This document shows, piece after piece, positions 1 through 64,000 of a stretch of 64,000 nt of DNA. Under the pieces are notes generated by a model, which was not told the origin of the DNA, ran no database searches, and was given only the letters and a program-made list of their open reading frames with translations. The position numbers and the translations under genes were made by a program. How positions within the stretch are numbered: the first letter of the stretch is position 1; every line of letters begins with the position of its first letter. Origin of the DNA: Mesorhizobium sp. 1M-11 (GTDB lineage: Bacteria; Pseudomonadota; Alphaproteobacteria; Rhizobiales; Rhizobiaceae); contig NZ_LJSD01000016.1 in assembly GCF_001303895.1 (NCBI RefSeq), positions 1 through 64,000 of the forward strand, read 5' to 3'.

Positions 1-1094
<1,094 letters not shown>

Positions 1095-1156
1095 ATCGTC
1101 CTACTCCAAAAATGTTTCGCAGGCTGGACCGCAGCCTGGCCAAATTGCCTGGTTGT

Positions 1157-1804
1157 TTATGCCGCCTTGGCCGGTCCGGCCGGGAACACGCCGGACATGA
1201 CCATGAAGCCCTTCAGGCGTTTGACGCGATCGCACCAGCGGCGGATTGCCGGATAGTCCTGCCTCGGTATGCCGCCCTCTTCCGAGAGCATGATGTAGGG
1301 AAAGCAGGCAATGTCGGCGATGGTCGGATGCGCAGCCGAACAGAGCCAGATCCGTCCCTCCTGTTCGCCGAACCACAGGTGTTCGTCGAGAATGCGGAAC
1401 AAGCGGTGAGCACCGACGCGCGCGGCCTCGACATCGAAGTCATAGAACAGCGCGTCGTGCAGTCGCGCTGCCGAGGCCGTGCCGGTGATACCATCGGCGA
1501 AGGCAAGCCACTGACTGATCTCGCCAAGCAAAGCCGCCTCGTCGCGCGGATACCAGGTACCAGACGGGTCATATTTCGACGCGAGATAGACCAGGATCGC
1601 CTGAGCATCGCGCAGCACCAGACCGTCGTCATCGATTACCGGCAACTGGCCAAGCGGATTGATCTTGAGGAACCATTCCGACTTGTGTTCGCGGCCGGGA
1701 TAGAAGTCGATCGGTACGGTCTTGTAGTCGACACCCAGCATGCTCATCAGCAGCCTGAGTTTGTAGCAATTGCCCGACAGTTCGTAATCGTAGAGCGTGA
1801 TCAT
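1157..1804 (-). CDS. Glutathione S-transferase-like protein, probable NdmE-type subunit
   Basis: A 215-residue GST-fold protein. The N-terminal thioredoxin-like domain starts MITLYDYELSGNCYK and includes the cis-proline segment GQLPVIDDDG at about residues 52-61 and the LRDAQAILVYLA helix; an all-alpha C-terminal domain follows. It is 11 bases from the upstream NdmD-like gene and precedes frmA on the same strand. In P. putida CBB5, NdmE is a GST-like protein required for the N7-demethylase complex with NdmC and NdmD. The same gene neighbourhood here suggests a structural or assembly role rather than ordinary conjugation. That role is inferred from context; the sequence alone shows only a GST. 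Confidence 0.8.
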   Translation of the reverse strand: MITLYDYELSGNCYKLRLLMSMLGVDYKTVPIDFYPGREHKSEWFLKINPLGQLPVIDDDGLVLRDAQAILVYLASKYDPSGTWYPRDEAALLGEISQWLAFADGITGTASAARLHDALFYDFDVEAARVGAHRLFRILDEHLWFGEQEGRIWLCSAAHPTIADIACFPYIMLSEEGGIPRQDYPAIRRWCDRVKRLKGFMVMSGVFPAGPAKAA

Positions 1805-1815
1805 CGGCTTGCTTC

Positions 1816-3582
1816 CTATAGATCGAGAACGAGCCGCGCCGATTTGGCGCGTGAGACGCAGGTCATGATCTTGGTGCCGGACTTGCGCTCGGCGTCGTTG
1901 AGATAAACATCCTGATGATCCGGCTCGCCTTCGATGACGGTTGCCAGGCAGGTACCGCAGGCCCCTTGCTCGCAGGAAGACGGCATGTCGACACCAGCTT
2001 CGCGCATAACATCGAGGATGGTGCGGCCGGCGGGCACTTTGAGCGTGACGCAGGAGCGCGCCAAGGCGACCTCGAAGCTCGAGCTATCATCGATCTTGTT
2101 GGTGTTCTTGAAGTACTCGAAGTGCACGGCCGCTTCCGGCCAGCCGGCCTCAGTGGCAACGTTGCGCGCCGCTTCAAGCATCGGCCCGGGTCCGCACAGA
2201 TAGAGATGCCTGCCAGGCTGATAGTTTGCCAGGATCTCACGCAGCTTGGCACCGGTCGCCTCCGGTGTCAGGCCAAGATGCGGCTTGAGCGCCCCACCCA
2301 GACCCGATGTCTTTTCAGGGAACGCCAGCTGTGCTTCGTTCTGCGCGAAATAGTGAAGGTCGAAGGCGAGATTCTGGTTGTGAAGCGCCTGCGCCATGGC
2401 GATCAGCGGCGTGATACCGATGCCGCCGGCGATAAAGATCGTCTTCACCGCGTCTCGCCGCAGAGGGAAATTGTTGCGCGGCTCCGAGATCGCCAGCACG
2501 TCTCCCTGGCGCAGCGTTTCGTGCATGCAGATTGAACCGCCCTTGGACTCCTTCTCGAGCTTCACCCCGATGACGTAGCTCTCGCTCTCACCGGGACCGT
2601 TCGTGATCGAGTATTGCCGGATCAGTCCGTTCGGCATGTGGACGTCGATGTGGGCACCAGGCTGGAATGTCGGCAACAGCCCTCTGATAGGACGCAGTTC
2701 GAAGCCGGCAATGCCGTCCGCCGCCTGCCATTTCCTTGCCACCTCGACACGGATCGTCGCCTTGCGGCCATGCTTGGTCTCTTCCGGCATCTCGGCAAGT
2801 TCAGGGGAAACGCGCTCGATAACTGGCTCAAGCGGCGCGGGTGCCGGCCTCGCCACCGCCTCGCGCTCGACGACGTCGCGCAACTTCGACAGCCGGTCGT
2901 TGTGATGGTGCAGGACAGCCATCCGAACGGCACCCTCAGCCCTACCCTCGAGCACGCCCCGGATCACCGAGCGATTGGAGTCAACCGGCTGGACGAAGAA
3001 CACGGCGAGCGTTGTCGAGCTGCCCTCGACAGCGCGAAGCGCTACGGAAAAATCGTTTGCCGCCTCGACGGTGACCTTGGCATCGCTGCCATCGATCTGG
3101 CCGGTCGGCTGGAAGCGATAGCTCCGGAGCCTGGCCGCAACCGCGTCAGCCGGCGCGTTGACCGCAATGCCGCGCAAGGTGAGCAACTCACCTTCGGCAA
3201 AGCCCGGCAACTCCGGTACCTCTCCTTGCGGTTCCTCGGCCGACCAGACCAGGCCATAGCGCTCCACTGCCGCGAAGGTCCGATTGGTAATGGTGCGGGC
3301 AGGTGCATCGGCTGGATGAGCAGGAATGTAGGTGCAGCCTGCCGTGCGGTTCGAGTAACGCCAGCCATGATACTGGCACTTCAGTTCACGACCGTCGTTG
3401 ATGCCGATGGACAGGCGAACGCCACGGTGCAGACAACGGTTTTCCCAAACGTTGATATAGCCGTCGTCGGCACGCCAGACGGCGAATTCGCGGCCAAGGA
3501 GCTGGCCGTGGAAGACATGGCGAAAAGGCAGATCGTAGGACGCGGCAATGGGATGCCATCTGGTCTTGGCGGTATCGAGCAT
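1816..3582 (-). CDS. NdmD-like reductase: Rieske domain fused to FMN/NAD(P)H oxidoreductase and plant-type ferredoxin
   Basis: A 588-residue electron-transfer protein with three parts. Residues 1-110 form a Rieske [2Fe-2S] domain with C50-x-H52 (CLHRG) and C69-x-x-H72 (CQYHGW). A linker leads to a phthalate-dioxygenase-reductase-type flavin/NAD domain at about 275-500 with RQYSITNG and GGIGITPL. The C-terminus is a plant-type [2Fe-2S] ferredoxin with C537, C542, C545 and C575. Ordinary oxygenase reductases have no Rieske domain; NdmD of the caffeine N-demethylase system does, and supplies it to NdmC, which lacks one. The two upstream oxygenase genes here also lack Rieske ligands, so this protein probably donates the cluster to both. 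I chose the ATG at 3582 because TGGAGAC lies just upstream and the length fits; the frame extends to 3615. Confidence 0.88.
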   Translation of the reverse strand: MLDTAKTRWHPIAASYDLPFRHVFHGQLLGREFAVWRADDGYINVWENRCLHRGVRLSIGINDGRELKCQYHGWRYSNRTAGCTYIPAHPADAPARTITNRTFAAVERYGLVWSAEEPQGEVPELPGFAEGELLTLRGIAVNAPADAVAARLRSYRFQPTGQIDGSDAKVTVEAANDFSVALRAVEGSSTTLAVFFVQPVDSNRSVIRGVLEGRAEGAVRMAVLHHHNDRLSKLRDVVEREAVARPAPAPLEPVIERVSPELAEMPEETKHGRKATIRVEVARKWQAADGIAGFELRPIRGLLPTFQPGAHIDVHMPNGLIRQYSITNGPGESESYVIGVKLEKESKGGSICMHETLRQGDVLAISEPRNNFPLRRDAVKTIFIAGGIGITPLIAMAQALHNQNLAFDLHYFAQNEAQLAFPEKTSGLGGALKPHLGLTPEATGAKLREILANYQPGRHLYLCGPGPMLEAARNVATEAGWPEAAVHFEYFKNTNKIDDSSSFEVALARSCVTLKVPAGRTILDVMREAGVDMPSSCEQGACGTCLATVIEGEPDHQDVYLNDAERKSGTKIMTCVSRAKSARLVLDL

Positions 3583-3617
3583 TGTTGTCTCCAGAAATGG
3601 TCTTGCGCGGCTCACGC

Positions 3618-4523
3618 TCAGGTGGCGGCAGGGATGACCCCGTAGGTCACACCCTTCTGACTGAGCCAGCGGCGATAGGCGATGGCCGACTTGTCGGCAC
3701 GAATGGGAGTTTCAGCGCGCGGATCGAGCGGCAGCCGCTTCGGGAACTGGTTCTCCAGGATCGGCTTGTCCTGGCCGAAGATCGTCTGCTGGAAGCGCTT
3801 GATGACCTTGTCCTCATTGTCTTCATCAAGCAGGCACAACATCATGTGCGCGCGCACATGTTCCTGGTCGATGGGCTGCAGAAACACCGCGATCACATCA
3901 CGCCTGCTCTCGTCCAGCGGGCTGGATTTGTAGAGCACCGAGCAAAACGGGTGCGGCACCCGATAGACGTAGTCGACGTCGGCGCCGCCCGAGGCCGTCG
4001 CCGCTGCCATCGGTTGAAAGAACCGGCAACGCGTGGCGAGGATTTCGTCGCGGTCGACCGAAATCTCGACATCGTACTCCTTCACCTCCGTGTGCGGCTC
4101 CGCACCCAGAATGTCGGTATGGACATAGGGAAAATGCCCCATGTCGAGAAAGTTCTCGATTGCCCGCGGTGCCGACACATTCACACCAATTGTCGCGGCA
4201 TTGAGCCTGCGGCGATCTGCTTCGTCGAACTCCGGAATCGGGAACAAATCTGCCTGTGGATCGCCGAGCGAAGTCCAGATATAGCCATAGGCATGCTTGA
4301 CCGGCAGTTGGTCGGCAACGGTCGCGACGTCCACCGTGCTCCCCTCGATGAGATCCGCGCGATCGCGCCAGACGGCGGCATTGCCCTTTCCATCGACGGC
4401 ATAACTGAGGCGTTCCTCGAGCAATATGGTATCGACAACCACGTTTGGCTTCACCTCCGACAACGCAGCCAGCGGGTGCCATAGGTTGAGGATCACCTGG
4501 TCCGTGCATCGCGTTTTGGCCAT
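3618..4523 (-). CDS. NdmC-like Rieske-oxygenase catalytic subunit lacking the Rieske centre (second paralogue)
   Basis: A 301-residue protein homologous to the catalytic half of aromatic-ring-hydroxylating or N-demethylating oxygenases. The mononuclear iron site is clear: ENFLDMGHFPYVH gives H130 and H135, and GQDKPILENQ near the C-terminus supplies the usual acidic ligand. The N-terminal part keeps Rieske-like strands (LWHPLAA, YGYIWTSLGDP) but has no C-x-H or C-x-x-H pair, so it cannot hold a [2Fe-2S] cluster. It is a clear paralogue of the gene at 4545-5411. The ATG at 4523 has GAGGGA upstream and aligns with the paralogue's start; the frame opens at 4538. Predicted role: oxidative N-demethylation using electrons from the NdmD-like protein. 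The substrate is not determined by sequence. Confidence 0.85.
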   Translation of the reverse strand: MAKTRCTDQVILNLWHPLAALSEVKPNVVVDTILLEERLSYAVDGKGNAAVWRDRADLIEGSTVDVATVADQLPVKHAYGYIWTSLGDPQADLFPIPEFDEADRRRLNAATIGVNVSAPRAIENFLDMGHFPYVHTDILGAEPHTEVKEYDVEISVDRDEILATRCRFFQPMAAATASGGADVDYVYRVPHPFCSVLYKSSPLDESRRDVIAVFLQPIDQEHVRAHMMLCLLDEDNEDKVIKRFQQTIFGQDKPILENQFPKRLPLDPRAETPIRADKSAIAYRRWLSQKGVTYGVIPAAT

Positions 4524-4544
4524 GAAAGAATCCCTCATCGAAGC

Positions 4545-5411
4545 TCACATCCGCGCCGGTATCGCGCCATAGGTAACTGATTTGTCGCGCAGCCAACGCC
4601 GATAGAGTACGGCAACGGCGTCGGCACGGATCGGCGTTTCTGCCCGCGGATCGAGTGGCAGCCGTTTTGGAACCTGGTTTTCGAGGATCGGCTTGTCCTG
4701 GGCGAAGATCAGCTGCATGAAGCTGCGGATCCCGGCCTCGTCGATGCCCTCCTTGAGATAGCAGAGGAAGGGATGAGCGACGCAATTGTCCTCGTCGACC
4801 GGCTGCACGAACAGGGTGATGACATCCAGGCGATGCTTCTGCACCGGATTGCTCTTGTAGAGCGCCACCGTATAGGGCCGAATCACCTTGTAGACATAGT
4901 CTACGATGAAACCTTCCTTGGCCGTCGGCGAGGCAACCGGCTGATAGAACTGGCATTCGGTCGCAACCAGTTCGTCGGCAGCCGTCAATTCGACCTTGTA
5001 GGGCGCGACTTCCGTATGCGGCTCATCACCAAGCCAGCCTGTGTGAACGAAGGGAAAATGCCCCATGTCGAGGAAATTCTCGACAGCCCGCAGACCCGAG
5101 ACCCGAACCGCGATGGAGCCGCCGGTGACGAGATGTCGATCCCCCTCTTCAGCCTCCGGTACGAAGACGATGTCGCGCTCGGGCTTGCCCAGACAAGCCC
5201 AAAGAAATCCGTAACGCTTGGTCGATTTGACCAATGTGCCGGTATCGTTGCGGACCACTTCCTTGTCGTAGCGTCCCCGGCTGTGAATGGTGAGGTCGGC
5301 TCCGAGAAGCCGGGTGTGGAATGGCTCATCCGACGACAGATTCGTCAGGTCCGCCACCACATGCCAATCGTTAAGAAGAACTCTGTCGCTACAAAGGGCT
5401 GCTTTGCTCAT
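4545..5411 (-). CDS. NdmC-like Rieske-oxygenase catalytic subunit lacking the Rieske centre (first paralogue)
   Basis: A 288-residue non-heme iron oxygenase subunit, first gene of the minus-strand arm. ENFLDMGHFPFVH places iron ligands at H118 and H123, and AQDKPILENQ carries the expected third ligand. As in its neighbour, the N-terminal Rieske fold survives only as RYGFLWACLGKP-type strands; no C-x-H plus C-x-x-H set exists anywhere in the protein. NdmC of P. putida CBB5 has the same defect and comparable length. The ATG at 5411 is preceded by AGGGAGGGTGCC, far better than the upstream start at 5432. It is separated by 21 bases from its paralogue, and shares the 5412-5652 divergent promoter region with the GntR gene. 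Confidence 0.85.
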   Translation of the reverse strand: MSKAALCSDRVLLNDWHVVADLTNLSSDEPFHTRLLGADLTIHSRGRYDKEVVRNDTGTLVKSTKRYGFLWACLGKPERDIVFVPEAEEGDRHLVTGGSIAVRVSGLRAVENFLDMGHFPFVHTGWLGDEPHTEVAPYKVELTAADELVATECQFYQPVASPTAKEGFIVDYVYKVIRPYTVALYKSNPVQKHRLDVITLFVQPVDEDNCVAHPFLCYLKEGIDEAGIRSFMQLIFAQDKPILENQVPKRLPLDPRAETPIRADAVAVLYRRWLRDKSVTYGAIPARM

Positions 5412-5476
5412 GGCACCCTCCCTGGCTAGCACTTCCCCATGAACCTAGCTCTGTTATGACATAATTGGAAACACAG

Positions 5477-5513
5477 GATTGGATATCAATCAATAAGAAT
5501 CTGCATATCAATC
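5477..5513. promoter_or_regulatory. Candidate GntR operator between divergent arms
   Basis: An inverted repeat GATTG-GATAT-CAATC occupies 5477-5491. The nonamer ATATCAATC occurs twice as a direct repeat at 5483-5491 and 5505-5513, exactly 22 bases apart, or about two helical turns. Another GATTG lies at 5541-5545, beside a possible -35 TTGACA at 5526-5531. The sites lie in the AT-rich gap between the NdmC-like gene and the GntR gene, as expected for an autoregulated FCD-type GntR repressor controlling both arms. Binding is inferred from position and symmetry only. Confidence 0.45.
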
Positions 5514-5652
5514 CAAGAATTTTGGTTGACAGGGAAACTTGATTGAATACCGATATGGAATTCGTAACTCGGGATATGCGGCGCCGTCGGCCTCGCGAAC
5601 ACGAGAGCTGACCGTCAGCAAGCCAAAGGCACTGACGGGGGAGGAAGTTGTC

Positions 5653-6420
5653 ATGAGCAGCCGCTCGCAGGCGATTGCTGACACATTGACCCGGGCGATC
5701 CTCGATCACCGGCTTGTCCCGGGCTGCAAACTTGGCGAGCGTGAGCTTTCCGAGATTTTCGACGTCAGCCGTATCGTCATTCGCCAATCCCTCATACGTC
5801 TCGCCGACGACGGCCTCGCTCAGATCGAACGCAACCGGGGCGCCTTCGTCGCTCACCCGAGCATGCAGGACGCAATGGAAATCTACGACGCCCTGACCCT
5901 GGTGGAACAGGGCGTTGCAGCGCAGCTCAGCGACCGCCTCGGCCCTGCCGGCTGGGCGGAATTGCGCCAGCATGTCGAGCGTCAGCGTCAGGCGGTCGCA
6001 GTCGGCAATGACGCGCTGGCCGACGTGCTGGGGCAGGAGTTCCACACCGTATTCGTGCGTCTCAGCCGCAACAAGGTGATGCAGGAAATCCATGCCCAGC
6101 TCGTGCGGCGCACCACTCTGCTCAGATCGCTCATCACCGCCGATTTCGACTACTGCAACCTGCTCGACGACCATGCGCGGGTGATCGAGCTGCTCGAGAA
6201 AGGACGGCTGAAGCAAGCCATGGAATTGATCGACGCGCATCACAGGAGTGTCGTGCGCGGCTACATCATGGACAGACAGGTCTTCCCTGAACTGACCCCC
6301 CGCGAGGCGCTCGAACCTTACCTGAACACGAAGGCGGGCGAACAACCGAAGCCCGCGCCAAGGAAAGAGAAAAAGGAGAGCAAAACGCGGGCACACGCCC
6401 ACGTTCACGCCGACGAATAG
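5653..6420 (+). CDS. GntR-family transcriptional regulator, FCD subfamily
   Basis: A 255-residue DNA-binding regulator. The winged-helix domain is at about residues 1-75, with the recognition segment SEIFDVSRIVIRQSLIRLADDG. An all-helical FCD ligand domain follows, with metal-type residues (H in QEFHTVF, DDHARVIE, AHHRSVV). The C-terminus is Lys/Pro/His-rich and probably disordered. The frame opens at a TTG at 5539, but I prefer the ATG at 5653, which follows a strong GGGGGAGGAAG ribosome-binding site. It is divergent from the oxygenase genes and 44 bases upstream of the importer genes, so it probably controls the whole module in response to the imported compound. Confidence 0.88.
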   Translation: MSSRSQAIADTLTRAILDHRLVPGCKLGERELSEIFDVSRIVIRQSLIRLADDGLAQIERNRGAFVAHPSMQDAMEIYDALTLVEQGVAAQLSDRLGPAGWAELRQHVERQRQAVAVGNDALADVLGQEFHTVFVRLSRNKVMQEIHAQLVRRTTLLRSLITADFDYCNLLDDHARVIELLEKGRLKQAMELIDAHHRSVVRGYIMDRQVFPELTPREALEPYLNTKAGEQPKPAPRKEKKESKTRAHAHVHADE

Positions 6421-6464
6421 AACCGGCGGACAAGCCGGGCAAACCAACAGAGGGTTACACCATA

Positions 6465-7559
6465 ATGCTCAATCTCAGCAGACGAAAATTCTTGCAGTAT
6501 ACGGGCGCGGCGGGAGCTGCGCTGACCACTGGCGGCATATCCGGCGCCGCGCGTGCCCAGGACCCGCTCAAGATCGGTGTCGTCTACGTTTCCCCGGTCG
6601 CCGAAATCGGCTGGACCAAGCAACACAGCCTTGGTGTCGAGGCCATCAAACAGGAATTCGGCGACAAGGCCGCCATCACCGTCATCGACAATATCTTCAT
6701 GCCGCAGGACGCGGAACGCGTGTTCCGCGAATTGGCGGCCTCGGGCAACCAACTGATCTTCGGTACGTCCTTTTCGCATGGCACGCCGATGCAGAAGGTC
6801 GCGCCACGGTTCCCGAAAACCGCCTTCGAACATTGCTCCGGCATCGTTCATCTCGCCAACCTAGGCACTTTCGAGGCGAAGTATTACGAGGGTTCCTATG
6901 TGGCCGGCGCGTCCGGCGCGCATATGAGCAAGTCGAACAAGATCGGCTTCATCGGCGGCTTCCCGATTCCCGACATCGTCGGTCCGGCGAACGCCTTGCT
7001 GCTTGGTGCCCAGAGCGTCAAGCCGGACATCACCTGCAATGCCATCTTCCTCAATTCCTGGTTCGATCCGGGCAAGGAAAAGGAAGCGGCCAACACGCTG
7101 CTGTCACAGGGCTGTGACGTCATCTGCTCGATGACTGATACCGCCACTGGCGTGCAGGTGGCTGGCGAAGGCGGCGCCTGGTCGATCGGCTACGCAAGCG
7201 ACATGGCGAAGTTCGGTTCCGGCAAGCAACTGACCGCTTTCACGCTCGATTGGTCGGCCGACTATTTGCGGGCAGCCAAAGGCGTTGCCGAGGGCAATTG
7301 GAAACCCGAGGCGCGCTGGGATGGTCTGGCTGCCGGTATCGTCAAGATGGCGCCTTACAATGAGGGGATTCCTGCCGACGTCGTTGCCAAGCTCAAGCAA
7401 CTCGAGACGGACGTGGGTTCCGGCAAGGTGCACCCCTATGCGGGCGAGCTGAAGGATCAGGACGGCAACGTGAAGGTCGCCGCCGGCTCGGTGCTGGAAG
7501 ACAAGGACATCCGCAGCATGAACTGGTTCGTCAAAGGAATGATCGGCAAGCTCGGCTGA
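6465..7559 (+). CDS. BMP-family ABC transporter substrate-binding protein (nucleoside/purine type)
   Basis: A 364-residue periplasmic binding protein of the BmpA/Med (basic membrane protein) family. The N-terminus carries a twin-arginine signal (SRRKFLQYTGAAGAA, cleavage probably after ARAQ), so it may be exported folded by Tat. Mature sequence starts with IGVVYVSPVAEIGWT, typical of the family's first strand, and has the FGTSFSHG and GFIGGFPIPDI segments of the two-lobed fold. Family members bind nucleosides and purine-like ligands. It heads a four-gene importer with a duplicated ATPase and two permeases. Since it neighbours a predicted N-demethylase, a methylated purine is a reasonable ligand, but this is inference. 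Confidence 0.88.
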   Translation: MLNLSRRKFLQYTGAAGAALTTGGISGAARAQDPLKIGVVYVSPVAEIGWTKQHSLGVEAIKQEFGDKAAITVIDNIFMPQDAERVFRELAASGNQLIFGTSFSHGTPMQKVAPRFPKTAFEHCSGIVHLANLGTFEAKYYEGSYVAGASGAHMSKSNKIGFIGGFPIPDIVGPANALLLGAQSVKPDITCNAIFLNSWFDPGKEKEAANTLLSQGCDVICSMTDTATGVQVAGEGGAWSIGYASDMAKFGSGKQLTAFTLDWSADYLRAAKGVAEGNWKPEARWDGLAAGIVKMAPYNEGIPADVVAKLKQLETDVGSGKVHPYAGELKDQDGNVKVAAGSVLEDKDIRSMNWFVKGMIGKLG

Positions 7560-7651
7560 CCGTCTCCCTTTCAGATCATACCTGCCGGAAAGCAGATGCG
7601 CCGGTAGGTATGACTGTGCTCTTCCGTCCAACCCCAATGGCAGGACCGGCT

Positions 7652-9196
7652 ATGATCCCGCGCCTTGAATTGCGCAACATCACCAAGAGCTACCCCGGCA
7701 TCGTTGCAAATGACGACATCTCGATGTCGATCATGCCAGGGAAAATCCATGCCGTGCTCGGCGAAAACGGTGCCGGCAAGTCCACCTTGATGAAAATCAT
7801 CTATGGCGTGGCCCAGGCCGACTCCGGCGAAATCTGGTGCGACGGCAAGCGGATAGAAGCGCACAATCCGGCGAGTTCGCGGGCGCTGGGCATCGAGATG
7901 GTTTACCAGCACTTTGCGCTGTTTGAATCCGTCACGGTGGTCGAGAACATCGCGCTGTCCGTCTCGAGCACCTTCGATCTCAAGACGCTTGCCCGCCAGA
8001 TCACCCACCTCTCGAACCGATATGGAATGCCGATCGATCCTCATCGCCGCGTGCTCGACCTGTCGGTCGGTGAGCGCCAGCGTGTCGAGATCGTGCGCTG
8101 CCTGTTGCAGGCCCCAAAGCTCCTGATCCTCGACGAGCCGACATCGGTGCTGGCACCGCAAGCGGTTGGGAAATTGTTCGAAACCTTGCGTCAACTCGCC
8201 GCCGAGGGCTGTTCGATCGTCTACATCAGCCACAAGCTCGATGAAGTGCAGGAGCTATGCGACTCCGCCACCGTGCTGCGAAACGGAAAGGTGACGGGCT
8301 CGGCGAAGCCCAAGGAAACGACGTCGCTGGAACTCGCCCGTATGATGGTTGGCTCGAAACTGCCTGAAATGCGTGTGGTCCCCTCGGTGCCGAGCGCCAG
8401 GCCCGTGCTCGAAGTGCGGGGCCTCACATCGCCGGCCCGCGACAAATATGGAGTCGCGCTGAAGAATGTTTCGTTTGAGGTCCATGGTGGTGAGATTGTT
8501 GGATTGGCCGGCGTCTCCGGCAACGGCCAGGCGGATCTGATCGCACTGCTCAGCGGCGAGCGCCGACACGCCGATGCATCCGTAGTGCGCATCGACGGCA
8601 AGGCGGCTGGCCATCTCAACGCCAGCGAGCGGCGCGGGCTCGGCATGGCGTTTGTACCGGAGGAGCGTCTCGGTCGAGGTGCGGTGCCGCCCCACACATT
8701 GTGGGAAAATGCGGTTTTGACCGCCAATCGCCGCGGCGGGCTGGTGCGGCACGGTATGGTCGATCGCGGCAAGGCGGCCGGCTTTGCGCGAGACATCATT
8801 GAACGCTTCAAGGTCAAGGCCAACGGCCCCTCCTCAAGTGCCCAGAGCCTGTCCGGCGGCAATCTTCAAAAATTCATCGTCGGCCGCGAGATCGCGCTGA
8901 AACCGAAGCTGTTCCTCGTCTCCCAACCAACGTGGGGCGTTGACGTGGGTGCGGCAGCCTTCATCCGGCAGAACATCCTGGATCTGAGCCGCGCAGGTTC
9001 CGCCGTGCTGGTGGTCTCGGAGGAACTCGACGAGCTGTTTGAGATCTGCGACCGGCTGCTCGTCATCTGTCAGGGCCAGGTCTCGCCACCGCTCATCAGA
9101 ACAAAAACCAACCGTGAAGAAGTTGGCCTCCTCATGACAGGGGCCGACCGCGGCAATGATATCGAGGAGAGAAGCGAAGTTGCTGTACAGAATTGA
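7652..9196 (+). CDS. ABC transporter ATP-binding protein, tandem ATPase of nucleoside/sugar type
   Basis: A 514-residue protein with two fused ABC ATPase domains. The first has an intact Walker A (GENGAGKST), a variant signature (LSVGERQR) and Walker B (LLILDEPTSVLAP). The second has a degenerate Walker A (GVSGNGQADL), signature LSGGNLQKF and a substituted Walker B in which FLVSQPTWG replaces the usual DEPT, so ATP hydrolysis is probably asymmetric. This layout is standard for BMP-linked nucleoside importers. I chose the ATG at 7652, where the conserved MIPRLELRNITKSYPG begins; the frame is open from 7610. It overlaps the next gene. Confidence 0.9.
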   Translation: MIPRLELRNITKSYPGIVANDDISMSIMPGKIHAVLGENGAGKSTLMKIIYGVAQADSGEIWCDGKRIEAHNPASSRALGIEMVYQHFALFESVTVVENIALSVSSTFDLKTLARQITHLSNRYGMPIDPHRRVLDLSVGERQRVEIVRCLLQAPKLLILDEPTSVLAPQAVGKLFETLRQLAAEGCSIVYISHKLDEVQELCDSATVLRNGKVTGSAKPKETTSLELARMMVGSKLPEMRVVPSVPSARPVLEVRGLTSPARDKYGVALKNVSFEVHGGEIVGLAGVSGNGQADLIALLSGERRHADASVVRIDGKAAGHLNASERRGLGMAFVPEERLGRGAVPPHTLWENAVLTANRRGGLVRHGMVDRGKAAGFARDIIERFKVKANGPSSSAQSLSGGNLQKFIVGREIALKPKLFLVSQPTWGVDVGAAAFIRQNILDLSRAGSAVLVVSEELDELFEICDRLLVICQGQVSPPLIRTKTNREEVGLLMTGADRGNDIEERSEVAVQN

Positions 9197-10247
9197 ACAG
9201 CGGCCCGAGCCGTCCGCTTCCATGCGCATAGCCGCTCCAATAATCGCCACAGCACTTACGATCGCTGTGGGTTCGGCGATGTTTGCCGGTCTGGGTTATG
9301 ATCCGGTATCCACCTTGCAGGCTTTCTTCATCACCCCAATCAGTTCTTTGAACGGTTTGTCGGAACTGTTGCTGAAAGCGTCGCCGCTGATCCTGATCGC
9401 TTGTGGCTTGGCCGTGGGCTTCCGCGCCAATGTCTGGAACATAGGTGCAGAGGGCCAGTTGATCATCGGCGCTATCGCAGCTTGCGGCGTCGGGCTGTTC
9501 TACCCCAATCCCGAAAGCCCGATCCTGCTGCCGTTGATGTTTGTCGCAGGCGCCGCTGCGGGCATGGCCTGGGCTGCGATTCCGGCATTTCTCCGCGCCA
9601 GGCTGAACACGAACGAAATCCTGGTCACCTTGATGATGACCTACATCGCCACGCTCTTTCTCTCGTGGCTCGTGCATGGACCATGGCGCGACCCAGCAGG
9701 CTTCAACTACCCGCAGACGGCGCTGCTGCCGGCGGCAGCCATGTTCGAACCCTTTGACTATGCCTACCGTGTCAACTCGTCGGTGTTCATCACCGTCGTC
9801 GCGGTCGTGCTGATGTGGCTTTTCACCGACCGCAGTTTCCTCGGCTACAAGATGAAGGTCAGCGGTGCGGCCCCGCATGCGGCCCGCTACGCGGGCTTCC
9901 GCGAATCCTCGGCGGTGTGGACCGGCCTGCTCGCGGGCGGCGCTGCCGCGGGCATTGCAGGCATGGCCGAAGTTGCCGGACCACTCGGACAACTCTCACC
10001 CCAGATCTCGCCGGGCTATGGTTTCGCCGCCATCATTGTCGCTTTCATCGGCCGGCTGAACGCCTTCGGTATCGTCCTCGGCGGGTTGCTGATGTCGCTC
10101 CTGTTCCTTGGTGGCGAGACTGTGCAGATGAACCTTGGTTTGTCGTCGTCGCTGACCCGCATCTTCCAGGGTATTCTTCTGTTCTTCCTGCTGGCCACCG
10201 ATTTCTTCATCTTCTACCGGTTTCGCCGCGTCCCGGAGCACGCCTGA
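9180..10247 (+). CDS. ABC transporter permease (nucleoside-type, first subunit)
   Basis: An inner-membrane permease of about 355 residues in the BPD_transp_2 family with eight or more hydrophobic segments. It includes the conserved ANVWNIGAEGQLIIGA stretch and the TNEILVTLMMTYIA loop seen in nucleoside-importer permeases. The start is probably the TTG at 9180, preceded by GAGGAGAG; an ATG eight codons earlier at 9156 is the alternative. Either start overlaps the ATPase gene, showing translational coupling. It pairs with the following permease to form the membrane channel. Confidence 0.9.
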   Translation: MLYRIEQRPEPSASMRIAAPIIATALTIAVGSAMFAGLGYDPVSTLQAFFITPISSLNGLSELLLKASPLILIACGLAVGFRANVWNIGAEGQLIIGAIAACGVGLFYPNPESPILLPLMFVAGAAAGMAWAAIPAFLRARLNTNEILVTLMMTYIATLFLSWLVHGPWRDPAGFNYPQTALLPAAAMFEPFDYAYRVNSSVFITVVAVVLMWLFTDRSFLGYKMKVSGAAPHAARYAGFRESSAVWTGLLAGGAAAGIAGMAEVAGPLGQLSPQISPGYGFAAIIVAFIGRLNAFGIVLGGLLMSLLFLGGETVQMNLGLSSSLTRIFQGILLFFLLATDFFIFYRFRRVPEHA

Positions 10248-11167
10248 TGGATCTTTTCATCGCCATCTTCACCGGCACGGCCATAGCCGCCACGCCGCTG
10301 ATTTTTGCAGCGCTCGGCGAGCTCGTCGTCGAGAAATCCGGCGTGCTCAACCTCGGCATCGAAGGAATGATGCTGGTGGGAGCAGCCGCCGCTTTCTGGG
10401 CTGTTATCGCCGGGCTGCCCATGCCGGTTGCGATTCTCGCAGGCGCGCTCGCCGGCGCGGCCGCCTCGCTGTTGTTTGGCGTGCTGGCACTCACGTTTTT
10501 GACCAATCAGTATGCCGCGGGACTCGCGCTTGCCATCTTCGGATCGGGTGTCTCGGCTTTCCTCGGACGCGGCTTCGGCTCGGCGCCAATCGACGCACTC
10601 AAGCGCATCCACATCCCGCTATTGTCCGACATTCCTGTTATCGGACCGATGTTCTTTCGCTTCGACCCGATGGTCTATTTCGCCATCCTGATGTTCTTCG
10701 TCATCAGCTGGTTCCTGTACCGGACGAAAAGCGGACTGATCCTTCGCACGATCGGCGAGTCACCCGAGACGTCCCATGCAATCGGCTATCCAGTGATCCG
10801 CATCCGCTATCTCGCGGTGCTCTTTGGCGGGCTGATGGCCGGTCTCGCCGGCGCCTATCTGTCGGTGGCATATACACCGCTGTGGGTGGAGAACATGACC
10901 GCCGGCAAAGGCTGGATTTCACTTGCGCTGGTGGTCTTTGCCACCTGGCGGCCTCTGCGCATCTTGCTCGGAGCCTGGCTGTTCGGTGGAATGACCATTC
11001 TGCAACTGCAGGGGCAGGCGCTGGGCCTGGCCGTTCCATCGGAACTGCTTTCCGCCTTGCCTTATCTGGCAACGATCATTGTGCTGGTCATCATATCGCA
11101 GAACCGCCAGACACTCTCGCTGCACTTCCCGGCATCTCTGGCCAAGCCGTTTAGGCCTGCCACGTGA
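10247..11167 (+). CDS. ABC transporter permease (nucleoside-type, second subunit)
   Basis: A 306-residue hydrophobic permease of the same family as its neighbour. The signature EKSGVLNLGIEGMMLVGA near residue 30 corresponds to the cytoplasmic coupling region of nucleoside-type permeases. Its ATG overlaps the stop codon of the previous gene (TGATG), so the two are translationally coupled. It is the last gene of the plus-strand arm; the next gene is on the other strand. A GC-rich hairpin without a clear T-run lies at about 11186-11208 and could end the transcript. Confidence 0.92.
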   Translation: MDLFIAIFTGTAIAATPLIFAALGELVVEKSGVLNLGIEGMMLVGAAAAFWAVIAGLPMPVAILAGALAGAAASLLFGVLALTFLTNQYAAGLALAIFGSGVSAFLGRGFGSAPIDALKRIHIPLLSDIPVIGPMFFRFDPMVYFAILMFFVISWFLYRTKSGLILRTIGESPETSHAIGYPVIRIRYLAVLFGGLMAGLAGAYLSVAYTPLWVENMTAGKGWISLALVVFATWRPLRILLGAWLFGGMTILQLQGQALGLAVPSELLSALPYLATIIVLVIISQNRQTLSLHFPASLAKPFRPAT

Positions 11168-11281
11168 CCGAATGGAGGACGCTGCGCTCTGCTCCAGAGC
11201 AGCGCGCTCGTGAGCACTGTAGCCGTCCCCCGGACGTAGAGCCTTGCCGTTCTATCTGAAGACCTGCCGGAAAGCCGGTTT

Positions 11282-12274
11282 TCAAGCCGTTCTCTGCTCG
11301 AATTCGAGTACCTGCGCCTTCTGCCGCAGGCCTGTTGCGACGACGGATACCCTGAACTTTCCTTCCAGCGCCTGATCGAATATGGCGCCGACTATGATGT
11401 CGGCATCGGCATCGACTTCCTCACGGATACGGGTTGCTGCCTCATCGACCTCGAACAACGTCATGTCTGGCCCGCCGGAGATCGACACCAGCACGCCTCT
11501 TGCACCCCCCATCGATGCCTCGTCGAGAAGCGGGTTCGCGATTGCCGCTTCGGCCGCCGCCTTTGCCCGCCCCTCGCCTGAAGCCTCGCCCGTACCCATC
11601 ATTGCCCGGCCCATACCGCGCATCACCGCGCGCACATCGGCGAAATCGAGATTGATCAGCCCTTCCTTCATGATGAGGTCGGTGATGCAACCGACGCCGG
11701 CATAAAGGACGCGATCGGCCATGACGAAAGCATCCTCGAAGGTCGTCCTGGCATCGGCAATCCTGAAGAGGTTCTGGTTCGGGATGACGATTACCGTGTC
11801 GGCGCATTCGCGAAGTCGCTCGATGCCTTCCTCCGCCGCCGCCATGCGGCGCTTTCCTTCGAAGGCAAACGGCTTGGTGACGACGGCAACCGTCAGGATG
11901 CCGGCCTGCCGTGCCGCATGTGCGATGACGGGGGCAGCACCCGTTCCCGTTCCGCCTCCCATACCTGCGGTCACGAAGCACATATGTGTTCCCGCCAGGT
12001 GATCCATGATCTCGCTGATCGACTCTTGCGCCGCTGCGTCACCGACTTCCGGCACCGAACCCGCCCCCAGCCCTTCGGTAATGGCCGCCCCCAACTGGAT
12101 CAACCGCGGTGCCTTTGACATGGCAAGCGCCTGCGCATCCGTGTTGGCGACCAGGAACTCCGCGCCCTGCAATCCGGTGGCGATCATGTTGTTGACGGCA
12201 TTGCCGCCGCCGCCGCCCACCCCGACCACGGTGATCCTGGGTTTCATCTCGGTGATTCCCGGCCTGGCGTTCAT
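11282..12274 (-). CDS. ftsZ2: FtsZ-like tubulin homologue lacking the C-terminal tail (FtsZ2 type)
   Basis: A 330-residue GTPase of the FtsZ family. It has the nucleotide-binding [14 protein letters not shown], the tubulin signature [10 protein letters not shown] and the T7 synergy loop [11 protein letters not shown] with both aspartates, so it should bind and hydrolyse GTP on polymerising. It stops straight after the core domain: there is no linker and no conserved C-terminal peptide for binding FtsA, ZipA or MinC. Sinorhizobium meliloti has a comparable short second FtsZ. The division cluster (ftsQ, ftsA) is absent here, so the principal ftsZ is elsewhere. Start ATG 12274 follows GGAAGGAAG; the frame opens at 12325. 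Confidence 0.88.
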
Positions 12275-12427
12275 TGCTGTCTTCCTTCCAAATGTTCGCC
12301 TTGTCGGTCCGAGACTTTGGGGCACGAGCCACGAATCGGAACAACACCCGCCTCAAGCAGGGAAACAGACCGAGCCCCGCCTCGCAAGCCTTGGACGGTT
12401 GAGGGGACGAGGGTCACCAATTTCTGC

Positions 12428-12462
12428 AAAGAAAGCCCCGCAAGGCGGTGAGCCTGCGGGGC
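12428..12462 (-). terminator. Rho-independent terminator after gapR
   Basis: GCCCCGCA at 12435-12442 pairs with TGCGGGGC at 12455-12462, and the stem extends inward with one bulge. On the minus strand the hairpin is followed by TTTCTTT. It lies about 50 bases past the gapR stop. Confidence 0.8.
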
Positions 12463-12510
12463 GACGTGGGACCCGAAAGGTGCCCAGATATCGTAACGGT
12501 TAAAGGCGGA

Positions 12511-12771
12511 TCACACCATGCCGAGCGCGGCCTTGTAGAGGTCGAGGATCGATTCCGCCTCCTGGCGCTCTGCCTGGTCCTGCTTGCGCAGGCGCACGAT
12601 GGCACGGATAGCCTTGGTGTCGAAGCCGGTGCCTTTGGCTTCCGCGTAGACATCCTTGATGTCATCAGCGATCGTCTTCTTTTCTTCCTCGAGACGCTCG
12701 ATGCGCTCGATGAGCGCCCGCAACTGGCCGGCGGCAACAGTCTGGCTGGTCTCGGTGATTTCGTCGGCCAT
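12511..12771 (-). CDS. gapR: GapR-type nucleoid-associated protein (DUF2312/UPF0335)
   Basis: An 86-residue alpha-helical protein of the DUF2312 family found throughout Alphaproteobacteria. The pattern [17 protein letters not shown] followed by [19 protein letters not shown] is diagnostic: a coiled-coil dimerisation helix, then basic helices. In Caulobacter, GapR encircles overtwisted AT-rich DNA ahead of replication forks and stimulates topoisomerases. The ATG at 12771 gives the usual family length and has GGAGACC upstream; another ATG four codons earlier is less likely. A strong terminator follows the gene. Confidence 0.9.
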
Positions 12772-12896
12772 AATGGTCTCCATTCTTCTTCAGCGGCCAC
12801 GACTCGGGCAAGCGGCAACCGGTTTTCCGGCCGGTTCGATGCCCGACCGGACCTGGCAGGTCAAGGCCTGATTGTCAGCAATGTCTTGATGTTGCG

Positions 12897-15800
12897 TCAG
12901 CCGAACACCACCAGGAGATCCTTGGCGTCGATCTGATCGCCCGCCTTCACCAGCACCTCGGCAATGACGCCGTCGCGCTCGGCATGCAGTGCCGTTTCCA
13001 TCTTCATCGCCTCGATGGACAGAAGCACGTCGCCAGCCTTGACGCTCTGTCCGGCGGAAACCGACACGCCCGATACGACGCCGGGCATGGGCGCGCCGAG
13101 ATGCGCGTCGTTACCCGCCTCGGCCTTCAGCCTTGCCTTGCCGTTTGAGGCGCCATGCGCCCGGTCCGGCACCTTGACGCGGCGCGGCTGGCCGTTGAGC
13201 TCGAAGAAGACGGTGACCATGCCCTTTTCGTCGGTGTCACCGACGGCAAGGCAACGGATGACCAGCGTCTTACCCTTTTCGATGTCGACGAAAACCTCGT
13301 CCTCCGGCTTCATGCCGTAGAAATAGGTCGGCGTCGGCAGCACGCTGACCGGACCATAGGTTTCCTGCGCGGCGGCGAAATCGGAGAACACCTTCGGATA
13401 CATCAGCCACGAGGCGAATTCGTTCTCGGGCAGCTTGCGGCCGAGCTTTTCCTCGATCTCCTTGCGGTTCTTCTTCAGGTCCGCCGGCTTGAGAAGCGAG
13501 CCGGGGCGCACCGTGACCGGCTTGTCGCCCTTCAGCGCCTTCTTCTGCAGAGCCTCCGGCCAGCCGCCCGGCGACTGGCCGAGATCACCACGCAGCATCG
13601 AAACGACGGAATCCGGGAAGGCGATATCCTTACCCGGGTTCTCGACATCGGTCACCGTCAGGTCCTGGCTGACCATCATCAGCGCCATGTCGCCAACGAC
13701 CTTGGAGGATGGCGTCACCTTGACGATATCGCCGAACATCAGATTGACGTCGTGATAGGCCTGCGCCACCTCGTGCCAGCGTGTTTCCAGTCCGAGCGAG
13801 CGGGCCTGCTCCTTGAGGTTGGTGAACTGCCCGCCGGGCATTTCGTGCAGATAGACTTCCGACGCCGGCCCCTTGAGATCGCTTTCGAAGGCGGCATACT
13901 GGTTGCGCACCGCTTCCCAGTAGAACGAGATCTTGCGGATCCATTTCGGGTCGAGGCCTGGATCGCGATCAGTACCCTTCAACGCCTCGACGACAGAACC
14001 GAGACAAGGTTGCGAGGTGTTGCCGGAGAAGGCATCCATGGCCGCATCGATGGCATCGACCCCGCTTTCCACCGCCGCCAGCACGGTCGCGGCCGACAGG
14101 CCGGAGGTGTCATGCGTATGGAAATGGATCGGCAGGTCGGTTGCCTCGCGCAGCGCCTTGAACAGAACGCGTGCGGCTGCCGGCTTGAGCAGGCCGGCCA
14201 TGTCCTTGACGGCGATGATGTGGGCGCCGGCGGCTTCCAGTTCCTTGGCCAATCCGACATAGTAGGTCAGGCTGTATTTGGCCCTGTTCGGATCGAGGAT
14301 GTCGCCGGTGTAGCACATCGCCGCTTCGATCAGCTTGCCCTCGGCGCCGACCGCATCCATGGCGACACGCATGTTCTCGACCCAGTTCAGGCAGTCGAAG
14401 ACGCGGAACAGATCGACGCCGCCGTCTGCAGCCTGCTTGACGAAATGCTGCACAACATTGTCGGGATAATTGGTGTAGCCGACGCCGTTGGCGCCGCGCA
14501 GCAGCATCTGCAGGAGGATGTTCGGCGCCCTTTCGCGCACCAGCGACAACCGTTCCCACGGGTCCTCGGTCAGGAAGCGCATGGCGACGTCGAAGGTGGC
14601 ACCGCCCCAGCATTCAAGCGACAGAAGCTGTGGTAAGGCACGCGCATAGGTACCTGCGATGCGGGCAATGTCATGTGTGCGCACACGTGTCGCCAGCAGC
14701 GACTGATGGCCGTCGCGCATGGTGGTGTCGGTGACCAGCACCTGCTTTTGCGCGCGCATCCACTTGGCGAATTCTTCCGGACCAAGCTGATCGAGTTTTT
14801 GCTTGGTGCCGTCAGGGATCGGCGCGGTGAACCACGGGATGATCGGTGCTGCTGCATCCGGATTGGGCTTCGGCCGCCCCCGCGTCTCGGGGTGCCCGTT
14901 GACGCTGACGTCGGCCAGATAGTTGAGCAGCTTGGTGGCACGGTCCTGGCGCTTGACCTGCGCGAACAGTTCCGGCGTCGAGTCGATGAACTTCGTCGTG
15001 TAGGAATTGTCGGCGAAGCTCGGGTGATTGATGATCGCTTCGAGGAAGGTGAGATTGGTCGCCACGCCGCGAATACGGAACTCGCGCAACGCACGGTTCA
15101 TGCGCGAAATTGCTTCATCGGGCGTCGGTGCCCAGGCCGTCACCTTCTCGAGCAGCGGATCGTAGTAGCGAGTGATGACCGCACCCGAATAGGCCGTGCC
15201 GCCATCGAGGCGGATGCCGAAGCCGGTGGCACCGCGATAGGCGGTGATGCGGCCGTAGTCGGGAATGAAATTCTGCTCCGGATCTTCGGTGGTGATGCGG
15301 CACTGCAGGGCATGGCCGTTCAGCCGGATGTCCTTCTGCGCCGGCACACCCGATTCCGGCGCGCCGATGGCGAAGCCGTCGAGGATATGGATCTGTGCCT
15401 TGACGATATCGATGCCGGTCACCTGCTCGGTGACGGTGTGCTCCACCTGGATACGGGGATTGACCTCGATGAAGTAGAATTTGCCGGTATCGGCGTCCTG
15501 CAGAAATTCGACGGTGCCGGCGCCGATATAGCTGGTCTCGTTGGCGATCTTCAGCGCATAGCCGCAGAGTTCCTGGCGCAGCTCATTGCTGAGATAGGGG
15601 GCCGGTGCGCGCTCGACGACCTTCTGATTGCGGCGCTGGATCGAACAGTCACGCTCGAACAGATGCACGGCGTTGCCATGCGTGTCGCCGAGTATCTGAA
15701 CCTCGACATGGCGGGCCCGCTCGACCAGCTTCTCGAGATAGACCTCATCCTTGCCGAAAGCCGCCTTGGCCTCGCGCTTGCCTTCGGTGACCTCGCGGAT

Positions 15801-16355
15801 GAGGTCGGCTTCGCTGCGGATCGCGCGCATGCCGCGCCCGCCGCCGCCCCACGAAGCCTTGAGCATGACCGGATAGCCGATCGCCTTGGCCAGTTTCTTG
15901 ATGTCCCCGGCATCGTCTGGCAGCGGATCAGTGGCCGGCACGACAGGAACGCCGACTTCGATGGCGAGGTTGCGCGCCGCCACCTTGTTGCCGAGCCGGC
16001 GCATGGTCTCCGGCTTCGGGCCGATGAAGGTGATGCCGTTTGCAACGCAGGCTTCGGCGAATTCCGGGCTTTCCGACAAAAGGCCGTAACCCGGATGGAT
16101 GGCATCGGCGCCCGAGAGCTTGGCGACGCGGATCACCTCGTCGATCGAAAGATAGGCTTCGATCGGTCCCATGTCCTTGGCAAGCCACGGGCCGCGGCCG
16201 ACCTGATAGCTTTCGTCGGCCTTGAAGCGATGCAGCGAGTACTTGTCCTCTTCCGCCCAGATCGCCACCGTTTTGAGCCCCAGTTCGTTGGCCGCGCGGA
16301 AGACGCGGATAGCGATCTCGGAACGGTTGGCGACAAGGATCTTCGTGATTGCCAA
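12897..16355 (-). CDS. pyc: Pyruvate carboxylase
   Basis: A 1152-residue biotin enzyme that carboxylates pyruvate to oxaloacetate with ATP and bicarbonate, an anaplerotic step. The biotin carboxylase domain covers about residues 1-460, with the ATP-grasp glycine loop SWGGGGRGMR. The carboxyltransferase domain covers about 540-1000, with DTTMRDGHQSLLATRVRT at its start and LFRVFDCLNW inside. The C-terminal biotinyl domain has the biotinylated lysine in SIEAMKMETA. Length is the usual single-chain form. The start is a TTG at 16355 with GGAG seven bases upstream; MAITKILVANRSEIA matches the family N-terminus. Confidence 0.97.
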   Translation of the reverse strand: MAITKILVANRSEIAIRVFRAANELGLKTVAIWAEEDKYSLHRFKADESYQVGRGPWLAKDMGPIEAYLSIDEVIRVAKLSGADAIHPGYGLLSESPEFAEACVANGITFIGPKPETMRRLGNKVAARNLAIEVGVPVVPATDPLPDDAGDIKKLAKAIGYPVMLKASWGGGGRGMRAIRSEADLIREVTEGKREAKAAFGKDEVYLEKLVERARHVEVQILGDTHGNAVHLFERDCSIQRRNQKVVERAPAPYLSNELRQELCGYALKIANETSYIGAGTVEFLQDADTGKFYFIEVNPRIQVEHTVTEQVTGIDIVKAQIHILDGFAIGAPESGVPAQKDIRLNGHALQCRITTEDPEQNFIPDYGRITAYRGATGFGIRLDGGTAYSGAVITRYYDPLLEKVTAWAPTPDEAISRMNRALREFRIRGVATNLTFLEAIINHPSFADNSYTTKFIDSTPELFAQVKRQDRATKLLNYLADVSVNGHPETRGRPKPNPDAAAPIIPWFTAPIPDGTKQKLDQLGPEEFAKWMRAQKQVLVTDTTMRDGHQSLLATRVRTHDIARIAGTYARALPQLLSLECWGGATFDVAMRFLTEDPWERLSLVRERAPNILLQMLLRGANGVGYTNYPDNVVQHFVKQAADGGVDLFRVFDCLNWVENMRVAMDAVGAEGKLIEAAMCYTGDILDPNRAKYSLTYYVGLAKELEAAGAHIIAVKDMAGLLKPAAARVLFKALREATDLPIHFHTHDTSGLSAATVLAAVESGVDAIDAAMDAFSGNTSQPCLGSVVEALKGTDRDPGLDPKWIRKISFYWEAVRNQYAAFESDLKGPASEVYLHEMPGGQFTNLKEQARSLGLETRWHEVAQAYHDVNLMFGDIVKVTPSSKVVGDMALMMVSQDLTVTDVENPGKDIAFPDSVVSMLRGDLGQSPGGWPEALQKKALKGDKPVTVRPGSLLKPADLKKNRKEIEEKLGRKLPENEFASWLMYPKVFSDFAAAQETYGPVSVLPTPTYFYGMKPEDEVFVDIEKGKTLVIRCLAVGDTDEKGMVTVFFELNGQPRRVKVPDRAHGASNGKARLKAEAGNDAHLGAPMPGVVSGVSVSAGQSVKAGDVLLSIEAMKMETALHAERDGVIAEVLVKAGDQIDAKDLLVVFG

Positions 16356-16589
16356 GTGATTGCTCCAGCGCTCTAGGGAAGAAAGGCGGGCGCATGATTA
16401 GCGGGAAAATGCTGCAGTGCAACTAAAATAAGCACCCTTCGGAAATGAATACGGATCAGGCAGCGCAGACGTCGGGAAACGGGAAAGGCGCAGAAATTCC
16501 GTTGCGTCATGCAGGTCAAGAAACGCAAACAATTGCCTTCGTAAAAGGCTGCCGACCGAGCCGTTTTCTCAATAAAACGCATCCGGCAA

Positions 16590-16621
16590 AAGAAAATGCC
16601 CGGCGCGTTGCGCCGGGCATT
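16590..16621 (-). terminator. Rho-independent terminator of the liv operon
   Basis: AATGCCCGGCGC at 16595-16606 and GCGCCGGGCATT at 16610-16621 form a perfect 12-bp stem with a GTT loop. The minus strand continues TTCTTTTG. It is about 23 bases past the livJ stop. The remaining gap up to the pyc start at 16355 shows no further gene; the pyc promoter must lie there. Confidence 0.88.
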
Positions 16622-16643
16622 CCATCAGGAACTGAATAAAAGA

Positions 16644-17765
16644 TCAGTCGACCTTCGGCACGTAGGTGTACTTGCCGTCATCACCCTTCTTCCAGATGTA
16701 CATGACATAGCCCGGAAGCTTGGGGTCGCCCTTTTCGTCATAGGCGAGTTCGCCCAGAACAGTCTTGAACGGTCCCTTCTCGTGCATCGCCTTGGCGACT
16801 TCCTGGGGATCGTTCGACTTGGCGGCGGCGGCAGCCTGAGCGATCACCTGCACCGCTGCGTAGGAATACAGCGTGTAGGCTTCGGGCTCGAAGCCCTGGG
16901 CGCGGAACTTCGCGACCAGATCGTTGTTGTCCGGATTGAGACGTGGATCGGCGCCGAACGTGTTCAGCGTGCCTGCCACTGCATCGCCGGCGATCGAAGC
17001 AAGTTCGTTCGAGACGATGCCGTCGCCCGACATCAATGGCGCTTTCAGGCCCTGGTCGGTCGACTGGCGAATGATCAGACCAGCCTCGGTGTGCAGGCCG
17101 CCCCAATAGATCAGGGTGACGCCAGCTTCCTTCATCTTGGCGATCAGGGCAGAGAAGTCCTTGTCGCCGACGTTGACGCCTTCATACATGACTTCCTTGA
17201 CGCCAGCGGCATTCATCGCCTTCTTGGTCTCGTCAGCGAGGCCCTGGCCGTAAGGGGTCTTGTCATGGATGACCGCGATCTTGGCATCCTTGAAGTTCTT
17301 GGCGATGTAGGCACCGGCAATGCCGCCCTGCTGGTCGTCACGGCCGCAGGTGCGGAACACGTTCCACAGGCCGCGTTCGGTGAAGACCGGGTTGGTTGCG
17401 GCCGGCGTCACTTCGACGATGCCGTTCTCGGCATAGACTTCCGAGGCAGGGATCGACACGCCCGAGTTGAAGTGGCCGACCACGAACTTGACACCGTCGG
17501 CGACGAATTTGTTGGCAACCGAAATACCCTGCTTCGGATCGGACACGTCGTCGCCGACCGACAGCTTGACCTGCTCGCCATTGATGCCGCCGGCCGCATT
17601 GATCTCGGCGATGGCCATTTCGGCGCCCTTCTGCAACTGCGCGCCGAAGGCAGCATTGGGGCCAGTGATCGGGGCACCAACGGCAACCTGAAGGTCAGCC
17701 CACGCGTTGCCGCTGAACGCAACCAGCGCGGTCAGGGCCACGGCGGACAAAAGTGATTTTTTCAT
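16644..17765 (-). CDS. livJ: Branched-chain amino-acid ABC transporter substrate-binding protein (LivJ type)
   Basis: A 373-residue periplasmic binding protein. A Sec signal peptide ([19 protein letters not shown], cleavage near AWA) is followed by [21 protein letters not shown], the standard opening of the LivJ/LivK family. The two-lobed fold is intact, with VVGHFNSG and VTPAATNP contacting the ligand backbone in homologues. It is the last gene of the liv cluster, separated by 137 bases from the small membrane protein, so it may also have its own promoter for higher expression. Start ATG 17765 has GGGAG upstream; the longer frame to 17825 lacks a ribosome-binding site. Confidence 0.94.
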
Positions 17766-17902
17766 TGAAACGCTCCCATTTACCGGGCGGGCGAGGATAG
17801 AGTCTTCACGCGATGCCCACCCCAATCGCAGAAAACGTACTTTGCCTCATTTTGAGGCCTTGTCACGCCGATTCTTGGTCGAAGCGGCGTGAGTCAAAAA
17901 CA

Positions 17903-18250
17903 TCAGGCTTTCGCCTTCCAGCTGAGCGGTGAAACCTTTTCATATAGCCAGCTATACTGCGTTACCATTTGGTTCGTCCGCGTATACTGGTAGCCGAGAA
18001 AAGCCAGCACCATCAGAACGATCGTATCGACGATGTAGTACTGCAGCGTGAACATCGTGCCTTCGAAAAGGGCGTGATGGATGAACCGCACGCCGAGCCC
18101 CAAGCCCAGGATGTAGACGAACAGCATCGGCCGCGTGCGCCATGTCTGCGCACAGGCCCTGCCTGTCATCCAGGCAGCCCATCCGCCCAACAGGCAGGTG
18201 ACGAAGAAGAACTGCCAGATCGAGGCTTCTTCATAGATGATGCCTTGCAT
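17903..18250 (-). CDS. Small inner-membrane protein of liv operon (DUF6867-like)
   Basis: A 115-residue hydrophobic protein with about three membrane segments: near residues 10-28 (IWQFFFVTCLLGGWAAWMTG), 42-58 (MLFVYILGLGLGVRFI) and 68-88 (LQYYIVDTIVLMVLAFLGYQ). The C-terminus is hydrophilic. I recognise it as a conserved companion of branched-chain amino-acid transporter operons in Hyphomicrobiales; I believe it corresponds to DUF6867 but cannot confirm that. It lies 18 bases after livF and so is co-transcribed. Function is unknown; an accessory role in the importer is plausible. Confidence 0.8.
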   Translation of the reverse strand: MQGIIYEEASIWQFFFVTCLLGGWAAWMTGRACAQTWRTRPMLFVYILGLGLGVRFIHHALFEGTMFTLQYYIVDTIVLMVLAFLGYQYTRTNQMVTQYSWLYEKVSPLSWKAKA

Positions 18251-18268
18251 GATGAAGACCCCCTGGGT

Positions 18269-18997
18269 TCAGTGATGCCCGCCTTCGAGATAGGCGGCGC
18301 GGACTTCCGGATTGGCAAGCAGGTCTTTGCCGGTGCCGCTCATGGTGACGTTGCCGTTCACCATGACATAGCCGCGCGTGGCGAGCTTCAACGCGCCGAA
18401 GGCGTTCTGCTCGACCAGGAACACTGTCAGTCCCTGCGTGCGATTGAGCTCGCGAATGGCGTCGAAGATCTGCTTGACGATCAGCGGCGCAAGACCAAGC
18501 GACGGCTCGTCCAGCAAAAGCAGTTTCGGCCGCGCCATCAGCGCACGCCCGATCGACAGCATCTGCTGCTCGCCGCCAGAAAGCGTGCCGCCACGCTGGC
18601 TGATGCGCTCCTTGAGGCGCGGGAACAGGGTGAAGACCTTCTCGACATCCTCGTTGTAGTATTTGAGGTTGTCGAGACTGGCCCCCATCTGCAGGTTTTC
18701 CATCACCGTCATACGCGGGAAGATGCGACGCCCTTCCGGCGACTGGGCGATGCGCAGCCTGGCGATTTCATGCGTCGGCATCTGCGTGATGTCGGTGCCC
18801 GCGAAAGTGATCGTTCCCGTACGCGCCCGCGGCGCGCCGAAGACAGTCATCATCAGCGTCGACTTGCCGGCGCCGTTGGCACCGATCAAGGCGACGATCT
18901 CGCCCTCGTTGACGCTGACATTGACGCCGTTCAACGCCCGGATGTTGCCGTAATAGGTGTGGACGCCCTTGATATCGAGCAGCGGTGCACCGGCCAT
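18269..18997 (-). CDS. livF: Branched-chain amino-acid ABC transporter ATP-binding protein LivF
   Basis: A 242-residue ABC ATPase. Walker A is GANGAGKST, the signature is LSGGEQQML and Walker B is LLLLDEPSLGLAP, followed by the switch histidine region of the family. The opening LDIKGVHTYYGNIRAL and the length are typical of LivF. Its ATG overlaps the stop of livG (TAATG), so the two ATPases are translationally coupled and should form the heterodimer that powers uptake. Confidence 0.95.
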   Translation of the reverse strand: MAGAPLLDIKGVHTYYGNIRALNGVNVSVNEGEIVALIGANGAGKSTLMMTVFGAPRARTGTITFAGTDITQMPTHEIARLRIAQSPEGRRIFPRMTVMENLQMGASLDNLKYYNEDVEKVFTLFPRLKERISQRGGTLSGGEQQMLSIGRALMARPKLLLLDEPSLGLAPLIVKQIFDAIRELNRTQGLTVFLVEQNAFGALKLATRGYVMVNGNVTMSGTGKDLLANPEVRAAYLEGGHH

Positions 18998-20751
18998 TAT
19001 TTACGCCCTCCGCGCTTGGCCGCCGCGGACTTTGCCGACGCATGGCTGGTTGGTACATCGCCCGCGTCGACCCGACGCGAGAATTCCGTGTCCTTGCCCT
19101 TGGCAAGCAGCTTCGCCTGGCCGATCCAGTCTTCGCGGGCGATGCGCCCGTCAAAGGCGAGATAGGCTTCGGCCGCAACGACATCGGCCTTCTTCCAGCT
19201 GGCGATCTGGTCGAAATGATAGATGCCGTGGCCGTTCAGCTTCTTTTCGTTGACCGAGCCGATGCCCTTGATGCGGGTCAGGTTGTCGGCCTTGCCGCCA
19301 CGCGGCGCGGAAAGACGGTTGGAAATCCCGGCTGACGGTTTCGCAGCAGCAGCCGGCTTGGCTGCAGGCACCTTGGCCTTCGCTGTTCTTGCCGCAGGCG
19401 CTTCCGCCGCTTTTGCGGGCGCTGCGGGCTTCGCGGAAGCGGTCTTTGCTTCTGCTTTCGCCGGCACGGCCTTCGCAGGGGCGGCCTTGGTTGCCGGTTT
19501 TACCTGTACGGCTTTGCTGGCAGCCTTGGCGGGGGCCGTCTTCGCGACCGGCTTCCTTGCCGTGGATTGAACACTCGGCGCCACACTTCCCGAAGACTGG
19601 GGGGCTTTCGCTTTGGTCGCACTGCCTGCCTTGGCTGCCGAACCACCCGCTTTTGCGCCGCTTGCAGTCTTCGCCGCTTTGCCTCTGGACGCCTTGCCGC
19701 CGACCAATCCGGCAGGGGTTGCCGAGGCGGCATTTGTCCGCGCCTCCACCAGGGCCGCCTTCGACGCGCCCTTGGCAACGGTAACCCGCTCGCCTTCGAC
19801 ATGGTCGATGGTATCGCTTATCGGCCCCGCCAGCATCGATGCCGAGGTGCTCGGTCCATGCGCGACATCCGGATGAGCTTCGAGCTGCTCGATGATGTTT
19901 TCGTCACCGACATCGGTGAGTACGGTCTCGACCTCTTCGTCATCGACGCCGAGATAGGCGGCAATCACCTTGGGATCGGAGCGCACAAAAGCCGGATCGC
20001 CGTCGGAGATCTTGCGGCCATATTCCAGCACGACGATATGATCGGAGATCTGCATCACCACTGACATGTCGTGCTCGATGAGCAAAATCGAGGTGCCGGT
20101 GCTGTTCTTGATGTCGATCAGCAGATCATTGAGCGCCAGCGATTCCTTCGGATTGAGACCGGCGGCAGGCTCGTCGAGGCAGAGCAGTTCGGGGCCCGTG
20201 CACATGGCACGCGCGATTTCCAGCCGGCGTTGTGCGCCATAGGGCAGATCGCCGGCCGGATCGTCGGCGCGATCGATGAGATCGGCCTTTTCCAGCCAGT
20301 GCTTGGCAAGCTCCACCGATTCGCCCGACACCCGGCGGTAGCTGCCGAGGCCGAGCAGGCCGACAATCGTGTAGCCCGAAGCCTGCATCAGCTTGTTGTG
20401 CTGGGCGACGAGCAGGTTTTCGAGCACGGTCATGCCCGAGAACAGGCGGATGTTCTGGAAGGTTCTGGCGACCTTTGCCTTCGCGGTGATCTGGAAGTCT
20501 GGCATCCGCTCCAGAAGGAATTCCGAACCACCCTGGCCGGTGAAGCGGATCATGCCCTCGGTCGGCTTGTAGAAACCAGTGATGCAGTTGAACACCGTCG
20601 TCTTGCCGGCGCCGTTCGGACCGATCAGTGCGGTGATCTCGCCGCGCCTGACCTCGAAGGACAGGTCACCGATGGCGACAAGGCCGCCGAATTTCATCGA
20701 CAGGTGCTCGACCTGAAGAAGCGTCTTGTTCATGGGAGCACTCGCATCCAT
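18997..20751 (-). CDS. livG: LivG ATP-binding protein with long Ala/Lys/Pro tail and C-terminal helix-hairpin-helix-like domain
   Basis: A 584-residue protein, about twice the usual LivG length. Residues 1 to about 270 are a normal LivG ATPase (Walker [10 protein letters not shown], Walker [14 protein letters not shown], switch IEHDMSVVM). The next 230 or so residues include a low-complexity stretch rich in Ala, Lys, Pro and Ser, resembling histone H1. The last 75 or so contain [20 protein letters not shown], a helix-hairpin-helix-like motif resembling domains found in some nucleic-acid-binding and ribosomal L21-linked proteins. The reading frame is uninterrupted and ends one base into livF, so the fusion is real in this sequence. 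The ATG at 20751 overlaps the livM stop. Confidence 0.9.
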
Positions 20752-22145
20752 CAGCCGTGTCCTTCCTTGGTGAAGGAACTTGAAACCGCTTTTCGTTCCC
20801 TGAGGAACGCAGTCGGTTCTCGACTGCCGACGAAGCCGCGAGGCTTCCACAACATGACAATGACCATGGCCATGCCGAAGAGGAGCATGCGGTAGAGTTC
20901 GGGCGTGAAGTCCGGTCCGAACACGACCTTCAGGAAGTCCAGCTCGCGCAGGATTTCGGTGCCGCCGATCATCACCACCGCGGCGACCGCGATACCGCCG
21001 AGCGAGCCCATGCCACCCAGCACCACGATCGCCAGGATGATTGCCGATTCGATGAAGACGAAGGATTCCGGCGACACGAAACCTTGTCGTGCCGCGAAGA
21101 AGGAGCCGGCGAAGCCGCCGAACATCGCGCCGGTGGCAAAAGCGGTGAGCTTGGTGGTGGTGGTGTTGATGCCGAGCGAACGACAGGCGATCTCGTCCTC
21201 GCGCAGTGCCTCCCAGGCTCGCCCCACAGGCATGCGGCGCAACCGGATGGTGACGAAGGCGGTCAGCAGCGCCAGAGCCAACGCCAGATAGTAGAGGAAG
21301 ATCTTGTAGTAGGCGCCCGACTGGGCGATGCCCAACACCTTGGAGATGTAATTCGGATCCGACACGTTGAACGACATCAGGCCGAAGAACGAAACCTTGG
21401 GAATGCCGGAGATACCAGCGGCGCCGTTGGTGACCTCGCGCCAGTTGATCAGCACCAGGCGGATGATCTCACCGAAAGCAAGCGTGACGATCGCAAGATA
21501 GTCACCGCGCAGGCGCAGCACCGGGAAGCCGAGCAGTACACCCCAGAACGCGGCCATGATGCCGGCGGCCGGTAACAGGATCCAGAAGGACAGGCCGTAA
21601 TGCGTACCGAGCAGCGCGTAGGCATAAGCGCCCACCGCGTAGAATGCGACATAGCCGAGGTCGAGCAGACCTGCCAGACCGACGACGATGTTCAGGCCCC
21701 AGGCCAACATCACATAGATCAGGATCTGGATGCCGAAATTGTCGACCCATTTCAGCGAACTCTGGAAACCGACCAGCGACACCACCACGATGGGATAGAG
21801 CACCAGCACGGCAATGCCGAGCGAGTTGAAATTGCGGCGAATGAACCCTGGTTCGGCCACCGCGGCAGGCGCGCTGGCTTTTTCCGCCTTGGCGCGTTCG
21901 ATCGCCGGTATGGCGAAGGCCACATAGAGGAACCTTCCGACGGCAGTGATGATCACCACAGTCGCCAGCAATCCCCAGCGCTGGATCAGCACCAGTTCGT
22001 TGCGAATGTTCTGGTCTGTCCTCAAGCCGATGAACAGGACGAACAGCCCTAACGCGACCAGGCCGGCATAGATCGCCTCGCGGAAGGCGCGAGCCATCGG
22101 ATTGGCGACGGTCTCGCCCGTGTTGTTGGAAACGGTGACGGCCAT
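20751..22145 (-). CDS. livM: Branched-chain amino-acid ABC transporter permease LivM
   Basis: A 464-residue integral membrane permease. The first 120 residues add hydrophobic segments and a charged loop, an extension seen in long-form LivM proteins. The core family region follows, with [20 protein letters not shown] and the cytoplasmic coupling motif [19 protein letters not shown]. It ends in an overlap with livG and starts four bases after livH, so the operon is tightly packed. Confidence 0.95.
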
Positions 22146-22149
22146 GAGC

Positions 22150-23052
<903 letters not shown>

Positions 23053-23355
23053 ATTCCCGAGGCTCCCCTGAAACGTCACCTGCCCTGGTGCGTCTCTCTC
23101 GTATTTCCCCTAGTCGTAAGGTCTCAAACCTGGATTGCAACGGCCTTTTTTATCGTCTGGCGCGTGTCTCCAGCACGCCTCGCGACTGCCTTATTATCGT
23201 TGCCCGGTTCGTGGACTATGGCGGACCGTATCATTGGCACAAAGCAATGTCTTTGACGATTCCGAATTAGTTTGCACCCGTTTTCGAAGATTCAGTCATC
23301 AAGATCGGTTGAAAAGACGAATTCTTGCGCGTTTTCGACCTGTCACTTTTTCTCC
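23053..23355. other. Gap upstream of livH
   Basis: About 300 bases, more AT-rich than the genes around it, between livH and the decayed proline-racemase remnant. It should contain the liv promoter on the minus strand, but I see no promoter match good enough to place, no convincing open frame and no repeat. Confidence 0.4.
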
Positions 23356-23650
23356 TTATTCGTCGACAAACACATTTTGGATCCCTTGGTTGACGATGAA
23401 ACCGTGAGCGAACGGATCGCGGTCGTCGATGAAGATCGTATCCAGTCCCCTCATGCGTGCCCAGCCCCTTGTTGAAGGCACGATAGCAGGCTTGCCAGCC
23501 ACCGAAACAGCTTTCTCCGCCGCCCGCACCGAACAGCGAGCCGATGACTGGTTCGTGCATGAAATCGTCGCCCTCTTTCGCGGTGAACTGCGCCATGCCG
23601 GCCGAGATTGCGGCACCGCAAGGAGCGCGCATGCACCCCGGACAGTTTGA
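23356..23650 (-). pseudogene. Remnant of a proline racemase / hydroxyproline epimerase-family gene
   Basis: Two minus-strand reading frames together give the C-terminal third of this family. One frame reads APCGAAISAGMAQFTAKEGD and then EPVIGSLFG, matching the family pattern around the second catalytic cysteine (SPCGTGTS) and the HESIIGS block. The other reads VAGKPAIVPSTRGWARM and TIFIDDRDPFAHGF, the usual ending, and stops at 23356. At least one frameshift separates them, and the N-terminal two-thirds, with the first catalytic cysteine, is missing. About 100 of some 335 residues survive. The neighbouring GntR gene could once have controlled it. Identification rests on motif memory, not alignment. 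Confidence 0.65.
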
Positions 23651-23793
23651 GCGCTCGTCCAAAGAGTATGTGCGGCTCAGCTTGCCGATGCCCGGATTCC
23701 CCGGGTGCAGGAAGCCGTGTCTTTCATTCGGGCGCGCCGGCGCACGGCCAGACTCCCAGGCGAAAGTTACGATCCACACAAAGCCTCTCAACC

Positions 23794-23870
23794 TGATATA
23801 TCACTGATATATCTTTTATGAATTCCTTCTGTCAATTGGCTTTTCTGGCTGATATATCAAAAATATATCA
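23794..23870. promoter_or_regulatory. Four TGATATATCA-type palindromes, candidate GntR operators
   Basis: The perfect palindrome TGATATATCA occurs at 23794-23803 and 23850-23859. Near copies are TGATATATCT at 23805-23814 and AAATATATCA at 23861-23870. They form two pairs; within each pair the centres are 11 bases apart, one helical turn. They surround the presumed promoter and lie just upstream of the GntR start proposed at 23887, as expected for autoregulation. Confidence 0.7.
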
Positions 23871-23886
23871 ATCGGACGAAGCGGCC

Positions 23887-24558
23887 TTGAACACAGCAGA
23901 GCTTGAAACGGAACGCGGCGAAAGCGCTGAATCGGTCAGTGCCAAAGCATATCGCGCGCTCGAAAAATTGATCGTCACGCTCGAACTCGCTCCCGGCAGT
24001 GTGACCACCGAAAGGGCCCTGATCGAAAAATTGTCGCTCGGTCGCACTCCTGTCCGGGAAGCGGTTCAGCGGCTCGCCTGGGAAGGGCTCGTCACGGTCC
24101 GCCCGCGTGCCGGCCTCGAAATCGCTCCCCTCCACGCCGGTGACTGGCTGAGGGTGCTCGACGCGCGTCGCGGCATCGAAATCATTCTCGCTCGCTCGGC
24201 CGCCCGCTTCTCTACCCAGGAAGTCGCCGGTCGCCTGCAGGCCACGGCACTCGCAATCCATGATGCCGTCATAACCAATGACATCATCGGATACCTCGAA
24301 GCGGACAAATCGCTCGATGAGGCAATGGCGCTCGCCGCCGACAATCAATTCGCCGCCCGGCTCGTCGCACCGCTACAGACCCACAGCCGGCGTTTCTGGT
24401 TTCGCTTCCAAAGCGGCACAGGGCTCGCCGAAGTAGCCGGGAACCACGTCACACTGATCCGCGCGATTCTGGAACGCGATGAAGATGCAGCGGCCGCGGA
24501 AGCCGATCGGCTGATGGCACTGTTGCGCCTGCACGCCCAGGCCGCTGCGATGCGCTGA
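23887..24558 (+). CDS. GntR-family transcriptional regulator, FCD subfamily
   Basis: A 223-residue regulator with an N-terminal winged helix (LIEKLSLGRTPVREAVQRLA at about residues 45-65) and an FCD ligand domain. The longest frame opens at an ATG at 23818, but that start has no ribosome-binding site and would put two operator palindromes inside the gene. The TTG at 23887, with GGACGAAG upstream, gives a typical family length. The genes it controls are not certain: the adjacent proline-racemase-family gene is decayed, so it may now regulate only itself or distant targets. Confidence 0.85.
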   Translation: MNTAELETERGESAESVSAKAYRALEKLIVTLELAPGSVTTERALIEKLSLGRTPVREAVQRLAWEGLVTVRPRAGLEIAPLHAGDWLRVLDARRGIEIILARSAARFSTQEVAGRLQATALAIHDAVITNDIIGYLEADKSLDEAMALAADNQFAARLVAPLQTHSRRFWFRFQSGTGLAEVAGNHVTLIRAILERDEDAAAAEADRLMALLRLHAQAAAMR

Positions 24559-24567
24559 AAAATCCAC

Positions 24568-24885
24568 TCAGCTGTCACGTTCCTTGGCGTGAGCCATCAA
24601 CGTGTTCTCCCAGCTGTCGCCGGCGCCCATGATGCAGGTTTGGCCGCCGACATCGGTCATCAGCACCGTCCAGGTACCGGCTGCGGAAACATAGATCTCG
24701 ACAACCGCCGCCTGTCCGACAAGACCGTAGCCGATCCGGTGTTCCTGGAAGAGCTGGCCAAGCCTGGCGACGATGACGTCGCGATCACCGCAACTGACCT
24801 GCGCCTCAGCCTGTAACGGCATGAGCGCCATCAGCATGCTGATGGCACTCAGCTTGATCGAGCGGTAGGTGAAATAGCGTGCCAT
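24568..24885 (-). CDS. Small secreted protein of unknown function
   Basis: A 105-residue protein with a clear Sec signal peptide (basic MARYFTYRSIK, then a hydrophobic LSAISMLMALMPL core, cleavage probably after AEA). The mature part of about 77 residues has two cysteines (VSCGDRD and GGQTCIMG) that could form a disulphide in the periplasm. I do not recognise a named family. It starts close to its GGAGGTGCC ribosome-binding site and converges on the GntR gene, nine bases away. The roughly 285 bases between it and mmsA contain only the mmsA terminator. Confidence 0.7.
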   Translation of the reverse strand: MARYFTYRSIKLSAISMLMALMPLQAEAQVSCGDRDVIVARLGQLFQEHRIGYGLVGQAAVVEIYVSAAGTWTVLMTDVGGQTCIMGAGDSWENTLMAHAKERDS

Positions 24886-25118
24886 TTGGCACCTCCTTGC
24901 CCTCGCGTGTCGGCAAAGGGAGGCACATGGGCAGCCTCAATATACCGGTACGCTCCAGGCTGGGCGCGGCGACCTCATCGCGTCGCTCCTTCTGGTTTCC
25001 CGTCCGGCCCCGGCTTATCGCGGGGCTCTACGAATCGATATGGTGGTGGTTCGGACAAAAACAAGCGGTCCTGACTGAACCTCGCAATCGCGAAGGTGGC
25101 CAGGGAGCCGGACGAGAT

Positions 25119-25147
25119 ATGAAAACGGGCGCCTGAGGCGCCCGTTT
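25119..25147 (-). terminator. Rho-independent terminator of mmsA
   Basis: AAACGGGCGCC at 25123-25133 and GGCGCCCGTTT at 25137-25147 make a perfect 11-bp stem with a TGA loop; the minus strand continues with T-rich sequence. It lies 25 bases past the mmsA stop. Confidence 0.85.
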
Positions 25148-25171
25148 CAGTTCACAACGTTTAAGCAACGG

Positions 25172-26668
25172 CTAGTTCATCGTCGGGATGACGAATTCCG
25201 CACCGTCCTTGACGCCGGACGGCCAGCGCGAAGTGACCGTCTTGGTCTTGGTGTAGAAGCGGAATGCATCCGGGCCGTGCTGGTTGAGATCGCCGAAGGA
25301 CGATGCCTTCCAGCCGCCGAATGTATAATAGGCGATCGGAACCGGGATCGGCACGTTCACGCCGACCATGCCGACCTGCACGCGGCTGGCGAAATCACGC
25401 GCGGCATCCCCGTCACGGGTGAAGATGGCGACGCCATTGCCCATCTCGTGGTCGTTGGCGAGCTTGATGGCATCCTCGTAGCGTGGGGCGCGCACCACCG
25501 AAAGCACCGGGCCGAAAATCTCTTCCTTGTAGATCGTCATGTCCGGCGTCACTTCGTCGAACAGGCAACCGCCCATATAGTAGCCGTTCTCATAACCCTG
25601 CATCTTGAAGCCACGGCCATCGACAACGAGCTTGGCGCCTTCCTTCACGCCGAGGTCGACATAACCCTTGATGCGTTCCAGCGCCTGGCTGGTCACGACC
25701 GGGCCGAAATCGGCGGCGGAGTCGGTCGACGGGCCGACCTTCAGGCTCTCGACGCGCGGGATCAGCTTTTCCATAAGCCGGTTGGCGGTGTCGTTGCCGA
25801 CAGGAACCGCGACCGAGATCGCCATGCAGCGCTCACCGGCCGAACCGTAGCCTGCGCCGATCAGGGCGTCGACGGTCTGGTCCATGTCGGCGTCGGGCAT
25901 GATGATCATGTGGTTCTTGGCGCCGCCGAAGCACTGCACCCGCTTTCCGGCGGCACAGCCGCGCGAATAGATGTACTGCGCGATCGGCGTCGAGCCGACG
26001 AAGCCGATGGCCTTGATGTCCGGGTCGTCGAGGATCGCGTCGACCACTTCCTTGTCGCCGTTGACGACATTGAGGACGCCTTCCGGCAGGCCTGCCTCGA
26101 TGAACAGTTCCGCGATGCGCAGCGGCACGCCCGGGTCACGCTCGGATGGTTTCAAAATGAAGGCATTGCCGCAGGCGATCGCCGGCGCGATCTTCCACAG
26201 CGGGATCATGGCCGGGAAGTTGAAGGGAGTGATGCCGGCGACCACGCCGAGCGGCTGGCGCATCGAATAAACGTCGATGCCGGGGCCGGCGCCGTCGGTG
26301 AACTCGCCCTTCATCATGTGTGGGGCGCCGATGCAGACCTCGACCACTTCCAGACCACGCTGGATATCGCCTTTGGCGTCGGCGATAGTCTTGCCGTGCT
26401 CACGGGCGAGAATGTCGGCGAGCGCGTCATATTCGCGGTTGGCGAGTTCCAGGAACTTCATCAGCACGCGCACACGGCGCTGCGGATTGACCGCGGCCCA
26501 TTTCACCTGCGCTGCCTTCGCATTCTCGACAGCCGCGCGAAGTTCCGATTTCGAGGCCAGCGCCACGGTTCCGCGCACCGAGCCGTCCATCGGCTGCATC
26601 ACATCCTGTTTGCGCCCGCTGGTGCCGGCGACGCGCTTGCCACCGATGAAATGACCGTAGTCGATCAT
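25172..26668 (-). CDS. mmsA: CoA-acylating methylmalonate-semialdehyde dehydrogenase
   Basis: A 498-residue aldehyde-dehydrogenase-superfamily enzyme. It converts methylmalonate semialdehyde to propionyl-CoA in valine breakdown, or malonate semialdehyde to acetyl-CoA in beta-alanine and inositol routes. Features are ITPFNFPAMIPLWKIAPA in the NAD-binding region, GSTPIAQYIYSRG, and the catalytic cysteine in SAGERCMAIS at about residue 285. MIDYGHFIGGKRV matches the family N-terminus; the ATG at 26668 follows GGGAGAGAACC. No mmsB or other valine genes adjoin it. A LysR gene is divergent, 185 bases away, and probably controls it. Confidence 0.94.
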   Translation of the reverse strand: MIDYGHFIGGKRVAGTSGRKQDVMQPMDGSVRGTVALASKSELRAAVENAKAAQVKWAAVNPQRRVRVLMKFLELANREYDALADILAREHGKTIADAKGDIQRGLEVVEVCIGAPHMMKGEFTDGAGPGIDVYSMRQPLGVVAGITPFNFPAMIPLWKIAPAIACGNAFILKPSERDPGVPLRIAELFIEAGLPEGVLNVVNGDKEVVDAILDDPDIKAIGFVGSTPIAQYIYSRGCAAGKRVQCFGGAKNHMIIMPDADMDQTVDALIGAGYGSAGERCMAISVAVPVGNDTANRLMEKLIPRVESLKVGPSTDSAADFGPVVTSQALERIKGYVDLGVKEGAKLVVDGRGFKMQGYENGYYMGGCLFDEVTPDMTIYKEEIFGPVLSVVRAPRYEDAIKLANDHEMGNGVAIFTRDGDAARDFASRVQVGMVGVNVPIPVPIAYYTFGGWKASSFGDLNQHGPDAFRFYTKTKTVTSRWPSGVKDGAEFVIPTMN

Positions 26669-26853
26669 GGTTCTCTCCCTGGATTTTGATGAGGCCATTG
26701 TCCGCCTTTAAGCACGGGAACGCAACGCGAGGGAAATCGCAGCCGTTGTGCAAGAATTGTATATCGGCCTGGACACAAGCATTAAACGGCGCAAAGATAA
26801 CGCCGACTTTTCTTTCCTCACCACCAGGAAGTCGCGGCCGCCATGGAGATATC

Positions 26854-27735
26854 ATGAACTGGGATGACGTGCGTATTTTCCTCGCCGTTGCCCGCTCCGG
26901 CCAGATCCTGGGCGCGGCCAAGCGCCTGGAACTGAACCACGCCACGGTCTCCCGGCGCATCGCTACCCTTGAGGAGGCCTTGCGCACCAAACTGTTTCGC
27001 CGGCTTACCACCGGTTCCGAACTGACACCGGCGGGCGAACGGTTTCTCGACATTGCCGAGCGCATGGAGGCCGAGATGATCGCCGCCCGCTCGACGGTTG
27101 CCGGCGAAGGCGACGATATTTCCGGCACAGTGCGCATCGGCGCGCCGGACGGTTTCGGCGTCGCCTATCTCGCGCCGCGGCTCGGCGCGCTGACGGCCCT
27201 GCACCGGGAACTCACGGTGCAGCTCGTGCCGGTGCCCCGTTCCTTTTCCCTGTCCCGCCGCGAGGCCGATATTGCGATCACGGTGGAGCGACCGACGGAA
27301 GGCCGGCTCGTCGCCGGCAAGCTGGTCGACTATACGCTCGGCCTCTACGCCTCGCGCATCTATGCCGAAAAAAATGGCCTGCCTCGGAGCCGGGAAGAGC
27401 TGAAAAATCACCCTCTGATCGGCTACGTCCCGGACCTGATTGTCAGCCAGTCGCTCGACTATGCCGCCGAATTCAGCCACGACTGGCATTCCACCTTCGC
27501 CATATCCTCCGCCATGGGTCAGGCCGAGGCCGTGCGCTCCGGCGCCGGTGTCGGCATCCTGCATACCTTTGTCGCCCGCTCGATGCCGGAACTGGTGCCG
27601 GTGGAAGCAGCTCCCCCCATCCGCCGCGCCTATTGGCTGGTCTATCATGAGAGCGTGCGCCAGCTACGGCGCATCCAGGTCGTCGCGTCTTTCATCGCAG
27701 GGCTTGTCGAAAAGGACCGCGCCCTGTTTCTTTGA
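26854..27735 (+). CDS. LysR-family transcriptional regulator, divergent from mmsA
   Basis: A 293-residue LysR-type protein. The winged helix is at residues 1-60 (MNWDDVRIFLAVARSGQI, then LNHATVSRRIATLEEAL) and an effector-binding domain follows. The ATG at 26854 gives the canonical LysR N-terminus, with GGAG upstream; the open frame from 26686 includes non-family sequence. Divergent orientation from mmsA suggests that it regulates that gene. Its end abuts the sigma-factor-like gene. Confidence 0.92.
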   Translation: MNWDDVRIFLAVARSGQILGAAKRLELNHATVSRRIATLEEALRTKLFRRLTTGSELTPAGERFLDIAERMEAEMIAARSTVAGEGDDISGTVRIGAPDGFGVAYLAPRLGALTALHRELTVQLVPVPRSFSLSRREADIAITVERPTEGRLVAGKLVDYTLGLYASRIYAEKNGLPRSREELKNHPLIGYVPDLIVSQSLDYAAEFSHDWHSTFAISSAMGQAEAVRSGAGVGILHTFVARSMPELVPVEAAPPIRRAYWLVYHESVRQLRRIQVVASFIAGLVEKDRALFL

Positions 27736-27761
27736 ACCGACCGAGATCTCGGGAGAGAACC

Positions 27762-28394
27762 TTGTTGTCACGGCCCTATGTGGAACTGCTGCGCCAGGCC
27801 CAACGCGCGTCGAGACGACCCGACGAGGCGGAAGATCTCCTGCAGGCGGTGCTGCTCTCGGCAATCGAGGCCGGCCGTTCGGATCTTTCCTGTCCCGACA
27901 ACCGCCGATGGCTGCAAGGCGCCATCCACAAGCGGGCGGCATTCGAAGCCCGCACCGCCGTCAGACGGAGACAGCGCGAAACGCGTTGGCAAGCCGAGCC
28001 GGCGACATCCGTTGTGCGCGAGGATATGCCCAGGGCTTTTGTCGCTGCGCTGCCCGCAGCACTCAGAACCACCGCGCTTCTGGTGCTGACCGGCCATACG
28101 CGCCAGGAAATCATGTGGCTGCTGCGCCTGTCGGATCCTGCCCTGCGGCAACGCATCGCCGAGATCAGGCGACGTTGGCGCGATACAGGCGGAAACCGGC
28201 TCGAGGAAATCCCCGGCCTCGGCGGCACGCTGCATTTCGGCAGCATCCGCCGCGCTTTGCTCGGACCGGCGCGACGCGACGGGGTGCTTCTCGCCAGCCA
28301 TGATCCCGACGGCCATCTTTTTTTGGTGAACATCCCCTCACGAATACAGGCGGCACGGCAACAGAGCGAACGCAGACCCTCAACTCAGGAGTAG
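27762..28394 (+). CDS. Sigma-70-like (ECF-type) RNA polymerase sigma factor homologue
   Basis: A protein of about 210 residues resembling ECF sigma factors. DEAEDLLQAVLLSAIE near residue 22 fits the region 2 helix, and a helix-turn-helix region with RQEIMWLLRLSDPALRQRI lies near residue 115. The middle is Arg-rich. The similarity is moderate and region 2 is weak, so promoter recognition is uncertain. The frame is open from a TTG at 27732; I prefer the TTG at 27762, preceded by GGGAGAG. It runs into the VOC gene with a seven-base gap, which suggests a two-gene unit. Confidence 0.7.
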   Translation: MLSRPYVELLRQAQRASRRPDEAEDLLQAVLLSAIEAGRSDLSCPDNRRWLQGAIHKRAAFEARTAVRRRQRETRWQAEPATSVVREDMPRAFVAALPAALRTTALLVLTGHTRQEIMWLLRLSDPALRQRIAEIRRRWRDTGGNRLEEIPGLGGTLHFGSIRRALLGPARRDGVLLASHDPDGHLFLVNIPSRIQAARQQSERRPSTQE

Positions 28395-28401
28395 ACATCC
28401 C

Positions 28402-28794
28402 GTGTTTCGCAACAGAAAGCTTGGCACCATCTGCTATTTCGTTTCCGACATCAGCCGCACCGAAGCCTTCTATCGCGATGTTCTTGGCCTTGAAGTCCAG
28501 AACATGGGCGATGCTGGCGACGGCCACGAATGGCTGATGGCGCAGACCATCAACGGCATCGAACTGATTTTCTTCCAGCAGGAATCGCGGCCCGGCAATT
28601 CGCCCATCATCGTCTTCGAGATCGCCGAAGGCGGTATCGACGATGTCGTCGCCGGTCTGGCGGAAAAGGGCGTGACCATCGTCACGCCGGTCAGCCATGC
28701 CCCCGGAGGATGGTCGGCGGAAGTCGCCGATCCGGACGGCCACCAGATCTCGATGTACCAGTCGGAAGACCAGCCGCGTTCGCTGAAGAAATAA
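28402..28794 (+). CDS. VOC (glyoxalase/bleomycin-resistance) superfamily protein
   Basis: A 130-residue protein of the vicinal-oxygen-chelate fold. The first module begins LGTICYFVSDISRTEAFYRD, and the second ends in ADPDGHQISMYQ, where E and H residues usually bind metal. It starts at a GTG directly after the sigma-factor-like gene and is probably expressed with it. VOC proteins include lyases, dioxygenases and resistance proteins; nothing here narrows the substrate. Confidence 0.85.
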   Translation: MFRNRKLGTICYFVSDISRTEAFYRDVLGLEVQNMGDAGDGHEWLMAQTINGIELIFFQQESRPGNSPIIVFEIAEGGIDDVVAGLAEKGVTIVTPVSHAPGGWSAEVADPDGHQISMYQSEDQPRSLKK

Positions 28795-28812
28795 TCTTCA
28801 ACGTCGCCAGAT

Positions 28813-28841
28813 CAATGCGCTAGAACACCGTCGGCGCATTG
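28813..28841. terminator. Possible bidirectional terminator hairpin
   Basis: CAATGCGC at 28813-28820 pairs with GCGCATTG at 28834-28841 across a 13-base loop, between the converging VOC and dadA genes. It lacks a clear T-run on either side, so its function is uncertain. Confidence 0.35.
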
Positions 28842-28843
28842 CT

Positions 28844-30097
28844 TCAGGCATAGCGGGATATGCCGAGTTCGCCGACGTCGATGTCCGGCTTCTTGCCCGA
28901 CACGATGTCGGCCAGAACCCGTCCCGAACCGCAGGCCATCGTCCAGCCCAGCGTGCCGTGGCCGGTGGACAGGAAAAGATTGTCGTAGCGCGTCTTGCCG
29001 ATGATCGGCGGGCCGTCAGGTGTCATCGGCCTGAGCCCGCACCAGAAGCTGGCCTTCGAAACGTCGCCGCCGCGCGGGAACAGATCGGTGACGGAATGTT
29101 CGAGCGTCGCCCGCCGAGCGGGACGCAAGGCCAGATCGTAACCGGAAATCTCGGCCGTGCCGCCGACGCGGATACGATCGCCGAGACGCGTGATCGCCAC
29201 CTTGTAGGTTTCGTCCATGACGGTCGATTCCGGCGCACCGGCCGCTTCGGTGATCGGCACGGTGATCGAATAACCCTTGATCGGATAGACCGGGATCGAA
29301 AGCCCGAGCGGCTTCAGCATGACGGGCGAATAGCTGCCGAGCGCGCAGATATAGGCGTCCGCCGTCAGCAACCCTTCGCTGGTGTCGACACCGGCGATGC
29401 GGCCGCCTTCGGTGGCAATGCCCTTGATCGAGGTGTTGAAGCGGAAGGTCACACCACGCTTGGCTGCGTGTTCGGCCAGCCGCTCGGTGAACATCTTGCA
29501 GTCGCCTGTTTCGTCGCCCGGCAGGCGAAGGCCGCCGACGAACTTGCCCTTGACGTTGGCAAGCGCCGGCTCCGCGCCGATGCAGCCGGACGGATCGAGC
29601 ACTTCGTAGGGCACGCCGAACTGCTTCAGTACCTCGATGTCGCCGGCGGTTCCGTCGAGCTGCTTCTGGTTGCGGAAAAGTTGCAAGGTGCCCTTGGCGC
29701 GATCGTCATACTGGATGCCGATTTCGGCGCGCAGAGCCTTCAGGCAATCGCGGCTGTATTCTGCGATCGGCACCATGCGCGCCTTGTTCACCGCGTAACG
29801 CGCCTCGGTGCAGTTGCGCAGCATCTTCAGCACCCAGGACACCATGGCCGGATCGACCTTGGGGCGGATGACCAGCGGCCCGAAATGCATCAAGAGCCAT
29901 TTGATCGCCTTGACCGGAACGCCGGGGCCCGCCCAGGGCGAAGAATAGCCCGGCGAAACCTCGCCGGCATTGCCGAAGCTGGTTTCCAGTGCCGGACCGG
30001 CCTGGCGGTCCACCACCGTCACCTCATGGCCGGCTTCCGCCAGATAGTAGGCGGCGGTCACCCCGATCACGCCGCTGCCAAGCACCAGAATTCTCAT
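28844..30097 (-). CDS. dadA: D-amino-acid dehydrogenase
   Basis: A 417-residue FAD enzyme that deaminates D-amino acids such as D-alanine to the oxo acid, passing electrons to the respiratory chain at the inner membrane. The N-terminal dinucleotide motif is [38 protein letters not shown] and the C-terminal [16 protein letters not shown] are DadA signatures. The ATG at 30097 follows GGAGCGGG; the frame runs on to 30349 without family similarity. Alanine racemase (alr) lies 1.3 kb upstream on the same strand, which suits an alanine catabolic role. A short hairpin at 30123-30143 precedes the start. Confidence 0.94.
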
Positions 30098-30209
30098 AAG
30101 TCCCGCTCCTAGAGCACGATCCCGAAAAGCTGCAGACTTTTCGAACGCAACTTCAAAACCGGAGCGCCCTTCCCGCATCGAACGTACGAGCGGCGCTCCA
30201 ACCACCCAA

Positions 30210-30740
30210 TCACGCTGCCGTTGGGCCGCCTGGGTCGTCATCGGCCCCTGTCTGCCGGATTTTCGTCTCCACGCCAAGTGGTGGCACAATGCTATTGGCA
30301 CTGTAGACCAGTCGGAGTGCAGGCCGCACTTGCCGGGCGATACTGGCACGGCGCGCTGCTTCCGGCTGGAACAGCACTTTCACCACCCGGATCGGCTCGG
30401 TCTCGCCACCCGACCGCTCGACGAGACCTGCTTCGCCCTCCGCCATGCCAAGCAGCGAAAGCCCCCATGGCGTTGTCACCGGGAGGCTACCGCCCACAAC
30501 GCCGCGCACCTCGTTCTGGATTACGGTTCGCGTCTCCGCCGGATTGGCACCGATGCGGAACGTGACGCGGCTGTTGATGGTCACGATATCGGGATCGACG
30601 GAATCGATCAGCACCACGCTGGCATTGGCAAGTTTCTTTTCCAGCAGCGGGGCGAGCGGATCGCCCAGCGCACGCCGGCGTTCCAGCATCGTTTCCAGGA
30701 TTGCGAAATCCTTGGTGGTAAGGCGGCAGGTCCTGTTCAT
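30210..30740 (-). CDS. Rnk/GreA C-terminal-like protein
   Basis: A 176-residue protein with the architecture of Rnk, the regulator of nucleoside diphosphate kinase: a short N-terminal helix pair ([20 protein letters not shown]) and a GreA/GreB C-terminal-type FKBP-like domain ([11 protein letters not shown], then [15 protein letters not shown]). Its C-terminal 35 or so residues are extra. Its ATG overlaps the stop of the next Rnk-like gene, so the two are coupled. Rnk proteins bind RNA polymerase through the secondary channel region; a modified role is likely for this divergent copy. Confidence 0.75.
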
Positions 30741-31165
30741 GCCCGTGCCTCGCCTCGATCCGCATGCGGCGGTTCGACAGCGACAATGTCGAGCACCATC
30801 TCGCGGCCGTCGCGCGTCGTCCATCGAACGCAGTGGCCAACCTCGGCGCCGATTAGCGCCGTGCCCAGCGGCGTAAGCACGGAAATCCGTTGCGCGGCGA
30901 TGTCTGCCTCGGCCGGATACACCAGCATCATCCGCTGTTCGGCGCCGTCACCGTTCCGCGCGATGACCGTGGACCCCATGCGCACGATGGTGTCCGGCAA
31001 AGTGCCGGGAGCGGCCACGGTCGCGCGATCCATCTCGGAAAGTAGCTCTTCGGCAGTATCGGGCAAGCGGTCGAGAGAGGCCCGCGCCAGGCCGGTCAAG
31101 CGGCCGTGGTCACTGGCAGTCACCAATATGGTATCGGGCGGACGAACCTTGATTGATCTTTGCAT
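30737..31165 (-). CDS. rnk: Rnk-like nucleoside diphosphate kinase regulator (GreA/GreB family)
   Basis: A 142-residue protein close to Rnk in length and layout. ILVTASDHGRLTGLARASLD forms the N-terminal helices; TVIARNGDGAEQRMMLVYPAEAD and the following SVLTPLGTALIGAEVG match the Rnk/GreA C-terminal domain. The ATG at 31165 follows AAAGG; alternatives lie upstream at 31180 and 31222. It is transcribed before, and overlaps, a second Rnk-like gene. The 284 bases upstream of it contain no gene I can support. Confidence 0.8.
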   Translation of the reverse strand: MQRSIKVRPPDTILVTASDHGRLTGLARASLDRLPDTAEELLSEMDRATVAAPGTLPDTIVRMGSTVIARNGDGAEQRMMLVYPAEADIAAQRISVLTPLGTALIGAEVGHCVRWTTRDGREMVLDIVAVEPPHADRGEARA

Positions 31166-31449
31166 GGTGAAACCTTTCATGTTGATGGCGCATCGAAACG
31201 ATGCGCAGCCGGCCGCACGCATGGCGGCCTTGAATCGAGCCGGCGCGCGACGCTCTAAGTCGCCGTCGGCTCGAAATTCATGTCTGTTCTTGAAAAAAGC
31301 CCCGGTACGAACGGACGCACAAAGGCATCCGCGCCGGGGCTACGCTCCCGCGATAGGGCAGATCCTGAAACAGGTCCGGTTATGGGCAAAAGTGCTCATG
31401 CGGCGAGCCTTGCCGACCCGGCACGGCTTGTCAAGCATGGCAAGGCCGC

Positions 31450-32601
31450 TCAACCGCCCAGGTAGCGCCGATGGAAACGATGGCCAAGGCTGGTCAGAAC
31501 CTCGTAACCGATCGTGCCCGCGACATCCGCCACGGTGTCGAGCGGATGTGACGGACCGATGAGTTCGACAAGATCGCCCTCCTTGAGGCGTCCTTCGGAC
31601 AGCGCAGAGATGTCGAGGATGATCGAATCCATCGATACCCTGCCGATGAACGGCAATTCGGCACCGTCGAAAAAGGCAGCCGCCGAGGTGCGGCGATGCC
31701 AGCCGTCGGCATAACCCAGGGCGATCGTCGCCGTCCGAAGGGGACCTGCAGCGTGAAAAGTGTGACCGTAACCGACCCCTGCGCCGGCATTGATCTGCCT
31801 GGTCTGGATCACCTTGGCTTCCAGCTTGACCACCGACTGCATCGGGTTCTTGTGACCCGGTGTCGGGTTGATGCCGTAAAGCGCCGCCCCCGGCCGTGCC
31901 AGGTCGTGATGATAGGGCTTGCCGAGGAAGATGCCGGATGAATTGGCGAAGGAAAGCGGTGCCGGTGGCAACATCTTGCGCAACCGTTCGAATTCCAGCC
32001 GTTCGGCCTCGTTGGCGCCATGCTCCGGTTCGTCAGCGCAAGCGAGATGACTCATCACCAGCTTGAGCTCGATGCCGTCGAAACCGGATGGGTCAGCCGC
32101 CAATGCTTTCACCTCGACCGGCGCCATGCCGATGCGCGACATGCCGCTGTCGACCTGGATCGCCGCCGGCAGCTTCTTGCCAAGTTGACGCGCGAGACCG
32201 CGCCAGGCGACAAGTTGCCCGGTGCTGTTGATGACCGGTGTGAGTGCGGCCGCTTCCCCTTGCGCTTCCGATCCGGGCAGCAGGCCGTGCAGAACAAAAA
32301 TGGTTGGCGCGGCACCAAGCGCGTCACGCAGCAAGACGCCTTCCCAGAGGTGGGCGACGAAAAAAGTTTCGCAGCCCTCCTTTCGCAAGGCATTCGCCAC
32401 TTGCGCTGCGCCAAGCCCATAACCGTCGGCTTTGACAACGCCGGCGCAGGCAACGCCATCAAGACGTGCTTTCAGGCGACGGTAGTTTTCGCGAATGGCA
32501 CCAAGATCGATGGTGAGGATGGCGCCGGCTGCCGCTTCATCGGGCTGGGCAGGCGTATGAGGCGTCGTTCTGGTCAATTCGGGTGGTCTAAAGCGTTTCA
32601 C
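31450..32601 (-). CDS. alr: Alanine racemase
   Basis: A 383-residue PLP enzyme interconverting L- and D-alanine for peptidoglycan synthesis or, with DadA, catabolism. The PLP lysine is K57 in VVKADGYGLG. The catalytic tyrosine of the other subunit is in GVGYGHTF, and RPGAALYGINP and FIGRVSMDSI are family blocks. The apparent GTG start at 32601 lies within the first RIME-type repeat and lacks a ribosome-binding site; the TTG at 32577 is an alternative. The real start is therefore uncertain by about ten codons. Confidence 0.93.
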   Translation of the reverse strand: MKRFRPPELTRTTPHTPAQPDEAAAGAILTIDLGAIRENYRRLKARLDGVACAGVVKADGYGLGAAQVANALRKEGCETFFVAHLWEGVLLRDALGAAPTIFVLHGLLPGSEAQGEAAALTPVINSTGQLVAWRGLARQLGKKLPAAIQVDSGMSRIGMAPVEVKALAADPSGFDGIELKLVMSHLACADEPEHGANEAERLEFERLRKMLPPAPLSFANSSGIFLGKPYHHDLARPGAALYGINPTPGHKNPMQSVVKLEAKVIQTRQINAGAGVGYGHTFHAAGPLRTATIALGYADGWHRRTSAAAFFDGAELPFIGRVSMDSIILDISALSEGRLKEGDLVELIGPSHPLDTVADVAGTIGYEVLTSLGHRFHRRYLGG

Positions 32602-32693
32602 CGTTTCATGGAAACGGCGAAACGCTCTATCTCCTTGTTTTTACGCAATTCCGGACGGAAAACCGCTGCACACTTTTCCTGAAATTGCTCTAG
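32588..32693. repeat. RIME-type intergenic repeat, copy A
   Basis: About 105 bases made of two palindromes. The first pairs AGCGTTTC and CCGTTTC with GAAACGG and GAAACGCT around 32592-32626. The second begins at GCAATTCCGG and ends at AAATTGC. It shares most of its sequence with copies at 34500, 37958 and 38586. The size and two-palindrome design match RIME elements of rhizobia. The 5' end of alr overlaps it. Confidence 0.8.
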
Positions 32694-32761
32694 CTCCGGA
32701 AATCCTGGCGGCATCGACCATCTTCGACCCCGTGCGGCAATACGATTGGTTCCCGCAACGG

Positions 32762-33283
32762 TTATGCCACCAGATGCCGGAAGGCTGCAACGACCTCTTC
32801 GTAGACCTTGCGTTTGAACGGCACGATGAGATTGGGCAGATCGCTCATCGGCTTCCATCCCCAGTCGTCGAATTCCGCGTCATGTCCGCCCGGTGGCGGA
32901 TTGATCTTGATTTCGCTTTCATCGCCATGGAAACGGAACGCGAACCATTTCTGCGTCTGGCCGCGATAGCGGCCCTTGAAGGCGATCCCGACCAGATCGC
33001 GCGGCAGGTCGTAGTTGATCCAGTTCGGAGCCTCGGCAAGAAGATCGAGGCTTCTCATCCCGGTCTCTTCATAGATTTCCCGCTTGGCTGCAACGAGCGG
33101 CTCCTCGCCCTTGTCGATGCCTCCTTGCGGCATCTGCCAGAGCTGCGTCGTGCCAGCAAACTCGCTGTCCGGTTCGGCGATGCGATGACCCACCCAGACC
33201 AGGCCTTTGCCACTCAGCACCATGACGCCGACACAAGGGCGATAGGGCAACGTTTCGGGATCGACCAGTTTTTTCTTTGCCAT
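32762..33283 (-). CDS. rppH: RNA pyrophosphohydrolase (Nudix)
   Basis: A 173-residue Nudix hydrolase that removes pyrophosphate from the 5' end of mRNAs to start decay. [19 protein letters not shown] opens the fold. The Nudix box lies at about residues 52-74, with GGIDKGE, then REIYEETG supplying the metal-binding glutamates. WINYDLP and the C-terminal FKRKVYEEV are family features. The ATG at 33283 has GGAAGTGAGC upstream. It starts just after the stop of the YibQ-type gene, so they are co-transcribed. Confidence 0.93.
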
Positions 33284-33285
33284 GC

Positions 33286-34467
33286 TCACTTCCGTTCGGG
33301 ATCAGTCGCCACTGCCGAGACCGGCACGATCTCGATGCCGCGCTTCTTGGCTTCGTTCACCCAGGACACAACGGCATCGACGGTGACGTTGAAAGCCGAC
33401 CCCGTACCGAGGGCATATCCCTTGGCGCGCGCGGTGGCCTCGAGCTCATCGAGTTTCTTCAAGATGGCGCCACGCTCCTGCACGCCATCGATCGCGGTAT
33501 CGGCGATCGCCAGCGGCACGCCGTCTTTCTTTGCCAGATCGGGCGCGACGCTGCGCGCCGAAGAACCGTCGTCGAGATAACCGATGCCGCGCTTGGCAAG
33601 TTCCGCCATCACCGGCCCGAATGCCTCTGGATCGGTGGAGAAGCGAGCGCCCATATAGTTCATCACCGCCGTATAGTTCGTGGTGCGTGACAGCACCCAG
33701 CGCAAATTCTTCAGGTTTTCTTCTTCACCGGCATCGACCGTCAGCGTGTTGCGACCCGGATTCACGTTGGGATAATCGAACGGTTCCAGCGGCAATTGCA
33801 TGACGATCTCATGGCCGCGCCGGCGCGCTTCCTGCATCCAACGGCCGATGCTGTTGCCTTGCGAGGCAAAGGCGAGCGTCACCTCACCCGGCAGCTTGGC
33901 GATCGCCGATTGTGTGCCGGTCTGCGACACGGCGAGTCCACCGATGACGATGGCGACGCGAGCCCCACGCGCGCCGGACCAGGGACGAGCATAGACATCA
34001 AAGGGTCGCCGCCCATCCGCCGAGCGGATCGGCAGAGGACCGCCTTCGCCGTCTTCGATCAAGGCCTTGTCGGGCAGATGCGCCACCGACAGGTTCTGGC
34101 CGACCGCGGAAGCGTCCTGAATGACGATGCCGGCTTGACCGCCCGAGTCGGTCGGCTGAACGTGAATGATCTGCGGTCCGCCGCTCTTCTTCGGCTGCGG
34201 TGCGGATTTTGGCGATACTTCGGACGCAGCAGGTATCTGAGTCGCCGTTTCAACCGGCTTCGTTTCCTGAGGCACCGGAGTCGCGACAACCTCGGGCTTG
34301 CGAAACGGTTTTTCGCCGAAGGCAATCAGCGCAGAAGCGCCGACAATCGCCAAAACGCCCAAAGCCGCCACCATCTGGCCGCGGCCGAACCGTCGTGCCG
34401 AACGCGACGCGGACGCCCGGACAGATTGCCCAAGCGGGCGTTCGATCTCTTTGGTGAAATCAGCCAA
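33286..34467 (-). CDS. Divergent polysaccharide deacetylase family protein (YibQ/DUF610)
   Basis: A 393-residue envelope protein. A basic N-terminus precedes one membrane segment (residues about 31-49, [20 protein letters not shown]), then a Pro/Thr/Ser linker to about residue 105. A deacetylase-like barrel follows, with [38 protein letters not shown] and MNYMGARF. This matches the YibQ family, often found with peptidoglycan-modifying genes; catalytic activity is unproven for the family. It starts at a TTG at 34467 with AGGGG upstream, and follows ctpA after a terminator and a repeat. Confidence 0.88.
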
Positions 34468-34499
34468 GCCGCCAACCCCTGCCGCCTGCGCGGCGCGTT

Positions 34500-34602
34500 A
34501 GTGCGGTTCACCATTTTCAACGAAACGGCGACCCGCTCTATCTCTTTGTTTTGACGCAATCCCGGACGGAAAACCGCGACACACTTTTCCTGGAATTGCT
34601 CC
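34500..34602. repeat. RIME-type intergenic repeat, copy B
   Basis: It has the same organisation and orientation as copy A: a diverged first palindrome (GTGCGGTTCACC opposite GAAACGGCGACCCGC), then TCTCTTTGTTTTGACGCAAT and a second palindrome ending TGGAATTGCTCC. It lies between the YibQ-type gene and the ctpA terminator. Confidence 0.75.
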
Positions 34603-34615
34603 CGGCAAGTCCCCG

Positions 34616-34649
34616 AATCAAAACTGCCGGAACCTTGCGGTTCCGGCAG
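34616..34649 (-). terminator. Rho-independent terminator after ctpA
   Basis: CTGCCGGAACC at 34624-34634 and GGTTCCGGCAG at 34639-34649 form a perfect 11-bp stem with a four-base loop. The minus strand continues TTTTGATT. It lies 57 bases past the ctpA stop. Confidence 0.88.
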
Positions 34650-34705
34650 CATCGCATTGCTGCGTTCAGGCGGCCAGTGTCCTTTGAGAGAACCCGCCGC
34701 CAGCT

Positions 34706-36037
34706 TTACTGGTTCATCACCGCCTTGTCGGGGTTCGGCGGGAAGGCCGGGTCGGTCTTCTCGCCGCGCAGCAGCTGTTCGGCAAAGATCAGCTGCAGGT
34801 CGTTCTTCGGATCCGGCGGCACATAGGCGGCCGAGCCGGAGCCCTGCGTGCTCTCTTCCACGCCCTTGATATGGCCCTTCAGATCCGACTCGCCACGGGT
34901 CAGGTCGCGACCCTGCAGTTCCGCCGGAACCGGCTGATCGACCTTGATGTCGGGCGAAATGCCCTTGCCCTGGATCGATTTGCCGGACGGCGTGTAGTAG
35001 AGCGCCGTCGTCAAGCGAAGCGCGCCATTCTCGCCGAGCGGGATGATGGTCTGCACCGAGCCCTTGCCGAAGGACTGCGTGCCGACGACCGTGGCGCGCT
35101 TCATGTCCTGCAGGGCGCCCGCCACGATTTCGGAGGCACTGGCCGAACCGCCATTGATGAGCACCACCAGCGGCTTGCCGTCGATCTCGTCGGTCGTCTT
35201 GGTCTTGGCGTCGAAGCGTGTCACGTCCTTGGGATCGCGTCCGCGCGTCGAAACGATCTCGCCCCGCTTCAGGAAAGCATCGGAAACCGACACGGCCTGG
35301 TCGAGCAAGCCGCCCGGATTGAGCCGCAAGTCGAGCACGTAGCCCTTCAGCTTGTCCTTCGGCACCTGCTTCTTGACCTCTGCGATGGCGTTCTGCAGAT
35401 CGTCATAGGTCTTTTCGGTGAAGGAGGTGATCTTCATGTAGCCGATGTCGTTCTCGACCCGGTATTTCACGGCCTTGACCTTGATGATGTCGCGCACCAC
35501 CGTCACATCGATGGGCTTGTCGGCACCCTGGCGCAGGATGGTCAGCTTGATCGGCGTATTGACCGCGCCGCGCATCTTGTCGACCGCATCGTTGAGCGTC
35601 AGGCCACGAACTTCCTCACCGTCGATCTTGGCGATGTAGTCGCCAGCCAGAACGCCGGCCTTGGCTGCAGGCGTATCGTCGATCGGTGTGATGACCTTGA
35701 CGAGGTCGTTCTCCATCGTGACCTCGATGCCGAGGCCGCCAAACTCGCCCTTGGTCTGAACGCGCATGTCCTGCGCCTGTTCGGAATTCATGTAGGACGA
35801 ATGCGGGTCGAGCGACGAGAGCATGCCATTGATGGCGTTTTCCACCAGCGACTTGTCATCCGGCGGCGTCACATATTGAGCGCGCACGCGCTCGAAGATG
35901 TCGCCGAAGATGGCAAGCTGCTTATAGGTGTCGGAGCCTGCCGCGTTCGCCGCCGAGCTTGGAACCCCATAAACCAGGCTCATGGCAGACGCACCCATCA
36001 GCGCGCCGGCAAACAAGAGCGACAATTTCCGCATCAT
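34706..36037 (-). CDS. ctpA: C-terminal processing peptidase (S41), CtpA
   Basis: A 443-residue periplasmic serine protease that trims envelope proteins. A signal peptide (LSLLFAGALMGASAMSL) precedes the mature enzyme. A PDZ domain covers about residues 85-175, with GGLGIEVTMENDLVKVITP and IAKIDGEEVRGL. The S41 domain has the catalytic serine in NGGSASASEIVAGAL and the lysine in SFGKGSVQT. The ATG at 36037 follows GGAAGGACG and sits one base after the stop of the EnvC-like gene; the longer frame is unlikely. The pairing of an amidase activator and a carboxy-terminal protease suggests a joint role in cell-wall remodelling. Confidence 0.95.
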   Translation of the reverse strand: MMRKLSLLFAGALMGASAMSLVYGVPSSAANAAGSDTYKQLAIFGDIFERVRAQYVTPPDDKSLVENAINGMLSSLDPHSSYMNSEQAQDMRVQTKGEFGGLGIEVTMENDLVKVITPIDDTPAAKAGVLAGDYIAKIDGEEVRGLTLNDAVDKMRGAVNTPIKLTILRQGADKPIDVTVVRDIIKVKAVKYRVENDIGYMKITSFTEKTYDDLQNAIAEVKKQVPKDKLKGYVLDLRLNPGGLLDQAVSVSDAFLKRGEIVSTRGRDPKDVTRFDAKTKTTDEIDGKPLVVLINGGSASASEIVAGALQDMKRATVVGTQSFGKGSVQTIIPLGENGALRLTTALYYTPSGKSIQGKGISPDIKVDQPVPAELQGRDLTRGESDLKGHIKGVEESTQGSGSAAYVPPDPKNDLQLIFAEQLLRGEKTDPAFPPNPDKAVMNQ

Positions 36038-36038
36038 C

Positions 36039-37352
36039 TTACGTCCTTCCAGAAAATCGCTCCGCCCACCATGGGTTAGGATCGACGGGTTTTCCATCCT
36101 TGCGGAACTCGATGTAGAGCTCCAGCGTGGTATTTCCATTCTGCGTTGCCGATGTGCTCGCTACGCGGGCCTCGCCCATGGTTCCGATCGGCTCGCCCGC
36201 GAGCACGGCCTGGCCTGCCGCTACATTCAATTTGCTCATTCCCGCCAGAACGACATGATAGCCGTCGCCGGCGTTCAGGATCAAGAGTTGTCCATAGGAA
36301 CGAAAAGGTCCTGCATAGAGGACACTCCCATCCGCCGGCGCCGTCACGATGGCGCCCGATTGTGTCGCAACCATGTCGCCCAGCATGGCACCGCCGGTCC
36401 CGTCGTCGGCGCCGAAACGACGCCGGATCTTGCCGGTCACCGGCAACGACACCTGCCCCTGCATGGCTGAGAACGGCACGGACGAGGCGAGGCGGTTCGC
36501 TTCCGGAACGGCGGTTGCGGCTGCCTTCGCATCGGCATCCGCCTGGGCGGCCTCGTTCTGCCTGGCCTTTTCGGCCGCTTTGCGTGTCTTTTCAGCCTCG
36601 GCATCGAGGGAGGCGATCAGGTCTTTCAGGCTAGAGGCCTTCGCCGCGAGGTCGCGAGCCTTCTTTTGCTCGTCGACCAGGGCCGTTTCAGTTTCGGACT
36701 GCAGTTTTTCCTTCGCCTGCAGCAAGAGGTTGAGCCGCTGCTTCTCAGCCACCTGATCGGTGACGGCGGCGGCCAGTCGAGTACGCTCCGCCTCGATCGA
36801 GGTCGTCACCCGCGACAGTTCTTTCAGCTCGGTCACCACGATGTCGGCCCGGTGGCGCAATTCCGGCACCACTGCACCAAGAAGGATCGCACTGCGCACC
36901 GAAGACAACGCGTCTTCCGGCTTGACCAGAATGGCCGGAGGCGGATTGAGGCCCATGCGTTGCAATGCACCCAGCACTTCGGCCAACACGTCACGGCGGG
37001 CCGCGAGCGATTCGCGCAGCTTTTTCTCCTGCTCCTTCAGGCCGCCGACCTTGCCGCTGATGTCTTCGATATCCTGCCCGAGCTTCTGCTCGGTCTTGGC
37101 CGATTGGATAAGTGCGGCCGTGATCGACGCCGAATCCTTCTTCACTGTGGCGATGTCGGCGGCAAGCTTGCTCAGGCGCTCGGCCGAAAGCGTGATCTCC
37201 TTGGCCACGCGTTCATATTCGGCCCGGTTCTGATCGGCATCGGGCGCGGTATCCGGCCCATCTTCGGCCTTTGCCGAAAACGACGCAACGAACGCGGCAG
37301 CAATCAAGCAGCCGCACACAACGCCGTTTTTCGATCTCATACGCTCAAACAT
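36039..37352 (-). CDS. EnvC-like murein hydrolase activator with degenerate LytM domain
   Basis: A 437-residue exported protein. A signal peptide (CGCLIAAAFVASFSAKA) is followed by a long coiled coil over about residues 40-285, rich in Glu, Lys and Ala, then a LytM/M23 domain (about 315-430). In active M23 peptidases zinc is held by H-x3-D and H-x-H. Here the equivalent positions read GAMLGDMVATQ and TLELYIEF, without those histidines, so it is probably not a hydrolase but activates amidases during division, as EnvC does. It is 1 base upstream of ctpA. Confidence 0.9.
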   Translation of the reverse strand: MFERMRSKNGVVCGCLIAAAFVASFSAKAEDGPDTAPDADQNRAEYERVAKEITLSAERLSKLAADIATVKKDSASITAALIQSAKTEQKLGQDIEDISGKVGGLKEQEKKLRESLAARRDVLAEVLGALQRMGLNPPPAILVKPEDALSSVRSAILLGAVVPELRHRADIVVTELKELSRVTTSIEAERTRLAAAVTDQVAEKQRLNLLLQAKEKLQSETETALVDEQKKARDLAAKASSLKDLIASLDAEAEKTRKAAEKARQNEAAQADADAKAAATAVPEANRLASSVPFSAMQGQVSLPVTGKIRRRFGADDGTGGAMLGDMVATQSGAIVTAPADGSVLYAGPFRSYGQLLILNAGDGYHVVLAGMSKLNVAAGQAVLAGEPIGTMGEARVASTSATQNGNTTLELYIEFRKDGKPVDPNPWWAERFSGRT

Positions 37353-37467
37353 GGAAGCCCGACTGTATTTCCGGCTTCATTAACGAACCATCAACCATAA
37401 GTGTTCGCACCGTCCCTCCGCAGGGCTTCTCGAACCGCATTGGGGCGAAAATCGGTCAGGTGGACAG

Positions 37468-37950
37468 CTATGATCGGTGATAAGGATGGCCGGCAAGGAT
37501 CGTCGCCGCCCGGTAAAGCTGCTCGCCCAGCATGACCCGCACCAGTTGATGCGGCCAGGTCATCGCCCCCAGCGACACGACCAGATCGGCCTGATCGCGC
37601 AACGATTGATCGTGGCCGTCGGCGCCGCCGATCGCTAGGATCACGGCCTTGCGGCCGCCATCGCGGAACAGTCCGATACGACCGGCGAATTCTTCGGAGG
37701 AAAAATGCCGTCCCCGTTCGTCGAGCAGAATCAGTGCACCACCCGGCTGTAGCTGGGTCTGCAGTCTCTGACCCTCTTCGCGTCGACGTTCGCTGGCGGT
37801 CTGGCCGCGGCTTTCGGCGACTTCCGTGACACCGGAGAATTCAAGACCGATCGCGGGACCGCTCTTGGCGAAACGGTCGAAGTAGCGAGCTGCCAAATCC
37901 CTTTCGGGGCCGGCTTTCATCCGACCCACGGCATGTACGATGATCTTCAT
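37468..37950 (-). CDS. rlmH: 23S rRNA (pseudouridine-1915-N3)-methyltransferase RlmH
   Basis: A 160-residue SPOUT-fold methyltransferase that modifies pseudouridine 1915 in helix 69 of 23S rRNA on assembled ribosomes. MKIIVHAVGRMKAGPERDLA, the SAM-binding AIGGADGH and the knot segment LGAMTWPHQLVRVMLGEQLY are diagnostic. It follows rsfS, with a RIME-type repeat between them, an arrangement common in the order. Confidence 0.95.
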   Translation of the reverse strand: MKIIVHAVGRMKAGPERDLAARYFDRFAKSGPAIGLEFSGVTEVAESRGQTASERRREEGQRLQTQLQPGGALILLDERGRHFSSEEFAGRIGLFRDGGRKAVILAIGGADGHDQSLRDQADLVVSLGAMTWPHQLVRVMLGEQLYRAATILAGHPYHRS

Positions 37951-37957
37951 CCCTGCC

Positions 37958-38062
37958 TCTAGAGCGTTTCCGTTTTTTCACGGAGACGCGGAAACGCTCT
38001 AACTCTTTGTTTCCACGCAATTCCGCACGGAAAACCGCTACGCACTTTTCCTGGAATTGCTC
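37958..38062. repeat. RIME-type intergenic repeat, copy C
   Basis: The first palindrome is AGAGCGTTTCCG at 37961-37972 with CGGAAACGCTCT at 37989-38000, a 12-bp perfect stem. The spacer is AACTCTTTGTTTCCACG. The second palindrome starts GCAATTCCG and ends TGGAATTGCTCC. It lies immediately upstream of rlmH, so rlmH expression must come from within or through it. Confidence 0.85.
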
Positions 38063-38078
38063 CGCGGAACCTTACGGT

Positions 38079-38531
38079 TCAGTGGAGGGTCTCTTCTTCA
38101 AGGTCGGGTGCCTGCCACATCTTTTCAAGATTGTAGAAGTCACGGACCTCGGGTCGGAAGACGTGCACGATGATATCGCCGGAATCGATCAACACCCAGT
38201 CAGCGCTGGCCAGCCCCTCGACGCGCGCATCGCCGTAACCGGCATCCTTGAGCGCTTTGAGGAGATGATCGGCAACCGCCGTGACATGACGGTTCGATCG
38301 GCCGGACGCGACAACCATGTAGTCGCCGAGGCTCGATTTTCCCTGAATGTCGATGGAGACGATGTTTTCGGCCTTGGAGTCTTCCAGACTGGCAAGGACT
38401 GTCTTGATGGCGCGGGCCGAGGCGTCGATGCCGCCTATCCCGGCCGCCGAAGGCACGATGTCGGCCTTCTTCCGCAGTGCTGTTCTCAGTGTCTTTCCTT
38501 TCGCGACAAGAACAACGAAGTCACCAACCAA
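38079..38531 (-). CDS. rsfS: Ribosome silencing factor RsfS
   Basis: RsfS binds ribosomal protein L14 and blocks joining of the subunits in poor conditions. Core motifs are VLASLEDSKAENIVSIDIQG, SSLGDYMVVASGRSNRHV and the ending SGDIIVHVFRPEVRDFYNLE. The open frame of 150 residues begins with a TTG at 38531; the homologous region starts near residue 15 (LRTALRKKAD), so a downstream non-ATG start near 38489 is possible. It lies between two RIME-type repeats. Confidence 0.93.
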   Translation of the reverse strand: MVGDFVVLVAKGKTLRTALRKKADIVPSAAGIGGIDASARAIKTVLASLEDSKAENIVSIDIQGKSSLGDYMVVASGRSNRHVTAVADHLLKALKDAGYGDARVEGLASADWVLIDSGDIIVHVFRPEVRDFYNLEKMWQAPDLEEETLH

Positions 38532-38585
38532 ATCAGGTGACCCCTAATAGATAGGCAGAGTCGCATTGCAGTTTCAAGACAAGCT

Positions 38586-38690
38586 GGAGTTATTCCAGCA
38601 AAAGTGCGAAGCGGTTTTGCGCCCGGAATTACGCAAAAAACAAAGAGTTAGAGCGTTTTCGCGTTTCCGTGAAACCGGAAACGCTCTAAC
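38586..38690. repeat. RIME-type intergenic repeat, copy D, inverted
   Basis: This copy is in the opposite orientation to copies A-C: TTATTCCAGCAAAAGTGCG comes first and AGAGCGTTTTCGCG...CCGGAAACGCTCT last. It separates nadD from rsfS, so copies C and D flank rsfS as an inverted pair about 520 bases apart. Confidence 0.85.
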
Positions 38691-38742
38691 CCACGCTTGT
38701 CATAAACGAACCGTCAAACCGCTGATCCATCTTGCAAAACTG

Positions 38743-39417
38743 CTATTTCTTCGCCGCTTGCCGGATCGCGGTCGATGACAGAAGCGAGCGCGGACCGTGG
38801 ATGAAGGTCCAGGCCGGCGCCCGCATATGCGCCAGAATGGGAGCATCGCCTTCGTCGATCCGGGCATAGTCGAACGTCTTGGCCACGACGGACGACAGAA
38901 AGGACAGGGTCGCTCCCGGCCGGTCGATGACGGCGATCGGGAAGGTCATGGCGATCTGGCGCCAGCGCTGCCATCGGTGGAAGTCGCGCAGCGAATCCGC
39001 CCCCATGATCCACACGAAATCGACTCCGGGGTTCTTGGCGCGCACCAGCGCCAGGGTGTCGGCGGTGTAGCGTATGTGGTGGCTTGCTTCGAAAGCCGTC
39101 ACCTTGATCCGCGGATTCTTGGTGACCTTTTCCGACAATCGGATGCGCTCGGCCAGCGGTGCGAGTTCACGTGTGCTCTTCAGCGGATTCCCCGGCGTGA
39201 CGATCCACCAGAGCTGATCGAGAGCAAGCCGCCTCAGCGCGATCTCGGCAACAAGAGCATGGCCGGCATGCGGTGGGTTGAACGAGCCCCCGAACAGGCC
39301 GACCTGCATGCCTTTTTCCACATAGGGCATGCGCAGATAATGCGAGGCGATCCCTGCTGGCGGCCGCGCCTGGTCAACCTGTTGGCCAATATCAGTCGGG
39401 GGTCCGTCGGATCTCAA
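38743..39417 (-). CDS. nadD: Nicotinate-nucleotide adenylyltransferase
   Basis: A protein of up to 224 residues that adenylates nicotinate mononucleotide in NAD synthesis. The nucleotidyltransferase signature is GLFGGSFNPPHAGHALVAEI; IMGADSLRDFHRWQRW and the closing LLSSTAIRQ are family motifs. The start is uncertain: the TTG at 39417 has GGGGA upstream, while the first ATG (39330) lies 7 codons before the conserved core. It follows proA by 45 bases. Confidence 0.94.
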   Translation of the reverse strand: MRSDGPPTDIGQQVDQARPPAGIASHYLRMPYVEKGMQVGLFGGSFNPPHAGHALVAEIALRRLALDQLWWIVTPGNPLKSTRELAPLAERIRLSEKVTKNPRIKVTAFEASHHIRYTADTLALVRAKNPGVDFVWIMGADSLRDFHRWQRWRQIAMTFPIAVIDRPGATLSFLSSVVAKTFDYARIDEGDAPILAHMRAPAWTFIHGPRSLLSSTAIRQAAKK

Positions 39418-39462
39418 ATTCTGGTCCCCAACCGCCTTACATCGAAAACGCGACCGAAGGTG

Positions 39463-40755
39463 CTACGACCGCACCTGTCCGTTGCCGCGCACGCGATATT
39501 TGAACGAGGTAAGCTGTTCCACGCCGACCGGGCCACGCGCGTGCATCTTGCCGGTGGCGATGCCGATCTCCGCGCCCATGCCGAACTCGCCGCCATCGGC
39601 GAATTGCGTCGAGGCGTTGTGCAGCAGGATGGCGGAGTCGATCTCGTTGAAGAAACGCTCCACGGCGGCGGCATCCTCGGCGACGATCGCCTCGGTGTGA
39701 TGCGACGAGAACGTCTCGATATGGTCGATGGCGCTGCCGACCCCGTCGACCAGCTTCACCGCGATGATGGCGTCGAGATATTCCGTCACCCAGTCGGCGT
39801 CCGTTGCCGGCGTGGCATTGGAGAAAGCCTTCAGCACGTCGGCATCGGCATGGATTTCGCAGCCGGCGGCGCGCAAGGCCTCCAGTACCGGAACCAGATG
39901 CGTGGACGCTGCGGCCCGGTCGACCAGCAGCGTTTCGGCCGCGCCGCAGATGCCGGTGCGCCGCATCTTGGCATTGACCGCGATCTTCACGGCCATGTCG
40001 AGATCGGCCGACTTGTCGATGTAGAGGTGGCAGATGCCTTCCAGATGCGCGAACACCGGAACACGCGCCTCGTTCTGCACGCGTTCGACAAGGCTGCGCC
40101 CGCCACGCGGGATGATGACGTCCAGATTGCCGGACAGGCCCTTCAGCATCTCGCCGACAGCGGCGCGATCGGTGGTCGGCACCAGCTGGATCGCGTCTTC
40201 AGGCAATCCCGCTGCCTTCAGCCCTTCGACCAGGCAGGTATGGATGGCGGCGGACGAATTGATCGAATCGGATCCGCCACGCAGGACTACTGCATTGCCG
40301 GCCTTCAGGCACAGCGCCCCGGCATCCGCCGTCACGTTCGGGCGGCTTTCATAGATGACGCCGATGACGCCGAGCGGCGTGCGCACGCGCTCGATGTGCA
40401 GGCCGTTCGGCCGGTCCCACTCGGTGATCGTGTCGCCGACAGGGTCCTTCAGTGCCGCGATCTCGCGAATGCCGTCGCTCATCGCGCCAATACGCGCGGG
40501 ATTGAGCTTCAGGCGATCCATGAAGGACGGCGAAAGACCTGCTTCCTCGCCATTCGCCACATCGATGGCATTGGCTTCCAGGATTGCCTTTTCGTTGCGC
40601 AGGATGGCGTCAGCCATGGCGGAGAGAGCGGCGTTCTTGGCAGCGGTCGAAGCGATGGCGAGCGGTCGCATGGCAGCCCGCGCCTTGCGGCCGATTTCTG
40701 CCATGAGCCGAGTGGTATCGCCCGTCTTCCCTTCATGCAGCGTCAGCATGCTCAT
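39463..40755 (-). CDS. proA: Glutamate-5-semialdehyde dehydrogenase (gamma-glutamyl phosphate reductase)
   Basis: A 430-residue NADPH enzyme, the second step of proline synthesis. The catalytic cysteine is in [33 protein letters not shown] and [15 protein letters not shown] are family blocks. Its ATG overlaps the proB stop by four bases (ATGA), so ProB and ProA are made together, as expected for an unstable intermediate passed between them. Confidence 0.97.
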
Positions 40756-41909
40756 TCTCCACCTTGCGCGCCGGCTCCACCTTGCACACCAGCATGGCTG
40801 ACCACCAGATCGTCGCGGTGGATCATTGCCGAACGCGCCTCATAGCCGAGCACCGTTTCGATCTCGGCTGTCTTGAGACCGGCGATTCTTACGGCATCGG
40901 CCGCATCATAGGCAACCAGCCCACGCGCAATCTCGCGGCCTTCGGGCGACAGGATAGCCACGGTATCGCCGCGTGCGAAATTGCCGCTCACCAGTTTCAC
41001 CCCCGCCGGAAGCAACGATTTGCCCGACATCAGCGCGCCGATGGCGCCGGCGTCGACAGTCAGTCGCCCCGCCGGTTCCAACTGGCCGGCGATCCAGGTC
41101 TTGTAGCCTTTCACCGGCGTCGGGCTCGGCTTGAAGAAGGTGGCGCGCTCGCCACGCTCGATCGCCATCAGCGGCGACAGGCGCGTGCCCGCGGTGATCA
41201 CCATGGCGGTACCAGCCGCGTTGGCGATCTTGCCAGCATCGAGCTTGGTGCGCATGCCGCCGCGCGACAATTCTGAAGCCGCGGCACCCGCCATTGCCTC
41301 GATATCAGGCGTGATGCGCTCGACAACCGGAATGAACTGGGCATTCGGGTCGCGCGCCGGCGGCGCCGTATAAAGCCCGTCAATGTCGGAAAGCAGCACC
41401 AGAAGGTCCGCGCCCATCATCGTGGCGACACGCGCCGCCAGGCGATCATTGTCGCCATAGCGGATTTCGGACGTCGCCACCGTGTCGTTCTCGTTGATGA
41501 CAGGCACGGCCTTCATCTTGAGCAATGTCGAGATGGTGGCGCGCGCGTTGAGATAGCGCCGGCGCTCTTCCGTATCGCCCAAAGTGAGCAGGATCTGGCC
41601 GGATTTCAAACCATGACCGCCCAAGGCATCCGACCATGCGCCGGCCAATGCGATCTGCCCGACAGCGGCAGCCGCCTGGCTTTCTTCCAGTTTCAAGGCC
41701 CGCTTGCCAAGCCCCAGTATGGTGCGTCCGAGTGCAATGGCGCCCGACGATACGACAAGGACTTCCGCGCCGCCGGCAGCCAGCGTGCCGACATCCTGCG
41801 CCAGCGACGCCAGCCATTCGCGTTTCAACCCGGTCGTGCGGTCGACCAGCAGCGCCGAACCGATCTTGACCGTGATACGGCGGTATTTCTTCAGAGACTG
41901 CACGGACAT
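40752..41909 (-). CDS. proB: Glutamate 5-kinase
   Basis: A 385-residue kinase for the first step of proline synthesis. The amino-acid-kinase domain opens [12 protein letters not shown] and has [29 protein letters not shown] and [17 protein letters not shown] domain follows at about residues 285-370. It lies three bases after obgE and overlaps proA. Confidence 0.97.
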
Positions 41910-41912
41910 TTC

Positions 41913-42965
<1,053 letters not shown>

Positions 42966-43062
42966 CTATGGAGTTTCACGAACCCGTCTGCTCTAAACTA
43001 TGGAAAGCGCTAGAGCGAGAGCGGGCATGGCCGATTTTGCGGCCGGAGGCGGGAGAGTTCGT

Positions 43063-43932
43063 TTGAGGATCGTCACTTACAACATCCAGTACGGCATTGG
43101 CCTCGACGGCGGCTACAACCTCGCCCGCATCGCCGATGCCGTGCGTGGCGCCGATGTCATCGCCCTGCAGGAAGTCTCGCGCAACAACCCGCGCAACGGC
43201 GGACACGACATGGTTGCCGCGATCAGCGAAGCGTTGCCTGATTATTTTGCCGTCTATGGCTCGAATTTCGAGGCGAATATCGGTTCGTCCGTCGTTGACG
43301 GCCGCGCTCGCACCATCACCTTCCAGCTCGGCAACATGGTGTTGTCGAAGACACCGATCCATCTGTCGCGCAATCTGCTTCTGCCGCGAAGCCGCTCCGT
43401 CGGCACCATGAATTTCCAGCGCGGCGCCATCGAAGCCCTCGTTGAGACACCGCTCGGTTTCGTGCGCTTCTATTCGGCCCATCTCGACCATCGCAACCCA
43501 ATCGAACGCGCCAGGCAGATCCGCTACCTGCGTGACCGTGTGCTCAACTACGCGCTCGAAGGCGGCGGCCTGAGCGGCCTTGGCGAGATCGGCCTGCCGG
43601 AACCGCCATGTCCCGAGGCTTTCGTCGTGATGGGCGACTTCAACATGCTGGCCGGTTCGCCCGAATATGTCGAATTCGCCGGCATGCCCGATCATGAATT
43701 CGGCCTGCATCTCAGTGCCGATCTTGCCGTCGACGCCGCCGTGCGGCTGGGCGCCGGGGAACCGGACCTCGTCACCTGGGTCGACCCCGACCGTCCCGAG
43801 GACGAAAGCCGCCACAAGCGCATCGACTACATCTTCACCAGCGCCTCGCTGGCCGGCGCGCTGAAACGCCTCTGGGTCGACCGCAAAGCCGACGGCTCCG
43901 ATCATTTGCCCGTCTGGCTCGAACTCGGCTGA
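43063..43932 (+). CDS. Endonuclease/exonuclease/phosphatase-family protein
   Basis: A 289-residue metal-dependent phosphoesterase. All catalytic blocks are present: VTYNIQYG, ALQEVSR, the HLDH histidine, VVMGDFNML, RIDYIFTS and SDHLPVWLEL. The substrate may be a phosphodiester lipid or nucleic acid; nothing narrows it. The TTG at 43063 with GGGAGAG upstream starts directly at the conserved domain; the frame extends back to 43000. No signal peptide is present from either start. It converges with an acetyltransferase gene. Confidence 0.87.
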   Translation: MRIVTYNIQYGIGLDGGYNLARIADAVRGADVIALQEVSRNNPRNGGHDMVAAISEALPDYFAVYGSNFEANIGSSVVDGRARTITFQLGNMVLSKTPIHLSRNLLLPRSRSVGTMNFQRGAIEALVETPLGFVRFYSAHLDHRNPIERARQIRYLRDRVLNYALEGGGLSGLGEIGLPEPPCPEAFVVMGDFNMLAGSPEYVEFAGMPDHEFGLHLSADLAVDAAVRLGAGEPDLVTWVDPDRPEDESRHKRIDYIFTSASLAGALKRLWVDRKADGSDHLPVWLELG

Positions 43933-43936
43933 GGAG

Positions 43937-44473
43937 CTAGGCCAACGTTTGCCAGGCATCTCTGTTTGCCTTGTCGATGGTCGCCATGATGACCATATCG
44001 AGATAGCGGCCGTCGATGCAGGCCGCATCGCGTTCCACGCCCTCCTGGACGAACCCGACCTTGCGATAGAGGGCGATGGCACGCGCGTTGTCGGCATATG
44101 CGGACAGCTCGACGCGTACGATGCCCTGCCGGCGCGCTTCCTCAAGTGTCGTTTCGATCAACTGCTGCCCAAGCCCATGACCGCGATAGGCCGGAATGAT
44201 TCCCATGCCGAGGGTCCCTCTATGCGCATGAACGGGCCTTTCGTGACGCGAAATATCGCACCAGCCGACGACCTCGTCCTGCACCACAGCCACGAACTGC
44301 GGATTGCGCTTCTCGATCATGCCGCGCACGAAGTCGCGCGTGCCCGGCAGCGGCGGCGCTTCCAGGAAGGCGAGATATTTGCGTTCGCGGGCCACCGTAT
44401 CGAGCGCATGATGGAAGCCCTCGATATGAGCCTCCGCCATTGGCACGATGGTTGGTAAGGTTATGTCGGTCAT
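43937..44473 (-). CDS. GNAT-family N-acetyltransferase
   Basis: A 178-residue acetyltransferase. The acetyl-CoA loop is GIIPAYRGHGLGQQLIETTL and the last motif is NARAIALYRKVGFVQEGVER. The pattern resembles the phosphinothricin/RimI-like amino-group acetyltransferases. The ATG at 44473 is chosen from the open frame to 44521. It follows the next acetyltransferase on the same strand. Confidence 0.87.
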   Translation of the reverse strand: MTDITLPTIVPMAEAHIEGFHHALDTVARERKYLAFLEAPPLPGTRDFVRGMIEKRNPQFVAVVQDEVVGWCDISRHERPVHAHRGTLGMGIIPAYRGHGLGQQLIETTLEEARRQGIVRVELSAYADNARAIALYRKVGFVQEGVERDAACIDGRYLDMVIMATIDKANRDAWQTLA

Positions 44474-44533
44474 CGTCTTGCCTATTGCTGTCCGGCGCTG
44501 ACGACATTCTCCGAATGCCACCAGCCGACCGGT

Positions 44534-45121
44534 TTACAGCCGCACCCAGCTTCTCAGGCTCGCCCAGGTCCTGCGGTCGAGCCGGTAGCGCTCGACCGGC
44601 ACCTGGCCGGAGACCATGGAATTCAGCATGCCCTGTCCGGCATACTGGAAGCCGCACTTGTGAATGACCCGGCGCGAGGCCGGATTGATCACCCGGGTCG
44701 AGGCATGCAGGACCTGGATCGTCGTGCGGGTGAAGGCGAGATCGACCAGGGCATGCGCGGCCTCGGTGGCGTAGCCACGCTTCCAGTGCGGCTCGCCGAT
44801 CCAGTAGCCGAGTTCCAGGCCGCGGTCGGTGCTGTTCAGGCCGGCGCAGCCGATGAAGGCCCCGTTCTCGGCAAGCGTCAGCGCGTAGACGATGCCGCCG
44901 CGCGGCGCGCGCGCCATGGCCAGGAAGGCGCGGGCCTCCTCGATGCCGTAAGGATGCGGCATGCGGGCGAGCATCTCGGCGACATGGCGGTTGTCGGCAA
45001 GCGCCACCAGTTGATCGATATCCGCCTCGCAAGGCGCGCGCATCACCAGGCGCTCGGTGCGCAGCACCGGGTTATCGATCGTGAAGCCTCCGTCGTCCGT
45101 GTAGTCCGCTTCGGCAACCAT
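44534..45121 (-). CDS. GNAT-family N-acetyltransferase, RimJ/RimL type
   Basis: A 195-residue acetyltransferase. VLRTERLVMRAPCEADIDQL at about residue 20, GLELGYWIGEPHWKRGYATE and NPASRRVIHKCGFQY are the RimJ/RimL-type blocks. The ATG at 45121 follows GGAGGACT. It lies after the rpmA terminator in a position conserved in rhizobia between rpmA and obgE. Confidence 0.9.
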   Translation of the reverse strand: MVAEADYTDDGGFTIDNPVLRTERLVMRAPCEADIDQLVALADNRHVAEMLARMPHPYGIEEARAFLAMARAPRGGIVYALTLAENGAFIGCAGLNSTDRGLELGYWIGEPHWKRGYATEAAHALVDLAFTRTTIQVLHASTRVINPASRRVIHKCGFQYAGQGMLNSMVSGQVPVERYRLDRRTWASLRSWVRL

Positions 45122-45144
45122 TTTGATAGTCCTCCAGGCACGAG

Positions 45145-45173
45145 AAAAAGGGGAGATGGTCACCCATCTCCCC
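45145..45173 (-). terminator. Rho-independent terminator of rplU-rpmA
   Basis: GGGGAGATGG at 45150-45159 and CCATCTCCCC at 45164-45173 form a perfect 10-bp stem with a four-base loop. On the minus strand TTTTTCTCG follows. It lies about 70 bases past the rpmA stop. Confidence 0.9.
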
Positions 45174-45243
45174 TGATCCATTTCCTGGCTTGGCCAGACA
45201 CCGGTTCCCGAGATGGGGTGCCGGTGTCGTGGTGCGGAACCGG

Positions 45244-45513
<270 letters not shown>

Positions 45514-45613
45514 TTCATTGCTCCTTTGCGCCGCGGGGGCGCCTCAAAACCCTTATGAACGCGTTCGCGTTCCGTTTCAAGCCTGCTCGGGCGACATGGT
45601 CGCCCCAGAAGTC

Positions 45614-46063
45614 TTACTCAGCGGCGTCCTCTGCCTTGGCCTTCTTCGGCGCAGCCTTCTCCTTCTTCGGAGCGGCTTCGGCCTTGGCCTCTGCAGCGGT
45701 TTCCGCCTTCACTTCGGCCTTGGCAGCCGCCTTCTTGGAAGGCTTGGCACCAGCGACCAGAATCTCGGAGATGCGCACGGTGGTCTGAAGCTGGCGGTGG
45801 CCGATCTTGCGGCGCGAATTCTGCCGACGACGCTTCTTGAAAGCGATGACGGTGCGGTTCTTGCCCTGCTCGACGACTTCGGCGGTAACCACCGCGCCGT
45901 CGACGAACGGAGCGCCGATCACGACATTCTCGCCTTCGCCATGCGCCAGAACCTGGCCGATTTCGACGACGTCGCCGACATTGGCCTCGAGCTTCTCGAT
46001 CTTGAGCACATCGTTGGCGGCAACGCGATACTGCTTGCCGCCCGTTTTGATGACTGCGAACAT
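45614..46063 (-). CDS. rplU: Large ribosomal subunit protein bL21 with Ala/Lys/Glu-rich tail
   Basis: A 149-residue protein. The first 102 or so residues are bL21 ([39 protein letters not shown]). The final 45 are a low-complexity tail of Ala, Lys and Glu, common in alphaproteobacterial bL21. Long-tailed bL21 proteins of some rhizobia end in a helix-hairpin-helix-like domain, which this one lacks. The promoter lies in the 280 bases before tRNA-Ser, where I see no other gene. Confidence 0.97.
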
Positions 46064-46340
46064 TTTTTGCCTTTCGCTGTTCGGTCGGCCTTTTTGAACC
46101 GCTTGTCCTTATCGGGGCGGTTCGGCCGTCTTTTTGTCAGTCTGCGGGTTCAAAAAACAAGCGGCGCGGAGAATCCCCCACGCCGAATGCGGGCCGTCCA
46201 TAACCGCAGCTTCGCGGTGAGTCAAGGCAAAGCCCGGCCCGCTTCGCCGAAAAGGGCCGAAATCAGGCCATTTAGGGCCTTGTGTCCCGGCCAAGCAGCC
46301 GTTATCTAGTGCGCCGCGCCGGCAAGGCCGACCACGCTGC

Positions 46341-46432
<92 letters not shown>

Positions 46433-46525
46433 CAATCTCTTCTTTTTTGGTCTCTCATTATCCGGGCTCGATGGCGAGTTCTCCAAATTAAGTGCGCCTT
46501 GAGCAGATGAAGACGGAACCGTATC

Positions 46526-47397
46526 TTGCAAGCGACTGACGTTTCGCGTGCTGTGGCTGCGGCCAGATCGACCGCTTCGGCGTTGGGCCTCACGGTCGAT
46601 GATGCGGTTGTTCTTCAGAATTCGAACAAGCTCACCCTGCGCCTTCTGCCCTGCGACACCCTTGCCCGGATCGGGCCTTTGGGGGATCGGGTGCTGCAGT
46701 TCGAGGTCGAGCTTGCCGCGCTGCTCTCCGAGACCGGGAGCCCTGCAGCTGCGCTCGAACCTCGCGTTCCGCCGCACGTCTATGAGCGCGATGGTTTCGC
46801 GGTCACATTTTGGACCTACCACACGTCTGTGATGCCAGATGTCGCACCGGTCGAGTATGCGCGTTCGCTACGGCGCCTGCACATCGGCATGCGACAGATT
46901 GAGATTGCCACGCCACGCTTCACGGATCGGGTCGCGGAGGCAGAGCGACTGCTGGCGAATCATCATCTGACGCCTGAATTGGCCGATGTCGACCGGGAGC
47001 TTCTCCGCAGCATGCTGAAGAGCCTCACACAAACGATCATCGATTGCGCCGCCGCGGAGCAATTGCTGCACGGCGAACCACATCCGGGCAATGTGCTCAG
47101 CACCAGGTTCGGGCCGCTGTTCATCGACCTTGAGACATGTTGCCGTGGGCCGGTGGAGTTCGACCTGGCTCATGTGCCTGATGCGGTCATCGAGCATTAT
47201 CCGGACGTCGATCAGACGTTGCTGAGCGCGTGCCGCACTCTCGTACTCGTGATGGTCGCAGCGTGGCGGTGGGACGCGGGCGACCAGTTTCCAAACGGCC
47301 GGCACTGGGCTGGACAACTCATCCGCACCCTACGCGAGGGTCCACCATGGCCGTCGCTCGATGCAATGACACGGCGCCTCGCCGGCGAGTCGCGAGA

Positions 47398-47413
<16 letters not shown>
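46526..47413 (+). CDS. Aminoglycoside phosphotransferase-family kinase-like protein
   Basis: A 295-residue protein of the APH/choline-kinase-like fold starting at a TTG. The catalytic loop reads LLHGEPHPGNVL, where the usual HGD aspartate is glutamate; the DNA codon is GAA. The metal loop is LFIDLETCCRGPVEFDLAH. The change is shared by a known subset of the family, so it may still bind nucleotide. The substrate is unknown; aminoglycoside resistance should not be assumed. It overlaps the end of the convergent reductase-like gene by 16 bases. Confidence 0.8.
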
Positions 47414-47928
<515 letters not shown>

Positions 47929-48114
47929 GCCACTTCCTTCCCACGCAGCGTTGCCCCACATCCGATTGCATTGTGCAATCAGAAATGAGGCAAATCAACT
48001 GATCTGATTTAGAACGCGCGGAACGGCTCTACGCTCGGGCTGAGAATCCGCTGGAGCCTGATCATAGTCTCTTGAAAACGGACCCATGCGGGTCGGCGGC
48101 ACGACGAACCTTCG

Positions 48115-48501
48115 TCATGCGACGGCTGATCCATCCTCCGTTGTCTTGAGCCCCTCGAAGCCGACTATGAGCTGCTGCACGCGCTTGTTCAGTGTGGCGA
48201 TGCTCTCGGACGTATTCTGGAGCTCCCGCAGCAGTTGCGCGGAGTCGTGAACATGTTCCCGTGGCTCACTTCCGATGCCGGTGAGAAGCCAGATCGGGCT
48301 GACGCCCAGGATACCGGCCATCGTGGTCAATCGGTTGGCCCGCAATTCGGCGCGATCGCGTTCCCACGCACTCCAGCTCGAGGTCAGGACGCCGAGCGCC
48401 TGCGCGGCCTGTGCGACGGAAAGCCCCGCGAACTCGCGCGCGAGCGATATCCGTCCGCCCAGCGTGTCGGCGGAAGGGTCGATTGTATGATGATGGATCA
48501 C
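48115..48501 (-). CDS. XRE-family helix-turn-helix regulator
   Basis: A 128-residue DNA-binding protein. The helix-turn-helix covers about residues 15-70: SLAREFAGLSVAQAAQALGV, then SWSAWERDRAELRANRL. A short helical tail (LLRELQNTSESIATLNKRVQ) may dimerise. It starts at a GTG with AGGAG upstream. It lies 131 bases downstream of the betaine-type binding-protein gene on the same strand, so a link with that transporter is possible but not shown. Confidence 0.85.
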   Translation of the reverse strand: MIHHHTIDPSADTLGGRISLAREFAGLSVAQAAQALGVLTSSWSAWERDRAELRANRLTTMAGILGVSPIWLLTGIGSEPREHVHDSAQLLRELQNTSESIATLNKRVQQLIVGFEGLKTTEDGSAVA

Positions 48502-48632
48502 GATTTCCGGTCTCCTTTTGAGAAAGGCTGCCCACAGGCCAGCTTCAGCTCTCGGGCAAGGGTGACGGCGGCGAGCGCCGCCGTCGGAGAAGCAGTCGAG
48601 GTCGTTTCTGGATCACCAGAAAGCCTGCGACC

Positions 48633-49496
48633 TCATCCTTCAACCCACTTCTTCACCTGGTCGGGATGATCGGCGATGTATTTGTCGACCGCCTTTTCGT
48701 AGGAGGTTTCCTGGGCATCGAACATCGCCGCCTCGAGTTCGGGGATCGGCAGGTTCATGCGCGAAAGCAGTTCCGCGACCTTGGGGTTGTCCTCCTTGAA
48801 CCCCTTGCGGGCGAGGATGTCGATATGTTCGGCCTTGCCGAGCGAGCCCTTGGGATCTTCGATGTAACGCAGCTTGTATTTGCCGAACATCCAGTGCGGG
48901 CTCCAGGCCGTGGCGACGAACCACTTCTCGGAACGCATGGCGCGGTCGACCGTGGTCAGCATGCCGGCCTCGCTGGAGATCTTCAGCTTGTAGTCCAGGC
49001 CATAGTCCTTGACCGCCTGCTCGGAAAGCCGCGTCAGGCCGGCACCTGGATCGATGCCTTGCACTTCGCCGCCGAGCTTCTCCTTCACCTCGTCCTTCTT
49101 CAGGTCCTCGATCGAGCTGATCTCGCTTTCGGGAATATACTGCGGAACGACCCAGCCCAGTTTCGCGCCGTCATAGATGGTGCCGAGCGTCTCCACCTTG
49201 GATTCCACGCGCTTGAAGTAGTCGGCATGGGTTTCGGGCAGCCAGGCCATCATCATGGCGTCGATGTCGCCGCGGCTGACACCCTGGTAGAGCGGAGCGA
49301 CATCCGTCTGCACGAGTTCGACTTTCTGGCCGAGCTTGTCCTGGATGAGCTTGGCGGCGAGCTTGGTGACGAATTCAGCGTCCGACCAGGCAGCCCAGCC
49401 CAGCTTCACGGGCTTGCCGTCCTGTGCGAAGGCTGCGGTGGTCATGGTGCCGGCAACGAGCGCGGCGAGCCCTATACGTGTCAGTGTTCTGAACAT
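48633..49496 (-). CDS. Glycine betaine/quaternary-amine ABC transporter substrate-binding protein
   Basis: A 287-residue OpuAC/ProX-type periplasmic protein. A signal peptide (MFRTLTRIGLAALVAGTMTT, cleavage at AFAQ) is followed by KLGWAAWSDAEFVTKLAAKL. Trp-rich segments (GVVP-less AKLGWVVPQY, ATAWSPHWMFGKY) could supply an aromatic cage for a quaternary ammonium. The ATG at 49496 follows AAGGAG. With the permease and ATPase it forms a three-gene importer next to genes for trimethylammonium breakdown, so a betaine or related compound is the likely ligand. Confidence 0.9.
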   Translation of the reverse strand: MFRTLTRIGLAALVAGTMTTAAFAQDGKPVKLGWAAWSDAEFVTKLAAKLIQDKLGQKVELVQTDVAPLYQGVSRGDIDAMMMAWLPETHADYFKRVESKVETLGTIYDGAKLGWVVPQYIPESEISSIEDLKKDEVKEKLGGEVQGIDPGAGLTRLSEQAVKDYGLDYKLKISSEAGMLTTVDRAMRSEKWFVATAWSPHWMFGKYKLRYIEDPKGSLGKAEHIDILARKGFKEDNPKVAELLSRMNLPIPELEAAMFDAQETSYEKAVDKYIADHPDQVKKWVEG

Positions 49497-49521
49497 GTTT
49501 TCTCCTTCGTATTTTAGAAGT

Positions 49522-50451
49522 TCAAGCGGCGGCGGAGCGCTGCTCGTCATCAGCCGGAACGTGGTCCGGCGAAGTCGCTTGCTGGCCTCTCTCGGCCTTG
49601 CGGAAGACAAGGAATCTCAGAAAGCCCGAGCTGCCCTTGCCGAAGCTCTGGGTGATCCGGTCGAGCACCACGGCCAGGATGACGACGGCCAGCCCGCCTT
49701 CGAAGCCGGCGCCCACGTCGAGACGCTGGATGCCCGTCAGCACATGGTTGCCGAGCCCGCCCGCGCCGATCATCGAGGCGATGACGACCATCGACAGCGA
49801 CAGCATGATCGTCTGGTTCACGCCGGCCATGATCGAGGGCATGGCATTCGGTAACTGCACCTTGAACAGCAACTGCGAGGACGTGCAGCCGAAGGCTAGC
49901 CCCGCCTCGATGAACTCGGCATGCACCTGCCGGATGCCGAGATTGGTCAGGCGCACCACAGGGGGCATGGCGAAGATGACCGTGGCGATGGTGCCGGGCA
50001 CGGCACCCAGACCGAAGAACATCGCAGCCGGGATCAGGTAGACGAAGGCCGGCATCGTCTGCATCAGGTCGAGCACAGGCCGCAGCAGGCCTGCCACCCT
50101 GTCGGATCGCGCCATGGCGATGCCGGCCGGGATTCCGACGACGACTGCGATGATGGTGGCTGAAAGCACCAGCGACAACGTCTCCATGGTGCCTTGCCAC
50201 AGGCCCATGTGATTGACCAGGGCGAGCGCCAGCAATGCGAAGACGGCAAACTTCCATCCCACCCGCCAAAGCGACAGGAGCGTCAGTACGGCGATACCCG
50301 CCGCCGGCGGGATACCCACCAGCGCGCCCTGGATGCCGTCGGTAACGAAGCCGATCGCCGTGGCGATCGCGTCCAGCGCAGGGGTGAAGTTATCGAGAAT
50401 GTAGTTGACGGTGACGTCGGCGCCATGGCCGACACTGAAATCAAAATCCAT
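49522..50451 (-). CDS. Glycine betaine-type ABC transporter permease (ProW family)
   Basis: A 309-residue membrane permease. Membrane segments surround a BPD_transp_1 core with MQTMPAFVYLIPAAMFFGLG and the coupling motif EAGLAFGCTSSQLLFKVQLP. SMVVIASMIGAGGLGNHVL is typical of ProW. The ATG at 50451 begins MDFDFSVG; the open frame to 50532 is not family-like. It lies 16 bases after the ATPase gene. Confidence 0.92.
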   Translation of the reverse strand: MDFDFSVGHGADVTVNYILDNFTPALDAIATAIGFVTDGIQGALVGIPPAAGIAVLTLLSLWRVGWKFAVFALLALALVNHMGLWQGTMETLSLVLSATIIAVVVGIPAGIAMARSDRVAGLLRPVLDLMQTMPAFVYLIPAAMFFGLGAVPGTIATVIFAMPPVVRLTNLGIRQVHAEFIEAGLAFGCTSSQLLFKVQLPNAMPSIMAGVNQTIMLSLSMVVIASMIGAGGLGNHVLTGIQRLDVGAGFEGGLAVVILAVVLDRITQSFGKGSSGFLRFLVFRKAERGQQATSPDHVPADDEQRSAAA

Positions 50452-50467
50452 GTTTCTTCCCTTCGGC

Positions 50468-51721
50468 TCAACCAGCCCGGTCGAGCGTTTCCAGAAGCGC
50501 CGACTTGCTGATGGAACCGACATAGCGGCCATGCTCGTCGACCACTGGAACGGGCCAGCGGCTTTCCGCCACGCGACCCAGCACGTTGGACAGGGGTTCG
50601 CCGGCAGGTATGGGCTCCACGTCCTGGAGGAAGGCGTTGCGATAGGGCTCCGCGACCTTGGTCTTGATCTTGTCGATCAGCGCATCCTGGCTGACCATGC
50701 CGTGGAATTTCCTGTCGCGGCCGACAACGATTGCAACGTCGCGCCCCGACTGTTCCATTTGCTCCAGCGCCGCTGCCACGGAGACGCCCTGCCGATCGAT
50801 GATGGTCAGTTGCGTCTTGCGGGCGATGTCGCCGGCCTTGAACACCTGCGAGACATCCACATTGCGGAAGAAGGACCGTACATAGTCGTTGGCCGGCCGG
50901 GAGACGATCTCGTCCGGCGTGCCGACCTGCACGACCTTGCCATGCTGCATGATGCAGATGCGGTCGCCGATGCGCATGGCCTCGTCGAGGTCGTGGCTGA
51001 CGAAAATGACCGTGCGATTCTGCTCCGCCTGGAGGCGCATCAGTTCATCCTGCATCTCGGTGCGGATCAACGGATCGAGCGCGGAAAAGGCTTCGTCCAT
51101 GAGCAGGATGGTCGGCTCGCTGGCCAGCGCCCGCGCCAGGCCGACGCGCTGTTTCATGCCGCCCGAGAGCTCGTCCGGCCTGCTTTTCGCATAAGGCTTC
51201 AGTCCGACCGCATTGAGCGCGGCAAGCGCTTTCTCGGTGCGCTCGGCCTCGCCCATGCCAGCGATTTCCAATCCGAAGGCGGCGTTGTTGAGCACATTGC
51301 GATTGGGGAGCAAGGCAAACGACTGAAACACCATGCTCATGTCGCGCCGGCGCAGCTCGATCAGCTCGCGCTTCGACATTTTCGTGATGTCGCGACCGTC
51401 GATCTCGACAGCACCGGCGGTCGGCTCGATCAAGCGGTTGAGAAGGCGAAGCAACGTCGACTTGCCGGAGCCCGACAGGCCCATGATGACAAAGGTCTCG
51501 CCGGCCATGATGTCGAAGCTCGCGTCATCGACGCCAATCGTACAACCGGTGGACGCGTGAATTTCGGATTTGCTGGTGCCCGAACGCGCCATTTCCAGCG
51601 CGCGACCGGCGTCTTCTCCGAAAACCTTGTAAACGTTCTTGAGACTTACCTTGATGCCACTTGAGGCATCCGATTTTATTTTTTCATTACTTAATGAAGT
51701 GTAAGAAGAAGATGTTGCCAT
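50468..51721 (-). CDS. Glycine betaine-type ABC transporter ATP-binding protein with CBS domains (ProV family)
   Basis: A 417-residue ATPase, first gene of the importer operon. Walker A is GLSGSGKST, the signature LSGGMKQRV and Walker B ILLMDEAFSALDP. Two CBS domains cover about residues 290-415 (the second includes WPVPVVDEHGRYVGSISK); in homologues they sense ionic strength or nucleotides and gate transport. The N-terminal 25 residues are Ser-rich and less conserved, so the ATG at 51721 could be too early. An ABC operon order ATPase, permease, binding protein is standard. Confidence 0.92.
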   Translation of the reverse strand: MATSSSYTSLSNEKIKSDASSGIKVSLKNVYKVFGEDAGRALEMARSGTSKSEIHASTGCTIGVDDASFDIMAGETFVIMGLSGSGKSTLLRLLNRLIEPTAGAVEIDGRDITKMSKRELIELRRRDMSMVFQSFALLPNRNVLNNAAFGLEIAGMGEAERTEKALAALNAVGLKPYAKSRPDELSGGMKQRVGLARALASEPTILLMDEAFSALDPLIRTEMQDELMRLQAEQNRTVIFVSHDLDEAMRIGDRICIMQHGKVVQVGTPDEIVSRPANDYVRSFFRNVDVSQVFKAGDIARKTQLTIIDRQGVSVAAALEQMEQSGRDVAIVVGRDRKFHGMVSQDALIDKIKTKVAEPYRNAFLQDVEPIPAGEPLSNVLGRVAESRWPVPVVDEHGRYVGSISKSALLETLDRAG

Positions 51722-52187
51722 ATTGCAAGTCGAAAATCTGCTGCATCAGCAGATAAGCTTTCCTTTTCTGCGAACAATATATCGAGCGTTCTGATTGGCC
51801 GGCAAAAATAATCGCCGAGAAGCCTTCCGGGAAACGGAAATGATATTCCAAATCCAAGGTCGCCATATAAGCGCTCTGAGGGAGACTGTCCACCCTCCAG
51901 ATACCCAAGACACAACCCTAGATAGTATTCCGGCAACTGAAAAAGGACGATGCGGCGCGGAGAAAGACCTCATGCGAACCGCAAAGCCGTATCTTTCCTA
52001 GGCCTTTCGAGGGACCTTTCCACGAGGCATGCGTCGAAAGAAAAAGTTGTAACGCATCCATTTTTTCACCCGATCACATCCGATGGACAGCGGACGCGAC
52101 GGGGTAATGAAACCGCAAGCCCTGAAACACCGCCGAGAACAGGTCTCGAAAACAGGCTCGTCAATCCATTCGAAAGTATCGCGCATC
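51722..52187. other. Divergent intergenic region before betaine importer and BPL-N gene
   Basis: 466 bases, more AT-rich than the coding regions. The open frames in it are short and without family-like sequence on both strands. It must hold the promoters of the importer operon (minus) and the BPL-N-domain gene (plus). I see no tRNA, repeat or convincing hairpin here. Confidence 0.5.
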
Positions 52188-52916
52188 ATGAAACTCGCAA
52201 CGTTGCTGGCGGCCGCGACGATCCTGCTCGGGGCGATGCCGGCCCAGGCAAAAACCGACATCATCAGGGTGGCGGTGTACCGCGGACCGGCCTCCTGTGA
52301 GGGCTGCGCCGAAACGGCCAGGACGTCGATCGAGAAGCTCGATCCTGCCTATCGCGTGGAATTTGTAGGCAAGGGCGAGAAAACCGATATTTCGCCCGAG
52401 ACGCTGTCGCGCTTCGACATTTACGTGCAGCCGGGTGGCGGCCAGGACATTCCGGGCGCGTTGCGCAGCCTCGGCAAGGCCCGTGTCAGGGCCATTCGCG
52501 ACTTCGTCGCACAGGGTGGCGGCTTCCTGGGCCTCTGCATGGGCGCCTATCTTGCCGACCGGGCGAATTTCGGCCTCATCCCGCATGACCTGGATTCGGA
52601 GGTCGGGCGTCCCGGCTTCCCGGTCAAGACAATCGAAGATGCAGCCGTTCGCGTCAGTTGGGCGGGACGCCAGGACATGGCCTACTTCCAGGACGGCCCC
52701 TATCTGCCGCAGGCCGGCAGGGATAAGGGCTTCCGGCAGATCGCGGCTTATGAAAACAGAGACATCGCGGCAGCGCGCTACTCTTTCAAAAAAGGAACGG
52801 TCGTGCTGAGCGGCCCGCATCCGGAAGCCGACAAGACATGGTTCGAGGACGCCGGACTTCCGCTGGAGAAGATGCCGAAAACCAACCTGCTCAAGGATCT
52901 GCTTTCCAACTTCTAG
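52188..52916 (+). CDS. Exported BPL-N (biotin ligase N-terminal, glutamine-amidotransferase-like) domain protein
   Basis: A 242-residue protein with a signal peptide (MKLATLLAAATILLGAMPAQA). The mature part begins DIIRVAVYRGPASCEGCAE and has YVQPGGGQDIPGALRSLG and GGFLGLCMGAYLADRANFG. The latter resembles the nucleophile elbow of class I glutamine amidotransferases, with a cysteine in place (GLCMGA). BPL-N-domain proteins are often periplasmic with unknown role. The ATG at 52188 starts directly at the signal peptide; the frame opens at 52083. It converges with tmpB. Confidence 0.8.
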   Translation: MKLATLLAAATILLGAMPAQAKTDIIRVAVYRGPASCEGCAETARTSIEKLDPAYRVEFVGKGEKTDISPETLSRFDIYVQPGGGQDIPGALRSLGKARVRAIRDFVAQGGGFLGLCMGAYLADRANFGLIPHDLDSEVGRPGFPVKTIEDAAVRVSWAGRQDMAYFQDGPYLPQAGRDKGFRQIAAYENRDIAAARYSFKKGTVVLSGPHPEADKTWFEDAGLPLEKMPKTNLLKDLLSNF

Positions 52917-52926
52917 TCATGCGAAA

Positions 52927-54773
<1,847 letters not shown>

Positions 54774-54775
54774 TT

Positions 54776-55663
54776 ATGCCTCGGAACCCACAGACCCTGC
54801 CACCGCTGGAATGGATCCGCGTCTTCGAGGCGGCCGCGCGGCTCGGCAGTTTCACGGCGGCCGCCAATGAACTGGGCCTGACGCAGGCCGCGGTCAGCCA
54901 GCGCATCAAGAACCTGGAGCTTCATCTGGGTACCCAGCTTTTCACCCGGCAGGCGCGCGGCGTTGTTCTTTCGACGCAAGGAGAGGCCTGGCTGCCTCAC
55001 GTGCAGGCGGCGCTGGCGGAACTGCTGCACAGCGCTGCCAACCTCTTCGAGCAGCCGCGGCGCAAGATCAGCATCGCGGCTTCCAGTTCGGTGATCGAAC
55101 TCTGGATCGTGCCCCACCTGGGTGACGTCGCGCGCCGCCTGCCGCATGTGCAGCTTTCATTCGAAACGATCCAGAACCTGCCGGACTATGAGCGCCTGGA
55201 AGTCGACTTCGAGATCCGTTTCGGCACCGGCAATTGGGCGGGCCGCGAAGCGATCCAGCTTTTCACCGAAGAGCTGACGCCACTGGCGTCGCCATCTCTG
55301 CTTGATGATGACCCGAACTGGCAGGAGCGGCCGCGCATTGCGACGTCCGGACCCAGGGTCGGTTGGCGTGATTGGTCGAATGCAATGGGCGAGCCGCCCG
55401 GGCCAACGCCTTTGCTGCGGTTCGACACTTTCGTGCAATCGCTGAGGGCAGCTGAAGCGGGCGCCGGCGTTTTGCTGGGCTCACTCGCATTGTGCGCGGA
55501 CGTGATTGCCTCCGGCAGGCTGAAGCGCCTGACGGATCGCACGCTGCGCATGGAGGCCGGTTATTGGATAAGCTGGGCACGCAGCCGTCCGGCCTTCGCC
55601 GAGCAGAGGGAACTTGTCGATTGCCTTACAGCGAATGTTCCCGAGGGGCCGACAGGGATCTGA
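54776..55663 (+). CDS. LysR-family regulator (GcvA-like), divergent from tmpA
   Basis: A 295-residue LysR-type protein. The winged helix is at about residues 5-65 (LPPLEWIRVFEAAARLGSF, then LTQAAVSQRIKNLELHLG) and a GcvA-like effector domain follows. Start ATG 54776 is chosen over a TTG two codons upstream. It is divergent from, and about 100 bases from, tmpA, so it probably activates the tmpAB pair in response to its substrate. Phosphonate-degrading tmpAB genes are found with a LysR gene in other bacteria. Confidence 0.9.
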   Translation: MPRNPQTLPPLEWIRVFEAAARLGSFTAAANELGLTQAAVSQRIKNLELHLGTQLFTRQARGVVLSTQGEAWLPHVQAALAELLHSAANLFEQPRRKISIAASSSVIELWIVPHLGDVARRLPHVQLSFETIQNLPDYERLEVDFEIRFGTGNWAGREAIQLFTEELTPLASPSLLDDDPNWQERPRIATSGPRVGWRDWSNAMGEPPGPTPLLRFDTFVQSLRAAEAGAGVLLGSLALCADVIASGRLKRLTDRTLRMEAGYWISWARSRPAFAEQRELVDCLTANVPEGPTGI

Positions 55664-55682
55664 AATTTCGATCCGACAAGCA

Positions 55683-55707
55683 AAAGCCGGCGCGTTGCGC
55701 CGGCTTT
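55683..55707. terminator. Bidirectional rho-independent terminator
   Basis: AAAGCCGGCGC at 55683-55693 and GCGCCGGCTTT at 55697-55707 form a perfect 11-bp stem with a GTT loop. It sits between the converging LysR and binding-protein genes. T-rich sequence follows on the minus strand (TTTTGCTT) and a shorter run on the plus strand. Confidence 0.85.
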
Positions 55708-55723
55708 CCTCGGAGAATCAGGA

Positions 55724-57376
55724 TCAGGCCTCTTCCAGCCAGACGTTCTGCAGATCCATCTCGAAGGTCTGGTGGATGCCGTAATTCTTCACCCGCTTGC
55801 TCATATGGCAATAAAGCTTCTGCCAGTAGGGCTGGATGATGACGCCTGAATCCTGAAGGATCGTCTCGAGATCCTTCATCACCTCGCGCCGCTTTTCGAC
55901 ATCATTGATGGAAAGCGCCGTTTTGAGTTTGGCGTCGAAATCGGGGTTGGAATAGCCGGATTCGTTCCAGGCTTCGCCGGTGCGATAGCCGAGTGCCAGC
56001 ACCTGGACGGCGAGCGGGCGCATGTACCAGATCGTCATGGAATAGGGGTACTTCGTCCAGTCGTTCCAGAAGGTCGAACCCGGCAGCACGGTGCGCTTGA
56101 CCTTGATGCCGGCTTCGCGCAGCTGTGCCGCGATCGCGTCGCCGGTGTTCTTCTGCCAGTCGTCCTCGATCGTTATCAGCTCATGCTCGAAGTCGGCCTG
56201 GCCGGCGTCGGCCATCAGCTTCTTAGCGCCGGCAGCGTCGCGCTCCTTCTTGGGCAACGCGTAGTATTCGGGCTGGATCGGGCTGACATGATGGTTCTCG
56301 CCGACCGTCCCGCGCCCGCTGTAGCCGAGCTGCAGCACGACATTGTTGTCGACAGCCATCTGCAACGCGTTGCGCACCCGCTGGTCGTCGTAGGGCTTGT
56401 GTGTGACGTTGGTGCGCGCCACCAGCGTCGTGGCGGTCGCCACCTCCGACTTGACGAGATCCATCTTGTCGAGGATGTCGATGAAATCGGCCGGCGTCTC
56501 CAGGTTGAGGTCGATCTCGCCCGACTCGAACGCATTCACCGAAGCGTTGAAATCGGTTCCGTAGTCGGTGAATTCGACGCCGTCGAGCGGGGCCTCGCCA
56601 CCCCACCACTTGCCGTTCTCGCGCCGCTTGACCACGGCCTTCTGGCCGACGGCATAGGACACCAGTTCGAAGGGGCCGGTACCGATCGGCTTCTTGACCG
56701 GATCGGCGCCATCCGCGTCGAAGTTGCGATGGACGATGAGCGCCGGATAGTCGGTGAAGTTCGGGACGAGCGCGATATCCGGCTCCTTGAGCTTCAGCTT
56801 CACCGTATGGTCGTCGACCTTGGTGATCGCGCCTTCCGTCGCCTTTCCGGTCTTCTCGTCGATCAGTGCGCCCATGCGCCCGGCCATGGAATTGCCGGCG
56901 GCGGCCTTTTCGCACCAGCGGGTCAGGTTGTAGGCGACGTCGTCGGCTGTGAAGGCATCGCCGTTGTTCCAGGTCACGCCCTTGCGCACATGCAGGACAT
57001 ATTCGGTCGCGTCGTCGTTGACGTCCCAGCTTTCGAGCAGCACCGGCTCGAAGGTGAACTCGCGGGTGTAGCGCACAAGCGGCTCGAGCCAGCTGCGGGA
57101 AACATTCGCAAGTTCCACCCAGTCATAGGTGCGGGGATCCTTCTGCGCCTTGACCGGCATCGATACGCGAAGCGTGCCGCCCTTCTTTGGCTCCTCGGCA
57201 AAGGCCGGAGCAGGAACAGCCAAGCCGACCATGCCATAGGCGAGCGCCGTCGATGCGCCGAGCGCGCTTGCCAGCGCCAGGAACTCGCGCCGGTCGACGC
57301 GGCCTTCCAGGACCTCCCTGGCCATCTCCTCGACGGCCGCGGGCACACGATCGCCATTGTTTCTGAAGAACCCCAT
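55724..57376 (-). CDS. ABC transporter substrate-binding protein, peptide/opine/nickel family (family 5)
   Basis: A 550-residue periplasmic binding protein. A twin-arginine signal sits unusually far in ([17 protein letters not shown], after about 27 residues), with cleavage probably at AFA. The mature protein begins [32 protein letters not shown] and [10 protein letters not shown] are family-5 hallmarks. No permease or ATPase genes for it lie in the window, so it is an orphan here. It follows the flavoprotein demethylase gene by 93 bases on the same strand, which suggests co-transcription and a role in supplying a methylated amino-acid derivative. Confidence 0.9.
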
Positions 57377-57469
57377 TTTTTCTCCTCCCTTTCTTGTTTC
57401 CTGGTTTGTATTTTCTGGACTAGCGTTCCCTGTATTTTGCTGGCGCGGCGCGGGCCTTCGTGCAGCACC

Positions 57470-59521
57470 TCACGTTCTCAGCGTGAACCTCACGGCGTCA
57501 TAGACGGCGGCATGAATGTTCCTCGAGGCGACAGCATCGCCGATGCGGTAGAGGACGAAGCCGCCCGCCGGGTTGCGGTGCGGAAAGATGTCGCCGCCTT
57601 TGACCAGCCGCTCGTAGTCGACCGCTCCTCTATTGGTCGAAAGTGGCTTCAGCGTCAGGTAAAGCTCGTCGAGCGGCGCCGTGCCATGCTCGACCACGAT
57701 CTGATCCACCAGCCTCGTCGCCTGCCACCCGTCGGCAAAATCCGAGCCCAGCGTCGCCACCAGCTGGTTGCCCTCGCGTTTGACCGCGCGCAGGCGCGTG
57801 TTGATGGTGATCGTCACGCCCTTTCGATGGAAGGCGCCCATATAAGGCACGTGATTCAGCCCGCCCATTTCCGGCGCGAAGAAGCGCTCCGGCGAGACCA
57901 GCTCGAGATTCGCGCCTTGATTGGCGATGAGTTCCGCAGCGGTCATGCCCTGGTGGCCGCCATTGTCGTCGTAGAGCAGCACGTTTTCAGCCGCCTTCAC
58001 GGCGCCGGAGACGATGTCCCAGCTCGAGGTGACCAGATCCTCGCCCGCTTCCAGCGGCGGGTTCTGCGGAATGCCGCCGGTGGCGATGACGACCACGTCC
58101 GGTTCCAGCGCCAGCACATCCTCGCTTTCGGCCCAGACATCGTAGCGGATATCGACGCCGAGCCGCTCGAGTTCGGTAAGCCGCCAGTCGATGATGCCGA
58201 TCAGTTCCTTGCGGCGTGGGTTTTGTGCGGCGAGCCGAATTTGCCCACCGGCCTGCGAGGCCGCTTCCAACACCGTCACCTTGTGGCCGCGTTCAGCCGC
58301 CACACGTGCGGCCTCCAGTCCCGCCGGACCGGCGCCGACCACCACGATGCGTTCGAGCGCTCCATCCGTCCTGGCGATGATATGCGGGATCGTCGCCTCC
58401 CGCCCCGTCGCCGCGTTGTGGATACACAATGCCTCGCCGCCTTCGTAGATTCGGTCCAGGCAGTAGGTGGCGCCCACGCAAGGGCGGATCTCATGCTCAC
58501 GGCCCTCCATGACCTTTCGCATGATGTGCGGGTCGGCGATGTGGGCGCGCGTCATGCCGACCATGTCGAGCTTGCCGCTGGCGATCGCATGGCGCGCGGT
58601 CGCCACGTCCTGGATGCGCGCGGCATGGAAGGTCGGGAATTTCGTTGCCGCCCGCACCTCACCGGCAAAGTCGAGATGTGGCGAAGAGCGCATCCCCGTC
58701 ACCGGGATGACTTTGGCAAGCGCGGCATCGGTCTCGATCGAGCCGCGGATGATGTTGAGGAAGTCGACCTTGCCCGAATTCGCCAGCCGGCATGCGATCT
58801 CGACGCCCTCCTGCTTCGAGAGGCCGGCGGCGAAATCCTCGTCCGCCACCATGCGGATGCCGACGATAAAGTCATGGCCCACAGCCGCCCGTACCGCGTC
58901 CAGCACCATATCGGTGAAGCGCAACCGGTTCTCCAGCGAGCCGCCGAAGTCGTCGTCGCGATGGTTGGTGGCCGGCGACCAGAAGCCGTCGATGAGATGG
59001 CCATAGGCCTCGAACTCGATGCCGTCGAGCCCGGCGGCCTGGCAGCGCTGGGCCGCCGCCGCATAGTCCTCCACGATGCGCTCGATGTCCCAGTCTTCCG
59101 CCGTCTTCGGGAAGGCGCGATGGGCCGGCTCTCGCACCGGCGAGGCCGAGAGCACCGGCAGCCAGTCGGCCTTGTTCCAACCGGTGCGGCGGCCGAGATG
59201 GGTGATCTGGATCATCACCTTGCAATCGTGCTCGTGGCAGGCATCGGAAAGCTCAGCCAGCCAGGGCACGATGGCATCGTCGTAAAGGTGTAGATTGCCG
59301 AAGGCAGCCGGACTGTCGCGCGACACGATGGCCGAACCCGCCGTCATCGTCAGCGCCATGCCGCCCTTGGCCTTCTCGGCATGATAGAGCCGGTAGCGCT
59401 GCTTCGGCATCCCGTCTTCCGAATAGGCCGGCTCGTGGCTGGTCGACATCACGCGGTTCTTCAGCACAAGGTGCTTCAGACGGTAAGGCTGAAGAAGAGG
59501 ATCGTTTGTCAGCGACGTCAT
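57470..59521 (-). CDS. DgcA/StcD-like NADH:flavin oxidoreductase, N-demethylase family
   Basis: A 683-residue flavoprotein of the trimethylamine-dehydrogenase/old-yellow-enzyme group. An FMN barrel covers about residues 1-370 (LKNRVMSTSHEPAYSEDG, HLGRRTGWN, FEAYGHLIDGFWSPATNHR). An FAD/NAD domain follows at 385-650 (IVVVGAGPAGLEAARVAAE). The iron-sulphur motif reads PCVGATYCLDRIYEGGEALC: the second of four expected cysteines is alanine. Close relatives are dimethylglycine demethylase DgcA and the stachydrine-route N-methylproline demethylase. Given MttB-like and sarcosine-oxidase neighbours, dimethylglycine is the more likely substrate, but this is inference. Confidence 0.87.
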   Translation of the reverse strand: MTSLTNDPLLQPYRLKHLVLKNRVMSTSHEPAYSEDGMPKQRYRLYHAEKAKGGMALTMTAGSAIVSRDSPAAFGNLHLYDDAIVPWLAELSDACHEHDCKVMIQITHLGRRTGWNKADWLPVLSASPVREPAHRAFPKTAEDWDIERIVEDYAAAAQRCQAAGLDGIEFEAYGHLIDGFWSPATNHRDDDFGGSLENRLRFTDMVLDAVRAAVGHDFIVGIRMVADEDFAAGLSKQEGVEIACRLANSGKVDFLNIIRGSIETDAALAKVIPVTGMRSSPHLDFAGEVRAATKFPTFHAARIQDVATARHAIASGKLDMVGMTRAHIADPHIMRKVMEGREHEIRPCVGATYCLDRIYEGGEALCIHNAATGREATIPHIIARTDGALERIVVVGAGPAGLEAARVAAERGHKVTVLEAASQAGGQIRLAAQNPRRKELIGIIDWRLTELERLGVDIRYDVWAESEDVLALEPDVVVIATGGIPQNPPLEAGEDLVTSSWDIVSGAVKAAENVLLYDDNGGHQGMTAAELIANQGANLELVSPERFFAPEMGGLNHVPYMGAFHRKGVTITINTRLRAVKREGNQLVATLGSDFADGWQATRLVDQIVVEHGTAPLDELYLTLKPLSTNRGAVDYERLVKGGDIFPHRNPAGGFVLYRIGDAVASRNIHAAVYDAVRFTLRT

Positions 59522-59594
59522 GTGGCGGCCTGCCTGAACCTGAGCGGAAACTGCGGCCAGATCATGCCGATTCGCGATGCTGAAATCATCTGTT

Positions 59595-61163
59595 TCAATT
59601 GACGGTATCCGGCAGCCTTTCCTCGCGCCGCGCGATGAAGTCCTGAAGCGCCTCGGCTATGCCTTCGTCGAGTTTCGGCTCCTCGTAATCGGCCAGCATG
59701 TTGCGTGCCTTCTCCAGGCCGCGCGCATCATGGTCCTTTGCCCCTTCGGCCTTCCATTGCTCGTAGGAATTGAAATCCATGATGCTGGGGCTGAAGAAGG
59801 CCGTCTCGAAATGGTCGAGCGTGTGCTGGGTGCCTAGGAAATGGCCGGCCGGCCCGACTTCGCGGACCGCCGCCATCGCGTCCTTGAAATCCTCGAACGG
59901 TACCCCGCCGGCATACTTATACCAGCCGACGAGCTGCTCGCAGTCGGTGGCGAACTTCGAATAGCCGCAGGTCAGCCCGGCCTCCAGCCAGCCGGCGGAG
60001 TGCCAGATGTAGTTGGCGCCGGCCAGGATCGCGGCATGCATCAGCATGTTTGCTTCATAGCCCGCCTGGGCATCGTTCAGCTTGGAACCGACATGGAAGC
60101 CGGATGTGCGCCAGGGCAACCGGTACTTCCGGGCGAGGGCACCCATCAGGTACATCATCTGGGCGGCTTCCGGCGTGCCGCCCATGGGAGCGCCGGTTTT
60201 CATATCCACCGCGACCATGAATTGCCCATAGATCTGCGGCGAACCGGGACGCAGCAGCTGCGTGAAGGCGACGCCCGCCAGCGCCTCGGCATTGACCTGA
60301 GCCACGGCACCCACGGACGAAGCCGATGTCGAAGCGCCGCACAAAGCGAAGGGAGCCAGGATCAGCGGCTGGTTGTGCCGGGCATAGACCTTCATCGCGT
60401 CGAGCATGGTTGCGTCCCACACCAGCGGCGAGTTGCAGTTGGTGATCGACACCAGCACCGGATTGTCGCGGACATAGTCTTCGCCGAACACGATGCCGGC
60501 CATGGCCATCGTGTCCTCGGCGCGATCCTTCGACGTCACGATGCCCATGAACGGCTTGTCGGAGTGCTTCAGGGCCGAGTGGATGATGTGGAGATGCCGC
60601 TTCGGCACCGGGATCTCCATCGGCTCGCAGATGATCGAACTCGACGAATGCAGCGCCGGCGCCATGTAGGCGAGCTTGTGGAAATTCTGCAGGTCGGCAA
60701 GCGTGCCGTAACGCCGGTTGTTGTCGAGATCGCGCACATAAGGCGCGCCATACATGGGCACGAAGATGGAATTCTTGCCGCCGACGCGCACCGTGCGCTC
60801 GGGGTTGCGCGCGTTCAGCGTGAATTCGGCGGGAACCTTCGACACCAGATCCATCAAGAGCGCGCGGTCAAGCCGGACCCGCGTGCCGGAAACATCGGCT
60901 CCGGCCTGCCGCCACAGCGCGATCGCCTCGTCGTCCCGGAATTCGCATCCGATCTCTTCGAGGATGGAAAGCGATTCCTGGTGAATCAGCTCGACAGCCT
61001 CGTCGGGGACGATCTCATAGGCGGGGATCTGGCGAACCAGCGTAGGCAGTGCCGGGAGGGCGGCGCTTCTCAGCGCCTTGCGCCCGACCCGCCCGCCGCC
61101 ACGGCGGTGTGGAGCCGGCGTTTCCCCACCCTGGCCGACCTCTGCAACAGTCGCAACATTCAT
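59595..61163 (-). CDS. MttB-superfamily methyltransferase without pyrrolysine (MtgB-like)
   Basis: A 522-residue protein of the trimethylamine:corrinoid methyltransferase superfamily. LIHQESLSILEEIGCEFRDD, NSIFVPMYGAPYVRDLD and FMGIVTSKDRAEDTMAM are family blocks. In MttB from methanogens an in-frame TAG encodes pyrrolysine; this frame is continuous, so it belongs with the non-pyrrolysine members, some of which (MtgB) demethylate glycine betaine onto a corrinoid protein. No corrinoid protein (MttC-like) gene is visible here. The ATG at 61163 (MNVATVAEVG) follows GGGAGAACG; the N-terminal 35 residues are basic and Gly-rich. It is 73 bases upstream of the DgcA-like gene. Confidence 0.88.
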   Translation of the reverse strand: MNVATVAEVGQGGETPAPHRRGGGRVGRKALRSAALPALPTLVRQIPAYEIVPDEAVELIHQESLSILEEIGCEFRDDEAIALWRQAGADVSGTRVRLDRALLMDLVSKVPAEFTLNARNPERTVRVGGKNSIFVPMYGAPYVRDLDNNRRYGTLADLQNFHKLAYMAPALHSSSSIICEPMEIPVPKRHLHIIHSALKHSDKPFMGIVTSKDRAEDTMAMAGIVFGEDYVRDNPVLVSITNCNSPLVWDATMLDAMKVYARHNQPLILAPFALCGASTSASSVGAVAQVNAEALAGVAFTQLLRPGSPQIYGQFMVAVDMKTGAPMGGTPEAAQMMYLMGALARKYRLPWRTSGFHVGSKLNDAQAGYEANMLMHAAILAGANYIWHSAGWLEAGLTCGYSKFATDCEQLVGWYKYAGGVPFEDFKDAMAAVREVGPAGHFLGTQHTLDHFETAFFSPSIMDFNSYEQWKAEGAKDHDARGLEKARNMLADYEEPKLDEGIAEALQDFIARREERLPDTVN

Positions 61164-61248
61164 GCCTGACGTTCTCCCTTTGGCAAAGGAAACGCGTTGC
61201 AACCTGGTTGTTCAAGCGAATAAGGAACCCTGTTCGCTTGAATTCAAC

Positions 61249-62145
61249 TCAACCATCAAGCGTAAGCAGCCAGTCCCGCAACAGCTCTGCCGGACGGCTG
61301 AGCGGCCGGCGTGCACTCCAGGTGACGAAGTAGGAATGCGGCGCCGCCACCTCAGCGGAGCCGAGTTGCACCAGATCGCCGCTTTCGATGAGTGGCGTCA
61401 CCAGGCTTGACCAGCCCAGCACCGCCCCCTGCCCGCTGCGTGCAGCCTGCAGCGCGATCACGTGGCTGTTGAAACGCCGCACATTGAGACGCCGGTTCGG
61501 TGAGCCGAGCTCGCGAAAGAAGTCCGCCCATGTGGTCCAGCTCCAGTCCATGCCTTCGACGGACAGCAGCTGGAGTTCGGCCAGGTCGTCGAGCGTCTTG
61601 ACGGCATGCTGGCGAGCGAAGTCCGGGCTGGCGACCGGGAAGATACGATCGTCATAGAGCTTGGCCGACAGTTCGTCCGGCCACTCGCCGCTGCCATAAC
61701 GAAGCCTGAGATCGATGTCGGGACGGTCGAGACCGCGCGGATGATCGGAGATCACATGGTCCACGGCGATATCGTGATGGCCGCCCCAGAAGGAGCTCAT
61801 GCGCGGCATCAGCCACAGATGCGCCATCGCCATGGTGCAGCCGATGGTGACACTGGACTGCCCACCCGAGCTCTTGACCTGACGAAAGGTGGAAGAAATC
61901 CGCTCGAACCCCTCGTTGAGAGCAGTCGCCAGCGTCTCTCCCTCACGGGTCAGCTCGAGCGCGCGGTGCCGACGCAGGAACAGCGGATTGCCAAGTTCAT
62001 CCTCCAGCATGCGGATCTGCTTGGAGACGGCGCCGGTCGTGACGTTGAGTTCCTCAGCCGCCTTGGTGAGGCTGAGATGGCGCGCGGCCGCTTCAAAAGC
62101 CGCGAGCGCGATCAGCGAAGGGAGGTTGTAATAGCGACGAACCAT
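61249..62145 (-). CDS. LysR-family regulator (GcvA-like)
   Basis: A 298-residue LysR protein. The winged helix is at about residues 8-68 (LPSLIALAAFEAAARHLSLT, then LNVTTGAVSKQIRMLEDELG) and a GcvA-like effector domain follows. GcvA-type regulators often sense glycine or methylated glycine relatives. It lies 85 bases upstream of the MttB-superfamily gene and in the same direction, with a sarcosine-oxidase gene on its other side, so it probably controls one or both units. Confidence 0.92.
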   Translation of the reverse strand: MVRRYYNLPSLIALAAFEAAARHLSLTKAAEELNVTTGAVSKQIRMLEDELGNPLFLRRHRALELTREGETLATALNEGFERISSTFRQVKSSGGQSSVTIGCTMAMAHLWLMPRMSSFWGGHHDIAVDHVISDHPRGLDRPDIDLRLRYGSGEWPDELSAKLYDDRIFPVASPDFARQHAVKTLDDLAELQLLSVEGMDWSWTTWADFFRELGSPNRRLNVRRFNSHVIALQAARSGQGAVLGWSSLVTPLIESGDLVQLGSAEVAAPHSYFVTWSARRPLSRPAELLRDWLLTLDG

Positions 62146-62273
62146 GACCGGACATTTGGCCCAGATGGATCATACACTGCAAGATGCGTCCTCCATCGTG
62201 GTATGGATCCCAGGGGCGCTTGAACCAGACAAGCCGACGGTCTCGTGGCGTCACAAAGGGCAACAAGGCGCGT

Positions 62274-62816
62274 TCAGCGATCCTTGCCGGTCGCCTCGAT
62301 CGCTGCTGCTGCCGTTTCCATCCACGTCCAAAGATAGGTCGCCAGGCTGCGGTCGACATGGATGCGCAGCGCGGCTTCATGATGGTATACGACCGCGCTG
62401 ACGCCGCCGAAGGACATGGCGGCCGAGGCGCTCGCCGCGCGAGGATCGAGCGGCGTCGCGCGTGCGATCAGATCCGCCACTGCCGGACCTTCAGCTTCGA
62501 AGACGTGCAAGCCCGCGCTGATTGCCGTCACGCCGAAACCCTGTTCGTGCCAGCCGTTTTCCATGTCGAGCTGGGGGGTGGAAACCACCAGCAGCCGGTC
62601 GCGCGCGGCCTGCACTGAATAGCGCTCCCCTTCCGCCTTGCCGAAGGCCCCTGCTCCATGCGCGGGCAGACCCGAAACGCTGCTCCAGGCATCCAGGTCG
62701 CCGCTGACCAGATATTGGTTCAGCCCAATGCGCGTGCGGACGGTCAGGCCAGGCACTTCGATGACGGCTTCATGCCAGTCCGGCATTGGCGTCCATTTCT
62801 GGGCAAGGTCACGCAT
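62274..62816 (-). CDS. soxG: Sarcosine oxidase gamma-subunit-like protein
   Basis: A 180-residue protein with the SoxG pattern: LVSGDLDAWSSVSGLPAHGA near residue 37 and FEAEGPAVADLIARATPLDP in the middle. SoxG is the small structural subunit of heterotetrameric sarcosine oxidase, which oxidises sarcosine to glycine and passes the methyl carbon to tetrahydrofolate. Its ATG precedes the stop of the alpha-subunit gene (8-base overlap). The 128 bases after it contain nothing I can identify. Confidence 0.85.
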   Translation of the reverse strand: MRDLAQKWTPMPDWHEAVIEVPGLTVRTRIGLNQYLVSGDLDAWSSVSGLPAHGAGAFGKAEGERYSVQAARDRLLVVSTPQLDMENGWHEQGFGVTAISAGLHVFEAEGPAVADLIARATPLDPRAASASAAMSFGGVSAVVYHHEAALRIHVDRSLATYLWTWMETAAAAIEATGKDR

Positions 62817-64000
62817 TGAGCCGTTCTCCCGTCGGATCGAAGGCGCACGGACCGGTGATCGTCGCGCGCCGCAACATGCCGAGATGCTGCAGGTCTATCG
62901 TCTCGCCATGGCGCGAGGCGCCACATTCGATCAGCGCCAACGCGATCGGCCGCTGCAAGGTAGGGCTCTGGTAGCTGGAGGTGACGAAGCCCTGGCTGCG
63001 CACGGTTCCTTCCACCCTTGCGATGGCATGGGCGCCGGTGGCAAGCGATGCCTCGCCGTCGGCCACTTTCAGACCGACGAACTGCAGGCGGCGCTCCGCC
63101 GTCGCGACCTCGGTGAACAGCGAGCGACGCCCAACATAGTCGGTGCCGCGCTTCTGACGCGGGCCGTCGACGCCGAGATCGTGCGGCATCGTGGTGCCGT
63201 CGGTGTCCTTGCCGATGACGATGTAGCCCTTCTCGGCACGCAGCAACGTCATCGCTTCGAGGCCCATGGTGACGGCATCGAACGCCTTGCCTGCTTCCCG
63301 CATGGCGGCCCACAGTCCCTCGGCCCGGTCGGCCCGGATCGAGATCTCGTAGCTGCGGTCGCCGGTAAAGCTCACGCGTGCGACACGCACCGCATCGCCG
63401 CCGAACCTGCCCGCGGCGACTGCCATATGCGGCAGCTCGCCATCGTCGAGCGAAACACCGAGCTCGAGCGCTGCGACCAGCGCCTTGGACTTCGGTCCCG
63501 ATACGGTCAGCGTCGCCATGTCGGCGGTAGCGTTATGGATATAGACGGCATCGCGGCCAAACCGGTCCTGACGCCATTCCTCCAGCCGCGCATGCACAGC
63601 CGCGACATGCGAGGAGGAACAGGAGACGATGAAGCGGTGTTCGTCGAGACGGACGAGGATGCCATCGTCGAAGACGACGCCGTTCTCCGACAACATGAAG
63701 CCGTAGCGGCAGCGGCCGGGCTTCAGCGTCGACATGGTGTTGTAATAGATGAAGTCGACGAACTCGGCCGCTTGTCGCCCCATCACCTCGATCTTGCCGA
63801 GCGTCGAACCGTCGAACAGCGCGACTGATTGGCGCGCGCGGCGCGCCTCGTCCTGGATCACGGCGTCGGCATCTGCATCCACCCTGCCATAGTGTGCGGG
63901 CCGTAGCCAGCCGCCATATTCCTGGAACACCGCGCCGCTGGCGCGATGGACATTTTCCAGCGGCAGCCGGCGCACAGGCGACATCAATTCGCCGCCGAGC
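62809..64000 (-). CDS. soxA: Sarcosine oxidase alpha subunit, C-terminal part (cut by window)
   Basis: The frame is open at base 64000, so this is the C-terminal 390-odd residues of a longer protein; SoxA is usually near 1000 residues. MSPVRRLPLENVHRASGAV and EYGGWLRPAHYGR begin the GcvT-like folate-binding domain. RCRYGFMLSENGVVFDDGIL, FTGDRSYEISI and LRAEKGYIVIGKDTDGTT are its other blocks. The domain transfers the methylene group to tetrahydrofolate. It overlaps soxG by eight bases. soxB and soxD are not seen and should lie beyond the right edge if the usual order holds. Confidence 0.88.
   Translation of the reverse strand, partial: LGGELMSPVRRLPLENVHRASGAVFQEYGGWLRPAHYGRVDADADAVIQDEARRARQSVALFDGSTLGKIEVMGRQAAEFVDFIYYNTMSTLKPGRCRYGFMLSENGVVFDDGILVRLDEHRFIVSCSSSHVAAVHARLEEWRQDRFGRDAVYIHNATADMATLTVSGPKSKALVAALELGVSLDDGELPHMAVAAGRFGGDAVRVARVSFTGDRSYEISIRADRAEGLWAAMREAGKAFDAVTMGLEAMTLLRAEKGYIVIGKDTDGTTMPHDLGVDGPRQKRGTDYVGRRSLFTEVATAERRLQFVGLKVADGEASLATGAHAIARVEGTVRSQGFVTSSYQSPTLQRPIALALIECGASRHGETIDLQHLGMLRRATITGPCAFDPTGERLNA

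Follow-up and report, generated by a model that had tools for sequence, protein, structure and literature searches.

A putative Rieske oxygenase with its metal sites on separate proteins in Mesorhizobium sp. 1M-11

The window, by which we mean the whole 64,000-nucleotide stretch of Mesorhizobium sp. 1M-11 DNA that was analysed, begins at base 1 of its contig. Near this end, an operon on the minus strand carries oxA, oxB, a reductase gene and a GST-like gene in that order, with intergenic gaps of 21, 35 and 11 bases (Table 1). An ORF check located the reading frames of the original prediction where it had placed them. The prediction had also counted the GST-like gene and frmA in the set. Both are in the operon, but frmA, which starts at 1094, is truncated by the contig end, and it lies outside the segment that the prediction covered. 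The frmA product is 73% identical to the annotated S-(hydroxymethyl)glutathione dehydrogenase of locus L007. In an alignment of 23 regions, the arms of the inverted repeat between the divergent genes were conserved in 90% or more, and the repeat is a candidate GntR operator. An Rfam scan of positions 1-12400 gave no matches at gathering scores, and thus the conserved leader upstream of oxA fits no curated family.

Table 1. Features of the oxygenase operon and the divergent importer genes
Feature	Position	Strand	Evidence
frmA: zinc alcohol dehydrogenase, partial	1..1094	-	domain search
GST-like subunit, NdmE-like, 215 aa	1157..1804	-	ORF + domain search
Reductase/cluster donor, 588 aa	1816..3582	-	ORF + domain search
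Putative degenerate catalytic domain inside reductase, residues 115-250	2833..3240	-	sequence + predicted fold
oxB: second Rieske-less oxygenase, 301 aa	3618..4523	-	ORF + domain search
oxA: Rieske-less mononuclear-iron oxygenase, 288 aa	4545..5411	-	ORF + domain search
GATTG-N5-CAATC inverted repeat between divergent genes	5477..5491	.	alignment of 23 regions
GntR/FCD regulator, divergent from oxygenase operon	5656..6420	+	domain search
BMP-family periplasmic binding protein, TAT signal	6465..7559	+	domain search + solved relatives
ABC importer ATPase	7610..9196	+	domain search
ABC importer permease 1	9156..10247	+	domain search
ABC importer permease 2	10241..11167	+	domain search

The oxygenases had been predicted to keep the mononuclear iron site while lacking Rieske ligands, and domain search and alignments confirmed this. 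Matches in oxA and oxB, which are 49% identical to each other, were confined to C-terminal oxygenase domains (VanA_C in both, and KshA_C also in oxB), and the Rieske model matched neither. They therefore do not have the Rieske domain within the oxygenase that marks VanA-type O-demethylases. The iron-site residues D115, H118, H123, and D239 of oxA were invariant in all 59 aligned oxygenases (57 of the 100 listed frames and the two window proteins). In a wider set, all four were present in 125 of 126 rows, the exception being L084, in which R replaces H118. The C-x-H...C-x-x-H motif was found in none of 113 relatives across 78 loci; since this set was collected with Rieske-less queries, the zero holds for this family and not for oxygenases generally. 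Sequencing error is thus ruled out as the cause of the missing motif, and among the checks made, no result that the original prediction had named as refuting it was seen. Because the oxygenases have no cluster of their own, they might be dead paralogues that serve as scaffolds. We rejected this reading as extremely improbable, since the iron ligands are conserved despite deep divergence and since NdmC-type oxygenases do function when their partners are present (PMC4408171, PMC10380055).

The prediction of a 588-residue reductase with an N-terminal Rieske domain, flavin/NAD domains and a plant-type ferredoxin also held in domain search and alignment. The protein matched Rieske (residues 9-91), NAD-binding and Fer2 models. 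Its order of domains is Rieske, a putative degenerate oxygenase catalytic domain (about 115-250), flavin/NAD (about 276-490), and plant-type ferredoxin (about 510-588). The Rieske ligands C50, H52, C69, and H72 did not vary among the 57 aligned donors, namely the window's protein and 56 of the 71 donors; near-duplicates, L042, L053 and L077 had been removed by hand. The cluster motif was present in 71/71 donors from the 78 loci, the donors having been located through the Rieske domain itself. Eleven of these donors, judged by length and motif, are without a reductase or ferredoxin domain. This argues against a bypass of the donor Rieske cluster, in which electrons would pass straight from the ferredoxin domain to the oxygenase iron, and the Rieske domain would serve other oxygenases only. 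A solved complex (6icm) does show the ferredoxin domain of NdmD docked on NdmA (PMC12445004), and even so we consider a bypass very unlikely.

Within the degenerate catalytic domain of the reductase, the Asp ligand is replaced by Leu and the iron helix is missing. By sequence and predicted fold, residues 1 to about 250 of the reductase are a degenerate Rieske oxygenase alpha subunit, in which the cluster lobe is intact and the iron helix is deleted. In oxA and oxB the deletion complements that of the donor, as the cluster lobe is lost and the iron ligands are retained in both sequence and predicted fold. The enzyme thus appears to be one Rieske oxygenase divided between two partner proteins. 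In the predicted structures, the oxygenases and the N-terminal half of the donor have the same fold as SxtT/GxtA and NdmA/NdmB; those proteins hold both metal sites in one chain, while the window system has them on separate chains. The degenerate nature of the N-terminal half was not noticed in the original prediction. The accessible portions of PMC4408171, PMC10380055, and PMC12445004 contain no such statement on NdmD, and it may still be in print elsewhere.

The prediction that the system has the same design as NdmC, NdmD and NdmE was supported. Against the P. putida pTmex plasmid (L008), on which the labels NdmA to NdmE were assigned from gene order, length and annotation, identity to the NdmC-type protein is 46% for oxA and 47% for oxB; that of the reductase to the NdmD type is 37%, and that of the GST-like protein to the NdmE type is 67%. 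NdmCDE of P. putida CBB5 is a 7-methylxanthine N7-demethylase with a reported 3:3:3 complex of 360 kDa (PMC4408171, PMC10380055). Both systems have an iron-site oxygenase without a Rieske domain, a reductase with an N-terminal Rieske domain, a GST-like third subunit encoded in the operon, and adjoining formaldehyde genes. However, the window has two oxygenases per donor, neither of them in the NdmC clade, and its locus has a BMP/ABC importer but lacks an NCS2 permease. The two NCS2-type permease matches in the genome are on contigs C23 and C10 and none is at the locus. The only Rieske domain on the window's contig (C16) is that of the reductase, and thus this contig encodes no NdmA or NdmB.

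The kind of system is already known from rhizobia, since a 2015 review mentions that Sinorhizobium and Mesorhizobium have ndmCDE homologues whose function is unknown (PMC4408171). These very probably belong to the same operon type as the window's; the part of the review available is silent on their function, tandem oxygenases, split-subunit origin and importer link. The original prediction had missed these homologues. Our literature searches found nothing beyond this review on NdmC in Sinorhizobium or methylxanthine demethylation in Mesorhizobium, and nothing on a Rieske demethylase acting on 7-methylguanine.

Of 171 extracted frames, 125 went into a quick tree without bootstrap, together with oxA, oxB and one outgroup. 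It covered loci up to L090 and L115-L119 and lengths of 260-330 with duplicates removed, and took in one full-length oxygenase (L078, 8006). The NdmC clade (13 rows, SH-aLRT 99) contained neither oxA nor oxB. The operon was therefore rejected as NdmCDE proper; NdmA/NdmB and NCS2 are also absent from the locus. Two oxygenase lineages outside the NdmC clade would thus use one common donor. The labels oxA and oxB on relatives are best-hit or tree labels, and oxB is not a single clade. We take the specificity residues to be Asn282/Phe286 in NdmA and Gln289/Leu293 in NdmB; of this, the titles of PDB entries bear out no more than a 'QL mutant' of NdmA. Met232 of oxA sits at the first position, which is linked to N1/N3 specificity, and Gln occupies it in 60 of 63 rows of the oxB set and in 13/13 rows of the NdmC clade. 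The second position is Phe in 33/35 oxA rows and 61/63 oxB rows, so oxA and oxB are alike there, which counts against two specificities.

These data bear on whether the operon is a plain 7-methylxanthine N7-demethylase, in which oxB or oxA does the NdmC reaction and the other is an N1 or N3 demethylase. The identical gene order and partners, the Gln of oxB and the 67% identity of the GST-like protein to the NdmE type speak for it. The position of both oxygenases outside the NdmC clade, the lack of NdmA/NdmB on the contig, and the location of the NCS2-type permeases on other contigs speak against it, and the deaminases found next to some relatives would fit amino-purines better than xanthines. 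We regard this reading as unlikely. The earlier suspicion that the system acts on a different N-methyl compound gains support from the tree and Met232, and evidence for purines comes from the importer and from some relatives.

The original prediction had not brought the importer into the case. The closest solved relatives of its BMP binding protein are guanine-bound AtzT (6pi5) and 3s99, in which adenine is modelled. Of the guanine-contact residues of AtzT, Ser97, Phe98, and the stacking Trp194 are retained, and Tyr45 is replaced by Trp. The protein differs from AtzT at three polar pocket positions (Glu165 to Asp, Asn218 to Met, and Asn220 to Asp), a point against the purine reading. BMP importers were also near 3 of 15 full-length oxygenases, so such importers are not confined to the surroundings of Rieske-less oxygenases; of 16 control loci, L133 was removed because it contains a Rieske-less oxygenase, and L141 is short (11,960 bases). 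A literature search found nothing on BMP-family ABC nucleoside transporters in Rhizobium.

In some relatives, a guanine or 8-oxoguanine deaminase, xanthine dehydrogenase or frmA adjoins the oxygenases; XdhA was seen close to just 2 of the 78 loci. The queries for the deaminase, XdhA and other markers were taken from these same loci, and the loci are akin to one another and differ in length; the counts are therefore biased and not independent. The window's own operon has no purine enzyme, which counts against the purine reading, as does the O-demethylase name that Pfam gives to the catalytic domain. Alternatively, the enzyme could O-demethylate or hydroxylate a compound that is no purine, for example an aromatic from plants or a guanidine alkaloid. 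The VanA_C score agrees with this, and among oxygenases of solved structure the saxitoxin hydroxylase SxtT is the nearest. On the other hand, the importer is akin to purine-binding AtzT, deaminases lie near some relatives, and the oxygenases are 46-47% identical to the methylxanthine-demethylase NdmC type, and we consider a non-purine substrate rather improbable. A link with the genes beyond fghA in L013 and L014, which by eye resemble ordinary thiamine genes, was set aside.

The system is probably a Rieske oxygenase with its metal sites on separate proteins that demethylates imported N-methylated purines with two specificities. In ordinary Rieske oxygenases, the electron leaves the cluster in one subunit and reaches the iron in the neighbouring one, and the donor and oxygenase chains here would assemble like such alpha subunits. 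Electrons would pass from NADH through the flavin, the plant-type ferredoxin and the donor Rieske cluster to the bridging Asp115 and the iron of the neighbouring oxygenase chain. The GST-like protein would keep the complex together, as proposed for NdmE. The BMP importer may take up the purine, and oxA and oxB may differ in the N-methyl group or the base that they oxidise. The released formaldehyde would go to FrmA, and the demethylated purine would enter the guanine/xanthine pathway of the genome itself. It is possible, though doubtful, that, after duplication of an alpha subunit, complementary deletions gave rise to a donor chain and catalytic chains. These would form a pseudo-heterohexamer with one donor and interchangeable catalytic subunits of different regiospecificity, dedicated in Hyphomicrobiales to the salvage of methylated guanines or related bases from nucleic acids or plants, and not to caffeine breakdown.

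The design is known from caffeine-eating Pseudomonas; the split-oxygenase view, the doubled oxygenases and the putative importer/purine link are added here. As the metal sites are genetically separate, donor and acceptor chains could be mixed, mutated and counted independently, and thus inter-subunit electron transfer would become directly testable. If the proposed reading is true, one donor common to several catalytic chains is a modular way to new demethylation positions, and bacteria have a way to process methylated purines besides caffeine. A common operon family would gain a function as well. A broad search (best 120 of 4529 proteins, all with VanA_C) gave no protein of experimentally tested function. 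Two neighbouring genes in S. meliloti matched no NCBIfam family at E 1e-60, which counts against the proposed reading. The S. meliloti orthologue on pSymA is 85% identical to oxA; strain ml47 served for annotation, as the record of S. meliloti 1021 has none. With the best 80 matches kept, oxygenase matches stronger than E 1e-50 were found in 73 of 297 genomes of the window's taxonomic family, its own genome included.

The two Rieske-less oxygenases (oxA and oxB), the reductase, the GST-like gene, and frmA lie in one minus-strand operon with successive intergenic gaps of 21, 35, 11, and 62 bases. In Pfam searches, oxA and oxB matched C-terminal oxygenase domains only and no Rieske domain was found in either; the reductase matched Rieske (residues 9-91), NAD-binding, and Fer2. 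The predicted Rieske ligands of the reductase (C50, H52, C69, and H72) are present in the sequence, and the ENFLDMGHF..VH iron-site motif occurs in both oxygenases. An alignment of 23 intergenic regions shows conservation of an inverted repeat (GATTG-N5-CAATC, 5477-5491) and of a leader element preceding oxA (GCTAG...CTAGC, just before 5411); neither matched an Rfam family. At 11282-12325, a short 347-aa protein resembling a second FtsZ adjoins an apparent pyruvate carboxylase, as recognised by eye only.

Positions of the operon, its divergent neighbours, and the third Rieske-less oxygenase lineage
Feature	Position	Strand	Remark
oxA	5411-4545	-	reading frame; first gene of operon
oxB	4523-3618	-	reading frame; second gene
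Reductase	3582-1816	-	reading frame; third gene
GST-like gene	1804-1157	-	reading frame; fourth gene
frmA	from 1094, incomplete at contig end	-	last gene of operon
GntR/FCD regulator	5656-6420		divergent from operon
BMP-type ABC importer, complete	6465-11167		divergent from operon
Third Rieske-less oxygenase lineage	L029:3946-4854, L030:3848-4744, L031:3859-4755, L059:6984-7874, L085:9980-10849		

We scanned bacterial and archaeal genomes with Rieske-less oxygenases and Rieske donors as queries and obtained at least 78 loci, the best matches being kept. C-x-H...C-x-x-H was in none of the 113 Rieske-less oxygenase frames, and thus its absence is neither chance nor a sequencing error. All four iron-site residues (oxA D115, H118, H123, and D239) were retained in 125 of 126 rows of a wider set, the single exception being L084, where Arg replaces one His. 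The 78 listed loci contained 77 Rieske proteins, 71 donors and six full-length oxygenases; every donor had the cluster motif and lacked the iron helix. The clean splits, that of the oxygenase frames included, partly reflect selection, since the queries were themselves of these two kinds. In the family of the window, 83 of 297 genomes (its own included) matched oxB at E 1e-3, 73 of them more strongly than 1e-50, and the remaining 10 had only a weak match, located in a frame 346-422 residues long. In Sinorhizobium sp. K101 and S. meliloti 4H41 (L012:10001-10200, L061:10001-10200), oxA is reduced to a frameshifted fragment of ~69 residues upstream of an intact oxB and reductase; the K101 GST also appears split.

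The donor half is a module. Classed by length and motif, the donors of the 78 listed loci were Rieske-flavin/NAD-ferredoxin proteins, mostly ~588 residues (53 loci), Rieske-ferredoxin proteins of 388-400 residues without the flavin domain in Paraburkholderia (five), or a Rieske half standing alone (11); two were incomplete at contig ends, and seven loci had no donor within reach. R. ruizarguesonis (L011) likewise has a free-standing donor, of 217 residues. In the Paraburkholderia loci (L052, L054, L056, L057, and L060), the Rieske half is fused directly to ferredoxin, next to an NdmC-clade oxygenase, a BMP protein, and a 2-oxoglutarate oxygenase-like gene. Free-standing donors are also found in L087-L089 and L148:953-10621, where donor and GST lie in divergent orientation to the importer and the oxygenase. 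Several Rhizobiaceae genomes have two Rieske-less oxygenases ~15 kb apart on opposite strands, with an adenine-deaminase-like gene (below cut-off) between them in L148.

In a quick tree without bootstrap and with long branches, the oxA clade (35 rows), the NdmC clade (13), and a Rhizobium clade paired with free-standing donors (10) each had an SH-aLRT of 99, and a third rhizobial clade (five) had 100. The oxB set (63 rows) was diverse and not a single clade, and the NdmC clade held neither oxygenase of the window. The position separating NdmA from NdmB is Asn282/Gln289, and the second is Phe286/Leu293; PDB titles name an NdmA 'QL mutant'. At the first position, Met stands in 31/35 rows of the oxA clade, Gln in 60/63 oxB, 13/13 NdmC-clade, and 10/10 Rhizobium-clade rows, and His in all five rows of the third rhizobial clade. 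The second does not separate oxA from oxB, since it was Phe in 33/35 and 61/63 rows, respectively. Both oxygenases were present in 30 of the 78 listed loci, only oxA of the pair in four, and only oxB of the pair in 26, some of these being incomplete at contig ends. The third Rieske-less lineage has its own BMP importer and adjoining serine hydroxymethyltransferase and glyoxylate-reductase-like genes, and in L085 a BhcA-like aminotransferase (below its cut-off) lies beside it. In L029-L031 it adjoins the oxA-oxB operon, and therefore three oxygenases may share one donor there.

The best solved relatives of the importer's periplasmic binding protein (BMP) were the purine-binding AtzT (6pi5; E 4e-90) and 3s99 (7e-87), the next being 1e-16. 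According to PMC6834077, guanine co-purified with AtzT and bound at 110 nM, and adenine was modelled in 3s99. The AtzT contacts Ser97, Phe98, and stacking Trp194 are retained, while Tyr45 is changed to Trp, Glu165 to Asp, Asn218 to Met, and Asn220 to Asp. Of the 31 BMP proteins in the 78 listed loci that are >60% identical to the window's, 30 share its pocket string without change (L053 has one change). Up to 10 kb on each side of the oxygenase, these loci contained BMP (59), GST (68), guanine/8-oxoguanine deaminase (18), FrmA (13), NCS2 (6), XdhB (4), XdhA (2), and ureidoglycolate lyase (1), whereas 15 control loci (full-length oxygenases, same family of bacteria) contained BMP (3), deaminase (1), and none of the others, a contrast that is indicative only because a number of the marker queries were drawn from these same, mutually related loci. 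Since BMP occurred in three controls, the importer link reaches some full-length oxygenases too. Curated cut-offs confirmed guanine deaminase in L070, L043 (two), L021, and L077, 8-oxoguanine deaminase in L070 and L078 (the L011 match fell below), XdhA in L029, and adenosine deaminase in L085. In Mesorhizobium sp. L-8-3 (L021), guanine deaminase begins 60 bases past GST in the same oxA-oxB-reductase-GST operon. A single 19-kb region of the window's genome encodes guanine deaminase, XdhA, XdhC, allantoinase/OHCU decarboxylase, ureidoglycine aminohydrolase, and ureidoglycolate lyase, and thus freed purine could be used. In a metagenome contig from Rhodospirillales, the GST gene is followed by an ORF (L034:14271-14951) that resembles, by eye, a 7-cyano-7-deazaguanine synthase.

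Purine demethylation is the best reading of the operon and a probable one, and methylguanine salvage is only one candidate within it. The presence of frmA and the relation to NdmC point to demethylation rather than hydroxylation. The NdmCDE-like design originally proposed is supported in the sense that the operon works like NdmCDE; its membership as a 7-methylxanthine demethylase proper is not supported. If the N-terminal half of the donor is alpha-like, three donors and three oxygenases would make six alpha-like chains, which would explain the 3:3 ratio reported for NdmCDE; we infer such a six-chain assembly, together with the electron path and the GST role.

Compared with the P. putida plasmid cluster pTmex, the GST is the most conserved (67%), followed by the oxygenases (46-47%) and the reductase (37%). 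PMC4408171 places ndmCDE homologues of unknown function, beyond the closest ones, mainly in Sinorhizobium and Mesorhizobium, and the S. meliloti pSymA orthologue (oxA 85%) resembles the window in carrying the pair of oxygenases along with reductase, GST, regulator, and importer. Judging from these, the general kind of operon is already known; the present analysis adds the complementary split between donor and oxygenases, the pairing of two oxygenase lineages, the range of donor forms, and the candidate purine importer. The oxA and GST are 90-93% identical to those of two genomes of another genus (g52), and oxA is 83-85% identical in two further genera. Two congeners have only 78-79% (oxA) and 87% (GST), and no counterpart was found in two others. 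Since pyruvate carboxylase is 90-91% identical to both g52 and congeners, the sequence identities suggest that the operon (1157-5411) was exchanged horizontally.
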